Source of the DNA: Acidobacteriota bacterium
Lineage (GTDB): Bacteria; Acidobacteriota; Terriglobia; Acidiferrales; UBA7541
Direction: 5' to 3'
Length of the DNA stretch: 49,824 nucleotides
Assembly: GCA_003223325.1 (NCBI GenBank)
Contig: QHYS01000039.1
Span: forward strand, 1-49,824
The translations under genes and the position numbers were made by a program. Below, piece after piece: positions 1 through 49,824 of this stretch (its first letter is position 1; each line of letters begins with the position of its first letter). The notes under the pieces are model-generated. The model was given only the letters and a program-made list of their open reading frames with translations, ran no database searches and was not told where the DNA came from.

Positions 1-2469
1 CAGGAGGAGCGTTCTCCGTCGGGCGCGCGATGCCGCCGGAAAGTTGATCATGGAATTGATCTCAGAGAAAATACGCTCTTCACTTTTCTACAGGATTGGG
101 GACACAACCTCACCGACCAACGAGGATATGTTCGGAAGGTTCTCTTCGGCTCGAGTGGCTATATCTCGAACGATACGCATGCCTACGGACAGTCGCAGCA
201 GGAAACGATCACGTATCAATACTTTCCCGATAACCTATTGCAGTCGTCGACGGACGCATTGAACCGTACAACTACATATGTCTATGACATCAATGCCAAC
301 ACAACGCAAGTCACGCAACTGAGCGGCACATCGAATGCCGTCACCACGAACTTCACCTACGAGTCCACGTATAACCAGCTCGCGAGCGTTACCGATCCGT
401 TGAATCACCCCACGAGCTTCGGCCATGACACAAGCGGGAATCTCACGACGATTACAGATCCCCTGAATCACCAGACCACGTTCACATACAACAGCCAGGG
501 TCAGGTCACATCGGCTACAGACAGCCTCGGGGATACGGCGAGGTTTGGCTATGCCCAGGGATTGTTAGCCCAGACGGTTGATGCCCTTGGACGAACAACA
601 ACCAAGTCGATAGACGCGGCTGGTCGCGTCGTAGGGGTCACCGATCCGGCTGGCAGCTCAACAAAGATCGCCTACGATCCTTTGAATGAGATGGCCAGCA
701 CAACCGATGCCTTGGGGAACCTGACGTCGTTTAGCTACGACGGCAACGGCAACCTTCTCGCCGTAACGGATGCAAATAACCATGCAACCACATACACCTA
801 CGACAATATGGATCGCGTGCATACGCGTAAGGATGCGCTCAACAATTCAGAAACCTACGTCTACGACAATGCTGGGAACCTCTCAACCTTTACCGATCGC
901 CGGGGCAAGGTCACCTCGTATACTTATGATCCTTTGAATCGGAGGACGTTCGCGGGGTTCAACGCCCAAGCTGGCCCGACTTACGACAGCACGATCAACT
1001 ACAGCTATGACGCCGGTAACCGGCTGAGCAGCGCGGTGGATTCCGTCGCCGGAACTATCACTCCGACCTTTGACAACCTGGATCGGCTGACAAAGGAAGT
1101 CAGTTCGCAAGGCACGGTGAATTACACATACGACGCCGCTGGCCGTCGGACCAGCATGACGGTCGCCGGGCAGACGGCGGTAAACTACAGTTACGATAAC
1201 GCAAATCGTCTGACCGGCATGACCCAGGGCACTTCTACTTCTGTATCTTTCGCTTACGATAACGCCAACCGGCGGAGTTCGCTCACTCTACCGAACGGAG
1301 TGGTTGTCAGTTACAGTTACGACACCGGGTCGGAGTTGACTGGGCTAACGTACACGAACGGAAGCACAACATTGGGGAATTTGATCTATTCCTATGATCT
1401 TGCGGGACGGCGCACAGGCGTGGGCGGAAGCTACGCGCAAGTCGGATTGCCCGCAGCGATCAGCACGACTGCCTACAACGCCGATAATCAGCTAACGATC
1501 TGGGGAACAACGAATCTCTATTACGACGCCAACGGAAACATGACCAGCGATGGCACGAACTCTTACACCTGGAATACGCGAAATCAATTGGCGTCGATGA
1601 ATTTCGATAACGTGAGCTTCCAATATGACGGGTACGGCCGTCGAACTGGTAAGACGATTTCGAGCGCAACAACAAACTATCTTTACGACGGAGCCAACGT
1701 TGTCCAGGAATTGTCGGGCACGACCGTTACCGCGAATAATGGCGCGGCCAATTTCCTGAACGATACTTTGGGGAGCACGATAGCGCTCACAAGCTCCACG
1801 GGCAGCACGATGGCATCGTACGCCTACGAGCCCTTCGGCAATACAACTGTCACGAGCGGAAGCTCGGCAAATTCGTACCAATACACCGGCCGAGAAAACG
1901 ATGGAACCGGCGTCTACTTCTACAGGAACCGGTATTACTCGCCCACACTGCAAAGGTTCGTCAGCGAGGATCCATTAGGGCCGTATGGGGATGGCCCAAA
2001 CTTTTACGCATACGTCCTCAACAACCCGACCAACTTTATTGACCAGTGGGGATTGAACCTTACGCCGACCCAGCAGGGTGCTGTCCAACAGGCTGCTGGG
2101 GACTGGTCCAGCTCAAATGTCCCCTATTCATATGGCGGAATGACCAAAAACGGAGCCGACTGTTCTGGGGCTATATCTGGCATCTACCAGCAAGCCGGAA
2201 TAAATATCGGACATATGACCAGTCAAGGGTTCACGAACAGTTCACGCTTTAGCCCAGCGACGGAGGAGATACTGGCCCCGGTCTCAATGTCTGGAGTGCG
2301 TCTCACACAAATGGACCTGTGTTCGGTCCAGCCAACAGTTCTTGGTATGGCAACGGCGCACCAACTTGGTATCGCTACAACGGCCATTGAAAACCTAGGT
2401 CAGGAGGATTCATATGCAGCGACGTCTATGGGTCTTAGTCATTGCCGTCATTGCGGGACTTGTAGCTAG
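1..2469 (+). CDS. RHS-repeat protein with NlpC/P60-like C-terminal tip (partial, tip frame broken)
   Basis: The frame is open from base 1, so the gene begins left of the window; a TTG at 238 is only an internal codon. About 30 YD-type repeats (motifs such as YTYDAAGRRTSM) run to about 1880. The RHS core follows with GRENDGTGVYFYRNRYYSP and then RFVSEDPLG. RHS proteins form a hollow shell around a variable C-terminal toxin. Here the tip after 2050 reads like NlpC/P60, with an aromatic-GG segment and the GADCSGA motif holding the catalytic Cys (codons near 2153-2167). The remaining domain is not in this frame: codons after about 2255 look random, while another frame gives NVWSASHTNGPVFG and stops at 2390. 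The catalytic-His segment is missing. The natural end was probably 2390, 23 bases before the next gene. Secretion route and target are inferred. Confidence 0.88.
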   Translation, partial: QEERSPSGARCRRKVDHGIDLRENTLFTFLQDWGHNLTDQRGYVRKVLFGSSGYISNDTHAYGQSQQETITYQYFPDNLLQSSTDALNRTTTYVYDINANTTQVTQLSGTSNAVTTNFTYESTYNQLASVTDPLNHPTSFGHDTSGNLTTITDPLNHQTTFTYNSQGQVTSATDSLGDTARFGYAQGLLAQTVDALGRTTTKSIDAAGRVVGVTDPAGSSTKIAYDPLNEMASTTDALGNLTSFSYDGNGNLLAVTDANNHATTYTYDNMDRVHTRKDALNNSETYVYDNAGNLSTFTDRRGKVTSYTYDPLNRRTFAGFNAQAGPTYDSTINYSYDAGNRLSSAVDSVAGTITPTFDNLDRLTKEVSSQGTVNYTYDAAGRRTSMTVAGQTAVNYSYDNANRLTGMTQGTSTSVSFAYDNANRRSSLTLPNGVVVSYSYDTGSELTGLTYTNGSTTLGNLIYSYDLAGRRTGVGGSYAQVGLPAAISTTAYNADNQLTIWGTTNLYYDANGNMTSDGTNSYTWNTRNQLASMNFDNVSFQYDGYGRRTGKTISSATTNYLYDGANVVQELSGTTVTANNGAANFLNDTLGSTIALTSSTGSTMASYAYEPFGNTTVTSGSSANSYQYTGRENDGTGVYFYRNRYYSPTLQRFVSEDPLGPYGDGPNFYAYVLNNPTNFIDQWGLNLTPTQQGAVQQAAGDWSSSNVPYSYGGMTKNGADCSGAISGIYQQAGINIGHMTSQGFTNSSRFSPATEEILAPVSMSGVRLTQMDLCSVQPTVLGMATAHQLGIATTAIENLGQEDSYAATSMGLSHCRHCGTCS

Positions 2470-3136
2470 TATGAATTTCGCTCGTGCTGCTCGGCCAGAA
2501 CTAGCAGCGGGGGACTTTCTCTCACGCAAGTACTTACAGATTTTGGAGCAAACGCGTTCGCCGTTCACGGCCGAGGGGTCTCGCACTATAAATCTAGTTC
2601 TTGTGCGGAAGAACGAGGGCGCCACCGAAATTGTGCCAATAATGAACCTTCATGAGGCCGGACCATCGTTTCGAGTAGACCAATCTGATAAAGCCGTGCT
2701 GGAGGACTCAGCAGGACTGGATATTGGCCAATATCTGGCGCAAATTCTGAGTGGCAAGGAACTCAGAGTCGGATTTGATAGTTTTCCAGCAGAGAACTTT
2801 ATTGCTGTAAAAAATTTGCAAGGGACCATTCGAGGCGCAAGCGTGGCTGGTAGGTATCTAGATAATGAACGCCGGGTGTACACGTTTGGGAAAGACGGTG
2901 TGGCAACGACCCCGGACGGAACGTTGAGATTCACGGTAGGTATTGATCACGTGCCATACCAGTTCGATTACATTGAACAGTCAGATACTCATAAGATATT
3001 CAAATTTGTCCGGAAGAAATGCAACCTCGATATCTATGAAGTTACTGATGCGATCCAAAACCAACACGGGAATGACGGAACCCAAGTGAAGCCTTGGGCG
3101 TTTCTTCGTGAAATCGGGTGCAAGGAAGCACACTGA
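2414..3136 (+). CDS. Secreted protein of unknown family, candidate immunity protein of the RHS tip
   Basis: This 240-residue protein starts at an ATG with an excellent ribosome site (AGGAGG, 2402-2407). Residues 1-26 form a typical Sec signal peptide: RR, then LWVLVIAVIAGLVASM, then an ARA-A cleavage site. The mature part is mixed alpha/beta with a C-terminal pair of cysteines (RKKCNLD and EIGCKEAH) that could form a disulfide. I do not recognise the family. The gene lies 23 bases after the expected natural stop of the RHS gene and in the same direction, which is where toxin-immunity genes normally sit. A periplasmic immunity protein would suit an NlpC/P60 tip that attacks peptidoglycan. Base use is more AT-rich than in the housekeeping genes further right. 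The role is inferred from position and signal peptide only. Confidence 0.8.
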   Translation: MQRRLWVLVIAVIAGLVASMNFARAARPELAAGDFLSRKYLQILEQTRSPFTAEGSRTINLVLVRKNEGATEIVPIMNLHEAGPSFRVDQSDKAVLEDSAGLDIGQYLAQILSGKELRVGFDSFPAENFIAVKNLQGTIRGASVAGRYLDNERRVYTFGKDGVATTPDGTLRFTVGIDHVPYQFDYIEQSDTHKIFKFVRKKCNLDIYEVTDAIQNQHGNDGTQVKPWAFLREIGCKEAH

Positions 3137-3212
3137 TCAGTACACCCGAGGCCACTGGCCCTTGACGTAGCGGGGCGGATGGCCGCCTTTGAAGTGAGTT
3201 TGAACCTCGGGG

Positions 3213-3245
3213 TGGCCCAACCCTCGCGGTGTTTGCGAGGGCGGA
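3213..3245. repeat. Hairpin element, possible dispersed acidobacterial repeat
   Basis: CCCTCGC (3221-3227) and GCGAGGG (3235-3241) form a perfect 7-bp stem with a 7-base loop. It is preceded by GGGGTGGCCCAA, which I associate with short dispersed palindromic repeats in Acidobacteriota genomes. No T-run follows, so it is not a clear terminator. The rest of 3137-3404 holds no gene that I can see. Confidence 0.35.
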
Positions 3246-3368
3246 TCTCTCGCTGATTGCCTCAAATAATGCCTAGCTAGTTTCTGGCCTGAAACTCAAA
3301 TCCCCGCATGAAATCAGCCCGGCACGCGATTTTTCGAGCAGAGTTTCGTGCATTTTTATATTTTTCCC

Positions 3369-3398
3369 TTGACATGTATGTATGAGTAGTATTATACG
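3369..3398 (+). promoter_or_regulatory. Sigma70-type promoter for the DUF6788 gene
   Basis: A perfect TTGACA lies at 3369-3374. Two -10 candidates follow: TATTAT (3390-3395, 15-bp spacer) and TATACG (3393-3398, 18-bp spacer). Transcription would start within a few bases of the ATG at 3405, giving a nearly leaderless mRNA, and no ribosome site is visible before that ATG. Confidence 0.55.
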
Positions 3399-3404
3399 TA
3401 CAGC

Positions 3405-3764
3405 ATGCCGACTAAATCCCGACCGAAACCCGAATCCCTTGCCGACGTCCAACGCTGGTGGCAACAGCACACCGCCAACCTGTGGCCTGCCGCCCTCGGC
3501 TCTCTCAACTTTCGTCGCAGTCCTTGCATTCGCCCGAATTGCCACGCCTGTCGTTCCGGGGAGAAGCACCCCAGCCATGTTCTCTATTGCCGCCAGCAAG
3601 GACGCCGCTTTTCCCTGTACGTTCCCGAGGAATTGGTTCCCCAAGTCCAGCGCTGGTTAGACAACGGGCGTGCTCTGCAGGAACTGCTTTACCAGGCCGC
3701 ATCGCGCTATGTCCAAGCGTTGAAACGGGAGCGGGATAAGGCTTCGAAAAAAGCGGAGGACTGA
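3405..3764 (+). CDS. DUF6788-like small protein, transposase companion
   Basis: This 119-residue protein has a central Cys cluster, SPCIRPNCHACRSGEKH (about residues 43-59), then a short beta region (RRFSLYVPEE), a helical part with a VQRWLDN motif, and a basic tail. The pattern matches the DUF6788 family as I remember it, often found directly before ISNCY-type transposases. The cysteine cluster suggests zinc binding; its function is not known. The start at 3405 is supported by the strong promoter just upstream. The next reading frame, a transposase remnant, begins 3 bases after this stop, so the two were probably one unit. The gene itself appears intact. Confidence 0.7.
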   Translation: MPTKSRPKPESLADVQRWWQQHTANLWPAALGSLNFRRSPCIRPNCHACRSGEKHPSHVLYCRQQGRRFSLYVPEELVPQVQRWLDNGRALQELLYQAASRYVQALKRERDKASKKAED

Positions 3765-3767
3765 AGC

Positions 3768-4150
3768 GTGCCGAGAACTGCGAAGCCGCAAATCAGTTTC
3801 GCCGATTGGGAGTTGCTGCAGCAGGGCATTTTGCTGGAGCCGCTGCTGCAGGGCATCTGCGATTTTCTGGACGACCACGAAGAGATGATCGAGGCAGTAC
3901 GACGTGATCTGGAGCGCGGCCTGAAAAATCCCCGGACCGGTCGCAATGGATTGACCCCACAACAGGTGCTGCGCTCCCTGATCCTCAAGCGGGTCAAGAA
4001 TTGGGATTTTCGCGAACTGCGCGAACGGATCGCCGACGGCTACACCCTGCGCCGGTTCACGCAGTTCTACTGCCGACTGGTGCCGAAGCACGACGCTTTC
4101 AATCGGGCGCCTTTAACCGGCTGCCCCCCGGACGCGTGCCACGCCGAAGA
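3768..4150 (+). pseudogene. ISNCY-type transposase, N-terminal remnant
   Basis: The first 114 codons read well: a helical region with LLQGICDFLDDHEEM, then TGRNGLTPQQVLRSLIL, NWDFRELRERIADGYTLR and VPKHDAFNRA, the typical N-terminal part of ISNCY-family transposases as I recall them. At 4110 the frame breaks: dropping two C bases would continue as FNRL in the family's usual FNRAFNRL. Even in that frame the sequence stops near 4155, and no DDE catalytic domain follows. The open frame to 4298 after the break resembles nothing I know. The element therefore cannot transpose on its own. No clear terminal inverted repeats were found. It separates the first RHS gene from an orphan RHS tip. Confidence 0.7.
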
Positions 4151-4649
4151 ACGTGATCCATATCCCAGTGGCGAAGCAGCGAGCAACTTCGCTTTGCTAC
4201 TGATCCGCGTACGTGTAGAGGGTACGGAGTTCGTCCTCGAAGAACAAGGGCAACCCGCGGCCCGGTTAAGTCCTGTCGAGCCGCTCGCGCAAGACTGATC
4301 CCCCGGCACGTTGGCTGTGCAACTCTAGCCACACAAGCAGCCGAATCCGCTCGGGGCCTCCTTCGTTCAAAGTACAATCCGCTTATCGATGCTGCAAGCA
4401 ACTAAAGCAGAAACGTTCTCCGTGACGATGGCGTGGAGGGGCGAGGGGGCTCTTCCTTTAGCCGCCGATCCTGCCTCTCTCGAAACGGAAACTCACGTCC
4501 GTACGACGGCGCAGCGAAGCGAAAACGCGCGTCTAGGGTTCGGGAGAAAAAATCCTGCACAACATCAGGGCAGCAAGTTCGTTAACTCGACGAGCGCGTT
4601 AGGGATAGAGCCAGTCTTCGTCTCCGAAGGCGTCAGATCATCTAGTTCC
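4151..4649. other. Gene-poor debris between transposase remnant and orphan RHS core
   Basis: Open frames exist (to 4298, and 4389 onward) but their translations are low in recognisable structure and do not match the RHS or transposase parts beside them. I see no promoter, repeat pair or RNA gene. It is most simply left-over sequence from rearrangement. Confidence 0.5.
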
Positions 4650-5264
4650 GGCCGAGAAAACGATGGGACCGGAGTGTACTTCTACAGAAGCCGCTACTAC
4701 TCGCCGAGTCTCCAGAGGTTCGTTTCCGAAGACCCCATCGGAACCGCAGGCGGGATCAATCTCTACGCGTATGTTGGAAATGATCCAATCCTGTTGACCG
4801 ATCCAACTGGCCGCTGCCCTATGTGCATTGCAGGAATCATTGGGGGAGTCATCGGCGGGGCGGCGGCGGGCATTCAGGCGTACGCAAATGGAGCCAGTGC
4901 TTTGGATATGGCTGCGGCAGTTGCTGGCGGCGCGGGCACGGGGATACTAGCCGGAGTAACAGGCGGGCTGGTGGGATATGGGTTAACTTCGGCGGGCGTA
5001 AGCGCATCGCTGCTGGCGCAGCGGGAGGGGTGGGCTCGGGTGGGCCATCCTACTGCGCGGAATCTGTTCATGTCCATCTTCGGAAAACAGAAACCGCCTG
5101 TACCCAAGCGGTGCGGCCGTGAATCGCACCGCCGCTTCGGGCAGGCGACACTACCCGCCACTCGATCCCATCCCCGGCCTGATTGTTCGAACGTTTACTT
5201 CCCGGCTGCTTCGTTCGAACGTCCCCTCAGCCCCGCTCGCCCCCTCAATTCCCAAGAATACTAA
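4650..5264 (+). pseudogene. Orphan RHS core with glycine-rich tip, probably frameshifted
   Basis: The open frame starts at 4389, but recognisable sequence begins at 4650 with GRENDGTGVYFYRSRYYSP, RFVSEDPIG and LLTDPTGR, the RHS core seen at 1888 in the first gene. There are no YD repeats and no start codon of its own near the core, so this is a displaced C-terminal cassette. After the core comes a strongly hydrophobic glycine/alanine stretch (about 4820-5020, with GIIGGVIGGAAAG), common between RHS cores and toxin domains. From about 5010 the frame in use turns Arg/Pro-rich. A neighbouring frame continues glycine-rich (AAGAAGGVGSGG) and stops at 5122, so a shift there is likely. No toxin fold is recognised and no immunity gene follows. 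Confidence 0.7.
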
Positions 5265-5677
5265 GAAGCTAACTATAATTTCCTATTGATAACCAGATAA
5301 TAACGTGCTAGGCTCTCGCATGTTCGTTCGCAAAAATCAGATTTTGGCGCCTTATCCTCACGGTTTGGATCGACGTTCTCATCTCTCCCTTTGTATCCCG
5401 GGGAGACCAAACGGCCGAGTGCATTTGCTCGGGTCGAGCCCAGCGTCGACTTTTTTATTAAGCAATCTAGAATGAGCACTTGTGAAAATTTTGGTCGCAA
5501 CTCTATTAGAATGGGTACTGCCGATTTAAAGGACTTAAGCTGGTGCAGAATCAAATACAAGAACTTACCGGGCCCCTCTGGGGCGCGCAAAAGCAGGATG
5601 AGCTTTTGCGCGATGACAAAGGCGGGGGCATATCGTTAGGTTAAGTCTCAAACTGCGCTGTTCCTGAGAGCATCTGA
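5265..5677. other. Intergenic region without a supported gene
   Basis: About 410 bases, more AT-rich than the surroundings. The open frames here (such as 5391-5639) have no ribosome site, no family resemblance and poor codon character. The only structured feature is a perfect inverted repeat at 5585-5611. Confidence 0.6.
5585..5611. repeat. Perfect 10-bp inverted repeat upstream of the ABC exporter
   Basis: GCGCAAAAGC (5585-5594) and GCTTTTGCGC (5602-5611) are exact reverse complements around a 7-base loop. No T-run follows, so it is not a typical terminator. It lies about 65 bases before the ABC transporter start and could be an operator or an mRNA hairpin. Confidence 0.6.
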
Positions 5678-6559
5678 ATGGCAGCACCGAATAACCATTC
5701 GTCTATGTCTACGTCCAACATCGCGGTAACCAACTCCGTCGAGGCGCAAGCCTCCGGGGGCGAGACCTTCGCCATCGAGACCTTCGTCCTCACGCGCCGC
5801 TTCGGCGACCTGACTGCCGCCGATCACGTCACCCTGCACGTGCCCTACAGCGCCATCTTTGGCCTCTTGGGACCAAACGGCGCCGGCAAGACCACCATCA
5901 TAAAAATGCTGACCACTATGCTCGAGCCTTCCGAAGGCACCGCGGCGGTGGCCGGCTTCGATATCGTCAAGGCTCCGGCCAAGGTCCGACGGATGATCGG
6001 TTACGTGCCCCAGATGCTCTCCGCGGATGGCGGACTCACTGGCTGGGAAAATCTCGACCTTTCCGCCAAGCTCTACAGTATTGGCCGCTCCGAGCGCAAG
6101 CGTCGCATTGAGGAGGCGCTGCACTTCATGGGATTGACCGAGTTCGGGCGCAAGCTGGTCAAGACCTATTCGGGCGGAATGATCCGGCGCTTGGAAATCG
6201 CCCAGGCCATGCTGCATCGCCCCGCCGTGCTGTTTCTCGACGAGCCCACCATTGGTCTCGATCCTGTGGCTCGCCGGTCGGTCTGGGAACGGCTGCTGGA
6301 GCTGCGCCGCAATTTTCGGATGACGGTGCTGATCACCACCCACGGCATGGACGAAGCCGACGAGCTCTGCGACCAGCTCGCCATCATGCATCTCGGCAAA
6401 GTGGCCGCGATCGGAACGCCCGCGGACTTGAAGGCCAATGTCGGACCGGGCGCCACGCTCGACGACGTCTTCGTCCATTTCAGCGGCGGTACCATTCAGG
6501 AGGAGGGAAGTTATCGTGACGTCCGCGCAACCCGGCGTGCAGTTAGCCGTCTCGGCTGA
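5678..6559 (+). CDS. ABC transporter ATP-binding protein (DrrA-like, ABC-2 type)
   Basis: This 293-residue ATPase powers export by the permease encoded next to it. It shows Walker A GPNGAGKT (residues 65-72), a Q-loop Gln near 112, the signature YSGGM (164-168), Walker B AVLFLDEPT (183-191), and the H-loop TTH near 221. The layout is that of the daunorubicin/nodulation-type exporters (DrrA, NodI, CcmA-like). The first 30 residues are low-complexity and precede the fold, so the real start may be the second ATG at residue 10. The 3' end overlaps the permease gene, so the two are almost certainly co-transcribed and translationally coupled. The substrate (drug, lipid or polysaccharide) cannot be read from the sequence. 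Confidence 0.93.
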   Translation: MAAPNNHSSMSTSNIAVTNSVEAQASGGETFAIETFVLTRRFGDLTAADHVTLHVPYSAIFGLLGPNGAGKTTIIKMLTTMLEPSEGTAAVAGFDIVKAPAKVRRMIGYVPQMLSADGGLTGWENLDLSAKLYSIGRSERKRRIEEALHFMGLTEFGRKLVKTYSGGMIRRLEIAQAMLHRPAVLFLDEPTIGLDPVARRSVWERLLELRRNFRMTVLITTHGMDEADELCDQLAIMHLGKVAAIGTPADLKANVGPGATLDDVFVHFSGGTIQEEGSYRDVRATRRAVSRLG

Positions 6560-7340
6560 GCCTTCTGCGTTCTTGGCCTTTTTCCAGCAGACTGCGGCCA
6601 TCGCCGAGATCGAACTGAAAAAGCTCATCCGTGATCCCACCGAAGTGCTGGCGCGGGCCGTGCAGCCGGTGCTGTGGATTGTTGTATTCGGAAATGTTTT
6701 CAGCCGCATTCGCGCCATTCCCACCGGCAACGTCAGCTACCTCGCTTTCATGACTCCCGGTATCCTCGCTCAGAGCGTGCTCTTCGTAGCCATTTTCTAC
6801 GGCATTGCCGTGATCTGGGAACGCGATTTGGGAATCGTGCACAAGCTGCTCGTAAGTCCCGCGCAGCGTGCGGCGCTCGTCTATGGCAAAGCCACTTCGG
6901 CAGGATTTCGGGGCGCTGTGCAAGCCACGATTATCTATGTTGTCGCTTTCCTGCTGCACATTCAAATTCGCTGGACGCCATTATCGATTCTTGGTGTTTT
7001 TGCCGGCGCGATGCTCGGTTCGGCCATCTTCGCGACGCTATCTTTCATCGTTGCGTGTCTCGTGAAATCGCGCGAACGCTTCATGGGCGTAGGGCAATTG
7101 ATGACCATGCCGCTATTTTTCGCCAGCAACGCAATTTATCCGATTTCGATCATGCCGCATTGGCTGCGTGTCGTCGCCTACCTGAATCCGTTGACTTACT
7201 TGGTGGACGCGCTCCGCACATTGATGATTGGCGCCAGCCAAAGCTCCCACGGCGTGCTCACCAATTTTGGCATCGTCGCTCTGATTTTTGTAATCCTCGC
7301 TGCCATCGCCACCAAACTCTACCCTTCGCTCGTCCGCTGA
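6516..7340 (+). CDS. ABC-2 type transporter permease
   Basis: This inner-membrane permease has about six predicted membrane spans, including PVLWIVVFGNVFSRI, ILAQSVLFVAIFYGIAVI, ATIIYVVAFLLH and a C-terminal IVALIFVILAAIA. It contains the conserved LNPLTYLVDALR segment typical of ABC-2/DrrB permeases. I chose the GTG at 6516 because a strong GGAGGAGGG ribosome site (6499-6507) lies just before it; longer frames begin inside the ATPase gene. It overlaps that gene by 44 bases, which suggests tight coupling. It pairs with the ATPase to form a 2+2 exporter. The 275-residue length is normal. Confidence 0.92.
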   Translation: MTSAQPGVQLAVSAEPSAFLAFFQQTAAIAEIELKKLIRDPTEVLARAVQPVLWIVVFGNVFSRIRAIPTGNVSYLAFMTPGILAQSVLFVAIFYGIAVIWERDLGIVHKLLVSPAQRAALVYGKATSAGFRGAVQATIIYVVAFLLHIQIRWTPLSILGVFAGAMLGSAIFATLSFIVACLVKSRERFMGVGQLMTMPLFFASNAIYPISIMPHWLRVVAYLNPLTYLVDALRTLMIGASQSSHGVLTNFGIVALIFVILAAIATKLYPSLVR

Positions 7341-7361
7341 GGGCGGCAAACAAGTTGCGTA

Positions 7362-7407
7362 TGCTGTCATCCCGAGTCCGCCTCGTGCGGACGAGGAATC
7401 TGCTTTT
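7362..7407. repeat. Dispersed TGTCATCCCGAG-type repeat with internal hairpin
   Basis: The segment reads TGTCATCCCGAG, then a hairpin (GTCCGC 7376-7381, GCGGAC 7387-7392), then GAGGAATCTGCTTTT. I recognise this bipartite form as a short repeat scattered between genes in many Acidobacteriota genomes. It sits between two convergent genes, where the hairpin and T-run may also help to end transcription. No second copy was noticed in this window. Confidence 0.5.
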
Positions 7408-7415
7408 ACGGGGTC

Positions 7416-8597
7416 TTATAGCCTAATCGTAATCGGGGCTCTTGGCTTTCCTGTGAGCAAACCCTCGCAGGCTTCGCGCACTTCCTCGACGCTAATCGCA
7501 AAGATGCATTGTGACGTGCCAAGCGATTCGCAACGGCCCCGCGGACATTGGCTGCACGGAAATGGATTCTCGACCAGCCGATACTCCGTCTTCCAGGGCG
7601 ACCAGACCCTGGAATCGCTGGCCCCGAAGATGACCACGCATTTCCTGCCGAGCGCCGCAGCGATGTGCGTCGGGCCGGTATCATTGCCGAGAAAGAACCG
7701 CGAGCCCGCCAGCAGTGCAATCAGCCCTCGTAGATCGAGCGAATCCATGATTACGCCACGCGCGGAACTGGCCTCCGAATCCATGCCGGAATCGACTCCC
7801 GAGTTCACGCCCGAACCTACGATCGTCGCGAAATGCTGTCTCACCGCACCCGCGATCTGCGCGTCGCCAGGGCCCAGATTCACGACGCTGGCGATACCAT
7901 GAGCTTCCCGCAGCCACTTTGCGATCGCAGCGAAGCGTTCCACCGGCCAGCGCTTATTCGCCTGGCTGGCGCCCAATCGCAGTACGGCATACGGCGCTCC
8001 GGGTTTGATTCCCTGCTCTGCCAGCTTTTGCCGGACCAGCTCCGCGGCATGGGCGTCAACATACACGTTCGCTGCCGGAAGCGGCTTTTCCGGCAAGCCG
8101 GTCCACAGAAACTGCTGCAAGCGGTGCTCGGCCGTGTGCATCTCGGTCCGTCCAGCCACCGGAAAGCGGATCGGCACCTGCACATTGTAAAAAGATGGGA
8201 ACTGATGTTGCGCCCAGCAGACGCGCACGGGTGCGCCGGAGAGACGCGTCAGGAATGCGCTGGTCGGGCCGCCATGCATATTGAAAGCGATGGCAAAATG
8301 CCGCCGGCGCAGTTGGCGGACTGTGACCCAGAATTTCCGTAGAACGATGACTTCGGAAATCGCCGGATGGCCCTCGACAAGAGGAACACAAAGGGGCTCG
8401 ATCACGATGTGAATTTTCAGATCGGGCCGCCAGTCGTGCAGCGCCTGAAGCGCAGGAATCGTGAGCACCACATCGCCAATCGATCGCAAACGAACGACTA
8501 GAACGTTTGCGCCTCGGGGCAAATCCGACAAAAGGGATGAGGGCAGCTTAGGATTTAGCGGTGCATTCGGCTGCGGATTCGGTATCCGTCCGGTCAT
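7416..8597 (-). CDS. Glycosyltransferase family 9 (heptosyltransferase-like)
   Basis: The product (393 residues from the ATG at 8597) has the GT9 layout: an N-terminal Rossmann half with VLVVRLRSIGDVVLTIPAL (residues about 32-50) and a C-terminal half with GNDTGPTHIAAALG and IFGASDSRVWSPW. Such enzymes transfer heptose or similar sugars from a nucleotide donor to lipopolysaccharide inner core at the cytoplasmic membrane face. The longer frame to 8690 would run into bioA and lacks support, so I use 8597, 20 bases after the bioA stop. It is the last gene of the biotin operon by position, although its job is unrelated. Between the two halves lies a four-fold SGxD-type tetrapeptide repeat that most family members lack. 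A Cys-rich stretch (PCSQCPRGRC) is near the C-terminus. Confidence 0.88.
   Translation of the reverse strand: MTGRIPNPQPNAPLNPKLPSSLLSDLPRGANVLVVRLRSIGDVVLTIPALQALHDWRPDLKIHIVIEPLCVPLVEGHPAISEVIVLRKFWVTVRQLRRRHFAIAFNMHGGPTSAFLTRLSGAPVRVCWAQHQFPSFYNVQVPIRFPVAGRTEMHTAEHRLQQFLWTGLPEKPLPAANVYVDAHAAELVRQKLAEQGIKPGAPYAVLRLGASQANKRWPVERFAAIAKWLREAHGIASVVNLGPGDAQIAGAVRQHFATIVGSGVNSGVDSGMDSEASSARGVIMDSLDLRGLIALLAGSRFFLGNDTGPTHIAAALGRKCVVIFGASDSRVWSPWKTEYRLVENPFPCSQCPRGRCESLGTSQCIFAISVEEVREACEGLLTGKPRAPITIRL
7767..7814 (-). repeat. Four 12-bp tandem units in the glycosyltransferase gene
   Basis: Read on the minus strand, four units of 12 bases follow each other, each starting TCGG or TCCG, and encode SGVN, SGVD, SGMD and SEAS. 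The repeat lies in an expected surface loop between the two Rossmann halves. Units differ at several positions, so the expansion is not recent. Confidence 0.7.
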
Positions 8598-8617
8598 TCT
8601 GTTTCCCGGCTGGCCGT

Positions 8618-9946
8618 TCAATGGCCAGCGCGCTGAGCGGCAAGCCACGGCACGCGATCGAGCGATTCGGCAATGACATCGTAGACGCAATGCAATTGCT
8701 CCGCTGTGATGACGTAAGGGGGAAGAATGTAGACAACGTTACCCAGCGGGCGAAGCAGTACGCCTTTGTCGAGATAGAAATCGTAGAGTGCCGGACGCAA
8801 TTCAGAGAAGTAACCGGGATCGTCGGTCTTGAGTTCCAGGGCCATCACAGTTCCAATGGTGCGCACGTCGGCAACGGCTGGGTGCCGGGCGAGGACAGGC
8901 CCGCGCTGGCCGTGAATCTTCTCGATGACGGCGATGCGCTCGAATACCGGCTCGGAATCGAAAATCTTGAGGCTCGCTATGGCCGCCGCACAGCCGAGCG
9001 GACTCGCCGTATAGGAGTGGCCGTGAAAAAATGTGCGGCTCCGGTCACGAGAGCAGAATGTTTCCCGTACAGACGTTGTGCAGAGCGTGGCCGCGAGCGG
9101 CAGGAATCCTCCGGTTAGACCTTTCGAGAGACACATGACGTCCGGCACAATGCCGGCAAGGTCGCAGGCGAACATCCGTCCGCAGCGGCCGAAACCTGTC
9201 AGCACCTCGTCGGCGATGAGCAAGACGTCGTATTGCGTGCAAAGCTTGCGGATACGCTCGAGGAATTCGACAGGATGCACGATCATTCCGCCGGCACCCT
9301 GCAACAACGGCTCGACAATTACGGCGGCAATATCGTCATGCCGCTCTTCGAGCAGGCGTGCGAGCGGACCAGCACAATCAATATCGCAGGTGGCGCGCCG
9401 CTTTCCCACCGGGCAACGGAAACAATGCGCCGAAGGAACGCGCCACACAGCGAACCTGAGTTCTTGAAACGCAGCGACAAAATCGGAATTGGCCCCCACG
9501 GACATGGCGCCTACTGTGTCTCCATGGTAGGCATGTTCCAGGGCTACGAATTTATTCTTGCGCTGCTTACCGAGATTGCGCCAAAACTGCAGAGCCATTT
9601 TCAGTGCCACTTCGACGGCGGTTGAACCGTCATCAGAAAAAAAGATGTGCTCGAGCGGCTGCGGCAAGATGCGCCGCAAACGCCAGCCGAGTTCCTCGGC
9701 CGCGTCGTGAGTAAATCCGGCAAAGATCACGTGCTCGAGCTTCCGCGCCTGTTCCGCAATGGCCTCGACGATCAGAGGATGTGCATGCCCATGGAGATTG
9801 ACCCACCAGGAGGAGATTGCGTCGAGCAGCTTGCGACCGTCGCGCGTATAAAGATAAACGCCTTCGCCGCGCTCGATATGCAGCGGCTGCGGATCGAGCG
9901 CGTCCTGAGTAAACGGGTGCCAGATGGAGAGCGGCTTAGCGGGCAT
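8618..9946 (-). CDS. bioA: Adenosylmethionine-8-amino-7-oxononanoate aminotransferase BioA
   Basis: This 442-residue PLP enzyme converts 7-keto-8-aminopelargonate to 7,8-diaminopelargonate with S-adenosylmethionine as amino donor, the third-last step of biotin synthesis in the cytosol. Diagnostic parts: SSWWVNLHGHAHP (45-57), the AYHGDT motif (139-144), DEVLTGFGRCG (246-256), the Schiff-base lysine in CLSKGLTGG (K275), and HGHSYTASPLG. Length and motif spacing are normal for BioA. A Cys-rich insert (HCFRCPVGKRRATCDIDC, about 174-191) is present, as in some bacterial homologues. The start at 9946 overlaps the bioD end by 11 bases, so translation is probably coupled. Confidence 0.95.
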   Translation of the reverse strand: MPAKPLSIWHPFTQDALDPQPLHIERGEGVYLYTRDGRKLLDAISSWWVNLHGHAHPLIVEAIAEQARKLEHVIFAGFTHDAAEELGWRLRRILPQPLEHIFFSDDGSTAVEVALKMALQFWRNLGKQRKNKFVALEHAYHGDTVGAMSVGANSDFVAAFQELRFAVWRVPSAHCFRCPVGKRRATCDIDCAGPLARLLEERHDDIAAVIVEPLLQGAGGMIVHPVEFLERIRKLCTQYDVLLIADEVLTGFGRCGRMFACDLAGIVPDVMCLSKGLTGGFLPLAATLCTTSVRETFCSRDRSRTFFHGHSYTASPLGCAAAIASLKIFDSEPVFERIAVIEKIHGQRGPVLARHPAVADVRTIGTVMALELKTDDPGYFSELRPALYDFYLDKGVLLRPLGNVVYILPPYVITAEQLHCVYDVIAESLDRVPWLAAQRAGH

Positions 9947-10574
9947 ATCGAAAATATTTCTGGTCGAAACTGCTGCGAAATACGTTCAACAGAGCTTCGC
10001 GATCAATGACATCGAGCCACGGTATCGATCCAATGACGGGAACGGCGGCGAAATGCTCGACGGAGCGCTCATTATCTTTGTTGCGATGGCCGATTATAAC
10101 TACGCCCTTGATGGGCATCTTTGCACACCGGAGAGCCCGAACCGTGAGCAAAGTATGATTAATGGTGCCCAGCGCTGCTCGCGCCGCAATCAAAATTGGG
10201 AATCCAAGTTGGCGCGCGAGATCAAGCATGAGCTTGGAATCGTTGATGGGAACGAGAATGCCGCCGGCACCCTCGGCAATGATTGGCCTGGCGAGATTCC
10301 GTGGAGGCTGAACGCGCTCTAGATCGATCTGGACGCCGCTCGCTTCCGCGGCCAGATGCGGCGACACCGGCGGATCGAAGCAAAAGGACTCCGGAATGGT
10401 CTGTGATTCCGGAATTTCCGCCAGCTGAATCACCGTCCGGCGGTCAGTTCCGTCACGCGCGCCGGTCTGAATCGGTTTCCAGTAGACGGCTTCCAGGGCC
10501 GCCACCAGAAGCGCGGAAAGCAAAGTCTTACCTACATTGGTATCCGTCCCGGTGACAAACAGAGATTCTTTCAC
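9936..10574 (-). CDS. bioD: ATP-dependent dethiobiotin synthetase BioD
   Basis: This 212-residue enzyme closes the ureido ring of dethiobiotin from diaminopelargonate, CO2 and ATP. The P-loop GTDTNVGKT is at residues 9-17, the substrate-binding KPIQTG at about 33-38, and the conserved EGAGGILVPI at about 99-108. The start is a GTG that overlaps the bioF stop in GTGA (10571-10574), and the 3' end overlaps bioA by 11 bases. Length is slightly short for the family (about 220-240) but all key motifs are present. Confidence 0.95.
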   Translation of the reverse strand: MKESLFVTGTDTNVGKTLLSALLVAALEAVYWKPIQTGARDGTDRRTVIQLAEIPESQTIPESFCFDPPVSPHLAAEASGVQIDLERVQPPRNLARPIIAEGAGGILVPINDSKLMLDLARQLGFPILIAARAALGTINHTLLTVRALRCAKMPIKGVVIIGHRNKDNERSVEHFAAVPVIGSIPWLDVIDREALLNVFRSSFDQKYFRYAR

Positions 10575-11749
10575 GACCGTACAGCGTTTAGCGGCACTTG
10601 CTCTTGCGCGCGGATGGAAATGAGCGCATCAGCAAACTGCGCGAGAAGATTGGTCGAGAGTTTCGCGGTCAGGGAAAGACGCAAACGCGAAGTACCCGCG
10701 GGAACGCTGGGCGGCCGGATGGGCCGCACTCCGAATCCCGCTTCGTTTAGCAGTGCGGAAAATCGGATGGCACGTTCATTCTCACCAAGAAAAACGGGAA
10801 CGATCTGGGTATCGCCCTTCCCGATATCAAAACCAGCTTCACGCAATCTTTCCCGCAGGAAGGCGCTCAACCCGGCGAGATCGCTTCGCTCCCGATCGGC
10901 TGCTGCCACGATGCGAACAGCGGCACGCATCTGCGCGGCGATATAAGAAGGCAATGCCGTGCTGAAAATGAAAGGTCTTGCGCGATTGACGAGATATTGC
11001 TTGAGTTCTTCCGAACAGCATACGAAACAACCCATGCCGGCAAGCGCTTTGCCGCAAGGATGAACGGTGACGAGAACCCGATCGGACAAACGGGACGCAG
11101 CGACAAGGCCCCTTCCCTGCGGCCCCACAGCACCGGTGGCATGCGCTTCATCGATGATCAGCTCGGCGCCGTATCTTTCCGCGAGTGCGACGAGATCGAC
11201 AATCGAGGCGCGGTCGCCATCCATACTGAAAATGCTTTCGCTGACGATGAATTTTTGCGCGGCGCCGGAAAAATCCTTGCCTAATTGTCGCTCCAGCGAA
11301 TCCATGTCGAGGTGGGGAAAAATCACTTTGGGCGCGCCGGCGAGTCGCAGTCCATCGATGATGCTGGCGTGATTGGCGGCGTCAGAAAAAACGACATCGC
11401 TAGGGCGAATAACGGCGCTGAGCAGGCCGACGTTCGCCGAGTAGCCGGAATTGAAATAGAGAGCCGCTTCCGATCCCATAAACTGTGCGACTTCGGACTC
11501 GAGCTCCTCCCAGATTTCCGCGTTGCCGGAGAGAAGGCGAGAGCCGGTCGAGCCCACGGCACTCCCAGCGACAAGCGCGGAAGTAACGGCCTCTAGCAGA
11601 CGCGGATCAGTAGCGAGACCGAGGTAATCGTTGGAGGAGAGATTCACACCGTGGATCGTGCCTAGCGTCCGCAGTTGGTTGCGCCAAGCGAGCGCAGCCA
11701 ACTCCGCATCCATGCGGCGGGTGAGTTCTCTAACTTGGGCCTTGACCAT
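10571..11749 (-). CDS. bioF: 8-amino-7-oxononanoate synthase BioF
   Basis: This 392-residue PLP enzyme condenses L-alanine with pimeloyl-ACP or pimeloyl-CoA to form 7-keto-8-aminopelargonate. Seen motifs: NDYLGLA (40-46), [10 protein letters not shown] (66-75), DEAHATG (200-206) and the lysine in HPCGKALAG (K234), which is usually TFGKA in relatives. The ATG at 11749 lies inside the end of bioB (20-base overlap) with a weak ribosome site; the ATG at codon 13 is an alternative. It is the second gene of a compact bioB-F-D-A set. No bioC or bioH is visible here, so pimeloyl synthesis must be encoded elsewhere. Confidence 0.95.
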
Positions 11750-12743
11750 GTTCTAATGCCTGCAAGCCGAGGTCTCGCAACAGACGATCGTCTTTGTCGC
11801 GCTCGGGATTCGGCGTGGTAAGCAACTTTTCGCCCACAAAGATAGAATTCGCACCGGCAAGCAAGCATAAGCTCACGGCTTCCCGGCTCAACGAATTGCG
11901 CCCGGCGCTCAAGCGCACCATCGACGCCGGCATGAGCAGGCGCGCTGTAGCAATCGTACGCGCCAAAACAAGAGCGTCGACGAGCTCCGCATCGGCGAGA
12001 GGGGTGCCATGCACTCGCACTAGCATGTTGATGGGCACACTTTCGGGATGCGGCTCGAGGTTTGCCAATTGATGCAGCAGGCCGATTCGATCTTCGTCGG
12101 ATTCGCCCATGCCAATGATGCCACCGCAACAGACCGTAATTCCGGCGCGACGGACGGCTTGAATGGTGCGCAGGCGGTCTTCATAGCGGCGCGTGCTGAT
12201 GATGCGACCGTAAAACTCGGGCGAGGTATCCAGATTGTGGTTATAGGCGGTCAGGCCCGCGGCGGCGAGGCGCTGCGCCTGATCGTCCGTCAACATTCCC
12301 AGCGTGCAGCAGACTTCGAGGTTGAGCGAGGCGACGGCTCGCACCATTTCCAGAACAGTGTCGAAGTCGCGGCCGTCTCGAACTTCACGCCACGCCGCGC
12401 CCATGCAGAAACGGCTGGCGCCTTCGTCACGGGCCCTTTTTGCCGCTCGACGGACTTCCTCGACGGCCATTAACGGCTGATTTTGAACACCGGTGTCGTA
12501 ACGGGCGCTTTGCGGGCAATAGCCACAGTCTTCCGGGCATCCGCCCGTCTTGATCGAGAGTAAACGACAGAGCTGGATGCGGGCAGGATCGTGGAATTCT
12601 CTGTGGACTTGCTGGGCGGCGAAAATCAGATCCAGGAGCGGGCGGTCGTAAATTTCGCGGACGGAATCCCGGGTCCAGTCGTAGCGCAGGGCGGTACCGC
12701 GGCCGAGCTGATCGACGGCGTTAGGAACACAAGATTCCGACAT
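11730..12743 (-). CDS. bioB: Biotin synthase BioB
   Basis: This radical-SAM enzyme inserts sulfur into dethiobiotin to make biotin. The [4Fe-4S] cysteines are in CPEDCGYC (C69, C73, C76 of the 337-residue form); the [2Fe-2S] region is represented by [16 protein letters not shown] and the [10 protein letters not shown] block, with SAGR near the C-terminus. I selected the ATG at 12743 because AGGAG lies about 10 bases before it and the family usually has 320-350 residues. The open frame extends to 12911 but those added residues do not resemble BioB. It is the first gene of the biotin operon. Confidence 0.95.
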
Positions 12744-12768
12744 TGGATCCGACTCCTGCGAGCCAAAA

Positions 12769-12774
12769 ATTGTA
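12769..12774 (-). promoter_or_regulatory. bioB: Possible -10 box of the biotin operon
   Basis: On the minus strand TACAAT lies 25 bases before the bioB ATG, giving a short leader with the ribosome site. No convincing -35 box at 16-18 bases is present. The adjoining GGTTATCAGGTACAA is only faintly like a BirA half-site and is not called as an operator. Confidence 0.35.
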
Positions 12775-12943
12775 CCTGATAACCACCCCAACAAACGCAA
12801 AATCGCCATGCGCTGGGACCCCCGTGGGCGGCGGACCGGGCGGCATTTCTCGTAAATATGTCCAAGGTGCTTTCGGAAGCGTATGAAATTGGAAAAGACT
12901 CGTTGACACAACGCGAACTGCGAGGGCTGTGACTCCGTTTAAC

Positions 12944-14059
12944 TCACTTTGCTTGTGAAATCGGGACTCCCGCGGGTGTCTTGGCCTTCTCCGCCGCAGC
13001 CTTCTCCGCGAGGCGAGCCCCTGCCAGGATCTGAATAGCGTCGTTGTTGCTCTCGCTACACGCGTACTCCCACAGCGGCCCCTGGACCGTGCTCAAAGGA
13101 ACAATCGCTGTCCAGGGTTTCGTCCACGTAGACGGGTCGTCGACGGTGAATTTGTACTCGATCGTTTCCGCGTCTATGCGCGTGAAGTATTCGGTTATTT
13201 TCAAGGTGTCCGCGTTGGCGTTCCGATAGGCATTCTCGGGCCGGAAATTGGTGCTCTCAACCACCAGCGTGTCGCCCTCCCAATGGCCCCGTCCATCTCC
13301 ATGCCACTGGCGGATATTTGCCGAGGGATGGGGGTTCCCGTCCAGAGGGATGAGGCGCACTTCGCTTCCGTACTCGGTTTGAATCGCCACGTATCCCGGA
13401 CTCTGCACGATGAACAAACCACTGTTGTATCCACCGGGGATTATCGGTGGTCCACCATGCATGGCAACGCAAGTAACGCCTACACCCAAATCCTTGGCAA
13501 CATCGGCGTGCACCACCCCCTGCCAATTCCCCTCTTCGGCCACGAAGTACCCCCTCGCGGCCTTGCGCCTTGCCTCACCCGCCGGAGTGAGTGGCGGAAT
13601 TCTGCCATCCGGCGGATCTACGACCAGCGACGTTCGATGGTTCGGTCTGACCCCGTTTTGCCACGGGCTGAGTCCGTACGTCTTGAAGTCATAATCGGCG
13701 GAAGTGGGATCGTTCTCTGCATCGCCGGTACCAGCAGCACCGTCAAACGAACCTTGCACACCCGCATTGAACAGATCCTGCGTCTCCTTGTCGGTCAAGA
13801 ACTCTCGGTTTCCATATTTGGCGGGACGGTCCATCGGCGTGAAGCTTAGGCTTGTCCAATATCCGTGCAGGTCGGGGCGACCGTCCGGTGTGCGAGGCAC
13901 GGTCCAGGCCTTTTTTGTTGCCGGCTCCTTTATGTCCGTCTCGGCGCTCTTCGTTATCGCACTCGACTGTGTCTGGGCCACAACGAATGTTGGGACCCAC
14001 AGGACCGCGGTCATCACAACTACCAGAGCGCTCAATGAGAACCAAATCCGATTTCTCAT
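12944..14059 (-). CDS. Secreted protein of unknown function (PDGRPDLHGYW type)
   Basis: This 371-residue protein has an N-terminal signal peptide (LSALVVVMTAVLWVP, cleavage near VVAQ-TQ) and then VPRTPDGRPDLHGYW, a start that I associate with a large family of secreted acidobacterial proteins of unknown function. Further conserved-looking blocks are CVAMHGGPPIIPGGYN, IVQSPGYVAIQTEYG, GHWEGDTLVVESTNF and YKFTVDDPSTWTKPW, suggesting a repeated beta fold. The C-terminal tail is Ala/Lys-rich. The ATG has a strong ribosome site (GAGGAGG at 14066-14072). It is divergent from a secreted MBL-fold gene, with 235 bases between them. No catalytic motif is recognised. Confidence 0.8.
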   Translation of the reverse strand: MRNRIWFSLSALVVVMTAVLWVPTFVVAQTQSSAITKSAETDIKEPATKKAWTVPRTPDGRPDLHGYWTSLSFTPMDRPAKYGNREFLTDKETQDLFNAGVQGSFDGAAGTGDAENDPTSADYDFKTYGLSPWQNGVRPNHRTSLVVDPPDGRIPPLTPAGEARRKAARGYFVAEEGNWQGVVHADVAKDLGVGVTCVAMHGGPPIIPGGYNSGLFIVQSPGYVAIQTEYGSEVRLIPLDGNPHPSANIRQWHGDGRGHWEGDTLVVESTNFRPENAYRNANADTLKITEYFTRIDAETIEYKFTVDDPSTWTKPWTAIVPLSTVQGPLWEYACSESNNDAIQILAGARLAEKAAAEKAKTPAGVPISQAK

Positions 14060-14294
14060 TCGAACCTCCTCGACTTGTCTACTTGGACTTACCTACTTAC
14101 TGGACCCTGCACCTTGAAACAACTATAACTCATTCTCCTCGCGAACTCCATCCCGACAAAGCCCCTTCTTTCGGCTGGAACCAGACCCAGATGGGGACCG
14201 GACCTGGCGCAATTTCTGTTTTGGGGTGTCGCGAAGAAAGAAGACGGTGTAGTATGGCGCCGATTTTGAAGCTAAAAAGGAAATTCTGGCCAAC

Positions 14295-15749
14295 ATGAAA
14301 AGGACATTTGTGATCGCCACTGCCGCGGCGCTGCTGCTCTCGCTCCATGTCGCGGCGCAGAACGCAGGCCCGGAAGCCAAGACAGAGATCGACATAGCGG
14401 TGGCAGCCATGGGAACGGCTGGCCTGCAGTCGATTCAATACAGCGGCACGGGATCGTTCTATGCCACGGGGCAGGCCTACGAGCCCGGCGGGCCGTGGCC
14501 GCGGTATAGCGTCAAAAAATATACGATGTTAGTGAATTACACCGGGCTCGCCATGCGGCAGGAGCTGGTGCGAATCGACGATGAGAAGCCTCCTCGCGGA
14601 GGCGGCGTAGGAGGATACAACCCCACTACGTTTCAGGGCGGCATCAGGCCTGCCCCCGGTGATATGGTCGAGAACCAGAACACGGACGGACATACGGACG
14701 TGGGCGCAGTGCGCATGTGGCTGACGCCGCATGGCTTCCTCAAAGGGGCCGCTGCCAATGCCGCCACGGCGAAGACGTCGACGGTGCACGGAAAGAAGTT
14801 TGTGTCCTTCACCGCGTTCGGCAAGTACAGCGTTACGGGGACCCTCAACTCTCAGAATTTAGTCGAGCACGTCGAAACGCTCATGGACGTGGCCTACACG
14901 GGCGATACGCTTCTGGAGGGAATCTATTCGGACTACCGGGACTTCGGTGGCGTGAAATGTCCGATGCACATCGTGATGCGTGAAGGCGGTTACCCAACTC
15001 TGGACCTGGCCGTGGCCGAGGTGCAGCCGAATAGCCAGGCCGCCCTGGATGTGCGCGGCTCGACGAGCCCCGCCCAGGGGAACGTCCGGGCCGAGCGTCA
15101 ACCGGAAGAGATCGCAGACGGCGTCTGGGCTCTAACGCCTGGCGTCGAAGGCAGCATTCTGGTCGAGTTCAACGATCATGTCGTCATCATTGAAGGACCC
15201 GGAAACGATGCCTATACCATGGCGACCTTGGCGAAAGTGAAGAAGATAGCGCCCGACAAGCCGATCCGGTACGTGGTTAACACCCACCACCACGCCGATC
15301 ATGCGGGAGGGCTTCGAGCCTACGTGGCGGAAGGCATTCCGATCATTACCCATGAATCGCACAAGAAGTATTACGAAGAGCAGATTTTCAAGAACCCGCA
15401 CTCGCTCAATCCGGATCGGCTCGCCCGAGCGCCGCGCGCGCCGATTCTGGAGACAATGAAGGACAAGCGTGTGCTGACCGACGCCAGCATGACGATCGAG
15501 CTCTACCTGTTGCGAGACCACCTCCACGCTGTGGGCCTGCTGGTGGCGTATCTGCCAAAGCAGAAGCTGCTCATTCAGGCCGACTCGTACATACCACGTC
15601 CGGGCGCCCCGCCACTGCCGGCGCCCAGTCCGTATACGATCAACCTGGTGGACAAGGTCACGCGGCTGAAGCTGGACGTCACGCGGGTTGCGCACATACA
15701 TGGCGGCATTAGCCCCTATAGCGACCTGGTGGCTGCGGCTGGACGGTAG
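14295..15749 (+). CDS. Secreted metallo-beta-lactamase-fold hydrolase
   Basis: This 484-residue protein starts with a signal peptide (MKRTFVIATAAALLLSLHVAAQ). An N-terminal domain of about 230 residues without known motifs precedes an MBL domain with the metal site THHHADHAGG (about residues 330-339), a preceding beta pair (ADGVWALTPG, HVVIIEGPG), an ITHESH segment, and late histidines (DHLHAVG, AHIHGG) able to complete two metal sites. Similar secreted MBL proteins are frequent in Acidobacteriota; the substrate is unknown. AAAGGAAA before the ATG is an acceptable ribosome site. A terminator hairpin follows at 15814. Confidence 0.87.
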   Translation: MKRTFVIATAAALLLSLHVAAQNAGPEAKTEIDIAVAAMGTAGLQSIQYSGTGSFYATGQAYEPGGPWPRYSVKKYTMLVNYTGLAMRQELVRIDDEKPPRGGGVGGYNPTTFQGGIRPAPGDMVENQNTDGHTDVGAVRMWLTPHGFLKGAAANAATAKTSTVHGKKFVSFTAFGKYSVTGTLNSQNLVEHVETLMDVAYTGDTLLEGIYSDYRDFGGVKCPMHIVMREGGYPTLDLAVAEVQPNSQAALDVRGSTSPAQGNVRAERQPEEIADGVWALTPGVEGSILVEFNDHVVIIEGPGNDAYTMATLAKVKKIAPDKPIRYVVNTHHHADHAGGLRAYVAEGIPIITHESHKKYYEEQIFKNPHSLNPDRLARAPRAPILETMKDKRVLTDASMTIELYLLRDHLHAVGLLVAYLPKQKLLIQADSYIPRPGAPPLPAPSPYTINLVDKVTRLKLDVTRVAHIHGGISPYSDLVAAAGR

Positions 15750-15813
15750 CAACAGGACCAGCCCGAACGATTCTGGCAGCTCGGATCGGGGTGCAAAAAC
15801 AAGAGAGGAGAGA

Positions 15814-15843
15814 GGTCGGCGAGAAGCCGGCCTTTTCGTTTTT
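15814..15843 (+). terminator. Rho-independent terminator of the MBL-fold gene
   Basis: GGTCGGC (15814-15820) pairs with GCCGGCC (15826-15832) around a 5-base loop, with one G-T pair. TTTTCGTTTTT follows. It lies 65 bases after the stop of the upstream gene. Confidence 0.75.
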
Positions 15844-15968
15844 GGAGCACTTTGGCGCTAAACAGCGATTCTTCGACTTTCGTGTCCCGACCGGAAATCG
15901 GAAAGGCACGAGGAAGCAGGTTGGGACGCTTTGCTCAGAATGAGACTGAGGGCGGACGCGATTGCAGG

Positions 15969-16850
15969 CTACATCAGTTCGGTGACAAGTCCCTGGAAGA
16001 CGCCCTTATCCAAATGCATATTCTGGCGAACGATGGGTCCTTTGCGGAGTACGGGTTCACTGGATTCGTAGGTGGGCTGCTCGCTCCGATAGAAAAGGCC
16101 GATGGGAATGCGGTCGCCCCACTCCTGCGAGCGCTCTGTGGCCTTAGCCACGTTTGCCGGATCATACCCTTTTTCGTCCTCGAGCTTGTAAACGCGCTTC
16201 TTGAAATATTGGTAGGTGTTCAGCTTGTTGTAGGTAACGCAGGGACTGAACACGTCAATCAACGCAAAACCCTTGTGCTGGATGCCCGCGGAAATCAAAT
16301 CGGCCATATGATTTGGTTCCCCTGAGAAGGCGCGAGCGACGAATGTCGCGCCGGAGACCAAGGCCAGCGCGATGGGATTGATCGGGAATTCCACATTTCC
16401 GTTGGGCGTGGACTTCGTGCGCGCGTCCTTCAGTGTGGTAGGCGAGGCCTGGCCGGTGGTAAGGCCGTAAATCTGATTGTCCATGACCACGTAGGTCAGG
16501 TCGAGATTGCGCCGCATGGCATGGATGAAGTGGGCGATGCCGATTCCGTAACCATCGCCATCACCACCGGTGATGACTACCTTGAGATCCGTATTCGCAA
16601 GCTTAATGCCGCTGGCCACGGCAACAGCGCGCCCGTGCAACGAGTGGACGCCGTAAGCGTGCACATACCCGGGCAAGTTCGAGGAGCAGCCGATGCCGGA
16701 AACAATGACCATGTCTTTCGGCGAGACTCCGGCTTTGGTGGCGCCCATCTTGACGCCCTTCAGGACGCCGAAGTCACCACAGCCCGGACACCAATCCGGA
16801 TCGACTATGCCCTCAAAACTCTCTACTGGAAGCTCTACAATGGTTGCCAT
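15969..16850 (-). CDS. korB: 2-oxoacid:ferredoxin oxidoreductase beta subunit
   Basis: This is the thiamine-diphosphate-binding subunit of a 2-oxoacid:acceptor oxidoreductase (2-oxoglutarate type by overall form), which oxidatively decarboxylates the 2-oxoacid to an acyl-CoA and reduces ferredoxin. The 293-residue product has the cluster cysteines in CPGCGD (C21, C24), a third in GIGCSS (C55) and a later one in FSPCVTYN. The TPP motif GGDGDGYGIG is near residue 97 and DNQIYGLTTGQ follows. The ATG at 16850 is preceded by a G-rich ribosome site; the longer open frame to 17180 lies over korA. It follows korA after 34 bases, so one transcript is likely. Confidence 0.93.
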   Translation of the reverse strand: MATIVELPVESFEGIVDPDWCPGCGDFGVLKGVKMGATKAGVSPKDMVIVSGIGCSSNLPGYVHAYGVHSLHGRAVAVASGIKLANTDLKVVITGGDGDGYGIGIAHFIHAMRRNLDLTYVVMDNQIYGLTTGQASPTTLKDARTKSTPNGNVEFPINPIALALVSGATFVARAFSGEPNHMADLISAGIQHKGFALIDVFSPCVTYNKLNTYQYFKKRVYKLEDEKGYDPANVAKATERSQEWGDRIPIGLFYRSEQPTYESSEPVLRKGPIVRQNMHLDKGVFQGLVTELM

Positions 16851-16884
16851 CGTTCCCCCTGAGTCCCCTAATTTCTTTTTATGC

Positions 16885-18861
16885 CTAATTGACCGGCTGC
16901 CAGGAATAGGTCGAGCCGGTCTGAACACCGACGCGCAGCTCGCCGGTTTTCGCGCCGGTTTCCCGATTAACGATTTCCACATTCCAAATGGGCTCGCCGT
17001 AGCCGTTGCTCTCGGCTTTTCCAATGTTGCCGGGACGAACCTCGTCACCCAAATACACGCGCACGTAATGGTAGGCAATCTCGCGGGCCTCGGACTGGCT
17101 GACGTCGAGCGAATGCGCCTGGCCCTTGAGAATAGCCCGGACCTGAGCCGCGATGGCAGCGGGCTCGAGCGGCTCGCCATCGTATTTCAGGATCTTGTCG
17201 CTGACGGCGTGGCTCGTCTCAGCGCGCAAAAGACGTGCGAATTGGCCAGAGGCGTTCATTTCCACGCCGATGGTGCGCTTGCAACTTTTGAGAATGTCGA
17301 TCGCTTCTTTCTGATGGAACGGAAGCAGATACTTGAAGTGAAGCTGATTGGCACGTACTCCCGAGGCATTCAGTTGCTCGACAGCTTCGCGAATCACCCC
17401 AGCGGTAGAACCCCAGCCGATTAACGTCACTTCGGCGTCGGCAGGTCCCTCAAGGCGTGGGGCCGGCAATTCTTTGAGCGCCAGGGCCAGCTTCTTCATG
17501 CGCTTTTCGGCGATTTTGCGGCGAACCGCGGGATTGCAGAAGACGTCGCTGATCAACACGCCCTCTTCGTCGTGCTCGTCGGTCGCGGCAACGTACATTG
17601 CGTTCGCTGTGCCCGGCAGAGCGCGAGGAGAGATACCAGAGGGCGTGAATTCATAGCGCTTGTAACGGCCGTTCTTGGCGTTCACTTCCCGGAGCAAGGC
17701 GCCCCGATCAATGGGCACGTCGGCCCTAAAGCACTCCGGCTCAACCGTTTCGGGATGTTCGGAGAGCAAAAGGTCCGAAATGATAATGACCGGGCACTGG
17801 TATTTCTCCGCGAGATTAAAGGCTTCGACGGCGGTATCGAAGCAGTCTGCGGTGTCCCGGGGGGCGATGATGATCCGTGGGAAATCACCTTGAGAGGCAC
17901 CATAAACCTGGTTTAGATCGGCCTGCTCTTGTTTGGTGGGAATGCCGGTGGAAGGGCCGCCGCGCTGGACTTCAATGAAAACAACCGGCGCTTCGATCAT
18001 GCCGGCCATGCCGATGGCCTCGGTCATCAGGGCAAAACCGCCGCCGGAGGTGGCGCACATGGCGCGGGCACCGGCAAAGCCTGCTCCGATCGCCACGTTG
18101 GCAACCGCGAGCTCGTCTTCCATTTGCTTGACGACGACGCCGCAGCGCTCGGAATGTTCCGCCATCCAAGTGAGGATGCCCGATGCGGGCGTCATGGGAT
18201 ATGCGGAGTAAAATCTGCAGCCGGCGGCGACGGCGCCCATGCAGAACGCTTCGTTTCCAGTGACGTAGGGACGGCGCTTGCCGGAAAAATTCCATTTATA
18301 GCCGAGCGGGACGAAGTGCTCTTTGGCGTATTCGTAACCCGCTTTCAAAATGCCCACGTTTTGGTCGATGACGGCTTTGCCCTTATGGCTGAAAGTATCC
18401 GCAAGCACGCCCGAAGAAACCGCAAAATCGAGGCCGAAAAGGAAGATGAGGGCGCCGACGGCGACAGTATTTTGCATAACCGGGGCGACCGGCGCGAAAG
18501 GCTTCGTCAATTGACCCACGGGAAGAGGAACGGTGAGGACATTGTCGCGAATCGCGATATTGACCTTGAGCTTGTCGGCATTGAACAAGATCGCGCCGCC
18601 CGATTCGACTTCCGGGGCGTGGCGCTCGATGGAATCCTGATTGAGGGCGATGAGGGCTTGCAGATGGTCGCCCTGCGAATACGCTCGTTCCTCGCGCAGG
18701 CGCAGGCGCAGCCAGATGTGGCCGCCGCGGATCACTGACTGATAACTATTAAAACCATATGCGTATAGCCCTGAACGGGCGGCAGTCTTCGCCAGGGTCT
18801 CGCTGGACTTATCGATACCATCTCCCGCCGCTCCGCCGATCCCAATAGTTAGGTCGTTCAT
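16885..18861 (-). CDS. korA: 2-oxoacid:ferredoxin oxidoreductase alpha subunit (gamma-alpha fusion)
   Basis: The 658-residue product is the partner of KorB. Its N-terminal 190 residues are the gamma domain (GIGGAAGDGIDKSSETLAK, then GYNSYQSVIRGG-like sequence). The alpha domains follow: a TPP-binding part with GNEAFCMGAVAAGCRFYSAYPMTPAS-type sequence, VEVQRGGPSTGIPTKQEQAD-like region, and a transketolase-C-like region near 440-560. This fused layout is typical of KorA. No ferredoxin-type Cys cluster is present. I use the ATG at 18861; a TTG two codons upstream is less likely. GGGGG (18870-18875) serves as a weak ribosome site. A good promoter lies about 145 bases upstream, so the mRNA has a long leader. 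Confidence 0.92.
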   Translation of the reverse strand: MNDLTIGIGGAAGDGIDKSSETLAKTAARSGLYAYGFNSYQSVIRGGHIWLRLRLREERAYSQGDHLQALIALNQDSIERHAPEVESGGAILFNADKLKVNIAIRDNVLTVPLPVGQLTKPFAPVAPVMQNTVAVGALIFLFGLDFAVSSGVLADTFSHKGKAVIDQNVGILKAGYEYAKEHFVPLGYKWNFSGKRRPYVTGNEAFCMGAVAAGCRFYSAYPMTPASGILTWMAEHSERCGVVVKQMEDELAVANVAIGAGFAGARAMCATSGGGFALMTEAIGMAGMIEAPVVFIEVQRGGPSTGIPTKQEQADLNQVYGASQGDFPRIIIAPRDTADCFDTAVEAFNLAEKYQCPVIIISDLLLSEHPETVEPECFRADVPIDRGALLREVNAKNGRYKRYEFTPSGISPRALPGTANAMYVAATDEHDEEGVLISDVFCNPAVRRKIAEKRMKKLALALKELPAPRLEGPADAEVTLIGWGSTAGVIREAVEQLNASGVRANQLHFKYLLPFHQKEAIDILKSCKRTIGVEMNASGQFARLLRAETSHAVSDKILKYDGEPLEPAAIAAQVRAILKGQAHSLDVSQSEAREIAYHYVRVYLGDEVRPGNIGKAESNGYGEPIWNVEIVNRETGAKTGELRVGVQTGSTYSWQPVN

Positions 18862-19012
18862 GTGCAAATCCCCCGAAGTTCAGGGTTCTCCCCGCGATCT
18901 AGATTCACATTTGATCCGCGCAGAAAGGGAATTAACCGCGCAACGAATGGCGATTCTCAAACCAGCCATCACATACACTGCTGGACTGCAGCGAATCTTT
19001 TGTAACATATCG

Positions 19013-19041
19013 ATTAGACAACCCTTTGCGGCGAGTGTCAA
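19013..19041 (-). promoter_or_regulatory. Sigma70-type promoter of korA-korB
   Basis: On the minus strand a perfect TTGACA (19036-19041) is followed after 17 bases by TCTAAT (19013-19018), five of six matches to TATAAT. Start of transcription would be near 19005, leaving a leader of about 145 bases before korA. I see no known riboswitch in that leader. Confidence 0.7.
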
Positions 19042-19135
19042 GGAATTCCCGTATCTTCGGCTTTACAGTTCGTGGAGGCGGGGGGCGCTCACAAAAGGTT
19101 ACGGACATCGAGGGCGGGACCCGTAACATGGCCCG

Positions 19136-21145
19136 CTACGCGGTCAAACGGGAGAGCTCCACGGGAGATTCACACAGTTCTACGCGCTTTCGTCCCGAAG
19201 CATACAGCCACCAATTGCGGCCGGATTCGATCAGGATTACTGCCACCAGGGCGGCAAAAATGAATGTGACCGAGGCGTCGAGCCGATCATTGCCCGTGGC
19301 GATTTGCTCGGCTAAATGCCGGGCGTGAGCCAGGAAGCCCAGCTCCGGGATGGGACTCCAAATTTTCTGGAAACTCGCGGTCATAGTGGCGCAAACGTCC
19401 CACACCAGCGGGGCGAAAGTAATCAAGGCGTAGCGGCTCTTCTCCATCTTGATGAGAACAGTGGTGCAGACGCACAAAGCGATGGCGGCGAGATGCTGAT
19501 TGGAAATTCCGAACAAGGGCCATAGGCTATTGATTCCGCCCAAGGGATCCAGCACACCCTGAAACAGAAAGTATCCCCAGAACGCGACGATCAGCGCGCT
19601 GGTAACGATAACCCCGGGATACCAACTTGTCTTGGCCAACGGCTTCCAGAAATGACCTAGCAAGTCCTGCAGCATAAAGCGCCCCACGCGCGTGCCGGCG
19701 TCCAAAATAGTGAGGATGAAAAGGGCCTCGAACATGATGGCAAAGTGGTACCAAATGCCCATCACCGCGGAACCGCCTAGCGATCCGGCAAAGATTTGGG
19801 CCATGCCGACGGCGAGCGACGGCGCGCCGCCGGTGCGGTTGAAAAGGGTTCCTTCTCCGACCCTGGCGGCGAGACTAGCCATTTCTTGAGTTGTGACCGG
19901 GAAATTCCAACTCGATATCGTCGCGACGGCCTGTTGCGGCAGGGTGCCGACAATGCCGGCGGGACTGTTCACAGCAAAGTAGATGCCGGGCTTCAAAACG
20001 CAAGCGGCGACCATGGCCATTACGGCCACGAAGCTCTCCATGAGCATGCTGCCGTAGCCGACCAAGCGTGCCTGGCTTTCCTTGCTCAGCATTTTCGGAG
20101 TTGTGCCCGAGGAGATGAGCGAATGAAAACCCGATAGAGCGCCGCAGGCAATTGTGATGAAACAGAAAGGGAATATTTTGCCGGCAAAGATGGGTCCGGT
20201 ACCATCCACGAATCGGGTGAACGCGGGCATCAGCATAGGTGGCCTGACCGCGAGGATTCCCACGGCAAGTGCGAGGATCGTGCTGAGCTTCACGAATGTA
20301 CTTAGGGCGCCGCGCGGCGCGAGCAGCAACCAGATAGGCGTGACGGAGGCGACGAAGCCATAGATCACGAGCATCCAGGCGAGGCCGATAGCACTGTAAG
20401 TGAAATGTGGAGCGAGGCTCGCCGATTCACCGATATAGCGTCCGCCCAGCACCGCGCCCATAACCAAGATAAATCCGAAGATCGACGCTTCCGTGGCTCG
20501 GCCGGGCCGCAGAAACCGCATGTAGAGTCCCATCAAGAAGGCTATGGGAATGGTCATGGCGATGGTGAAAAAGCCCCACGGACTGCCCTTGAGGGCATTC
20601 ACCACCACCAAGCCGACAACGGCAATGATAATGGTGATGATGGAAAGCACGCCGACTAGGGCGGTGAAGCCGGCAATGCCACTGATCTCTTCCTTGGCCA
20701 TCTGGCCGATGGATTTGCCGTTGCGCCGAACCGAGCAGAACAGGACGACGAAGTCTTGCACCGCGCCAGCCAAGACCGCCCCAATGACAATCCACAATGT
20801 TCCCGGGAGGTAACCGAACTGCGCGGCTAGTATCGGACCAACCAAGGGGCCGGGGCCGGCAATGGCCGAGAAATGATGGCCGAAGACAACCCATTTGTTC
20901 GTGGGAACGAAGTCGCGGCCGTCTTCGAGGCGCTCGGCCGGCGTCGCGCGCGAGTCGTCCAATTTCAAGATGCGATAAGCAAGAAAACGGCTATAGAACC
21001 GATAACCGACCGCATAAATGCAGGCGGCAGCCACTACCAGCCACACAGCATTGATCGATTCGCCCTGGGCTGTGGTGATAACGCCAAGGGCAATCGCGCC
21101 GAGGCCGGCGATCCCGAGCCAGAGGAGTTTCTTGATTGCACTCAT
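19136..21145 (-). CDS. cstA: Carbon starvation protein CstA-like peptide/pyruvate transporter
   Basis: The 669-residue protein is an integral membrane transporter with about 16-18 predicted spans. CstA/BtsT proteins import peptides or pyruvate when carbon is scarce. Family features: the N-terminal [43 protein letters not shown], a [20 protein letters not shown] loop, [13 protein letters not shown], and [10 protein letters not shown] near the C-terminus. Length agrees with E. coli CstA (about 700). The ATG at 21145 has no clear ribosome site. It lies between korA and the NHL pair on the same strand; 120 bases separate it from the NHL gene upstream. No sensor kinase or regulator is beside it. 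Confidence 0.93.
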
Positions 21146-21265
21146 CTAAATATGCTGCAGGCTATTTTAGCGCGCCGAGGGCCTGCCAGTGCGGCAAGAC
21201 CTCTCGGCGCCGTTCCTTGCAAGGCACGCAACTTAAGAGCTCACTGCAAATCGCCGACTTGGCCG

Positions 21266-22378
21266 TTACCGCGCCGCGGAAGTGCGGCTGGTTTCCACCT
21301 TGTCCGGGTGCAGGGTGAGCTTTTGAACGCGCCAATTGGTGATCTCGCCGACATAAATTTCATTTTCCTTGCGGCAATCGATTTCATGCACGGAGCCGAA
21401 TTCTTTTAGTTGCTTGCCGGCAGTGCCGAACTTGCCAACGATGCGTCCGTCCAGCTCCATTTTGTAAATCTCGCCGTTATCAAAGTCGGCGGTCCCGTTG
21501 GAATTGGAGCTGTAAAGATACTGGTGCGGCCCCGGCGTGATGCAGACGGCCCACGGCGCGCCAACATTTGTATACTGAGCTTTCGGGTTGCCATCGTTAT
21601 CGAACACTTGAAGGCGCTTATTGCCCCGATCACCCACATAGACGTTACCCTGTGCATCAACCGCGATCGAATGGGGCGTATTGAATTGTCCTGGCTCGGT
21701 TCCTCTCGTTCCCCAGGACTTTATGAACTTGCCGTTCTTATCGAATTTCGCTACCCGCGAGTTCCCGTATCCATCCGACACAAAAATATTGCCGGCTGAA
21801 TCCCAGGCCACATCGGTCGGGCGGTTGAAATTGTCCCCTGGGACGCCGGCACCGTTGTTTGCGGGTCGGGCTCCACCCTCGCCGGCAGGACTGCCGGCCG
21901 CCGCTCCAGGCGCAGGCGCTGCCGGGATGGTAATTGCCTCCGGCTTTCTGCCCATGGTCATGACGACGTGACCATCGGGATCGAACTTGATGACCATGTT
22001 CGAGCCCTCATCCACAACCCAGATGTTATCTTGCGGATCCACACGGACCGTATGGGCAAAAACGAGCCCATACAAACCTTGGCCGATCTCACGGACATAC
22101 TTCCCCGTTTGATCGAACTCAAAGAGACGCGCCGCGGAACGTACGAAGACCCGATTGGTTCCCAGGGTCGCATTGACGGAGCCAGTCCGGGTATAAACGT
22201 AAATATGCCCCTTGGAGTTGGTGGCCACGCCCACCGCCTCGCCTAAGTAAAGATGGTCCGGTAACTTCAGGAGGTTGGGAGCAGAGTCGTAAGGAATTTC
22301 GGGAGCCGACTGCGCGAACAGAGGGCTAGCGAAGAGCAGTGCCCCGACCACCAAAACTAGCAGTAAACGACGCTTCAT
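21266..22378 (-). CDS. Secreted NHL-repeat beta-propeller protein 1
   Basis: The 370-residue product starts with a signal peptide (RRLLLVLVVGALLFASPLFAQ). It contains five to six NHL-type repeats, e.g. GDNFNRPTDVAWDSAGNIF, GQFNTPHSIAVDAQGNVY and DRGNKRLQVFD, and a Gly/Ala/Pro-rich insert near residue 170. Such propellers bind ligands or form peptidylglycine-lyase-like folds; no catalytic residues are assigned here. I chose the ATG at 22378 because GGAGG precedes it by about 6 bases and the signal peptide follows; the frame to 22483 runs toward the neighbouring gene. It is closely related to the next gene upstream, 50 bases away, so the pair arose by duplication. Confidence 0.85.
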   Translation of the reverse strand: MKRRLLLVLVVGALLFASPLFAQSAPEIPYDSAPNLLKLPDHLYLGEAVGVATNSKGHIYVYTRTGSVNATLGTNRVFVRSAARLFEFDQTGKYVREIGQGLYGLVFAHTVRVDPQDNIWVVDEGSNMVIKFDPDGHVVMTMGRKPEAITIPAAPAPGAAAGSPAGEGGARPANNGAGVPGDNFNRPTDVAWDSAGNIFVSDGYGNSRVAKFDKNGKFIKSWGTRGTEPGQFNTPHSIAVDAQGNVYVGDRGNKRLQVFDNDGNPKAQYTNVGAPWAVCITPGPHQYLYSSNSNGTADFDNGEIYKMELDGRIVGKFGTAGKQLKEFGSVHEIDCRKENEIYVGEITNWRVQKLTLHPDKVETSRTSAAR

Positions 22379-22428
22379 GGAAGCCTCCAAAACCAACGAT
22401 CTCAGGGTGTTTGTCATGTCCGCAGACC

Positions 22429-23478
22429 TCACCGCGAGGAAGTCTGAACCTGCGGATGCAGGGTGATTTTCTGAATGCGCCAACTGGTGATCTCGCCGAC
22501 CACGAGCTCGTTTTCGTTCCGGCAGTCCATGGCATGGATGGTGCTAAATTCCTTCAATTGTTTGCCCGCTTTGCCGAACTTGCCCAAGACGGTCCCGTCC
22601 AGTTCCATCTTGTAGACTTCACCCGTGACGTTAAATGCGTTTGAATTATTGTTGTCGGGGTAGGAGTTGGAACTGTAAAGATACTGGTGTGGCCCGGGAG
22701 TGATGCAGACGGACCACGGCGCGCCGACGTTGTCGTAGCTCGTTTTGTAGTTCAGGTCGTTATCGAAGACCTGAATACGCCGGTTACCGCGGTCCGCGAC
22801 ATAGACATTACCCTGCGCATCCGTGGCAATACTGTGCGGGGTGTTGAACTGGCCCGGCGCGGTTCCAAAGGAGCCGACATCCTTGATGAATTTGCCGTTC
22901 TTGTCGTACTTGACTACGCGCGAATTTGTATATCCGTCGGAGATGAAAATGTTTCCCGAGGCATCCCAGGCAATATCCGTTGGGCGACCAAACGTGTACG
23001 GTTTGGCCCGGGCAGCCCGATCCACCGGCGTCGTGGGCACGAAGCCGTGCGATTCCGGCCTGCGGCCGAGGAGCATGATCACTCGCCCCTGCGGATTGAA
23101 CTTGATTACCATGTCTGTCCCTTCGTCCACTGCCCAAATGTTGTCCTGCGAATCGACACGCACCGCGTGTGCCATCTGAAAGCCATATAGACCCTGACCA
23201 ATCTCACGGACAAACGTTCCGTTCTGATCAAATTCGAACAGCCGCGAGGCCTCGCCGCTGCGTGTATAGGCAAAGACGTGTCCTTTGGAATTCGTAGCCA
23301 CGGCGACGGCTTCGCCGAGATATAGGCCGGCGGGCAACTTCAGAAAATTCGGCGCCGAGTCATACGGGATATCAGGCGCCGTAGCGAAGGCCTTGGCCGG
23401 CGACGGGGCGCCCTGCTGCGCCAGGCTGCTGGCTGCGAAAAGCACAAGTAGCACGCTCAATCCGAATCCACGCTTCAT
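22429..23478 (-). CDS. Secreted NHL-repeat beta-propeller protein 2
   Basis: This 349-residue protein has a signal peptide (FGLSVLLVLFAASSLAQQ) and the same order of blocks as its neighbour: PDIPYDSAPNFLKLPAGLYLG-like N-terminus, VDSQDNIWAVDEGTDMV, RPTDIAWDASGNIFISDGY, GQFNTPHSIATDAQGNVY, APWSVCITPGPHQYLYSSNS, and an ending ITSWRIQKITLHP. Identity with the paralogue is high throughout, but it lacks the Gly/Ala-rich insert and has an Asn-rich insert (PDNNNSNAF). AAAAAGGAGG gives a strong ribosome site. It is probably the first gene of the pair, with cstA downstream on the same strand. Confidence 0.86.
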   Translation of the reverse strand: MKRGFGLSVLLVLFAASSLAQQGAPSPAKAFATAPDIPYDSAPNFLKLPAGLYLGEAVAVATNSKGHVFAYTRSGEASRLFEFDQNGTFVREIGQGLYGFQMAHAVRVDSQDNIWAVDEGTDMVIKFNPQGRVIMLLGRRPESHGFVPTTPVDRAARAKPYTFGRPTDIAWDASGNIFISDGYTNSRVVKYDKNGKFIKDVGSFGTAPGQFNTPHSIATDAQGNVYVADRGNRRIQVFDNDLNYKTSYDNVGAPWSVCITPGPHQYLYSSNSYPDNNNSNAFNVTGEVYKMELDGTVLGKFGKAGKQLKEFSTIHAMDCRNENELVVGEITSWRIQKITLHPQVQTSSR

Positions 23479-23914
23479 TACGAGCCTCCTTTTTAATCCC
23501 CTTAATCCGCGCTCCCGGAAGAGAAGAACCGTACACGTCTAGTATTTCAGCGACTTGGGCTCTGGCACCCAAACCACGGTAATTACGATGCCCGAACGTT
23601 GGAGAAATCATACGCTTATTGGCCCGTCTTTCAACTGCTGACTGGACCGCGTAGCTGCTTGCACGATTTCGCTTTCAGGAGAGCCATTCGAGTGGCCGGC
23701 ACACGCATAACATAGGACGATCCACACGTTGCAGCGAAAGGAGAAATCATAAGTAATCCTCCACGCGTTCGCTAGGGTAATGGCCTGATGCGGCTACGCC
23801 CTGCCGTTCGTAATTTAATTTAATTTAGGCAGAGAAAAGTGTCGGTACCGAACGTCGCGTCTTAGAAGGACCCCTCACCCGGCCTCTTGCTAGGCTCGGG
23901 ATATAATTAACCTC
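23479..23914. other. Intergenic region between divergent genes
   Basis: About 435 bases separating the NHL gene (leftward) and the DUF983 gene (rightward). It contains a short AATTT repeat (AATTTAATTTAATTTAG near 23813-23829) and the promoter of the DUF983 gene at its right end. No ORF with family resemblance or RNA gene was seen. Confidence 0.6.
23902..23907 (+). promoter_or_regulatory. TATAAT box placed for a leaderless transcript
   Basis: A perfect TATAAT ends 7 bases before the GTG of the DUF983 gene, so transcription should begin at or next to the start codon. No ribosome site is present and no -35 box is obvious. The same GATATAAT arrangement is repeated before the gene at 29758. Confidence 0.6.
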
Positions 23915-24301
23915 GTGAGAGCAAGGCCAAGTTTCCCCCAGCTTCTGCTGAACGCGCTGCACGGCCGCTGTCCCAATTGCCGTCAGGGTCGGGTCTTTCG
24001 GGGCTGGCCGAATCGCGTCTTGCCGCGATGTCCTGACTGCGGCCTCTCCTACTTCCGCGAATCGGGCTATTACCTGGGAGGCATGATCATCACGTATATC
24101 CTGACGGCCTTCATCTTACTGGCTGCATATCTTGTTTCGTTATTGATCCCGGGTGCGGGCGCTTTTTCGGAAAACTTCAAATTCGTATTTTGGACTTGTC
24201 TGGCCATCTTACTCACACTCGTACTGGTGCGTCCCGCCTACAGCCTATGGTTGTCACTCGATTTCTGGCTCGATCCATGGCAGCCGGATGAACCAACATG
24301 A
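23915..24301 (+). CDS. DUF983 family membrane protein
   Basis: This 128-residue protein begins with a zinc-ribbon-like segment: CPNC (about residues 19-22) and CPDC (about 38-41) in GRCPNCRQGRVFRG and LPRCPDCGL. Two strongly hydrophobic spans follow (MIITYILTAFILLAAYLVSLLI and FVFWTCLAILLTLVLV). That combination and length are typical of DUF983, small membrane proteins of unknown role, sometimes linked to cytochrome oxidase genes. The GTG start is set by the TATAAT box directly upstream. It is convergent with the peptide deformylase gene, with only 15 bases between the stops. Confidence 0.85.
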   Translation: MRARPSFPQLLLNALHGRCPNCRQGRVFRGWPNRVLPRCPDCGLSYFRESGYYLGGMIITYILTAFILLAAYLVSLLIPGAGAFSENFKFVFWTCLAILLTLVLVRPAYSLWLSLDFWLDPWQPDEPT

Positions 24302-24316
24302 TCCGGGCGCGATTTG

Positions 24317-24907
24317 CTAGCAGCCCAGCTCGAAGCGAACCTCCCCGATAGGCTTGCCCTTCCAGAACTTTTCCCAATTCTGCTTAGAGCTGAAAGAGCG
24401 GCTGCACATGCGGTCAATATACAGATTGCCGCTCAGATGATCGATTTCATGCTGAAGAATTCGTGCGTACCAGCCGGAAGCGTCGATGGTCTTTGAGTGG
24501 CCGCGATGGTCAAGACAGTCGACCTGTACGCTGCGGGAACGAGGGACCAGAGCAAAAAATCCAGGCAAGCTGAGACAGCCCTCGAAAAATTCCACGACGT
24601 GATTATCCTTTGCAGTCCGGATTACGGGATTGATGACGACATGGAAAGGAACGGGCCGCCGTTCGCGGAGCGCCAATTGCTCAGCGGAGACTTCCTTATG
24701 GTATTCCTTGCGGTCTTCGATTACCGCCATCTGGAGAGACAAGCCAATCTGCGGGGCGGCCAGCCGCACTCCGGGCGCTCCGCGCATGGTCTCGCGCATG
24801 TGCTCGATCAGTTTCTGTATTTCTTTGCTCCTGACTTCCTGTGGGGAAACAGAACGCGATTGCTGCCGGAGAACCGGGTCTCCGGCATGAACGATTGGTA
24901 GCAGCAT
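24317..24907 (-). CDS. def: Peptide deformylase
   Basis: This 196-residue metalloenzyme removes the formyl group from the initiator methionine of new proteins. The three motifs are present: GVRLAAPQ (46-53, where the usual GxGLAAxQ has Arg for the second Gly), EGCLS (109-113) with the metal Cys, and QHEIDH (152-157) with both metal histidines. Between motifs 1 and 2 there is a longer loop (KEYHKEVSAEQLALRERR). The Gly-to-Arg change and the loop suggest a divergent or accessory deformylase rather than the main one. No fmt gene is adjacent, unlike the common def-fmt pair. AGGAGG lies just upstream of the start. Confidence 0.92.
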   Translation of the reverse strand: MLLPIVHAGDPVLRQQSRSVSPQEVRSKEIQKLIEHMRETMRGAPGVRLAAPQIGLSLQMAVIEDRKEYHKEVSAEQLALRERRPVPFHVVINPVIRTAKDNHVVEFFEGCLSLPGFFALVPRSRSVQVDCLDHRGHSKTIDASGWYARILQHEIDHLSGNLYIDRMCSRSFSSKQNWEKFWKGKPIGEVRFELGC

Positions 24908-24982
24908 GATCCTCCTTCGGCGCTAGGGTATCGCGTCGAAGAAGGATGTGCCAGAAGCGCCGGCGAGGATGGCGAGGATGGC

Positions 24983-25802
24983 TTAGCGGGCCGTAGCAGC
25001 CACGCCCTCTTTCTCGATGGGCGCGCCCACCAAATTTCCCCATTCGGTCCAAGAGCCGTCATAATTTTTCACGCGATCGTAGCCCAGTAGATACTTCAGC
25101 ACGAACCAGGTATGCGAGCTACGTTCGCCGATGCGGCAGTAGGCGATCACCTCATCTTTGCCGTTTACTCCCTTGGAGCCGTACAGCTGCTGCAATTGGT
25201 CCGCGGTCTTGAAGGTGCCGTCCTCGTTGGCGGCCTGGGCCCAGGGCACATTGGCGGCAGTAGGAATATGGCCGGCGCGCTGTGCAGTCTCGCTCATACC
25301 CGGGGGCGCAATGATCTTTCCGATTCTCGACGATCGCAAATACATCTTCCTTGCGAGCGCGTATCGATTCATCCGGACCGCTGGCGTGATAGGTTGCCGG
25401 AGCGATTTTCGGCGGCTCGGTGGTCACTGGGCGTTTTTCCTCGAGCCATTTTTTGCGGCCGCCGTTGATTAAGCGTGCGTCCTTATGTCCATAATACTTC
25501 AATTGCCAAAGAGCGTAAGCCGCGAACCAATTGTTGTTGTCGCCATAAAGGAGAATCGTGGTGTCATTGGAGACGCCGGACCGGCCCAGCAACTGCTCGA
25601 GCGCCGATTTGGTGATCAAATCGCGACGGATATTATCCTGAAGCTGCGTCTGCCAGTTCCAGCCTACCGCGCCGGGGATATGGCCCTGATCGTAAGCGCT
25701 TGTGTCAACATCGACTTCCACTAAGCGAACTTTCGGGTCGTTGAGGTGCTGGGCAGCCCATTCCGTGGATACCAAGACTTCCGGGTGTTTGTATTCAGCC
25801 AT
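24983..25802 (-). pseudogene. sseA: Thiosulfate/3-mercaptopyruvate sulfurtransferase, internal deletion and frameshift
   Basis: The first 185 codons give the N-terminal rhodanese domain (VSTEWAAQHL, DQGHIPGAVGWNW, LYGDNNNWFAAYA, LINGGRKKWLEE). After ENRK, near 25317, sense continues only in another frame: [20 protein letters not shown], then the active-site loop YCRIGERS and [10 protein letters not shown]. The segment usually linking the two (of the DVRSPxEF type, about 14 residues) is absent, and AAG at the joint is shared by both sides, which looks like a microhomology deletion. An intact enzyme would move sulfur from thiosulfate or mercaptopyruvate through the active-site Cys. As written no full-length protein is made. 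The start has a strong ribosome site (AGGAGG) and a structured leader upstream. Confidence 0.85.
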
Positions 25803-25839
25803 GCGCTTACCTCCTCAAAACGAAAATAGAGCCCATAAA

Positions 25840-25876
25840 AAAAGCCCACCGTCGTTCGATTTGGCGGTGGGCTTTT
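25840..25876 (-). terminator. Strong intrinsic terminator or attenuator before the sulfurtransferase
   Basis: Read leftward, AAAAGCCCACCG and CGGTGGGCTTTT form a perfect 12-bp stem with a 13-base loop, followed by a run of seven T. It lies 180 bases after rpiA and about 38 bases before the sulfurtransferase start. It can end rpiA transcription, or act as an attenuator in the leader of the sulfurtransferase gene. Confidence 0.85.
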
Positions 25877-25940
25877 CCAAAACCGGGCACTGTGGAATTC
25901 GACCTCTAGGTTCCGAGCCTGCCGCCAAATGAAATTGGCC
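25859..25940 (-). promoter_or_regulatory. Structured leader with candidate antiterminator pairing
   Basis: On the minus strand ATTTGGCGG (25922-25930) is exactly complementary to CCGCCAAAT (25859-25867), which covers the top three pairs and part of the loop of the terminator. The same upstream segment can instead close a GCCAA/TTGGC hairpin (25924-25939). Further upstream AGCGAC and GTCGCT form another stem. The mutually exclusive pairings suggest attenuation. I do not recognise a named riboswitch. Only three terminator pairs are directly contested, so the case is not closed. Confidence 0.45.
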
Positions 25941-26058
25941 GACAACAGCGACCGGGGCAGTCGCTATACGCCGAGCTGAAACTGCAGGGTGCCATGGGGG
26001 ACAAATTACACCACCAACGGTTTCTTAGCAATCGTGGAGGTGGAGGCTCGCCGCCCGG

Positions 26059-26811
26059 CTAATCGAGAATCAAGTCGCATTGACTGAGGGGCACAGGTGG
26101 CTTGCGCGGACGCAGTACCATGATCTCCTCTCCTTCGGCAATAAGAGCAGCATGCGCCAAGCCCAGAAATAATCCGTGTTCGACGACCCCGGAAATCTCC
26201 TTAAGCCTCATGGCTAACCCGCGAGGGTCCGCGATGAGGCCAAAATCGCAATCCACGACGTAATTCTGTTGATCGGTAAGGAAGGGCCTGTCTGGCCTCA
26301 GCTGGTCCATTCGCCATAAGGGACTGCCGCCGAGTTCTCCAACCTCATCCATGACCCACGGAGTGGCGAAAGGTGTGACTTCTAATGGCACGCGGCGCCG
26401 GCCAAGCTGCGCGACACGTTTGGAAGAGTCCGCTATGACTACAAAGTGCCGCGACGCCCGGGCCAGAATTTTCTCGCGTAGCAGCGCGCCCCCTGCGCCC
26501 TTGATCAAGCTCAGATCCGGGGCGATTTCGTCAGCACCGTCGACCGTGAGGTCCAGGCGTGCTCCGCGCCGCGGTTCAGAAATCGATATGCCGAGCTCTT
26601 TAGCCCGGGCCGCTGTGTGCAGAGAAGAAGCCACGGCGTTTATTTTTAGTTCTCCCTGACGTACCGCTTCCGCCAGCAAGGCCAGAAAAAAGCTGGCCGT
26701 CGATCCGGTCCCCAAGCCAAGGAGCATATGGTTCCGAACGTATCGAACGGCGGCCTGCGCTGCAGCCTGCTTTTCTTTTTCTAACTGTTCGCCGGTTTTT
26801 GAAGAGCCCAC
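26059..26811 (-). CDS. rpiA: Ribose-5-phosphate isomerase A
   Basis: This enzyme interconverts ribose 5-phosphate and ribulose 5-phosphate in the pentose phosphate pathway. Motifs: GLGTGSTASFF (phosphate loop), DLTVDGADEI (catalytic Asp region), IKGAGGALLREKI with the active-site Lys, and VTPFA. The C-terminal part continues to a normal family end. I use a GTG at 26811, giving 250 residues; the frame is open to 27000, but that part overlaps the divergent glycosylase gene and does not look like RpiA. Usual length is about 220-235, so translation may begin slightly later. No ribosome site stands out. Confidence 0.92.
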   Translation of the reverse strand: MGSSKTGEQLEKEKQAAAQAAVRYVRNHMLLGLGTGSTASFFLALLAEAVRQGELKINAVASSLHTAARAKELGISISEPRRGARLDLTVDGADEIAPDLSLIKGAGGALLREKILARASRHFVVIADSSKRVAQLGRRRVPLEVTPFATPWVMDEVGELGGSPLWRMDQLRPDRPFLTDQQNYVVDCDFGLIADPRGLAMRLKEISGVVEHGLFLGLAHAALIAEGEEIMVLRPRKPPVPLSQCDLILD

Positions 26812-26812
26812 A

Positions 26813-27481
26813 ATGGCAAGGATATACTCGAATGGCGTGCGGGGATCATCCGAAAAAGCTGGCCGAAACGTTGCCAGAAGCTTTCGCGTGCGGCGCTTGC
26901 GCCGAAGTGAACTTCCCATACCAACGTTGGAGCTCGCGCAATTTCTGATTGGTAAAACCCTGGTGCACGATCTTCCGGAGGGCCGGATAAGCGGACGCAT
27001 CGTGGAAACAGAAGGCTATCCGCCCGGTGACGCGGCCGGACACGCGTTTCGCGGCGAAACACCACGCAATCGTTCGCTTTTTCTAAAGCGCGGCCATGCC
27101 TACGTGCATTTCGCCTATGGCTCCTGCTGGCTCATCAACGTCACGAGTGAGCGACCGGGCGTTGGAGGAGGCGTTCTTCTGCGCGCTCTCGAACCGCTGG
27201 AAGGAGTCGGCTTGATGCAACACGAAGATCGCAAAGCCGTGCGGCTTTGCGATCTGGCGCGAGGACCAGGCCGGCTGGCCGCTGCCTTACATATTGACAA
27301 GCGCTCTGACGGCGTCGACCTTTGTGCCAAGGGGCCACTGTGGCTGGGCACTGCTGCTTGGATCCCGAAGGCGGTCGGTAAGAGCGTGCGCATTGGAATT
27401 ACGCGCGCAGCTCGCCGGTGCTTTCGTCTTTATGAACGGGGTAATCCTTGCGTCAGCGGACCTACTCGGCTGCGCCAGTAA
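26813..27481 (+). CDS. 3-methyladenine DNA glycosylase (AAG/MPG family)
   Basis: This base-excision repair enzyme removes alkylated purines. Family motifs: LIGKTLVH, the catalytic IVETEGYPPGDAAGHAF segment, PRNRSLFLKRGHAYVHFAYG, NVTSE, VLLRALEPLEG and GPGRLAAALHI, and the C-terminal GNPCVSGP. The ATG at 26813 gives 222 residues but lies 2 bases from the proposed rpiA start; a GTG at 26888 would leave room for a divergent promoter and still keep the whole domain (which begins about LPIPTLELAQ). The coding sequence contains a perfect 13-bp palindrome at 27227-27254. Confidence 0.88.
   Translation: MARIYSNGVRGSSEKAGRNVARSFRVRRLRRSELPIPTLELAQFLIGKTLVHDLPEGRISGRIVETEGYPPGDAAGHAFRGETPRNRSLFLKRGHAYVHFAYGSCWLINVTSERPGVGGGVLLRALEPLEGVGLMQHEDRKAVRLCDLARGPGRLAAALHIDKRSDGVDLCAKGPLWLGTAAWIPKAVGKSVRIGITRAARRCFRLYERGNPCVSGPTRLRQ
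27227..27254. repeat. Perfect 13-bp inverted repeat inside the glycosylase gene
   Basis: GATCGCAAAGCCG (27227-27239) and CGGCTTTGCGATC (27242-27254) are exact reverse complements with only TG between them. It encodes EDRKAVRLCDLA, a spot where homologues vary in length, just before the conserved GPGRLA. It could be a small palindromic insertion. Confidence 0.85.
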
Positions 27482-27525
27482 CGCTGGACTCCCCTTCCTG
27501 AACCGCCTCCTGAAAGAGGGGCTGG

Positions 27526-28122
27526 CTAGTTTGCCATATCCCTTGTCAACTGGCCGATCGCATGAACGCTCACCTGGACTGTATCGCTGGCGCGGAGAAT
27601 AAATGTGCTGGGATTCTTGAGCCCCCAGGAGAGGTAGGGAACCGAGAAACTGGCGTCCAGAGTGAAATCCGAATCAGAGATCCGCACATTCACCGGAATT
27701 ACCATCTCGTGATCGTGGCCATGAAGACGGAACGTGCCTTTCACTTGGACCTGCGAATCGCCCGACATCTGGACGCCCCCTTCAACCTCGTGAGGAGCAA
27801 AAGTGATCTCCGGATACCTCTGACTCTCGAGTATCTCTCGATGCATTTTTGAATCGCGGCCGCTATTCCCGCTTTCACCGCTGGCCGCGTCCGCTACGAG
27901 CAAACCCGAGGCTTTTCCCGTTAACGGATCGAAGCTCACTTTGCCGCTTTTCAAGCTGAACGTGCCGTGCACGATGTGTAGGGAGGTCCTAAGTGTAAAG
28001 TGCAGGGCCGTGCGTGCGGGATCGAGTTCAAGCGAGGCCTGCTGAGCAGATGCCGGGACGACAAACTGCATCGCCAGCCAGGTAACGAATAAAGGTAAGA
28101 AGTGCCGCAGAAATGTTCTCAT
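27526..28122 (-). CDS. YceI-family periplasmic protein
   Basis: This 198-residue protein has a signal peptide (PLFVTWLAMQFVVPASAQQ) and a YceI/lipocalin-like domain: LDPARTALHFTLRTSLHIVHGTF-type start, GKVSFDPLTG, MHREILESQRYPEITF, and VKGTFRLHGHDHEMVIPV. YceI proteins bind isoprenoid-like lipids in a beta-barrel and occur in the periplasm. The gene follows an FAD oxidoreductase gene by 39 bases on the same strand. That neighbour belongs to the geranylgeranyl-reductase-like group, so an isoprenoid link for both is possible but inferred. Confidence 0.88.
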   Translation of the reverse strand: MRTFLRHFLPLFVTWLAMQFVVPASAQQASLELDPARTALHFTLRTSLHIVHGTFSLKSGKVSFDPLTGKASGLLVADAASGESGNSGRDSKMHREILESQRYPEITFAPHEVEGGVQMSGDSQVQVKGTFRLHGHDHEMVIPVNVRISDSDFTLDASFSVPYLSWGLKNPSTFILRASDTVQVSVHAIGQLTRDMAN

Positions 28123-28161
28123 TAGAGGAGCGATTTATTCTCGCTTGATGCTATTCCCGGC

Positions 28162-29328
28162 TCATAGCTCCCAGCCTGGACGGAACAGGCGGCACCCCAA
28201 TCGCAGGGCATTGCCCAGGCCGAATCTCGAAAACGTAAGCTCTCCCACATTAACGTCAAGCAAGCGGGAAAAGAGGGAAGGCTCAGCTGCCAAGATGCGC
28301 AAAGCTCGCTGGCGCCACTGCGGATGAGCATCCATCGTGAGCATAAGCCGGGACATTAGGCGCGGTGCCCTGCCAATCCGATCATGAGCCGCCTGATAGC
28401 TGTGCAATTGGTTAGATTGCGCGCGCGAGAGATGGCCCTCGGAGCGTTTGATAGCCTCGACCAGCGCAACCGCCTGCCTAAAAGCGAGGCCAATGCCCTC
28501 GCCGGTAAGCGGATCGACCGAACCGGAAGCGTCGCCAACCAGTGCGCATCGACCATGACAGACGCGCCTCAAACGGCGCAGTGCGGCTCGAGTGCCACGC
28601 ACTTTACCTAGAGCGCACACGTTGCGCAGCCGAGAGGCAAGCGCAGGGACCTGGTCGAAAGCATCACGAAACCGCAAGCCGGGGCGGCGCGAAGTGACCG
28701 CGATACACAGTTCCTCGGAGGCGATTGGGGCAACGACAATCTGGCAGTCACGTGCCCAATAGACCTCAACAAAATCGGTCCAGGGAGTCGTACAAAAATG
28801 CTGACGGGCAGCAAAACGGATCTGCTCGTATCGGGTTTGCTCGAGGGCCGCCCATTTGCGGGACGGGGAGGATTCTCCATCCGCGCCAATCACCCATTTG
28901 CAATGCACTGGCCGGCCTTCGCAGAACACTTGGCCGTCACGACCTAAACTGACGCGACAGCCCCATAAAAGGGCAACGCCAAGCCCGGCGGCGCGCTCCA
29001 CGAGCTTCGCATGTAACACCGTTCGGCGGAGGCCGAGGCCGAAGCCCTGGCTGAACTCAGCTTCGACACACGTCAAGCTATCCGCATCGCGAAAACGAAT
29101 GCCGCGCAGAGGAACAGCCTCACCATGCCCGACGGTGATGCCCAACTTTTTCATAGCCGATAAGGTGTCCGGCATCAAGCCTTCGCCGCAAACCTTATCG
29201 ATTGGAGGATGACTATGATCCGCTACGGCGACACCCAGACCATGCTGCGCGGCTACAATTGCAGTGCCAAGACCGGCCGGCCCGCCACCGATAATAAAAA
29301 TATCCAGCGGCTGTGCAGAGAAGCTCAT
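28162..29328 (-). CDS. FAD-dependent oxidoreductase (geranylgeranyl-reductase-like)
   Basis: The 388-residue protein begins with a classical FAD-binding motif, IFIIGGGPAGLGTAIVA (about residues 10-26), then the KVCGEGLMPDTL block and RRTVLHAKLVERA. The second FAD motif GDASGSVDPLTGEGIGLAF is at about residues 270-288. Order and spacing match group A flavin monooxygenases and the geranylgeranyl reductases. The actual substrate is unknown. I use the ATG at 29328 since the FAD motif starts soon after; the nine codons above it look non-coding. It probably shares a transcript with the YceI gene downstream. Confidence 0.88.
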   Translation of the reverse strand: MSFSAQPLDIFIIGGGPAGLGTAIVAAQHGLGVAVADHSHPPIDKVCGEGLMPDTLSAMKKLGITVGHGEAVPLRGIRFRDADSLTCVEAEFSQGFGLGLRRTVLHAKLVERAAGLGVALLWGCRVSLGRDGQVFCEGRPVHCKWVIGADGESSPSRKWAALEQTRYEQIRFAARQHFCTTPWTDFVEVYWARDCQIVVAPIASEELCIAVTSRRPGLRFRDAFDQVPALASRLRNVCALGKVRGTRAALRRLRRVCHGRCALVGDASGSVDPLTGEGIGLAFRQAVALVEAIKRSEGHLSRAQSNQLHSYQAAHDRIGRAPRLMSRLMLTMDAHPQWRQRALRILAAEPSLFSRLLDVNVGELTFSRFGLGNALRLGCRLFRPGWEL

Positions 29329-29436
29329 TCGTGCGTTTGACCTGCCATGACACATTGTTTAAGGCAGTTTAGACGAAAAAGAAGGGCTGCGGGTTGGAAG
29401 CGAATTTAGGATTCATGCTGCGAAGGCGGGGTTAGT

Positions 29437-29677
29437 TCAACCTTGGCTAACAGCCTTCCGGCTAGGTCGAAGAGCCCGCTCCGCTACAGGGTCCAGCAGA
29501 CGCAGGACGTGTTCGCCCACTTCTGGATCGAAACGATAAGACAAAACGGAATCAGCCGCGGCGATATCCGCGGCCAGTTCCAACTCAGGATTCTCCACAA
29601 TAATGTCGCCTATTGCGGATGCGCAACTCCGTCTCCACCTGCATCGGAATTCTTACTTCTGCTCGACTCTTAGGCAT
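29437..29677 (-). pseudogene. Small conserved-looking ORF with a +1 frame break
   Basis: On the minus strand an ATG at 29677 gives MPKSRAEVRIPMQVETELRI. One base too many near the CC at about 29617-29620 then shifts the frame, and the neighbouring frame continues IGDIIVENPELELAADIAA, SVLSYRFDPEVGEHV and LLDPVAERALRPSRK to a TGA at 29437-29439. Both parts have good codon character and join naturally if one C is removed, giving 79 residues. A GTG at 29598 could also start the second half alone (53 residues). No family is recognised. The gene is divergent from the one at 29758 with 80 bases between. Confidence 0.5.
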
Positions 29678-29745
29678 ACGAATCTTCCCGCTCGACTGTA
29701 TCACTCGGTTTGATGCAGGAAGAGGCAGTTCGAGTACGTCCGCGA

Positions 29746-29751
29746 TATAAT
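29746..29751 (+). promoter_or_regulatory. TATAAT box placed for a leaderless transcript
   Basis: A perfect TATAAT in the context GCGATATAAT ends 6 bases before the ATG at 29758. No ribosome site or clear -35 box is present. Spacing matches that of the DUF983 gene at 23915. Confidence 0.6.
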
Positions 29752-29757
29752 GCGAAC

Positions 29758-30186
29758 ATGCGTTATCTAGTGCGTGGGCGAGTTAAGCCCGGTCGAGAGG
29801 CGGATCTGTTGGAAGCGATCGAGAGGTGCACTCTCGGTCGCGGCTCGGTAGCCGAGGGCGAGTATCTGCGCAACATGAAGGACGCACGGCAGTGCGGAGA
29901 CGAGACTACCTGCTGGGTTGAGGTGTGTTATTGCCCGAGCCCGCTACTGGAAGAGCGGCCCTACTGGGAGGAATATTTCGACCTCACCCGCGTACAGGAC
30001 GCCCACGATCGTCGCCGCTGCCGGGATGAAAATGGGAGTGAACCTTGGGCCTGCAGTACCTGCGATTGTACCCAAAGGCTCGAGCAACGGTTGGCCGAGA
30101 CCGGCGAGCGCTTTCTCCATGTGCTCCGCCGGAAAGTCAAGACGGATTCGATGGCAGCTCGTACACTCACGGGCAGCGAGAAATGA
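29758..30186 (+). CDS. Cys-rich small protein of unknown function
   Basis: From the ATG at 29758 the product has 142 residues. It starts with a compact alpha/beta segment (MRYLVRGRVKPGREADLLEAI, written here in part: VRGRVKPGREADLLEA) reminiscent of small dimeric alpha/beta-barrel proteins. It contains three Cys groups: ERCTLG; RQCGDETTCWVEVCYC; and ACSTCDCT. The last could bind a metal. I recall similar uncharacterised proteins in Acidobacteriota but no named family. A longer frame to 29710 is possible, but the TATAAT box 6 bases before 29758 fixes this start better. The tail after about residue 125 is basic. Confidence 0.7.
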   Translation: MRYLVRGRVKPGREADLLEAIERCTLGRGSVAEGEYLRNMKDARQCGDETTCWVEVCYCPSPLLEERPYWEEYFDLTRVQDAHDRRRCRDENGSEPWACSTCDCTQRLEQRLAETGERFLHVLRRKVKTDSMAARTLTGSEK

Positions 30187-30289
30187 GTCTTTTGCTTCGC
30201 TTTGCGTGCAAAGCTCACTTCGCCATCTCCTCCAGGCCACCGCAAAGAAGGTAGAATAATCCAACGGTAGTCCCGCAAAGTTGGTAGCC

Positions 30290-31264
30290 ATGGAGTTGCA
30301 CTTGCACCTTTGCTCGCCGCTGGTTAACTGGTCCAAATGGCGCCGCCATCCGGAGCGCTTTAGGAAAGCGATTCTCTGTGACGTCACGCTTGCGCTTTCG
30401 ATTGCGGGGTCAATGTGTGCTTTGGCCTTTGCACAGAATCCAGCACCCGCACAAGACAGGGCCCATTCGCCCTTGGATGCGGCTCGTATCATCCCCTTCC
30501 TCGACGAGACACTGACGTGGTACCGGCAAATGACCCTCTGTCAACAAATCGCTAACGATCCGAGCGAAGTGACTTTAGTGAGCGAAAATCGCCAGATTGC
30601 GGATCAGATTGTGCGCCTCAGTTTTGATTTCGCGAGGGCGGAAGCTGATGCCCTCGCCGGCAGCCATGGCTCGAGCCCGTTTCAAGCCCACAATGGAGGC
30701 ACGCCACAACAACAGTCGCTTCTGAAGACCGAGCAGGCGGCCGATGAGGAGGTCAAAAAGACAGAATCGGAGCTGAATTCGCTGAAACAGAAACTGGCGA
30801 CGGCTACCGCCCGGCAGCGTGAGCTTTTGCAATCGCAGATAGTAGATGTTCAGGGCGAACTGGATCTCGCGAAGACTCGCAAGGACGCCATTCACAACAT
30901 GGTTGAATTCGTTGCCGGCGCGGGCGGGGGCCAGGCGGGCGGACTGAGAGGACAAATCGACGCTCTGGCGGCATCCGTACCAACGATTGCAGCGGCGGGT
31001 TCGGCCGGCGGCAATCCGGTCAATGCGAAGGACCAGAGTAATGCGAGTACGGAGGCCACAGCCAGCGAGCCCACCGGAATTGGGGGTCTCGGCGCGCAGA
31101 GCTTTTCGAGATCTCGCGCAAGCTCAATTCTCGAATTCGGTTGTATTCCCGTGCTCAAGCCGAGCGTCCATCTGGGACTTACACCTTCGGCCCTTGGAGC
31201 TCCGCACCCATCAGTCTGCGAACTGAGGCGGGCGCGGGCTGAGAATGTGCCGGCGTGCGCGTAA
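30290..31264 (+). CDS. Secreted coiled-coil protein, probably a truncated mechanosensitive-channel-like N-terminus
   Basis: The N-terminus is charged and then has a signal or membrane segment (LALSIAGSMCALAFAQ). After cleavage come FLDETLTWYRQMTLCQQIA and a region with SENRQIADQIVRLSFDFARA. A long helix follows, EEVKKTESELNSLKQKLA and RQRELLQSQIVDVQGEL, probably a coiled coil. I associate this order with the periplasmic part of MscS-like channels from Acidobacteriota. No channel spans or MscS beta domain follow. Near 31085, at a run of five G, the frame seems to slip: another frame gives SRRAELFEISRKLNS, as expected of the family, and stops near 31240. The C-terminal 55 residues as written are therefore doubtful. 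Start at 30290 (second ATG) is chosen over 30281. Confidence 0.6.
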   Translation: MELHLHLCSPLVNWSKWRRHPERFRKAILCDVTLALSIAGSMCALAFAQNPAPAQDRAHSPLDAARIIPFLDETLTWYRQMTLCQQIANDPSEVTLVSENRQIADQIVRLSFDFARAEADALAGSHGSSPFQAHNGGTPQQQSLLKTEQAADEEVKKTESELNSLKQKLATATARQRELLQSQIVDVQGELDLAKTRKDAIHNMVEFVAGAGGGQAGGLRGQIDALAASVPTIAAAGSAGGNPVNAKDQSNASTEATASEPTGIGGLGAQSFSRSRASSILEFGCIPVLKPSVHLGLTPSALGAPHPSVCELRRARAENVPACA

Positions 31265-31278
31265 TCTCTGTCTAGGCT

Positions 31279-34275
31279 TTAGGGCTTGTTGGACGTCGAC
31301 TGCGTCGCTGCCAGCTTCAATATCTCGGCCAAGTGGAGAGCTTTTCGGCCCGTAAGCTGCGCGATCTGCTCGCGGCAACTGAAGCCATCCGAGACGATGA
31401 GGGTTTCGGGCGCGGCTGCTCTTACCGCGGGCAAAAGCACCCTTTCTCCTACCGCGCGGGAGATTTCGTATTTCTCGCGCTCGAATCCAAATGCGCCGGC
31501 CATTCCGCAGCAGCCCGAGTCGAGAGACTCCAATTCGACGCTCATGCTCCGCAGCAGGCCTTCTTCATCGCTCAGAGTCATCAGGGATTTGTGGTGACAA
31601 TGTCCATGCAGCAGCACCTTTCGGTGAAGCTTGGGAGCTGTATAGCCGGCTGCATGGGAGTGCAAGAACTCACTCAGCAGGAAAGTCTGTTGGCGTAATC
31701 GCGCGGCCCGGGCCTCTCTCGGAAACAGACCGCGCAACTCATCTCGAAAGACCGAGGCACAACTCGGCTCGAGTACAACGATCGGCAAACCCGAATCGAT
31801 TTCAGCTCCCAACAACTGCATGATCCGGACGAGATATTTCTTGGCGCGGTCGAGCATCCCAAAATCATAGAGCGGGCGTCCACAGCACAGGGGCAACTGT
31901 GGGACGGTCACCTCAAATCCAGCTCCCTCCAGAACCTCCAGGGCCGCCTGGCCGATCCCAGGATGAAAATGGTTGGTAAAAGTATCGGGCCACAATATGA
32001 CCTTGCGCTTATGAGCGATCGTAGTTGAAGTTTGGGAGTTTGACGCTTGCGGCACCGAGACTTTCCGAGATCGGGCCCATCTTTGAAACGTGCGGGTTGC
32101 GAACCGTGGCATCTCTCTCTCATTCGGAAGGCCCAACAACAAACGAAGCACGTGGTCGAAACCCGGTGCATGGCTAAAGAAGTTTGTAGTGCGCGGAGCG
32201 AGTGAGGCAAGCTGCGCCCAGCGGTCGATGCGGCCGAAAAAGTGGGCGTTCAATGGCCGAGTCCTGCCCTCGTAATAATGCGAAAGGAATTCGGCGCGAT
32301 AAGTGGCGATATCCACGTTCGTGGGGCATTCCGATTTACAAGCCTTACAGGAAAGGCAGAGATCCAATGCCTTCCTGACGTGTTCATCCCGCCAAGCGTC
32401 GCGGACTACTTCGCCCTGCAGCAGCTCAAAAAGCATGTGAGCGCGCCCACGAGTGCTGTGCTGCTCCTCCAGCGTCACCATGTAGCTGGGGCACATGGCG
32501 CCAGCGTGTGTTTTCCGGCATTCGCCGAGACCCACGCAACGCACCGTGGCTTTGGCAAAGGAACCGCCGTCATCCGGGAAGTGAAAATGAGTTTTCGAAT
32601 CGTAGGGCTTGTAGTCCGCCCCTAAGCGCAGATTTTCGGTCGGCAAATAGGCATTCACGACCTTGTTGGGATTCATCTTATTGTCCGGATCCCAAGCAGC
32701 TTTGAACTCGCCAAAAGCCCTTACCAATTCCGGCCCAAACATCTTCGGCAACAATGCGCCACGCGACTGCCCATCTCCATGCTCGCCGGAAAGCGAGCCG
32801 CCGTAGCTGACCACGAGATCCGCAGCGCGTTCCACGAATTCCCCGTAGTTGCGAATGCCGGTTTCGCTCTCCAGATCGAAACTGACCCGCATGTGGATGC
32901 AGCCATGGCCGAAGTGTCCGTAGAAAGCGGCATGATAGTTGTATTCGTCGAGAAGCTTGCGGATATCGCGGAGATAGCCGCTCACTTTTTCCGGAGCCAC
33001 CGCGGCATCGTCCCAACCTTCCCATTCAGGAGGTGCCCCGGGCGCCGCCGCCGCTGCGCGCGCGCCGGATTCGCGAATCTTCCAAACCCACTTGGCCTCG
33101 CTATCGCTATATCGACGGATGTCTGGTCTTTCCGGGGATCGTCTAAATCGATCGGCAAGTTTGAGAGCCAGCGCCTGAGCCTGATCTGGGTGATCGCATC
33201 CAAATTCGACCAGCAAGATTCCTCTTCCCTCGGGAAGCAGTTCGAGATGGGGTGTGCCTTTCTTGCGGAGCCCGTCAACGATGCGACCCTCAAATCCTTC
33301 GAGTCCAATCGGGCCAAATTCCAGGATCGCGGGCACCTGTTCGGCGGCCATGAAGACGTCCGGGTAGCCCAATCCAACCAACGTCCTGTGCTGGGGGCTG
33401 TGAATCAGCCGGAGTTTGGCTTCGAGCACGGTGACGCACGTGCCTTCGGTGCCCACGAGCGCCCGGGCCACGTGGAAACCGTTCTCCGGAAGAAGCTGGT
33501 CCAGGTTGTAGCCAGAAACGCGCCGGGGAATCTTGGGATAACGCGTACGGATGAGAGGGCCGTATTGATCTCGAATGGTTCGGAGCTTTGCATAGATCTC
33601 TCCGCGGCGGCCACCTCGAGCAATAAGGGAATTCAGTTCGTCTTCCGAGGCCGCGCCAACGGTCAATTGCGTGCCATCGTAAAGCAGAACGCCGAGTTCT
33701 TCGACGTTGTCGACAGTCTTACCGGCAAGTAAGGAATGAGTCCCGCAGGAATTGTTCCCAATCATTCCGCCCAGCGTGCATCGGCTGTGGGTGGAAGGAT
33801 CGGGGCCAAACGTCAGATGGTGATTTTCGGCGCGCTCACGCAGGCGGTCCAGAACAACTCCCGGCTGAACACGGGCAACGCGGGCGTTCGGATCAAGGTC
33901 CAAAATTCGATTCATGTATTTGGTGAAATCCAGCACAACCGCGACATTGCAACACTGGCCCGCAAGGCTCGTGCCGGCTCCGCGGGGCAAAACCGGCGCG
34001 CCATACTTCTTGCATGCGACGACGCAGGCGATCACATCATCATCATCACGTGGAACCACGAGGCCAATGGGAATTTGACGATAGTTGGAGGCATCCGCGG
34101 CGTACAGCGCGCGACTGCCACGGTCGAAGCGGACTTCTCCCTTGACCGTTTTTTGCAGCTCCTTCTCGAGCTCTACCGCCGGGGCAAACGAATCCACAGG
34201 TTTGCCATGGGAGCTGAGCGGCAACGAAGCGATCGACTGCAAAGATGTTTGGGAGCCCGAGATCACAGATTTCAT
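31279..34275 (-). CDS. FAD/Fe-S 2-hydroxyacid dehydrogenase (GlcD-GlcF fusion, YdiJ-like)
   Basis: At 998 residues this matches the fused FAD/Fe-S family of D-2-hydroxyacid dehydrogenases (E. coli YdiJ about 1018). The FAD-binding domain shows PVLPRGAGTSLAGQ and the GPDPSTHSRCTLGGMIGNNS segment. The FAD-oxidase C-terminal domain includes GHFGHGCIHMRVSFD and GGSLSGEHGDGQSRG. Then come a ferredoxin-like region with CLSCKACKSECP (near residue 650) and two CCG motifs, LCCGRPLYDFG and DSGCCGMAGAFG. It oxidises a substrate such as D-lactate, 2-hydroxyglutarate or glycolate and passes electrons onward at the membrane. Its ATG overlaps the stop of the transporter gene (ATGA), so coupling is certain in form. 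Confidence 0.93.
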   Translation of the reverse strand: MKSVISGSQTSLQSIASLPLSSHGKPVDSFAPAVELEKELQKTVKGEVRFDRGSRALYAADASNYRQIPIGLVVPRDDDDVIACVVACKKYGAPVLPRGAGTSLAGQCCNVAVVLDFTKYMNRILDLDPNARVARVQPGVVLDRLRERAENHHLTFGPDPSTHSRCTLGGMIGNNSCGTHSLLAGKTVDNVEELGVLLYDGTQLTVGAASEDELNSLIARGGRRGEIYAKLRTIRDQYGPLIRTRYPKIPRRVSGYNLDQLLPENGFHVARALVGTEGTCVTVLEAKLRLIHSPQHRTLVGLGYPDVFMAAEQVPAILEFGPIGLEGFEGRIVDGLRKKGTPHLELLPEGRGILLVEFGCDHPDQAQALALKLADRFRRSPERPDIRRYSDSEAKWVWKIRESGARAAAAAPGAPPEWEGWDDAAVAPEKVSGYLRDIRKLLDEYNYHAAFYGHFGHGCIHMRVSFDLESETGIRNYGEFVERAADLVVSYGGSLSGEHGDGQSRGALLPKMFGPELVRAFGEFKAAWDPDNKMNPNKVVNAYLPTENLRLGADYKPYDSKTHFHFPDDGGSFAKATVRCVGLGECRKTHAGAMCPSYMVTLEEQHSTRGRAHMLFELLQGEVVRDAWRDEHVRKALDLCLSCKACKSECPTNVDIATYRAEFLSHYYEGRTRPLNAHFFGRIDRWAQLASLAPRTTNFFSHAPGFDHVLRLLLGLPNEREMPRFATRTFQRWARSRKVSVPQASNSQTSTTIAHKRKVILWPDTFTNHFHPGIGQAALEVLEGAGFEVTVPQLPLCCGRPLYDFGMLDRAKKYLVRIMQLLGAEIDSGLPIVVLEPSCASVFRDELRGLFPREARAARLRQQTFLLSEFLHSHAAGYTAPKLHRKVLLHGHCHHKSLMTLSDEEGLLRSMSVELESLDSGCCGMAGAFGFEREKYEISRAVGERVLLPAVRAAAPETLIVSDGFSCREQIAQLTGRKALHLAEILKLAATQSTSNKP

Positions 34276-35594
34276 GACGAGACGGCCGGCTGTACGGCGG
34301 CCTTCGCGCTGGCACTAGGCTCGGAGGGCATTTCCTCGATTTTCATCCACAGCGCCAGTATCGATCCAAACAGCAGCAGGGCAATGCTGCCCACGAAAGG
34401 CAACTCCCAGTTACCCGTCCGATCAATAATCATGCCTGCCAAAACTGGCGAGATGATCGCCGCCAAGGCCGATCCGGAATTCATAAAACCACTGGCAAAG
34501 CCGGAGAACTTCGGAGCGATATCCATCGGAATCGCCCACATCGGAGCTACGGTAAATTCTGCGAAAAAGAAGGCCAGGCTCAAGAAAATGGCCGCGGAAG
34601 TCAAATTATGAAGAAGGATAATCGGGATCATCATCACCAGCGAGCAAAGAAATCCGAAGACGACCAGGTTGCGCCGTGCTTTCTTACGATCGCCCGTCCT
34701 TTCAAAAATGCGGTCGCTGACGACGCCGCCCAAAACGTCGCCCAGCACGCCGCCGAGAAAAACACCCGCAGCGAACAGGGACGAGTTGCTCAGGCGTAGC
34801 TTGTAACTGTGCAGAAAATACTGGGGTATCCACGCTAGGAAAAACCACAGCGTCCAGCCGTAGCAGAAATAGACCACGGTCACTAAAGCCATGCGGCGGG
34901 CCAGCCGAAAAAAAGGAACCGGCTCGGTCTGATATGCTTTCCGCGAGCGCGCCTTGGGGAGCATTTCGATCTCCGCAGCCGTGATCGCCGGATGTTCCGC
35001 GGGGTTATCACGAAAATACCAACCCCACAGGATGGCCCAACTGAGGCTTGCGATTCCAAGGACAACGAACGAACCGCGCCAGGCCACCAGCGCAATCAAC
35101 CAGGCCACTAGCGGCGGCGTGAGCATATTTCCAACCCGGGCCGCCGAGTGCGTGATCCCCTGCGCGAACGCGCGCTTGCCCTCGGGCATCCAAGCCGACA
35201 TCGCGCGTGTAGCCGTCGGCAAAGCGGAGACACCAATGCCCAGCATCACGCGACCATAGACCATCGCTGACATGCCGCTCGCCAAGCCCATGAATACAGT
35301 CGCGACGGACCAGATCACCGCGCAGACCGTGAGCGCCAGGCGCGGTCCCACACGATCACTCACCCAGCCGCTGACGATTTGGAAAAGAAGGTAAGGATAA
35401 GCAAATGCTGAGAAGATCCAACCTAAATCAGTATTGTTCAGATGCAGCTCGTCTTTGAACGCGGCGGCCGCTGTGCTTACGTTTACTCTGACGATGTAAT
35501 TGATGGCATACATCAGGCAAAGCAAAATGAGGACCACCGTTGTAGCCGGAATGCCTTTTCCGTGTGGCGCGGCTTCCGCTTGTGGGGTGTGCAC
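34272..35594 (-). CDS. MFS transporter of the anion:cation symporter type
   Basis: The 440-residue protein has 12 predicted membrane spans with the loop motif GWVSDRVGPRLALTV between spans 2 and 3 and RVNVSTAAAAFKDELHL near the N-terminus, as in the ACS family (hexuronate, glucarate, tartrate and other organic anions). A half-way loop and a second loop motif (GGVVSDRIFERTGDRKKARR) are seen. It sits between an aminotransferase and a 2-hydroxyacid dehydrogenase and overlaps the latter by 4 bases, so a hydroxy-acid substrate is the best guess. The gap to the aminotransferase is 44 bases. Confidence 0.9.
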   Translation of the reverse strand: MHTPQAEAAPHGKGIPATTVVLILLCLMYAINYIVRVNVSTAAAAFKDELHLNNTDLGWIFSAFAYPYLLFQIVSGWVSDRVGPRLALTVCAVIWSVATVFMGLASGMSAMVYGRVMLGIGVSALPTATRAMSAWMPEGKRAFAQGITHSAARVGNMLTPPLVAWLIALVAWRGSFVVLGIASLSWAILWGWYFRDNPAEHPAITAAEIEMLPKARSRKAYQTEPVPFFRLARRMALVTVVYFCYGWTLWFFLAWIPQYFLHSYKLRLSNSSLFAAGVFLGGVLGDVLGGVVSDRIFERTGDRKKARRNLVVFGFLCSLVMMIPIILLHNLTSAAIFLSLAFFFAEFTVAPMWAIPMDIAPKFSGFASGFMNSGSALAAIISPVLAGMIIDRTGNWELPFVGSIALLLFGSILALWMKIEEMPSEPSASAKAAVQPAVSS

Positions 35595-35638
35595 GTTGCC
35601 TCCGAAGATGGGACGCTGCGCTGATTTCTGAAAACGGG

Positions 35639-36835
35639 CTATCGCGCCACTTTCGCGGGCTCGATCACCTTAGCCGCCGGCGTAAGGCTATCAAGCGCAG
35701 CCATCACGCCGCCTTCTTTGTGCGGGATGCCCGCAAGCCGGAGGCCCATTTCGACTCCGCTCAGAGTTCCGGCGAGCATAAGGTCATTGAAACTGCCAAG
35801 GTGGCCGACACGAAAAGCTCTGCCGGCGAGTTTGCCTAATCCGGCGCCCAGAGACATATCGAAATTTTGGAGAATGATTTTGCGCAGCCGGTCCGCATCG
35901 TGGCCCTCTGGCGTGAATACGGCCGTCATGGAATGGGAATATTCCAGCGGCTCCTCGCAAACGATTTCAAGCCCCCAGGCGCGTACGGCGGCGCGCGTGG
36001 CTTGGCCATGCCGGATGTGCCGACGAAAGATGTTTTCCAAGCCCTCCTCCTTCATCACTTTTAGCGCCTCGCGCAAGCCGAAAAGAAGGTTTGTGGCAGG
36101 GGTGTAAGGGAAAAAACCGCGCTGGTTGTTCTCGAGCATATCCTGCCAGTCCCAGTAGGAGCGCGGTAATTTGGCATTCCTATTCGCGGCGAGCGCTTTT
36201 TCGGAAACCGCGTTGAACCCGAGGCCCGGCGGCACCATGAGTCCCTTCTGCGAACCGCACACGGTGACATCCACTTCCCATTCGTCCATTCGGTAGTCAA
36301 TAGAGCCCAAGGATGAGATTGCGTCCACAATCAGTAGAGCTGGATGCCTCAGCCGGTTCATGACGCGGCGGAGTTCCGATAAGCGACTGGTAACGCCGGT
36401 CGAGGTTTCGTTGTGAACGACCACCACCGCCTTAACCACATGCCGCGCATCTGAGGTCAGCCGAGCTTCGAGTTCGGCGGCGGAAGCTCCTCGGCGCCAA
36501 TTTCCGGGAACATAATCGATTTGGAGACCTAGCCGTTCCCCCATTTGCCACCAGATGTAAGAGAACTGGCCCGTCTCAAAAATGATCACTCGATCACCGG
36601 GCGAAAGCGTGTTCACTAGAGCCGCCTCAATGGCTCCGGTTCCCGATGAGGGATATACAATGACGTGGCCACTGGTTTGAAAAATCTCGCGAAGACCAGA
36701 GAGGACCGCAAGACCCAGCTCGGCAAACTCCGGTCCGCGGTGATCAATCACCGGCCGATCGATTGCTCGCAGGACTCGATCGGGAACGTTTGTAGGACCT
36801 GGAATCTGGAGGAAGTGGCGGCCCGTATGAATCAT
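35639..36835 (-). CDS. Alanine/serine-glyoxylate aminotransferase family protein
   Basis: This 398-residue PLP enzyme belongs to the class V group that includes alanine-glyoxylate and serine-glyoxylate aminotransferases. Key parts: the start LQIPGPTNVPDRVLRAI, YPSSGTGAIEAAL (61-73), HNETSTGV (141-148), the cofactor Asp in LLIVDAISSLG (D171) and the Schiff-base Lys in GSQKGLMVPPG (K197). It would turn glyoxylate (or a related 2-oxoacid) into an amino acid. As first gene of a unit with a transporter and a hydroxyacid dehydrogenase it could consume the oxo product of that enzyme. GAGGGTG before the ATG is a moderate ribosome site. Confidence 0.93.
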   Translation of the reverse strand: MIHTGRHFLQIPGPTNVPDRVLRAIDRPVIDHRGPEFAELGLAVLSGLREIFQTSGHVIVYPSSGTGAIEAALVNTLSPGDRVIIFETGQFSYIWWQMGERLGLQIDYVPGNWRRGASAAELEARLTSDARHVVKAVVVVHNETSTGVTSRLSELRRVMNRLRHPALLIVDAISSLGSIDYRMDEWEVDVTVCGSQKGLMVPPGLGFNAVSEKALAANRNAKLPRSYWDWQDMLENNQRGFFPYTPATNLLFGLREALKVMKEEGLENIFRRHIRHGQATRAAVRAWGLEIVCEEPLEYSHSMTAVFTPEGHDADRLRKIILQNFDMSLGAGLGKLAGRAFRVGHLGSFNDLMLAGTLSGVEMGLRLAGIPHKEGGVMAALDSLTPAAKVIEPAKVAR

Positions 36836-36868
36836 TTCACCCTCGAAACAAGATAAAACGCTCTTGTC

Positions 36869-36874
36869 TTTATA
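36869..36874 (-). promoter_or_regulatory. -10 box of the aminotransferase operon
   Basis: On the minus strand TATAAA in the context GATATAAAG lies 33 bases before the aminotransferase ATG. A start near 36862 would leave a leader of about 27 bases with the ribosome site. No good -35 box was found. Confidence 0.45.
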
Positions 36875-36988
36875 TCACATCGCCCATTGCTCGATCGGCC
36901 CGTTGCAGCATCAGGGGGACGAACATATTGGAGATGTTGGCCCGAGTGCAGAACGAGCTAGACATTACTCCATCGAAACGGGATACGT

Positions 36989-36994
36989 TACAAT
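36989..36994 (+). promoter_or_regulatory. -10 box of the DinB-like gene
   Basis: TACAAT lies 52 bases before the ATG at 37047. The expected leader of about 46 bases contains the AGGAG ribosome site. The -35 region is weak. Confidence 0.4.
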
Positions 36995-37046
36995 GCTCGA
37001 TCTTGGCAGGCCAGATTCCACAACTGCGTACATCAGGAGAAAGAAA

Positions 37047-37550
37047 ATGCAGGAGACAGCACAAGAATATAAGCAGCGTATTTTCGGTTATCTGGCTCAG
37101 AACGATCCGGTGAAGGTTCAGGCGGCGACAGCCAAGAAGCTCGGGCGCCTGATTTCGCGTGCCTCGGCGTCAAAATTGCGTAAGCAGCCGGCGCCTGGCA
37201 AATGGTCGATTTCCGAGATCCTGGCCCACCTGGCGGACACCGAGGTTGTGGTTAGCTACCGGATTCGGGCGATCCTAGGTGCTCCCGGCACCCCCATTCA
37301 GGCGTTCGATCAAGATAAATGGGCGCAAGCCATGAGCTATGGCAAATCGGACCCCCGAAGATCGCTCGAACGCTTTATTGCTTTCCGCAAAGCGAATCTT
37401 GATCTGCTGAAATCGCTCTCTCCTGGGCAATGGAAATATCATGGCATGCATGCCGAGCGCGGCGAGGAATCGATTGAGACTATCGCCAAGCTCTCTGCCG
37501 GCCATGACCTCAATCACATGAGACAAATCGAGAAAATCCTTTCCCAATAG
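37047..37550 (+). CDS. DinB-like domain protein
   Basis: The 167-residue product has the four-helix DinB layout with three histidines in usual places: ISEILAHLADTEVV (helix 2), a central GMHAERG, and AGHDLNHMRQIEKIL near the C-terminus. Such proteins bind a divalent metal; many act as thiol-dependent transferases or have unknown roles. The ATG at 37047 is preceded by AGGAGAAAG. The frame is open further upstream to 36864, but that part looks non-coding. It is divergent from the aminotransferase operon. No bacillithiol or mycothiol gene is near that would point to a substrate. Confidence 0.85.
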   Translation: MQETAQEYKQRIFGYLAQNDPVKVQAATAKKLGRLISRASASKLRKQPAPGKWSISEILAHLADTEVVVSYRIRAILGAPGTPIQAFDQDKWAQAMSYGKSDPRRSLERFIAFRKANLDLLKSLSPGQWKYHGMHAERGEESIETIAKLSAGHDLNHMRQIEKILSQ

Positions 37551-37815
37551 CACAGGCAACCGATCCACCGGCGGGTTGCGTCATCGGCCGCCAGCAAGCT
37601 CCGGACGGAGGTAATCGCCGTGCGAACGGCTACTCGTCTTCGAATCTGGCGGTTTCCTATTGGAACACTCCGACGCGTCTTGGAACAGTCCGCTGCCGTG
37701 CCGCGCTCAGCGAAGCTCTATCACCTTTATTTTCAAGTAGTAGCGAGTAGCGACTATGGCCATTCCCTTGCTGCTGGATTCTCGGCAACGCACCGCAAAG
37801 AAAGGAGAAAAGGAA

Positions 37816-38073
37816 ATGTTTGAGAACAGCGTCGAGCGCGAGATCGTAGGGGCAGAGGAAACGGCCGGCGAAGTACGGCTTTGGCGAGCGGTTGTTGTGA
37901 GAGCGATCGAAGATTGGATGTCTGGGCCCCTCCGGCGAAAGCGCCAGGCCGAGCACTACATTTTCAATGACCATAAGGATTTTGCACGGGCCTGCGAATC
38001 GGCGGGATTGAACGCCGATGATCTGCGAGCGCGGCTATCACGGTTTCGGGGCCGGCTCTCGCATCAGCAGTAG
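37816..38073 (+). CDS. Small conserved hypothetical protein
   Basis: The 85-residue product reads EVRLWRAVVVRAIEDWMSG, then KRQAEHYIFNDHKDFARAC and AGLNADDLRARLSRF. I recall similar short proteins in phage-related and environmental genomes (pattern AIxDWLSGPLRRRxEAExYLF). Function is unknown; the last part resembles a small helix-turn-helix. The ATG at 37816 has a good ribosome site (AAAGGAGAAAAGG), better than the ATG at 37756. Its 3' end overlaps that of the convergent disulfide oxidoreductase gene by 36 bases. Confidence 0.7.
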   Translation: MFENSVEREIVGAEETAGEVRLWRAVVVRAIEDWMSGPLRRKRQAEHYIFNDHKDFARACESAGLNADDLRARLSRFRGRLSHQQ

Positions 38074-39447
38074 CTCGGGTACGGGTTTGACCGACTCCAT
38101 CAAACCGAAGAAACCCTCGGCAAGCGTCGGATGGATGTAGACCGCGCTTTTGAGCACCGTGTATGGCGCGCCGGCGAGCATCAACGTGCCGAGGATTTGC
38201 ACGAGTTCTCCGCCCTCGCTGCTCAGGATGGCAGCTCCGAGAATTCGATCCGTTTCCGCATTGACGATCAGCTTCATCAACCCGGCGGTTTCGCCTCGTT
38301 CGATAGCACGCGCGACGCTAGACATTGCATAGGAGCCGATCTTCAGCGTTTGACCACAGCCGCGAGCGTCTTTCTCCGTCATGCCGACACGGCCAAGCTG
38401 CGGATCCGTAAAGAGAGCATAAGGCACATAACGGCTTGTGATGCTCAGGTCCTTTTGCTCTAGCAGATTGCCGAAAATAACCTGGTAATCATTATAGGAA
38501 ATGTGCGTGAAGGCCGGTCCACCTTTAACGTCACCGAGCGCCCAGATTCCGGCAACACTGGTCTCCAGCCGCGAATTCACTTTTATATAGGCGCGGGCAT
38601 CCAGCTCCACTCCCGCCTTATCAAGCCCAAGATCATCTGTATTCGGCCGGCGGCCGGTGGCGGTTAGCAGGTGAGAGCCAGTGATCGTCTCGTTGCCGCC
38701 TCCGGCAGCGATCGTCCGGGCAATCTTTCCCTCACGCTTCTCGACCCGGATGGGATTCGCATTCAGCCGAAATTCAACACCCTCATTTTCGAGCGCCTTC
38801 TCCAATTCGTCCGCGATGTCTGCATCTTCGCCCTGCAATATCTGCGGCCCGCGCTGGACGATGGTCACCGAGCTTCCGAAGCGCCGAAACATCTGGCCGA
38901 ACTCCAGGCCAACATATCCGCCGCCGAGGATAAGCAGGTGCTCGGGGACCTCGCGTATTTCCATGAGCGATTCGTTTGTCAGATAGTCGACGGAATCCAG
39001 GCCAGCAATATTTGGAGGATGTGGACGCGTTCCTGTATCGATGAAAATCCGCTCGCTCTCGAAGACCTCATCATCGACTTGCACCTGGCGTGAAGATAAG
39101 AAACGGGCGTGGCCGCGAAAGAGGCGCAGGTTGGGATGCCGGGCCACGTTGCGCTCATGGTTTCCGCGGAATCGCTGCACAACTGCATTCTTGCGGTCGA
39201 CCACAAAAGAGAGATCCACTTCTATGCGGCTTGTTCGCACTCCCCAATGCGCGGCATTCCGCGCAAAATGTGCCACCTGAGCCGAGGCGATCATGGTTTT
39301 TGTCGGTGTACAGCCGGTGTTAATGCAGGTGCCGCCCAAGTGCGACTTCTCGACGAGAGCTACGGTCCAGCCGTGTTCCGCGAGGGCATAGGAAAGCGGA
39401 TTACCCCCCTGTCCGGAGCCAATCACGATGGCGTCGTATTTTTTCAC
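38038..39447 (-). CDS. Pyridine nucleotide-disulfide oxidoreductase (mercuric-reductase-like)
   Basis: This 469-residue FAD enzyme has an N-terminal FAD motif (AIVIGSGQGGNPLSYALA), the redox disulfide in GGTCINTGCTPTKTM (C41, C46), an NAD(P) motif LLILGGGYVGLEFGQMF, the second FAD site GIWALGDVKGGPAF, and a dimerisation domain ending in YIHPTLAEGFFGLM with the His-Pro of the catalytic pair. It lacks the N-terminal heavy-metal domain and C-terminal Cys pair of true mercuric reductase, so the substrate is open. The start is a GTG. It follows a MetE-core gene by 43 bases on the same strand, so the two may be co-transcribed. Confidence 0.9.
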   Translation of the reverse strand: MKKYDAIVIGSGQGGNPLSYALAEHGWTVALVEKSHLGGTCINTGCTPTKTMIASAQVAHFARNAAHWGVRTSRIEVDLSFVVDRKNAVVQRFRGNHERNVARHPNLRLFRGHARFLSSRQVQVDDEVFESERIFIDTGTRPHPPNIAGLDSVDYLTNESLMEIREVPEHLLILGGGYVGLEFGQMFRRFGSSVTIVQRGPQILQGEDADIADELEKALENEGVEFRLNANPIRVEKREGKIARTIAAGGGNETITGSHLLTATGRRPNTDDLGLDKAGVELDARAYIKVNSRLETSVAGIWALGDVKGGPAFTHISYNDYQVIFGNLLEQKDLSITSRYVPYALFTDPQLGRVGMTEKDARGCGQTLKIGSYAMSSVARAIERGETAGLMKLIVNAETDRILGAAILSSEGGELVQILGTLMLAGAPYTVLKSAVYIHPTLAEGFFGLMESVKPVPELLLMREPAPKP

Positions 39448-39490
39448 ACGAAAACCTGCGCGTCATTTTGAGAATTGGGAGGCACGAAAG

Positions 39491-40540
39491 TTAACGAGCC
39501 GTGCCCCTCGCACGATAATCCTCGCGGACCAGCTTGGCGCCTTCGACCATGGCCTGTAGTTTGCGGAAAGCAATGTCGCGAGGCAGATACTTCATCCCGC
39601 AATCTGGCGCCACCACCAGGCGGTCTAGGCTGACGAAAGGAAGCGCTCGCCGGATACGACCAGCAACAATTTCCGGCGTTTCCACCTGATGCGTGGAAAG
39701 GTCGAGCACGCCCAAGACGATTGTCTTGCCGCGTAATTTCCGGAGAATGGAGCAATCCAGCGACGATTGAGCCGTCTCGATGGAAACTTGATCCACTCGA
39801 GCTTCGGCAAATTCCGCAAGGAAGGAATATCCCAAAGGCCGCTCGTGAATGATCGCCGCATATCCGAAACAGATATGCACGGCGGTCGTGCCCTTCACGC
39901 CATCGAGCGCCCGATTCAGCACTTTGATCCCATACTGGCGGGCCTTCTCCGCACGCGCTTGCATGTAAGGTTCATCCATCTGCACTACGTCAGCGCCGGC
40001 GGCAAAAAGGTCCTTCATCTCCTCGTTTACAGCCGCGGCGTAATCCATGGCCAGTTCTTCTTCCGACGAGTAGTACTCGTTCTGCGCCTGCTGCGTCATG
40101 GTGAACGCGCCGGGAATCGTGATTTTGACCTTGTGGTTCGTATTGGCCCGCAAGAATTGCAGATCCCGGACTTCGATTGGATGCTTCCGGCGAATCTTGC
40201 CGATGACTCGCGGCACAGGATTAGGATGACCGCTGCGGTCGAGCGCAGTCCCGGGATGATCAATGTCCACTCCTTCGAGGGTGGTGGCAAAACGGTTCGA
40301 ATAACTTTCGCGTCGGACCTCACCGTCGGTGATGATGTCGAGGCCCGCGCGTTCCTCATCCCGGATCGCCAGGATTGTGGCATCATCCTGGGCTTGTTCG
40401 AGCCATTCCGGCGCAACACGCCATAATTCGTTCACGCGCACGCGCGGGGGGAAGCGCCCCGCGAGTTTCTGCCGATCGATCAACCAGTCGGGTTGCGGGT
40501 ATGAACCTACGAGAGTGGTCGGCAGCAGTTCTGTTGTCAT
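39491..40540 (-). CDS. MetE-core (cobalamin-independent methionine synthase-like) protein
   Basis: The 349-residue protein equals the C-terminal catalytic barrel of MetE without its N-terminal half. Seen: the start TTLVGSYPQPDWL, GLDIITDGEVRRESY, VQMDEPYMQAR, the zinc ligands in VHICFGYAA (His and Cys) and the last Cys in VVAPDCGMKYLP. Such short forms may take methyl groups from other donors (for example methylcobamides) or work on other thiols. I use the ATG at 40540, since LLPTTLVGSYPQP follows at once; the frame above it to 40588 is not family-like. A disulfide oxidoreductase gene follows on the same strand. Confidence 0.88.
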   Translation of the reverse strand: MTTELLPTTLVGSYPQPDWLIDRQKLAGRFPPRVRVNELWRVAPEWLEQAQDDATILAIRDEERAGLDIITDGEVRRESYSNRFATTLEGVDIDHPGTALDRSGHPNPVPRVIGKIRRKHPIEVRDLQFLRANTNHKVKITIPGAFTMTQQAQNEYYSSEEELAMDYAAAVNEEMKDLFAAGADVVQMDEPYMQARAEKARQYGIKVLNRALDGVKGTTAVHICFGYAAIIHERPLGYSFLAEFAEARVDQVSIETAQSSLDCSILRKLRGKTIVLGVLDLSTHQVETPEIVAGRIRRALPFVSLDRLVVAPDCGMKYLPRDIAFRKLQAMVEGAKLVREDYRARGTAR

Positions 40541-40745
40541 GATCTCTGCCAGTATGCGGCGACTGCCGCGAAACGCACCCGCAGGCACTCAACAGCCGCT
40601 TGCGGCGCGGCAATCTTAGCACTTTTAGGTTCGCGCACGTTCTCGCTCATAAATTCCTCGAAACTCACCTTCGATTTCTAAGGTCTCACGGACTTCCCGG
40701 GGAATCGGTGAAAGGGAGTGTAAGTTTAAGGCAGGCCGCCAGCCG

Positions 40746-40751
40746 TATACT
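40746..40751 (+). promoter_or_regulatory. -10 box close to the pxpB start
   Basis: TATACT ends 9 bases before the pxpB ATG at 40761, so the mRNA would have little or no leader. There is no ribosome site; this resembles the boxes at 23902 and 29746, though spacing is a little longer. Confidence 0.45.
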
Positions 40752-40760
40752 GACCGCGGT

Positions 40761-41474
40761 ATGCGGAAATCGAAGACTTCCAAATTGGCAGCGGGTGAGG
40801 CGCAGTTTCGAGCGGCAAGCGACCAGTCACTTCTTGTTTCCTTCGGCCACCAAATCACGCTCGAAAATCATCGCAGCGTGCTGAAGCTGCTTCGACTGCT
40901 GCAATCTAAACCCATCGACGAGATTCGTAATCTCCATCCCGCCTATTGCTCACTGCTGATCAAGTTTGATCCTCTTAGACTCGATCATCACGAATTGCAA
41001 ACGAGGCTGGCCCCCTACCTCGCCCGGCTGCAGCGAGAGCCACTTGCGAAGCCGCAGCACGTCGAGATTCCGGTGTGCTACGGCGGCGAATTCGGACCCG
41101 ACCTCAACGATATGGCCGCCAGGCTCGACATGACCCCCGCACAGGCCATCGCGTTACATTCTTCGCCGATTTATGTCGTTTATTTCCTCGGATTCGCACC
41201 CGGCTTCGCCTATCTGGGCGGATTGCCGGAGGCACTTGCCTTCCCGCGACTGGAGACACCGCGGGCAAAGGTACCGCAAGGCAGCGTAGGAATCGGCGGG
41301 AATCAAACCGCGGTGTATCCGTTCGCCACACCGGGCGGCTGGAGATTGATTGGCCGTACACCCGTAGCGATGTTTCGGCGTGATCAGCCGCGGATGAATC
41401 TATTACAAATCGGCGATCATGTGCGATTTCGGCCCATTTCGAAAGAGGAGTTCGCGGAGTTCAGCAGCAGATGA
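40761..41474 (+). CDS. pxpB: 5-oxoprolinase subunit PxpB
   Basis: This 237-residue protein (KipI/allophanate-hydrolase subunit 1 type) is part of the ATP-driven 5-oxoprolinase that converts pyroglutamate to glutamate. Motifs: [10 protein letters not shown] near the N-terminus, [42 protein letters not shown] and [18 protein letters not shown], then [12 protein letters not shown]. It opens a three-gene set; its stop overlaps the pxpC start by 4 bases. The first 20 residues precede the domain. Confidence 0.93.
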
Positions 41475-42427
41475 GCGGGATCCTAGTGCAGGTCCCTGGC
41501 CTATTCGCGACGATACAAGACTTGGGTCGCGAGGGGTTTGGCCCGATCGGTGTGTCCGCTTCGGGAGCGGCTGATGCCATCTCGCTGCGCATTGGCAATC
41601 GGCTGGTGGGCAATCCTGACGGGGCAGCGGCGTTGGAGATGACACTCGTCGGTGGTTCGTTTACCTTCGAACGTGCCGCAGCGATTGCGGTGACGGGAGC
41701 AGATTTCGGTCCGTCCGTAGATAACGTCCCACTGCCAATGTGGACCTCGATCGAGATCCAGAAGGGACAAACGGTAACGCTTGGCCCTTCGCGTTCCGGG
41801 GCACGCGCTTATCTATGTATTCACGGTGGAATTGCCGTGGCACCCTTCTTGGGCAGTGCTTCAACTCATGTGCTGAGTGGCCTTGGTGGCTTCGAGGGCA
41901 GAGCCTTGCGTAGGGGCGACCGACTCGACCTCGGCCCGCCCAATGCTCACTTTCGAAAGAGGACGCTCTCGCCGAAAGTGCTCCAAAGCTTCGAGCCCCG
42001 CAAGATCATCCGAGTTACCGATGGGCCGCAAAGCGATTGGTTCGCCAACGCCTCCTGGAAAATATTTTGCGAGAGCACCTTTCGCATAACCGAACAAGCC
42101 AATCGCATGGGCATTCGTCTCGAAGGCCGTCGAATTCCCGCCAACCCTTCCCGCGAAATGATCACAGAAGGCGTGTCGCTCGGCGCTGTTCAAGTACCTC
42201 CTTTGGGCCAGCCGATCATTCTCTTTGTCGAACAGCAGACGACCGGCGGCTATCCTAAAATAGCCAACGTAATTGCGGCTGACCTGCACTCGGTTGGACA
42301 GTTTCGTCCGCGTGACGAGATCCATTTCGAGCGAATTGGATTGAAGGAGGCTCGTTCTTTGCTCATTCGCCAAGAAGCGATATTGGCATCAAAGGAGCTC
42401 CTTCAGGAATGCAATCCATCGATTTGA
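41471..42427 (+). CDS. pxpC: 5-oxoprolinase subunit PxpC
   Basis: The 318-residue product is of the KipA/allophanate-hydrolase subunit 2 (carboxyltransferase-like) family. Family blocks: [69 protein letters not shown] and [13 protein letters not shown]. Together with PxpB and PxpA it forms 5-oxoprolinase. The ATG lies in an ATGA overlap with pxpB and the 3' end runs 19 bases into pxpA, so the three are translationally coupled. Confidence 0.93.
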
Positions 42428-43176
42428 ATTGCGATATGGGCGAAGTGCCTGAGGCCGTAGCCGACGGCACGCAGGAAGCGCTCATGGCCTGTCTGACCTC
42501 CGTGAACATCGCTTGCGGGGGTCATGCCGGCGATGAAAACACGATGAGAATAACCGTTGAGCAGGCGCTTCGAAGAAAGCTGGCGGTTGGCGCCCATCCA
42601 GGCTATGCCGATCGTGCCAACTTCGGCCGCCTGGAATTAGATCTATCGCCGGATGCTATCGCGGAGACCGTCTTTGAACAGGTGTCGAAGCTCGCCGAAA
42701 TCGCTGAGGAATACGGCGCCCGCATTTCACACGTTAAAGCTCACGGAGCGCTATACCACCAGGCTGCCCGAGATGCGGTGATCGCCGCAGCCATAGCCAA
42801 TGGCGTTGCGCGATGGCGACGCGATGTAATCCTCGTGGGCCTGGCAGGATCGCCGATGCTCGGTGTTTTTCGCGGCGCCGGCTTTGCCGTCGCGGCGGAG
42901 GCTTTTGCGGATCGGCGATATGATCTACAAGGCTCACTGCGATCGCGTAAATTCGCCGATGCGTTAATTCTCGATACGGCTGAAGCTGCCGCCCAGGCAT
43001 TGCGTATTGCTGCAAACGGCATCGTCATTGCCGGAGACGGCACCGAAATTCGAGTCGAGGCACAGACGATTTGCATCCACGGAGACACTCCGGGAGCCGT
43101 GAAGATCGCGGCCGCAGTCGTACAACGCCTAACAGATGCAGGTCTTGCCCTTGGCCCGCTGGTGACCGCGTCCTGA
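42409..43176 (+). CDS. pxpA: 5-oxoprolinase subunit PxpA (LamB/YcsF family)
   Basis: The 255-residue protein starts with [10 protein letters not shown], followed by VNIACGGHAGDENTM, GAHPGYADRANFGR, HVKAHGALYHQAARD, and an ending with CIHGDTPGAVKIAAAVV. This is the LamB/YcsF fold, the subunit that binds 5-oxoproline. Length is normal. Its start lies 19 bases before the pxpC stop. The gene order pxpB-C-A with overlaps indicates one operon for salvage of pyroglutamate, a product of glutamine and peptide breakdown. The gene ends 25 bases from a convergent MFS transporter gene. Confidence 0.93.
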   Translation: MQSIDLNCDMGEVPEAVADGTQEALMACLTSVNIACGGHAGDENTMRITVEQALRRKLAVGAHPGYADRANFGRLELDLSPDAIAETVFEQVSKLAEIAEEYGARISHVKAHGALYHQAARDAVIAAAIANGVARWRRDVILVGLAGSPMLGVFRGAGFAVAAEAFADRRYDLQGSLRSRKFADALILDTAEAAAQALRIAANGIVIAGDGTEIRVEAQTICIHGDTPGAVKIAAAVVQRLTDAGLALGPLVTAS

Positions 43177-43200
43177 GACCGGCGACTTCTTTGCCGCGAT

Positions 43201-44457
43201 TCAGCTCAACTCCAGGCCGCGCGTCTCTGGCACCCATAGCCCACTCAAGGCGGCCGCGCCGTAGGCCACGCCGCAGGCCAGAAACGCCCAGGAAAGTCCG
43301 TGCGTCTCGCCCAACCTGCCAATCACCCACGGCGCAAGTGCGCTGAGTCCGCGCGCCAGGTTATACGTCAAGCCCAAAGCTGTCGCACGAATCGGCGTGG
43401 GAAAAAGTTCGTTCCCTAGCGTCCCCGAACCCGCAAAGAATCCGGTTCCGAAAAAAGCGGCAATGCAGCCGGCCACGACAATGACCATTGGTTCCCGCGC
43501 GGCTGCAAAGAATGGAACCAGTAGCGCAGCCGCAACGAGATAGAAGATCACCGAGCGCTTTCGCCCGAAGCGGTCGGCAAAAACACCGAAGGACAGATAT
43601 CCAGGCAGCATGCCTGCAAGATTCAGGACGATCATAAGGGTTGTCATGCCCACCATCTGAAAATCTCGGCCGCCCTGCGAGGAAGGCAGGACAAGGTAAG
43701 CCGGAACCCAGCTGAACAAACCCCACCACGCAAACATGCCGAAGGTGTTCATGATCAGCAGCGCAACCAGTCGCGGCTGAGCGGCGCGCCAGAGCGCTTT
43801 CTTTTCTGCCGATGAAACAGCGCTTGCCCGTGAATGTTCCCAAATCGCAGGTTCCGGAACCTTGCGCCGAATCCAGGAAGTCAACAGCACAGGCAAAAGA
43901 CCGGCAAAAAACACCCAGCGCCACCCCGCGTACGTCAGAATCACGCCGGAGACCATCGCTGCCAGCGCGTAGCCCACGGCCCAGCCGCTGAGGACAATTC
44001 CCATGGCGCGCCCCCGCCATTTCGTGGGCCAGGCTTCCGCGACTAATGCTGCCCCGCAATTCCATTCGCCGCCCATGCCCACGCCCACCAGGAATCGCAG
44101 CAGAGCGAGCATCGCTACCGAACTCGCCAGCCCGCAAGCGAAGGTAAAAACCGAGTAGGTAATGATGCTGTAGTTCAGCATGCGGCGGCGCCCGAAACGA
44201 TCGGCCAGCGAACCGAATAGAAGCGTGCCGACCGCGGAAGCGGCCAGAGTTAGCGCGTTCAACAGACCGGCAGTGGCTTCGTCCATGCGGAAGACGCTCA
44301 TCAGACGCGTAATGATCAGCGAATAGAGCATCACGTCAAAAGCATTGAGCATCCAGCCGAGAAAAGTGGCGACGAGCGTGTTTCTCTGGGTGGCACTGCT
44401 GTGGCGCCAGCGAAAGACTTCAGGCACGGTGATCGTCACGGCCGCCCGCAAACTCAT
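43201..44457 (-). CDS. MFS transporter (AAHS/sialate-like)
   Basis: The 418-residue protein shows 12 predicted spans. FLGWMLNAFDVMLYSLII is at the start, GSLADRFGRRRMLNY between spans 2 and 3, a GEWNCGAALVAEAWPTKWRG segment in span 5 and its loop, and FADRFGRKRSVIFY in the second half. The pattern fits the aromatic-acid or sialate symporter group. Its substrate cannot be determined; being convergent to the pxp operon it is not clearly part of it. GAGG before the ATG serves as ribosome site. Confidence 0.88.
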   Translation of the reverse strand: MSLRAAVTITVPEVFRWRHSSATQRNTLVATFLGWMLNAFDVMLYSLIITRLMSVFRMDEATAGLLNALTLAASAVGTLLFGSLADRFGRRRMLNYSIITYSVFTFACGLASSVAMLALLRFLVGVGMGGEWNCGAALVAEAWPTKWRGRAMGIVLSGWAVGYALAAMVSGVILTYAGWRWVFFAGLLPVLLTSWIRRKVPEPAIWEHSRASAVSSAEKKALWRAAQPRLVALLIMNTFGMFAWWGLFSWVPAYLVLPSSQGGRDFQMVGMTTLMIVLNLAGMLPGYLSFGVFADRFGRKRSVIFYLVAAALLVPFFAAAREPMVIVVAGCIAAFFGTGFFAGSGTLGNELFPTPIRATALGLTYNLARGLSALAPWVIGRLGETHGLSWAFLACGVAYGAAALSGLWVPETRGLELS

Positions 44458-44603
44458 ACTGCCTCGCGCTAGGGTTTATGGGGGCAGATCTTGCGTGGCG
44501 ATTATCGCATACCGACGCACTTCTGAGACCAATTTGCAGAGCGCGAACCGAAATTCAGACGGTTGAGTTTGGGCGCGAAGTGTCGGCGTCATTAGCTGTT
44601 ACT

Positions 44604-45536
44604 ATGGACCAGAATCAGATGAAAACCATCGGTGAGGTTTGCTGGTCGCTCTTGCTTGCTACTGCCGCGGCATTGCCCTCGTACGCGCAATCCGTGCAAA
44701 AGCAACCCGCCGATTCGGCTTGGTCGGTGCAACTCGATCAAATACGCCAAGTAGCAGCTATGATTCCCGGCCGGCGCGCGTTACGCGTTAACGTCTTGAA
44801 ATTCGCGGAAAGCCGCCGATCGAAGAAGTTTTCAGTGCAAGGAGCTCCCGATGAGCCCAGCGTCCAGGCTCGCACGGTATTTCAGGTCGCGTACGCGGAT
44901 GGCACGGTGATGATCGATTCCGGGATGGACGAGCAGGTGCATCGGTTCTTCGGGCGCGGAGTCATCGAGCCGTATTACCCGGACGCAGCAAAACAAGTCG
45001 AGCGGGCGCTTCGCAGCTCTAGAGCCATCATCATCACTCACGAACATGGTGATCACGTCGCCGGCGTGATTCGCCCGCCGTTCGCAGCCGAGCTTGCACC
45101 GAAAACGCTGCTCACCCGCGCTCAGGTTGAGGCGCTTCAAACAAATCCGCAAATGCCGGAAATCAAAATCACCCCGGACATGGCCAGCCGCTATAACGTG
45201 GTCGATTACGAGAAATATCTGTCCTTCGGGCCGGGCATCGCGCTAATCAAGGCGCCTGGTCATACTCCCGGTTCACAGATGGTTTATGTCGCTCTGGAGT
45301 CTGGCCGAGAGTATCTGTTCATCGCCGACACCGCTTGGCATATGGACAGCGTACGATTGATCAAAGGCAAAGCTGCACCCTGGATTCAAGAAGAGGAGGT
45401 CTTGCTTCTGGCCCAACTGAAATGGCTAAACGAACTCTACCGAAAGGAAAAGAACCTTTTCATCATCGCCAGCCACGATGATGAGGAACATAAAGAATTG
45501 ATCGCGAAGGGCGTCTTAGGTAATGGCTTGGAATAG
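44604..45536 (+). CDS. Secreted metallo-beta-lactamase-fold protein 2
   Basis: The 310-residue product begins with a signal-peptide-like stretch (WSLLLATAAALPSYAQS) and an MBL domain: DGTVMIDSGMDEQVH, IIITHEHGDHVAG (HEHGDH 146-151), KAPGHTPGSQMVY with the third metal His, FIADTAWHMDS with the bridging Asp, and an SHDDEEH end. The motif set is that of two-metal hydrolases, similar in form to lactonase-like enzymes, but the substrate is unknown. The ATG at 44604 is preferred; ATG at 44619 is close. The open frame upstream to 44478 overlaps the promoter region of the divergent transporter and is not protein-like. Confidence 0.85.
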   Translation: MDQNQMKTIGEVCWSLLLATAAALPSYAQSVQKQPADSAWSVQLDQIRQVAAMIPGRRALRVNVLKFAESRRSKKFSVQGAPDEPSVQARTVFQVAYADGTVMIDSGMDEQVHRFFGRGVIEPYYPDAAKQVERALRSSRAIIITHEHGDHVAGVIRPPFAAELAPKTLLTRAQVEALQTNPQMPEIKITPDMASRYNVVDYEKYLSFGPGIALIKAPGHTPGSQMVYVALESGREYLFIADTAWHMDSVRLIKGKAAPWIQEEEVLLLAQLKWLNELYRKEKNLFIIASHDDEEHKELIAKGVLGNGLE

Positions 45537-45551
45537 TGCAGAAAGGGCTTC

Positions 45552-45828
45552 ATGGCGGCGCGAATTGAAGTAGAAAAGTTGAAGGAGGGCGAGTTTCGCG
45601 TCCTCGTAATCGGAGACAGGGAGTGAATCAACCCACCGTGTCACGCTCGCTCAAAGTGACTATCTCAGGCTCAGCGGGGGAAGAATCGGACCTTCTGAAC
45701 TGATCAGGCGATCGTTCGAATTCCTTTTGGCGCGGGAACCCCAACAATCCATTCTGCCGGAATTTGATTTGCCGCTCATCGGCCGTTACTTCCCTGAATA
45801 CGAGCGCGATCTAAAACGCAAGATTTGA
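45552..45828 (+). pseudogene. Small conserved-type gene with a +1 frameshift
   Basis: The ATG at 45552 opens MAARIEVEKLKEGEFRVLVI and stops at a TGA at 45624-45626. In a neighbouring frame the sequence continues HRVTLAQSDYLRLSGG, GPSELIRRSFEFLLARE, SILPEFDLPLIGRYF and PEYERDLKRKI, ending at 45828. Removing one G from the GGG at about 45619-45621 would join the two into one 91-residue protein. AAAGGG before the ATG is a fair ribosome site. I recall this pattern as a small uncharacterised bacterial protein. The 3' end overlaps a convergent zincin-like gene by 43 bases. Confidence 0.65.
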
Positions 45829-46409
45829 TCTGCGGTCTCCTGCATCGCATTGGTTCGGCGCCAATCGATTCGCCAGCGCCCGCCCGGCATTTCTATCCAG
45901 AATAACTTTTTGATCGGAGTGCCACGCGCATGGTGGTAAAGCACGGCGGCTCGCTCATAAAATCCCCGCGTGTGCGGAGAGCGAGTAAAACCGAATTTTT
46001 GGCAGTCGAGGTGATGGCAGAACTCGTGGCAGAGCGTGCTCAGGAACGTGCCGAATGACGTAACCTGCTTACGCACGGCAGTGCGGGTCCAGATGCGGAT
46101 CAACATGTTCCCAATTGAATAATCGCCGAAAAGCTCCGTTGCCCATCCGCCTTCCCGCACGCGAAGGGGCCGAGCGGCCAGAGCCCGCACCTCGGGGACT
46201 CGCACGCTGTAAAAGGCGGCGGCTGCACTTAGAAATTCGGAGCACGCCCCTCGGACTTGTTCACGCGTCCCCTCTATCATCACGGAGTCGATGACTTGTG
46301 CCAGCTGTGAAAGCCTCGGAGTAACGGGCAATTCGATGTGGGTTAACCGTTCGCTCTCGCGAAACCGAGCCAGCGATTTGCCATTACGAGGCGGCCGATC
46401 CGTGACCAT
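45786..46409 (-). CDS. Zincin-like metallopeptidase-type protein
   Basis: The 207-residue product has an HExxH motif in LCHEFCHHLDC (H128, E129, H132), followed by RSPHTRGFYERA, in which H146 or E152 might be the third zinc ligand. The N-terminal part is helical with an arginine-rich patch. The pattern is consistent with a small cytosolic zinc peptidase; I recall uncharacterised relatives with HEFxHHLD and SPHTRGFY. No signal peptide is seen. The first 20 residues are basic and might be upstream of the true start. Activity is inferred only from the motif. Confidence 0.65.
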   Translation of the reverse strand: MVTDRPPRNGKSLARFRESERLTHIELPVTPRLSQLAQVIDSVMIEGTREQVRGACSEFLSAAAAFYSVRVPEVRALAARPLRVREGGWATELFGDYSIGNMLIRIWTRTAVRKQVTSFGTFLSTLCHEFCHHLDCQKFGFTRSPHTRGFYERAAVLYHHARGTPIKKLFWIEMPGGRWRIDWRRTNAMQETADQILRFRSRSYSGK

Positions 46410-47031
46410 TTACGTGGCGGTTAAGAAGCCGAGCGTCACTTACTGTAAGTGATATGTGTAACGGCCACAGTATAACGGCGTTGTCGAGATCTGCCAGAGG
46501 CAGGTGTGTTTACGCTCGAGTCGGGCGCCGAAAACTCTTTGACCACGCCTGCCCGGAGCGGTCTGCCGATGCGCAGCCGGCGCCTAGCAGCCGCTGGCAG
46601 GCGGCCAAGTCTGGCGGCGCTTACAAAACTGGAGAACATCGCCAGCCGAAAGAATCTGCGGCCTGAAGCGCTGCAAATCGGCACAGAACTGCTTCAGGTC
46701 ATCGTCCTTCCACCGGTTGAAGTAAAAACATACAGTCCAAATGCCGATAGGCAGTTTCTAAATCGCCCCACCTGTTGCGGAAGAGAACTCTTCAATGCGA
46801 TCCCAGATTTGCCAGTTTGGTGGGGCAGAGGTCGTCCAAACGAGGGACGAATCCGGCCCTCATGGCAACTTCCAGGCCGTGTTTTGCTCGAGTCGCATTG
46901 TGCCACCCCCGAAGTTATGACTTTGCGGCTCGGCACTCGACACCCTAGGCAGGTTAGACAGTCTTGGAAAAGACCCTAAGGTAAACACCCGGTTTTGCCA
47001 AGTGCCTGCGAAGAATCAGGACATAACGACG
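46410..47031. other. Long region without a supported intact gene
   Basis: Open frames cross this stretch on both strands but none has a ribosome site, a known family or consistent codon use. On the minus strand between stops at 46584 and 46758 a 57-codon frame reads partly like real protein (LPIGIWTVCFYFNRWKDDD, then LQRFRPQILSAGDVLQFCK). It may be the remnant of a gene; its family is unknown to me. Confidence 0.45.
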
Positions 47032-49611
47032 CTAGTTGGGGTATTTCTGACGGATGGCGATTGTTCTTTCGAGTTCGTCTACTGCCTGTAGGATTTTCAA
47101 CCGCAGGTCGTTATCAATCCCACCTGAATCCAGGTACGCATAGACTTCGGCCTGGGCTGCCGGGGACTGCTGGCCTGCTATGAATGCGGTCAACCAATCT
47201 ACGAGAAAGAAAATTTTGCGTTCGGCCTTGATCTGTGGAAGGGCTTCCAAGGCGTCTTTCAGGTAAGGTGCTGTGAGCTCTGACTCGTTCCAATAATTGA
47301 AGGCATAAAGGCTCTGTTCAATCCAATCTTCCGGACGCGAGGAATTGTGCAAAAAGTCTTGGAAATACTGGAGCTTGATCGCTGCTTCGGGCCGTGCGGC
47401 TTCCGCGACATACGCGTATTTTTGCCCATCTCCGCTTGGATCGCGCTGCTTTTCAGCGGTGAAGATCGACACGGCCTCAGAATCACCGTGGGCCAGCAGC
47501 GCCGTCACCAGATTCCATCGGTCCAGCGCACGAAGCTCCACGCCGGGCACGGCAAGCTGGCCACTCAGCATTTCATTCAATCTTGAGAGCCCTTGCGGCG
47601 TTTCCGTGATTGCTTCGAGGCCCCGAAACCACACAATACGCAAGTCCGCATTCGCGGAATGCAACATGCGGTCTGCCGCCAGAGTTTCGAATCGCGGGAC
47701 GTACTGACTGCGCGTAACGGGGCTGACATAACGGTGCAAGGCCGTCGCCGAATGCGAAAGCAGGCTGCGCACGAGCGTTTCGTCAGGCTCCGCAGGGAGA
47801 AGTCTCAGCGTCAGCGCGAGATAGTCGCTCGGGGCTAGCTCAGAGGTGCGCACTGAATCCCACAACGAACCCCAAAGCAGCGTGCGACGAAACAGGTCCC
47901 TTATTTCGCCGAGTTGGCGGATCACGCCCTCGCGGCTCCGCGGATCGAGCAGAAAGCGGCCGTAGGCATAGTCCTCTTCATTCGCAAAAATGAAGCTTGG
48001 GCATTCTTTACCCTGCAAATCCGGAACTCGGAGGCTTTTGCCCTTCAGGTCCACCCGCATCAAAACCGGGTCGTGATTTGTGTAGTTGAGGCCGAGTTGC
48101 ATTGCCAACGGCCAAACGTCCGCCGAACCCAAGACGTCGTGCTGCGATAGTGAAAGCTCACTCAGATGGTCTCCCTCACAGGACCAGGAGACGTCCATTT
48201 GCGGCATGCCACGATGCCGAATCCACATTTCGCCCCAATTGTCGAGCGGCTCGCCCGATACGCGTTGGAATGCATGAACTAAATCATTCCACTCGGCATT
48301 GCCGAAAGCATGCTCCTTCAGATAGAGCTGAAGGGACTGACGAAACTTCTCTGCCCCCAAAACGAACGCAAGCTGCTTCAATACGGCAGGCGCCTTTGAG
48401 TAAACGATGGCCCCATACGCCGATTTCGCATCCTCGAGGTTAGGAATCTCCTGATAAATGGGAGTCGTACCTTTTGTGGAATCAATGACATAGGCATCCG
48501 GCTGGATTGATTCATAAAACCGCTTCCAGACGTTCTCTTGGGGCCGGACCGTTGCGAGGGTCTGATAAGCCATGTATTGCGCGAATCCTTCCTTTAACCA
48601 AAGATCGTCGAACCAGCGCATGGTCACCAGATCCCCGAACCATTGATGCGTGAGCTCGTGAAGGACGAGGATGTCGCGGTTGAGCAGATCGCTGTGTGCC
48701 GGTGCGGTCCGAAACAGAACCGACTCTTCCCGCAGGAAGGTGGCGCCAGCGTGTTCCATGCCGCCATAGGCCAGACCGGGAATGAGCACCATGTCATACT
48801 TTGTAAATGGGAACGGCTGGGCGAAAAAATTGGAGAGGTATTGCAAGCCGCGAGCCGCGATCTGCTGCACCTCGGAAGCCTCGGCCTGCGCGCGCTCGAA
48901 CTTCGATTTGCGGACATAGAGAACTGGTGTTCCCGACGATGTGAGCAGCTTTCGAAATGGGCCGGCGGCGAGCGCAAACAGATAGGTGCTGATGGGAAGC
49001 GTCTCAGCGAATCGTGTGCGCCTTTGCTCTGGGCCAACAGTGGCGACGCTTTCGACCGACGTGTTCGAAATGACTGTCCAAGTCTCCGGTGCGGTCAGTT
49101 CCAGGGTAAAGCGGCCCTTTAAATCCGGCTGATCGAAACACGGAAAGGCCATGCTCGCATCCATGGGTACAAACAAGCTGTAAATATATTCGCTGCTGTC
49201 GTCGTGATCGTCGAAACGGGTGAGCGGTTTTCCCGCGGCCGCAATTGGTACTTCAAAACGGATGCGGATCCTATTCTCTCCTGCTCGCAGCTTCTCCCTC
49301 GGCAGTTCCAAGTGCCCGTTCTCGCGTTTCAACGTGAGTGCGGTACCGTTCAGCGATGCGCTGAGTAGCTGGCCGTCACGGAAATCCAGGAGCACTGGCT
49401 CAAGCGCCTTGAGGTTGAAACGCACTTCTTCGTCACCCGAAGCTGTGGCCGCTTTCGGGATCAGCACAAATGCTAGGCGATACCTCACGTTGGAGATCTG
49501 TGCGGCACGCAGCCTCGCCAGTTCTCGCGGGATACCTCGAGGAGCCGCAGCGAAGCTGGAAAAGAAGGCGCTCAGGATGACTAATGAGGCGGGGATAATG
49601 CGGATCGGCAT
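47032..49611 (-). CDS. M1-family aminopeptidase, secreted
   Basis: From the ATG at 49611 the product has 859 residues with a signal peptide (IIPASLVILSAFFSSFAAA). The M1 catalytic domain shows the GxMEN-type motif as GGMEHAG (283-289), HELTHQWFGD (zinc H318, H322) and the third ligand in LWLKEGFAQ (E341). The upstream beta domain contains FPCFDQPDLKGRFTL, and the C-terminal half is the helical ERAP1-like domain. It releases N-terminal amino acids from peptides, here probably in the periplasm. The longer frame to 49734 adds residues without signal-peptide character. On the minus strand TATACT lies 11 bases before this ATG, so the leader may be very short. Confidence 0.92.
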   Translation of the reverse strand: MPIRIIPASLVILSAFFSSFAAAPRGIPRELARLRAAQISNVRYRLAFVLIPKAATASGDEEVRFNLKALEPVLLDFRDGQLLSASLNGTALTLKRENGHLELPREKLRAGENRIRIRFEVPIAAAGKPLTRFDDHDDSSEYIYSLFVPMDASMAFPCFDQPDLKGRFTLELTAPETWTVISNTSVESVATVGPEQRRTRFAETLPISTYLFALAAGPFRKLLTSSGTPVLYVRKSKFERAQAEASEVQQIAARGLQYLSNFFAQPFPFTKYDMVLIPGLAYGGMEHAGATFLREESVLFRTAPAHSDLLNRDILVLHELTHQWFGDLVTMRWFDDLWLKEGFAQYMAYQTLATVRPQENVWKRFYESIQPDAYVIDSTKGTTPIYQEIPNLEDAKSAYGAIVYSKAPAVLKQLAFVLGAEKFRQSLQLYLKEHAFGNAEWNDLVHAFQRVSGEPLDNWGEMWIRHRGMPQMDVSWSCEGDHLSELSLSQHDVLGSADVWPLAMQLGLNYTNHDPVLMRVDLKGKSLRVPDLQGKECPSFIFANEEDYAYGRFLLDPRSREGVIRQLGEIRDLFRRTLLWGSLWDSVRTSELAPSDYLALTLRLLPAEPDETLVRSLLSHSATALHRYVSPVTRSQYVPRFETLAADRMLHSANADLRIVWFRGLEAITETPQGLSRLNEMLSGQLAVPGVELRALDRWNLVTALLAHGDSEAVSIFTAEKQRDPSGDGQKYAYVAEAARPEAAIKLQYFQDFLHNSSRPEDWIEQSLYAFNYWNESELTAPYLKDALEALPQIKAERKIFFLVDWLTAFIAGQQSPAAQAEVYAYLDSGGIDNDLRLKILQAVDELERTIAIRQKYPN

Positions 49612-49824
49612 CTGTGAGGTGGAGTATAGCCTAGGATGACTCACGAGGGCCCGTGCTCCGCCCGGCAAGAAAGTGGGACCTAGGTTGAGCGATTCTTTGC
49701 TGCAAAAATGTGCAAAAAATGCACGAGAAGCCAATCCTGATGCGGAAAAACAAAAGGCGGGCCGATGCGGCTGTTCTCACCCGGTAGGTGAAAGCTCAAG
49801 ACGGGTGGGTAGTGGCCGCTGGCG

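Follow-up and report, generated by a model that had tools for sequence, protein, structure and literature searches.

A predicted cysteine-coded transcription attenuator upstream of a sulfurtransferase gene in Acidobacteriota and its copies in the class Terriglobia

The leader of a sulfurtransferase gene located in a 49,824-nucleotide stretch of Acidobacteriota DNA (the window) is, as judged by comparison with its relatives, a real and conserved cysteine-coded transcription attenuator and a member of a class-wide regulon, the response to cysteine being predicted from the anatomy of the leader and the content of the genes it precedes. The preferred reading, to which a probability of about 0.88 is assigned, is that of a ribosome-mediated transcription attenuator which takes cysteine, in the form of charged Cys-tRNA, as its signal and belongs to a sulfur regulon. 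The type of mechanism is already known; the regulon across the Terriglobia is one of which no description was found. A survey from 2010 holds almost no predicted attenuators of Acidobacteria with an associated function (PMC2965389), and no report of a Cys-coded attenuator in Acidobacteriota or Terriglobia was found within the literature searched. One attenuator family of the Acidobacteria would gain a clear and testable function, an amino acid signal and a regulon spanning functions from sulfate activation to encapsulins.

Anatomy of the window leader

All elements of the attenuator are located on the minus strand, and the leader is read from 26058 to 25803, between the stop codon of rpiA (26059-26061) and the ATG of the sulfurtransferase gene (25802). 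A first-pass annotation had pointed to a perfect 12-bp terminator with seven T before the gene and to an upstream 9-base segment complementary to the loop and the top of the stem. Both are present as described; the 9-mer ATTTGGCGG of region 2 is the exact complement of CCGCCAAAT in region 3, and the distance from the terminator to the ATG is 34-37 bases. An alternative GCCAA/TTGGC hairpin (25935-25939 and 25924-25928) and a further stem, AGCGAC/GTCGCT (25960-25965 and 25947-25952), which had been described as well, are also present and formed in the minimum free energy (MFE) fold, but the second of these is missing from the sister leader L008 and is, on this comparison, probably incidental. 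The first reading had overlooked the promoter and the leader ORF, which is rich in Cys and encloses region 2 (Table 1). In the window this ORF lacks a Shine-Dalgarno motif.

Table 1. Elements of the window leader and the gene that it precedes
Feature	Position	Strand	Remarks
-35 element TTGCTA	26026..26031	-	promoter motif found before 36/36 leaders
-10 element TAATTT	26003..26008	-	7 nt 5' of leader ATG
Leader ORF, 29 codons, probably leaderless, MAPCSFSSAYSDCPGRCCRPISFGGRLGT*	25906..25995	-	Cys enrichment, promoter spacing
Cys17-Cys18 codons TGT TGT	25942..25947	-	16-19 nt 5' of region 2 core
Other two Cys codons of the ORF	25984-25986, 25957-25959	-	
Region 1 of window genus, local competitor GCCAA	25935..25939	-	pairs with TTGGC in region 2
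Region 2, antiterminator arm ATTTGGCGG	25922..25930	-	within leader ORF
Region 3, CCGCCAAAT	25859..25867	-	5'-arm top and loop of terminator; partner is region 2 or region 4
Intrinsic terminator hairpin (regions 3 and 4), 12-bp stem	25840..25876	-	
Terminator stem arms, AAAAGCCCACCG with CGGTGGGCTTTT	25865-25876 with 25840-25851	-	
Terminator T-run, 7 T	25837..25843	-	
Shine-Dalgarno GAGGAGG of sulfurtransferase	25810..25816	-	
Controlled gene, two-rhodanese-domain sulfurtransferase	24986..25802	-	PF00581 in both halves

When the upstream leader is shuffled with its dinucleotides kept, 114 of 5000 shuffles contain an exact complement of at least 9 nt to the arm and loop of the terminator. The fold of the leader as a whole surpasses that of its shuffles by a moderate margin (z about -1.9), and the window sequence taken alone is therefore only suggestive of attenuator pairing. 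At the level of sequence the pairing question is settled by comparison with relatives.

The C-terminal half of the controlled sulfurtransferase matches 3-mercaptopyruvate sulfurtransferase below the cut-off. The reading frame of the gene is broken near 25320, and an intact relative of 288 amino acids matches in two frames. The break falls within 25180-25325 on the minus strand and may be an assembly error or the mark of a young pseudogene.

Conservation of the leader and covariation of its helices

The comparison set consists of 36 orthologous sulfurtransferase leaders from four genera, in a family of which 62 of the 89 genomes encode sulfurtransferase relatives and whose more distant members carry the gene without the leader. 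What is kept throughout the set is the promoter, the near-leaderless Cys-rich ORF and the mutually exclusive 1:2 and 2:3 helices, together with the terminator, which has one decayed exception. A simple terminator finder with a one-mismatch rule overlooked many leaders and alignment was used instead. In the sister genome G003 (L009:1316-1467) a frameshift in the leader ORF coincides with loss of the T-run; this attenuator may have decayed as a unit or may reflect an error of the draft assembly.

In three genomes, all from the genus of the window, rpiA adjoins the sulfurtransferase gene upstream on the same strand, and there the hairpin could be regarded as merely the rpiA terminator or the end of a small RNA, with everything else due to chance. 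This reading is hardly credible and was rejected on account of relatives that have the leader and lack rpiA. No rpiA lies upstream in 33 of the 36 leaders (genera g2, g10 and g11 and the fourth genome of the window genus), a count in which a few loci have a contig end within a few hundred bases. The terminator is thus not conserved only as the end of rpiA, which the first-pass annotation had named as a ground for abandoning its attenuator reading. Moreover, promoter and ORF are located between rpiA and the terminator, and cysD and cysG, too, are preceded by a poly-Cys ORF with this terminator motif behind it.

All 36 sulfurtransferase leaders have a promoter composed of TTGCNN, or more broadly TTGNNN, a spacer of 16-18 nt and TANNNT or a near form, the -10 element in one leader being the variant TGTAGT. 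The gap between the -10 element and the ATG has a median of 7 nt (6-9 nt in 34/36) and only one of the 36 ORFs is preceded by a Shine-Dalgarno-like motif. Since transcription starting about 6-8 nt after the -10 element would fall at or near the AUG, the leader ORF is probably leaderless, with the mRNA starting at the AUG or a few bases away. The ORF is 22-31 codons long in nearly all leaders and encodes Cys-rich peptides in which CCCxCC is frequent, for example MQICCQCCACCCCMFCADVSSGAGRLGS and MSIFPQKNAQLCICCMCCMRVSSGAGRLTF. Cysteine makes up 17% of frame 0 across the 36 leaders; the other two frames have 7.8% and 2.0%, and the long ORFs of the window 1.35%. TGT outnumbers TGC in the leader ORFs (109 to 62), the reverse of the preference in the long ORFs (42 to 93). 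The window peptide contains four Cys in 29 codons (p = 0.0006 taken alone), which is fewer than in most relatives. A search of 29 leader peptides against Pfam and NCBIfam gave no family match.

Region 2 reads TCTTCTGGCG in most leaders and is located in the ORF directly 3' of the Cys codons, and region 3, which comprises the top of the terminator 5' arm and the loop, is of the CGCCAGAAGA type in relatives. Most relatives also possess a region 1, a competing partner of region 2; in other genera it is of the CCAGAAGA type, lies 5' of the Cys codons and pairs with region 2, and in the window genus the 1:2 competitor is weak (5 bp). The covariation proposed earlier as a check on orthologous leaders is found in both helices. 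Compensatory changes include TTCTGGCG with CGCCAGAA, CCTCTGGCG with CGCCAGAGG, GCTCTGGCG with CGCCAGAGC and TTTGGCGG with CCGCCAAA. Cells altered on both sides number 15 in the 2:3 helix (shuffle mean 6.8) and 17 in the 1:2 helix (shuffle mean 5.4), with 0/500 shuffles as high in either case, and in slid controls pairing is far worse than in the true 2:3 and 1:2 registers. With 90% of it paired and hardly any variation between leaders, the terminator offers little information by way of covariation. Region 2 also prefers its own region 3 over those of other leaders (0/5000 permutations for 95 leaders, 9/5000 for the 36 sulfurtransferase leaders alone), although the covariation and permutation tests alike remove relatedness only in part. 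The attenuator reading of the first-pass annotation is thus upheld by exclusive pairings that covary in homologues and by a leader that persists without rpiA.

Proposed mechanism and comparison with known systems

The last Cys codon is located 16 or 19 nt 5' of the region 2 core in most leaders, that of the window among them. Ribosome stalling was modelled by removing the sequence up to 14 nt beyond the stalled A site before folding. With the ribosome stalled and region 4 not yet made, the 2:3 helix folds in 34/36 leaders, and with the ribosome at the stop codon the terminator folds in 36/36, the geometry and fold values of L008 having to be disregarded as its region 2 core was misplaced. In full-length MFE folds the terminator prevails in most leaders even behind a stalled ribosome, which implies that the switch has to be kinetic and decided during transcription, as in classical attenuators.

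From this arrangement we infer translation of the ORF, stalling of the ribosome and the direction of control. The transcript would start at or beside the AUG of the 29-codon Cys-rich ORF, which would be translated while the RNA emerges. When cysteine is ample the ribosome would reach the stop codon and mask region 2 within the ORF, leaving regions 3 and 4 to pair into the intrinsic terminator, and the sulfurtransferase gene would not be transcribed. When Cys-tRNA is scarce the ribosome would stall on the Cys codons, approximately 16-19 nt 5' of the region 2 core, so that region 2 would remain free to pair with region 3, no terminator would form and the gene would be transcribed. A ribosome stalled at Cys17-18 of the window ORF would also mask the local competitor GCCAA. 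If the ORF is not translated at all, region 1, or in the window perhaps the GCCAA hairpin, would capture region 2 and favour termination.

The same elements could be read as a nascent-peptide sensor, in which metal binding or modification (persulfide, oxidation) causes the Cys-rich peptide to arrest its own ribosome, so that the RNA structure is determined by this arrest and not by a shortage of Cys-tRNA. CxCC patterns are indeed frequent and the C-terminal SSGAGRL is fairly constant. However, the codons of SSGAGRL are those of region 2, and its constancy is explained by RNA pairing, while the Cys residues vary in number and placing (CCC, CCCC, CICCMCC, CxxxCC) and keep a steady spacing only relative to region 2. 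The targets are sulfur-assimilation genes and not metal genes, and aspartokinase is preceded by a version of this scaffold with Thr-rich codons, as is expected if codons are read. Such a sensor is therefore considered improbable.

A metabolite-binding riboswitch for a sulfur compound, which the sulfur genes downstream and the mutually exclusive helices might bring to mind, is less probable still. An Rfam search at the gathering score, which covered riboswitches, T-boxes and other leaders, gave no match, in agreement with the earlier remark that no named riboswitch fits. Extending this search to E values of up to 10 yielded nothing credible, the best being Thr_leader (E 2, 15 bits against a cut-off of 55). 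What is conserved amounts to three short helices besides the promoter and the coding ORF, and it includes no aptamer-like core. The first-pass suggestion of a sulfur-metabolite sensor is hence retained in spirit as far as a sulfur signal is concerned, but the evidence points to translation of Cys codons, and with it the supply of Cys-tRNA, rather than to a ligand-binding RNA.

Cysteine attenuation by the ribosome, the reading preferred here, places the leader close to classical attenuators of the trp, his and thr operon type, with which it has in common an ORF of regulatory codons, exclusive 1:2, 2:3 and 3:4 helices and an intrinsic terminator before the structural gene. The features by which an attenuator is recognised are found in it, namely clustered codons of one amino acid in a short ORF at the predicted transcript start, stall codons suitably placed to free or cover region 2, a terminator and antiterminator that exclude one another and covary, a GC-rich hairpin with a U-run before the structural gene, and controlled genes in the pathway of the amino acid presumed to be sensed. 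Unlike the classical systems, the codons here are those of cysteine, the ORF is probably leaderless, region 2 lies inside the ORF, and several copies per genome precede different sulfur operons.

Mycobacteria possess cysteine-responsive leaderless ORFs with contiguous Cys codons, according to the accounts that cite this work (Canestrari et al. 2020, cited in PMC9031893, PMC13236596). As far as these accounts describe them, the mycobacterial polycysteine ORFs share with the leaders studied here the runs of Cys codons before sulfur genes, leaderlessness being deduced in the present case from promoter spacing. The leader peptides of mycobacterial cys operons have no conserved terminator hairpins (PMC1262725), whereas an intrinsic terminator and a covarying antiterminator are found here, in a different phylum. 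The window leader would work like the mycobacterial polycysteine ORFs and yet is not filed as a member of that group because of its conserved intrinsic terminator. Cysteine attenuation would thus be extended to a phylum far from mycobacteria, together with a terminator that mycobacterial leaders lack. Ribosome-mediated attenuation has also been predicted for uORFC-8-2, located before cysS in Rhodobacterales (PMC8632094), which likewise has tandem (two) Cys codons and a U run at the terminator. In contrast to the many sulfur-assimilation genes targeted here, it serves a single gene in Alphaproteobacteria and has two prominent stems and an unrelated sequence; cysS was assigned as target to 0/76 other copies of the present leader, with a reference set that holds no cysS and with four copies unassigned.

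Copies in the genome and in the Terriglobia

A covariance model (R1) was built from the 36 leaders and finds four copies in the genome of the window. Besides the window leader itself, these precede cysD-cysN (leader peptide MIAGATAKFACRQMCCCLCCKSPLSGVPRCAI), cysG (MLTCCSKVCEALYCACCSVSSGAGRLLV) and, with a weaker match, a sulfite/nitrite reductase gene (MGEWQIMCACCCRITAPRCAG). A scan of the 6.1-Mb genome gives just three occurrences of the terminator pattern CCCACCGCC..GGTGGGNTTTT, all of them behind a poly-Cys ORF, and none of a control pattern; the motif is therefore not a general terminator. Matches to R1 are found in 71 of 95 genomes of the order (6/17 genera), in 131 of 399 genomes of the class Terriglobia (42/136 genera) and in 19 of 396 genomes of a sample of the phylum. 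Those outside the Terriglobia are weak, and two of them precede cysK without a convincing poly-Cys ORF, so that no claim is made for the phylum.

Sulfur or cysteine genes follow 59 of the 76 further copies inspected, a biased estimate given that the copies were drawn from the better R1 matches and labelled by way of reference proteins from the same set. These targets comprise sulfite/nitrite reductases (21), CysD (15), family 2A encapsulins (7), CysG (5), CysK (4), TauE (4) and one each of CysH, Sat and a solute-binding protein, with identities taken from Pfam and NCBIfam. It is proposed, at what we would call even odds, that sulfur assimilation in Terriglobia, family 2A encapsulins included, is controlled largely by one modular cis attenuator that has a leaderless poly-Cys ORF and is present in many separate copies, whether these replace a dedicated regulator protein or act next to one, and that a version recoded for threonine has arisen from this scaffold in front of aspartokinase. 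A poly-Cys leader combined with the CCCACCGCC terminator would also provide a simple marker for sulfur genes, unknown ones included, in these abundant soil bacteria.

Poly-Cys leaders precede seven family 2A encapsulin shell genes (L211:2975, L212:922, L214:3057, L217:3017, L226:880, L231:2959, L256:3126), identified by NF041162 for L212 and by similarity for the other six. Family 2A encapsulins, which carry a cysteine desulfurase, are linked to sulfur metabolism (PMC8049743) and for this reason fit a sulfur regulon. The position of these leaders suggests that the compartments would be made when cysteine is short.

Aspartokinase or aspartate-semialdehyde dehydrogenase follows 6 of the 76 copies, whose leaders are mostly Thr-coded. 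Thr-rich ORFs on the same scaffold are located before aspartokinase at L116:3915-4083, L236:956-1111, L213:944-1104 and L209:923-1080, with MMSIAKKRITSKSSKSTTSTTTMKKTITASGDGKNS as an example of the leader peptide, and are likely to represent a threonine attenuator, as far as codon content can tell. The leader at L122:3618-3775, before aspartate-semialdehyde dehydrogenase, has few Cys and a Thr-Thr-Ile-Met stretch. Further poly-Cys leaders precede genes for TonB-type receptor, porin-like, FadL-like and PQQ-dehydrogenase-like proteins (L118:3986-4145, L120:3609-3761, L246:974-1121, L220:3005, L210:3196, L241:3088), which possibly serve in the uptake or use of sulfur compounds.
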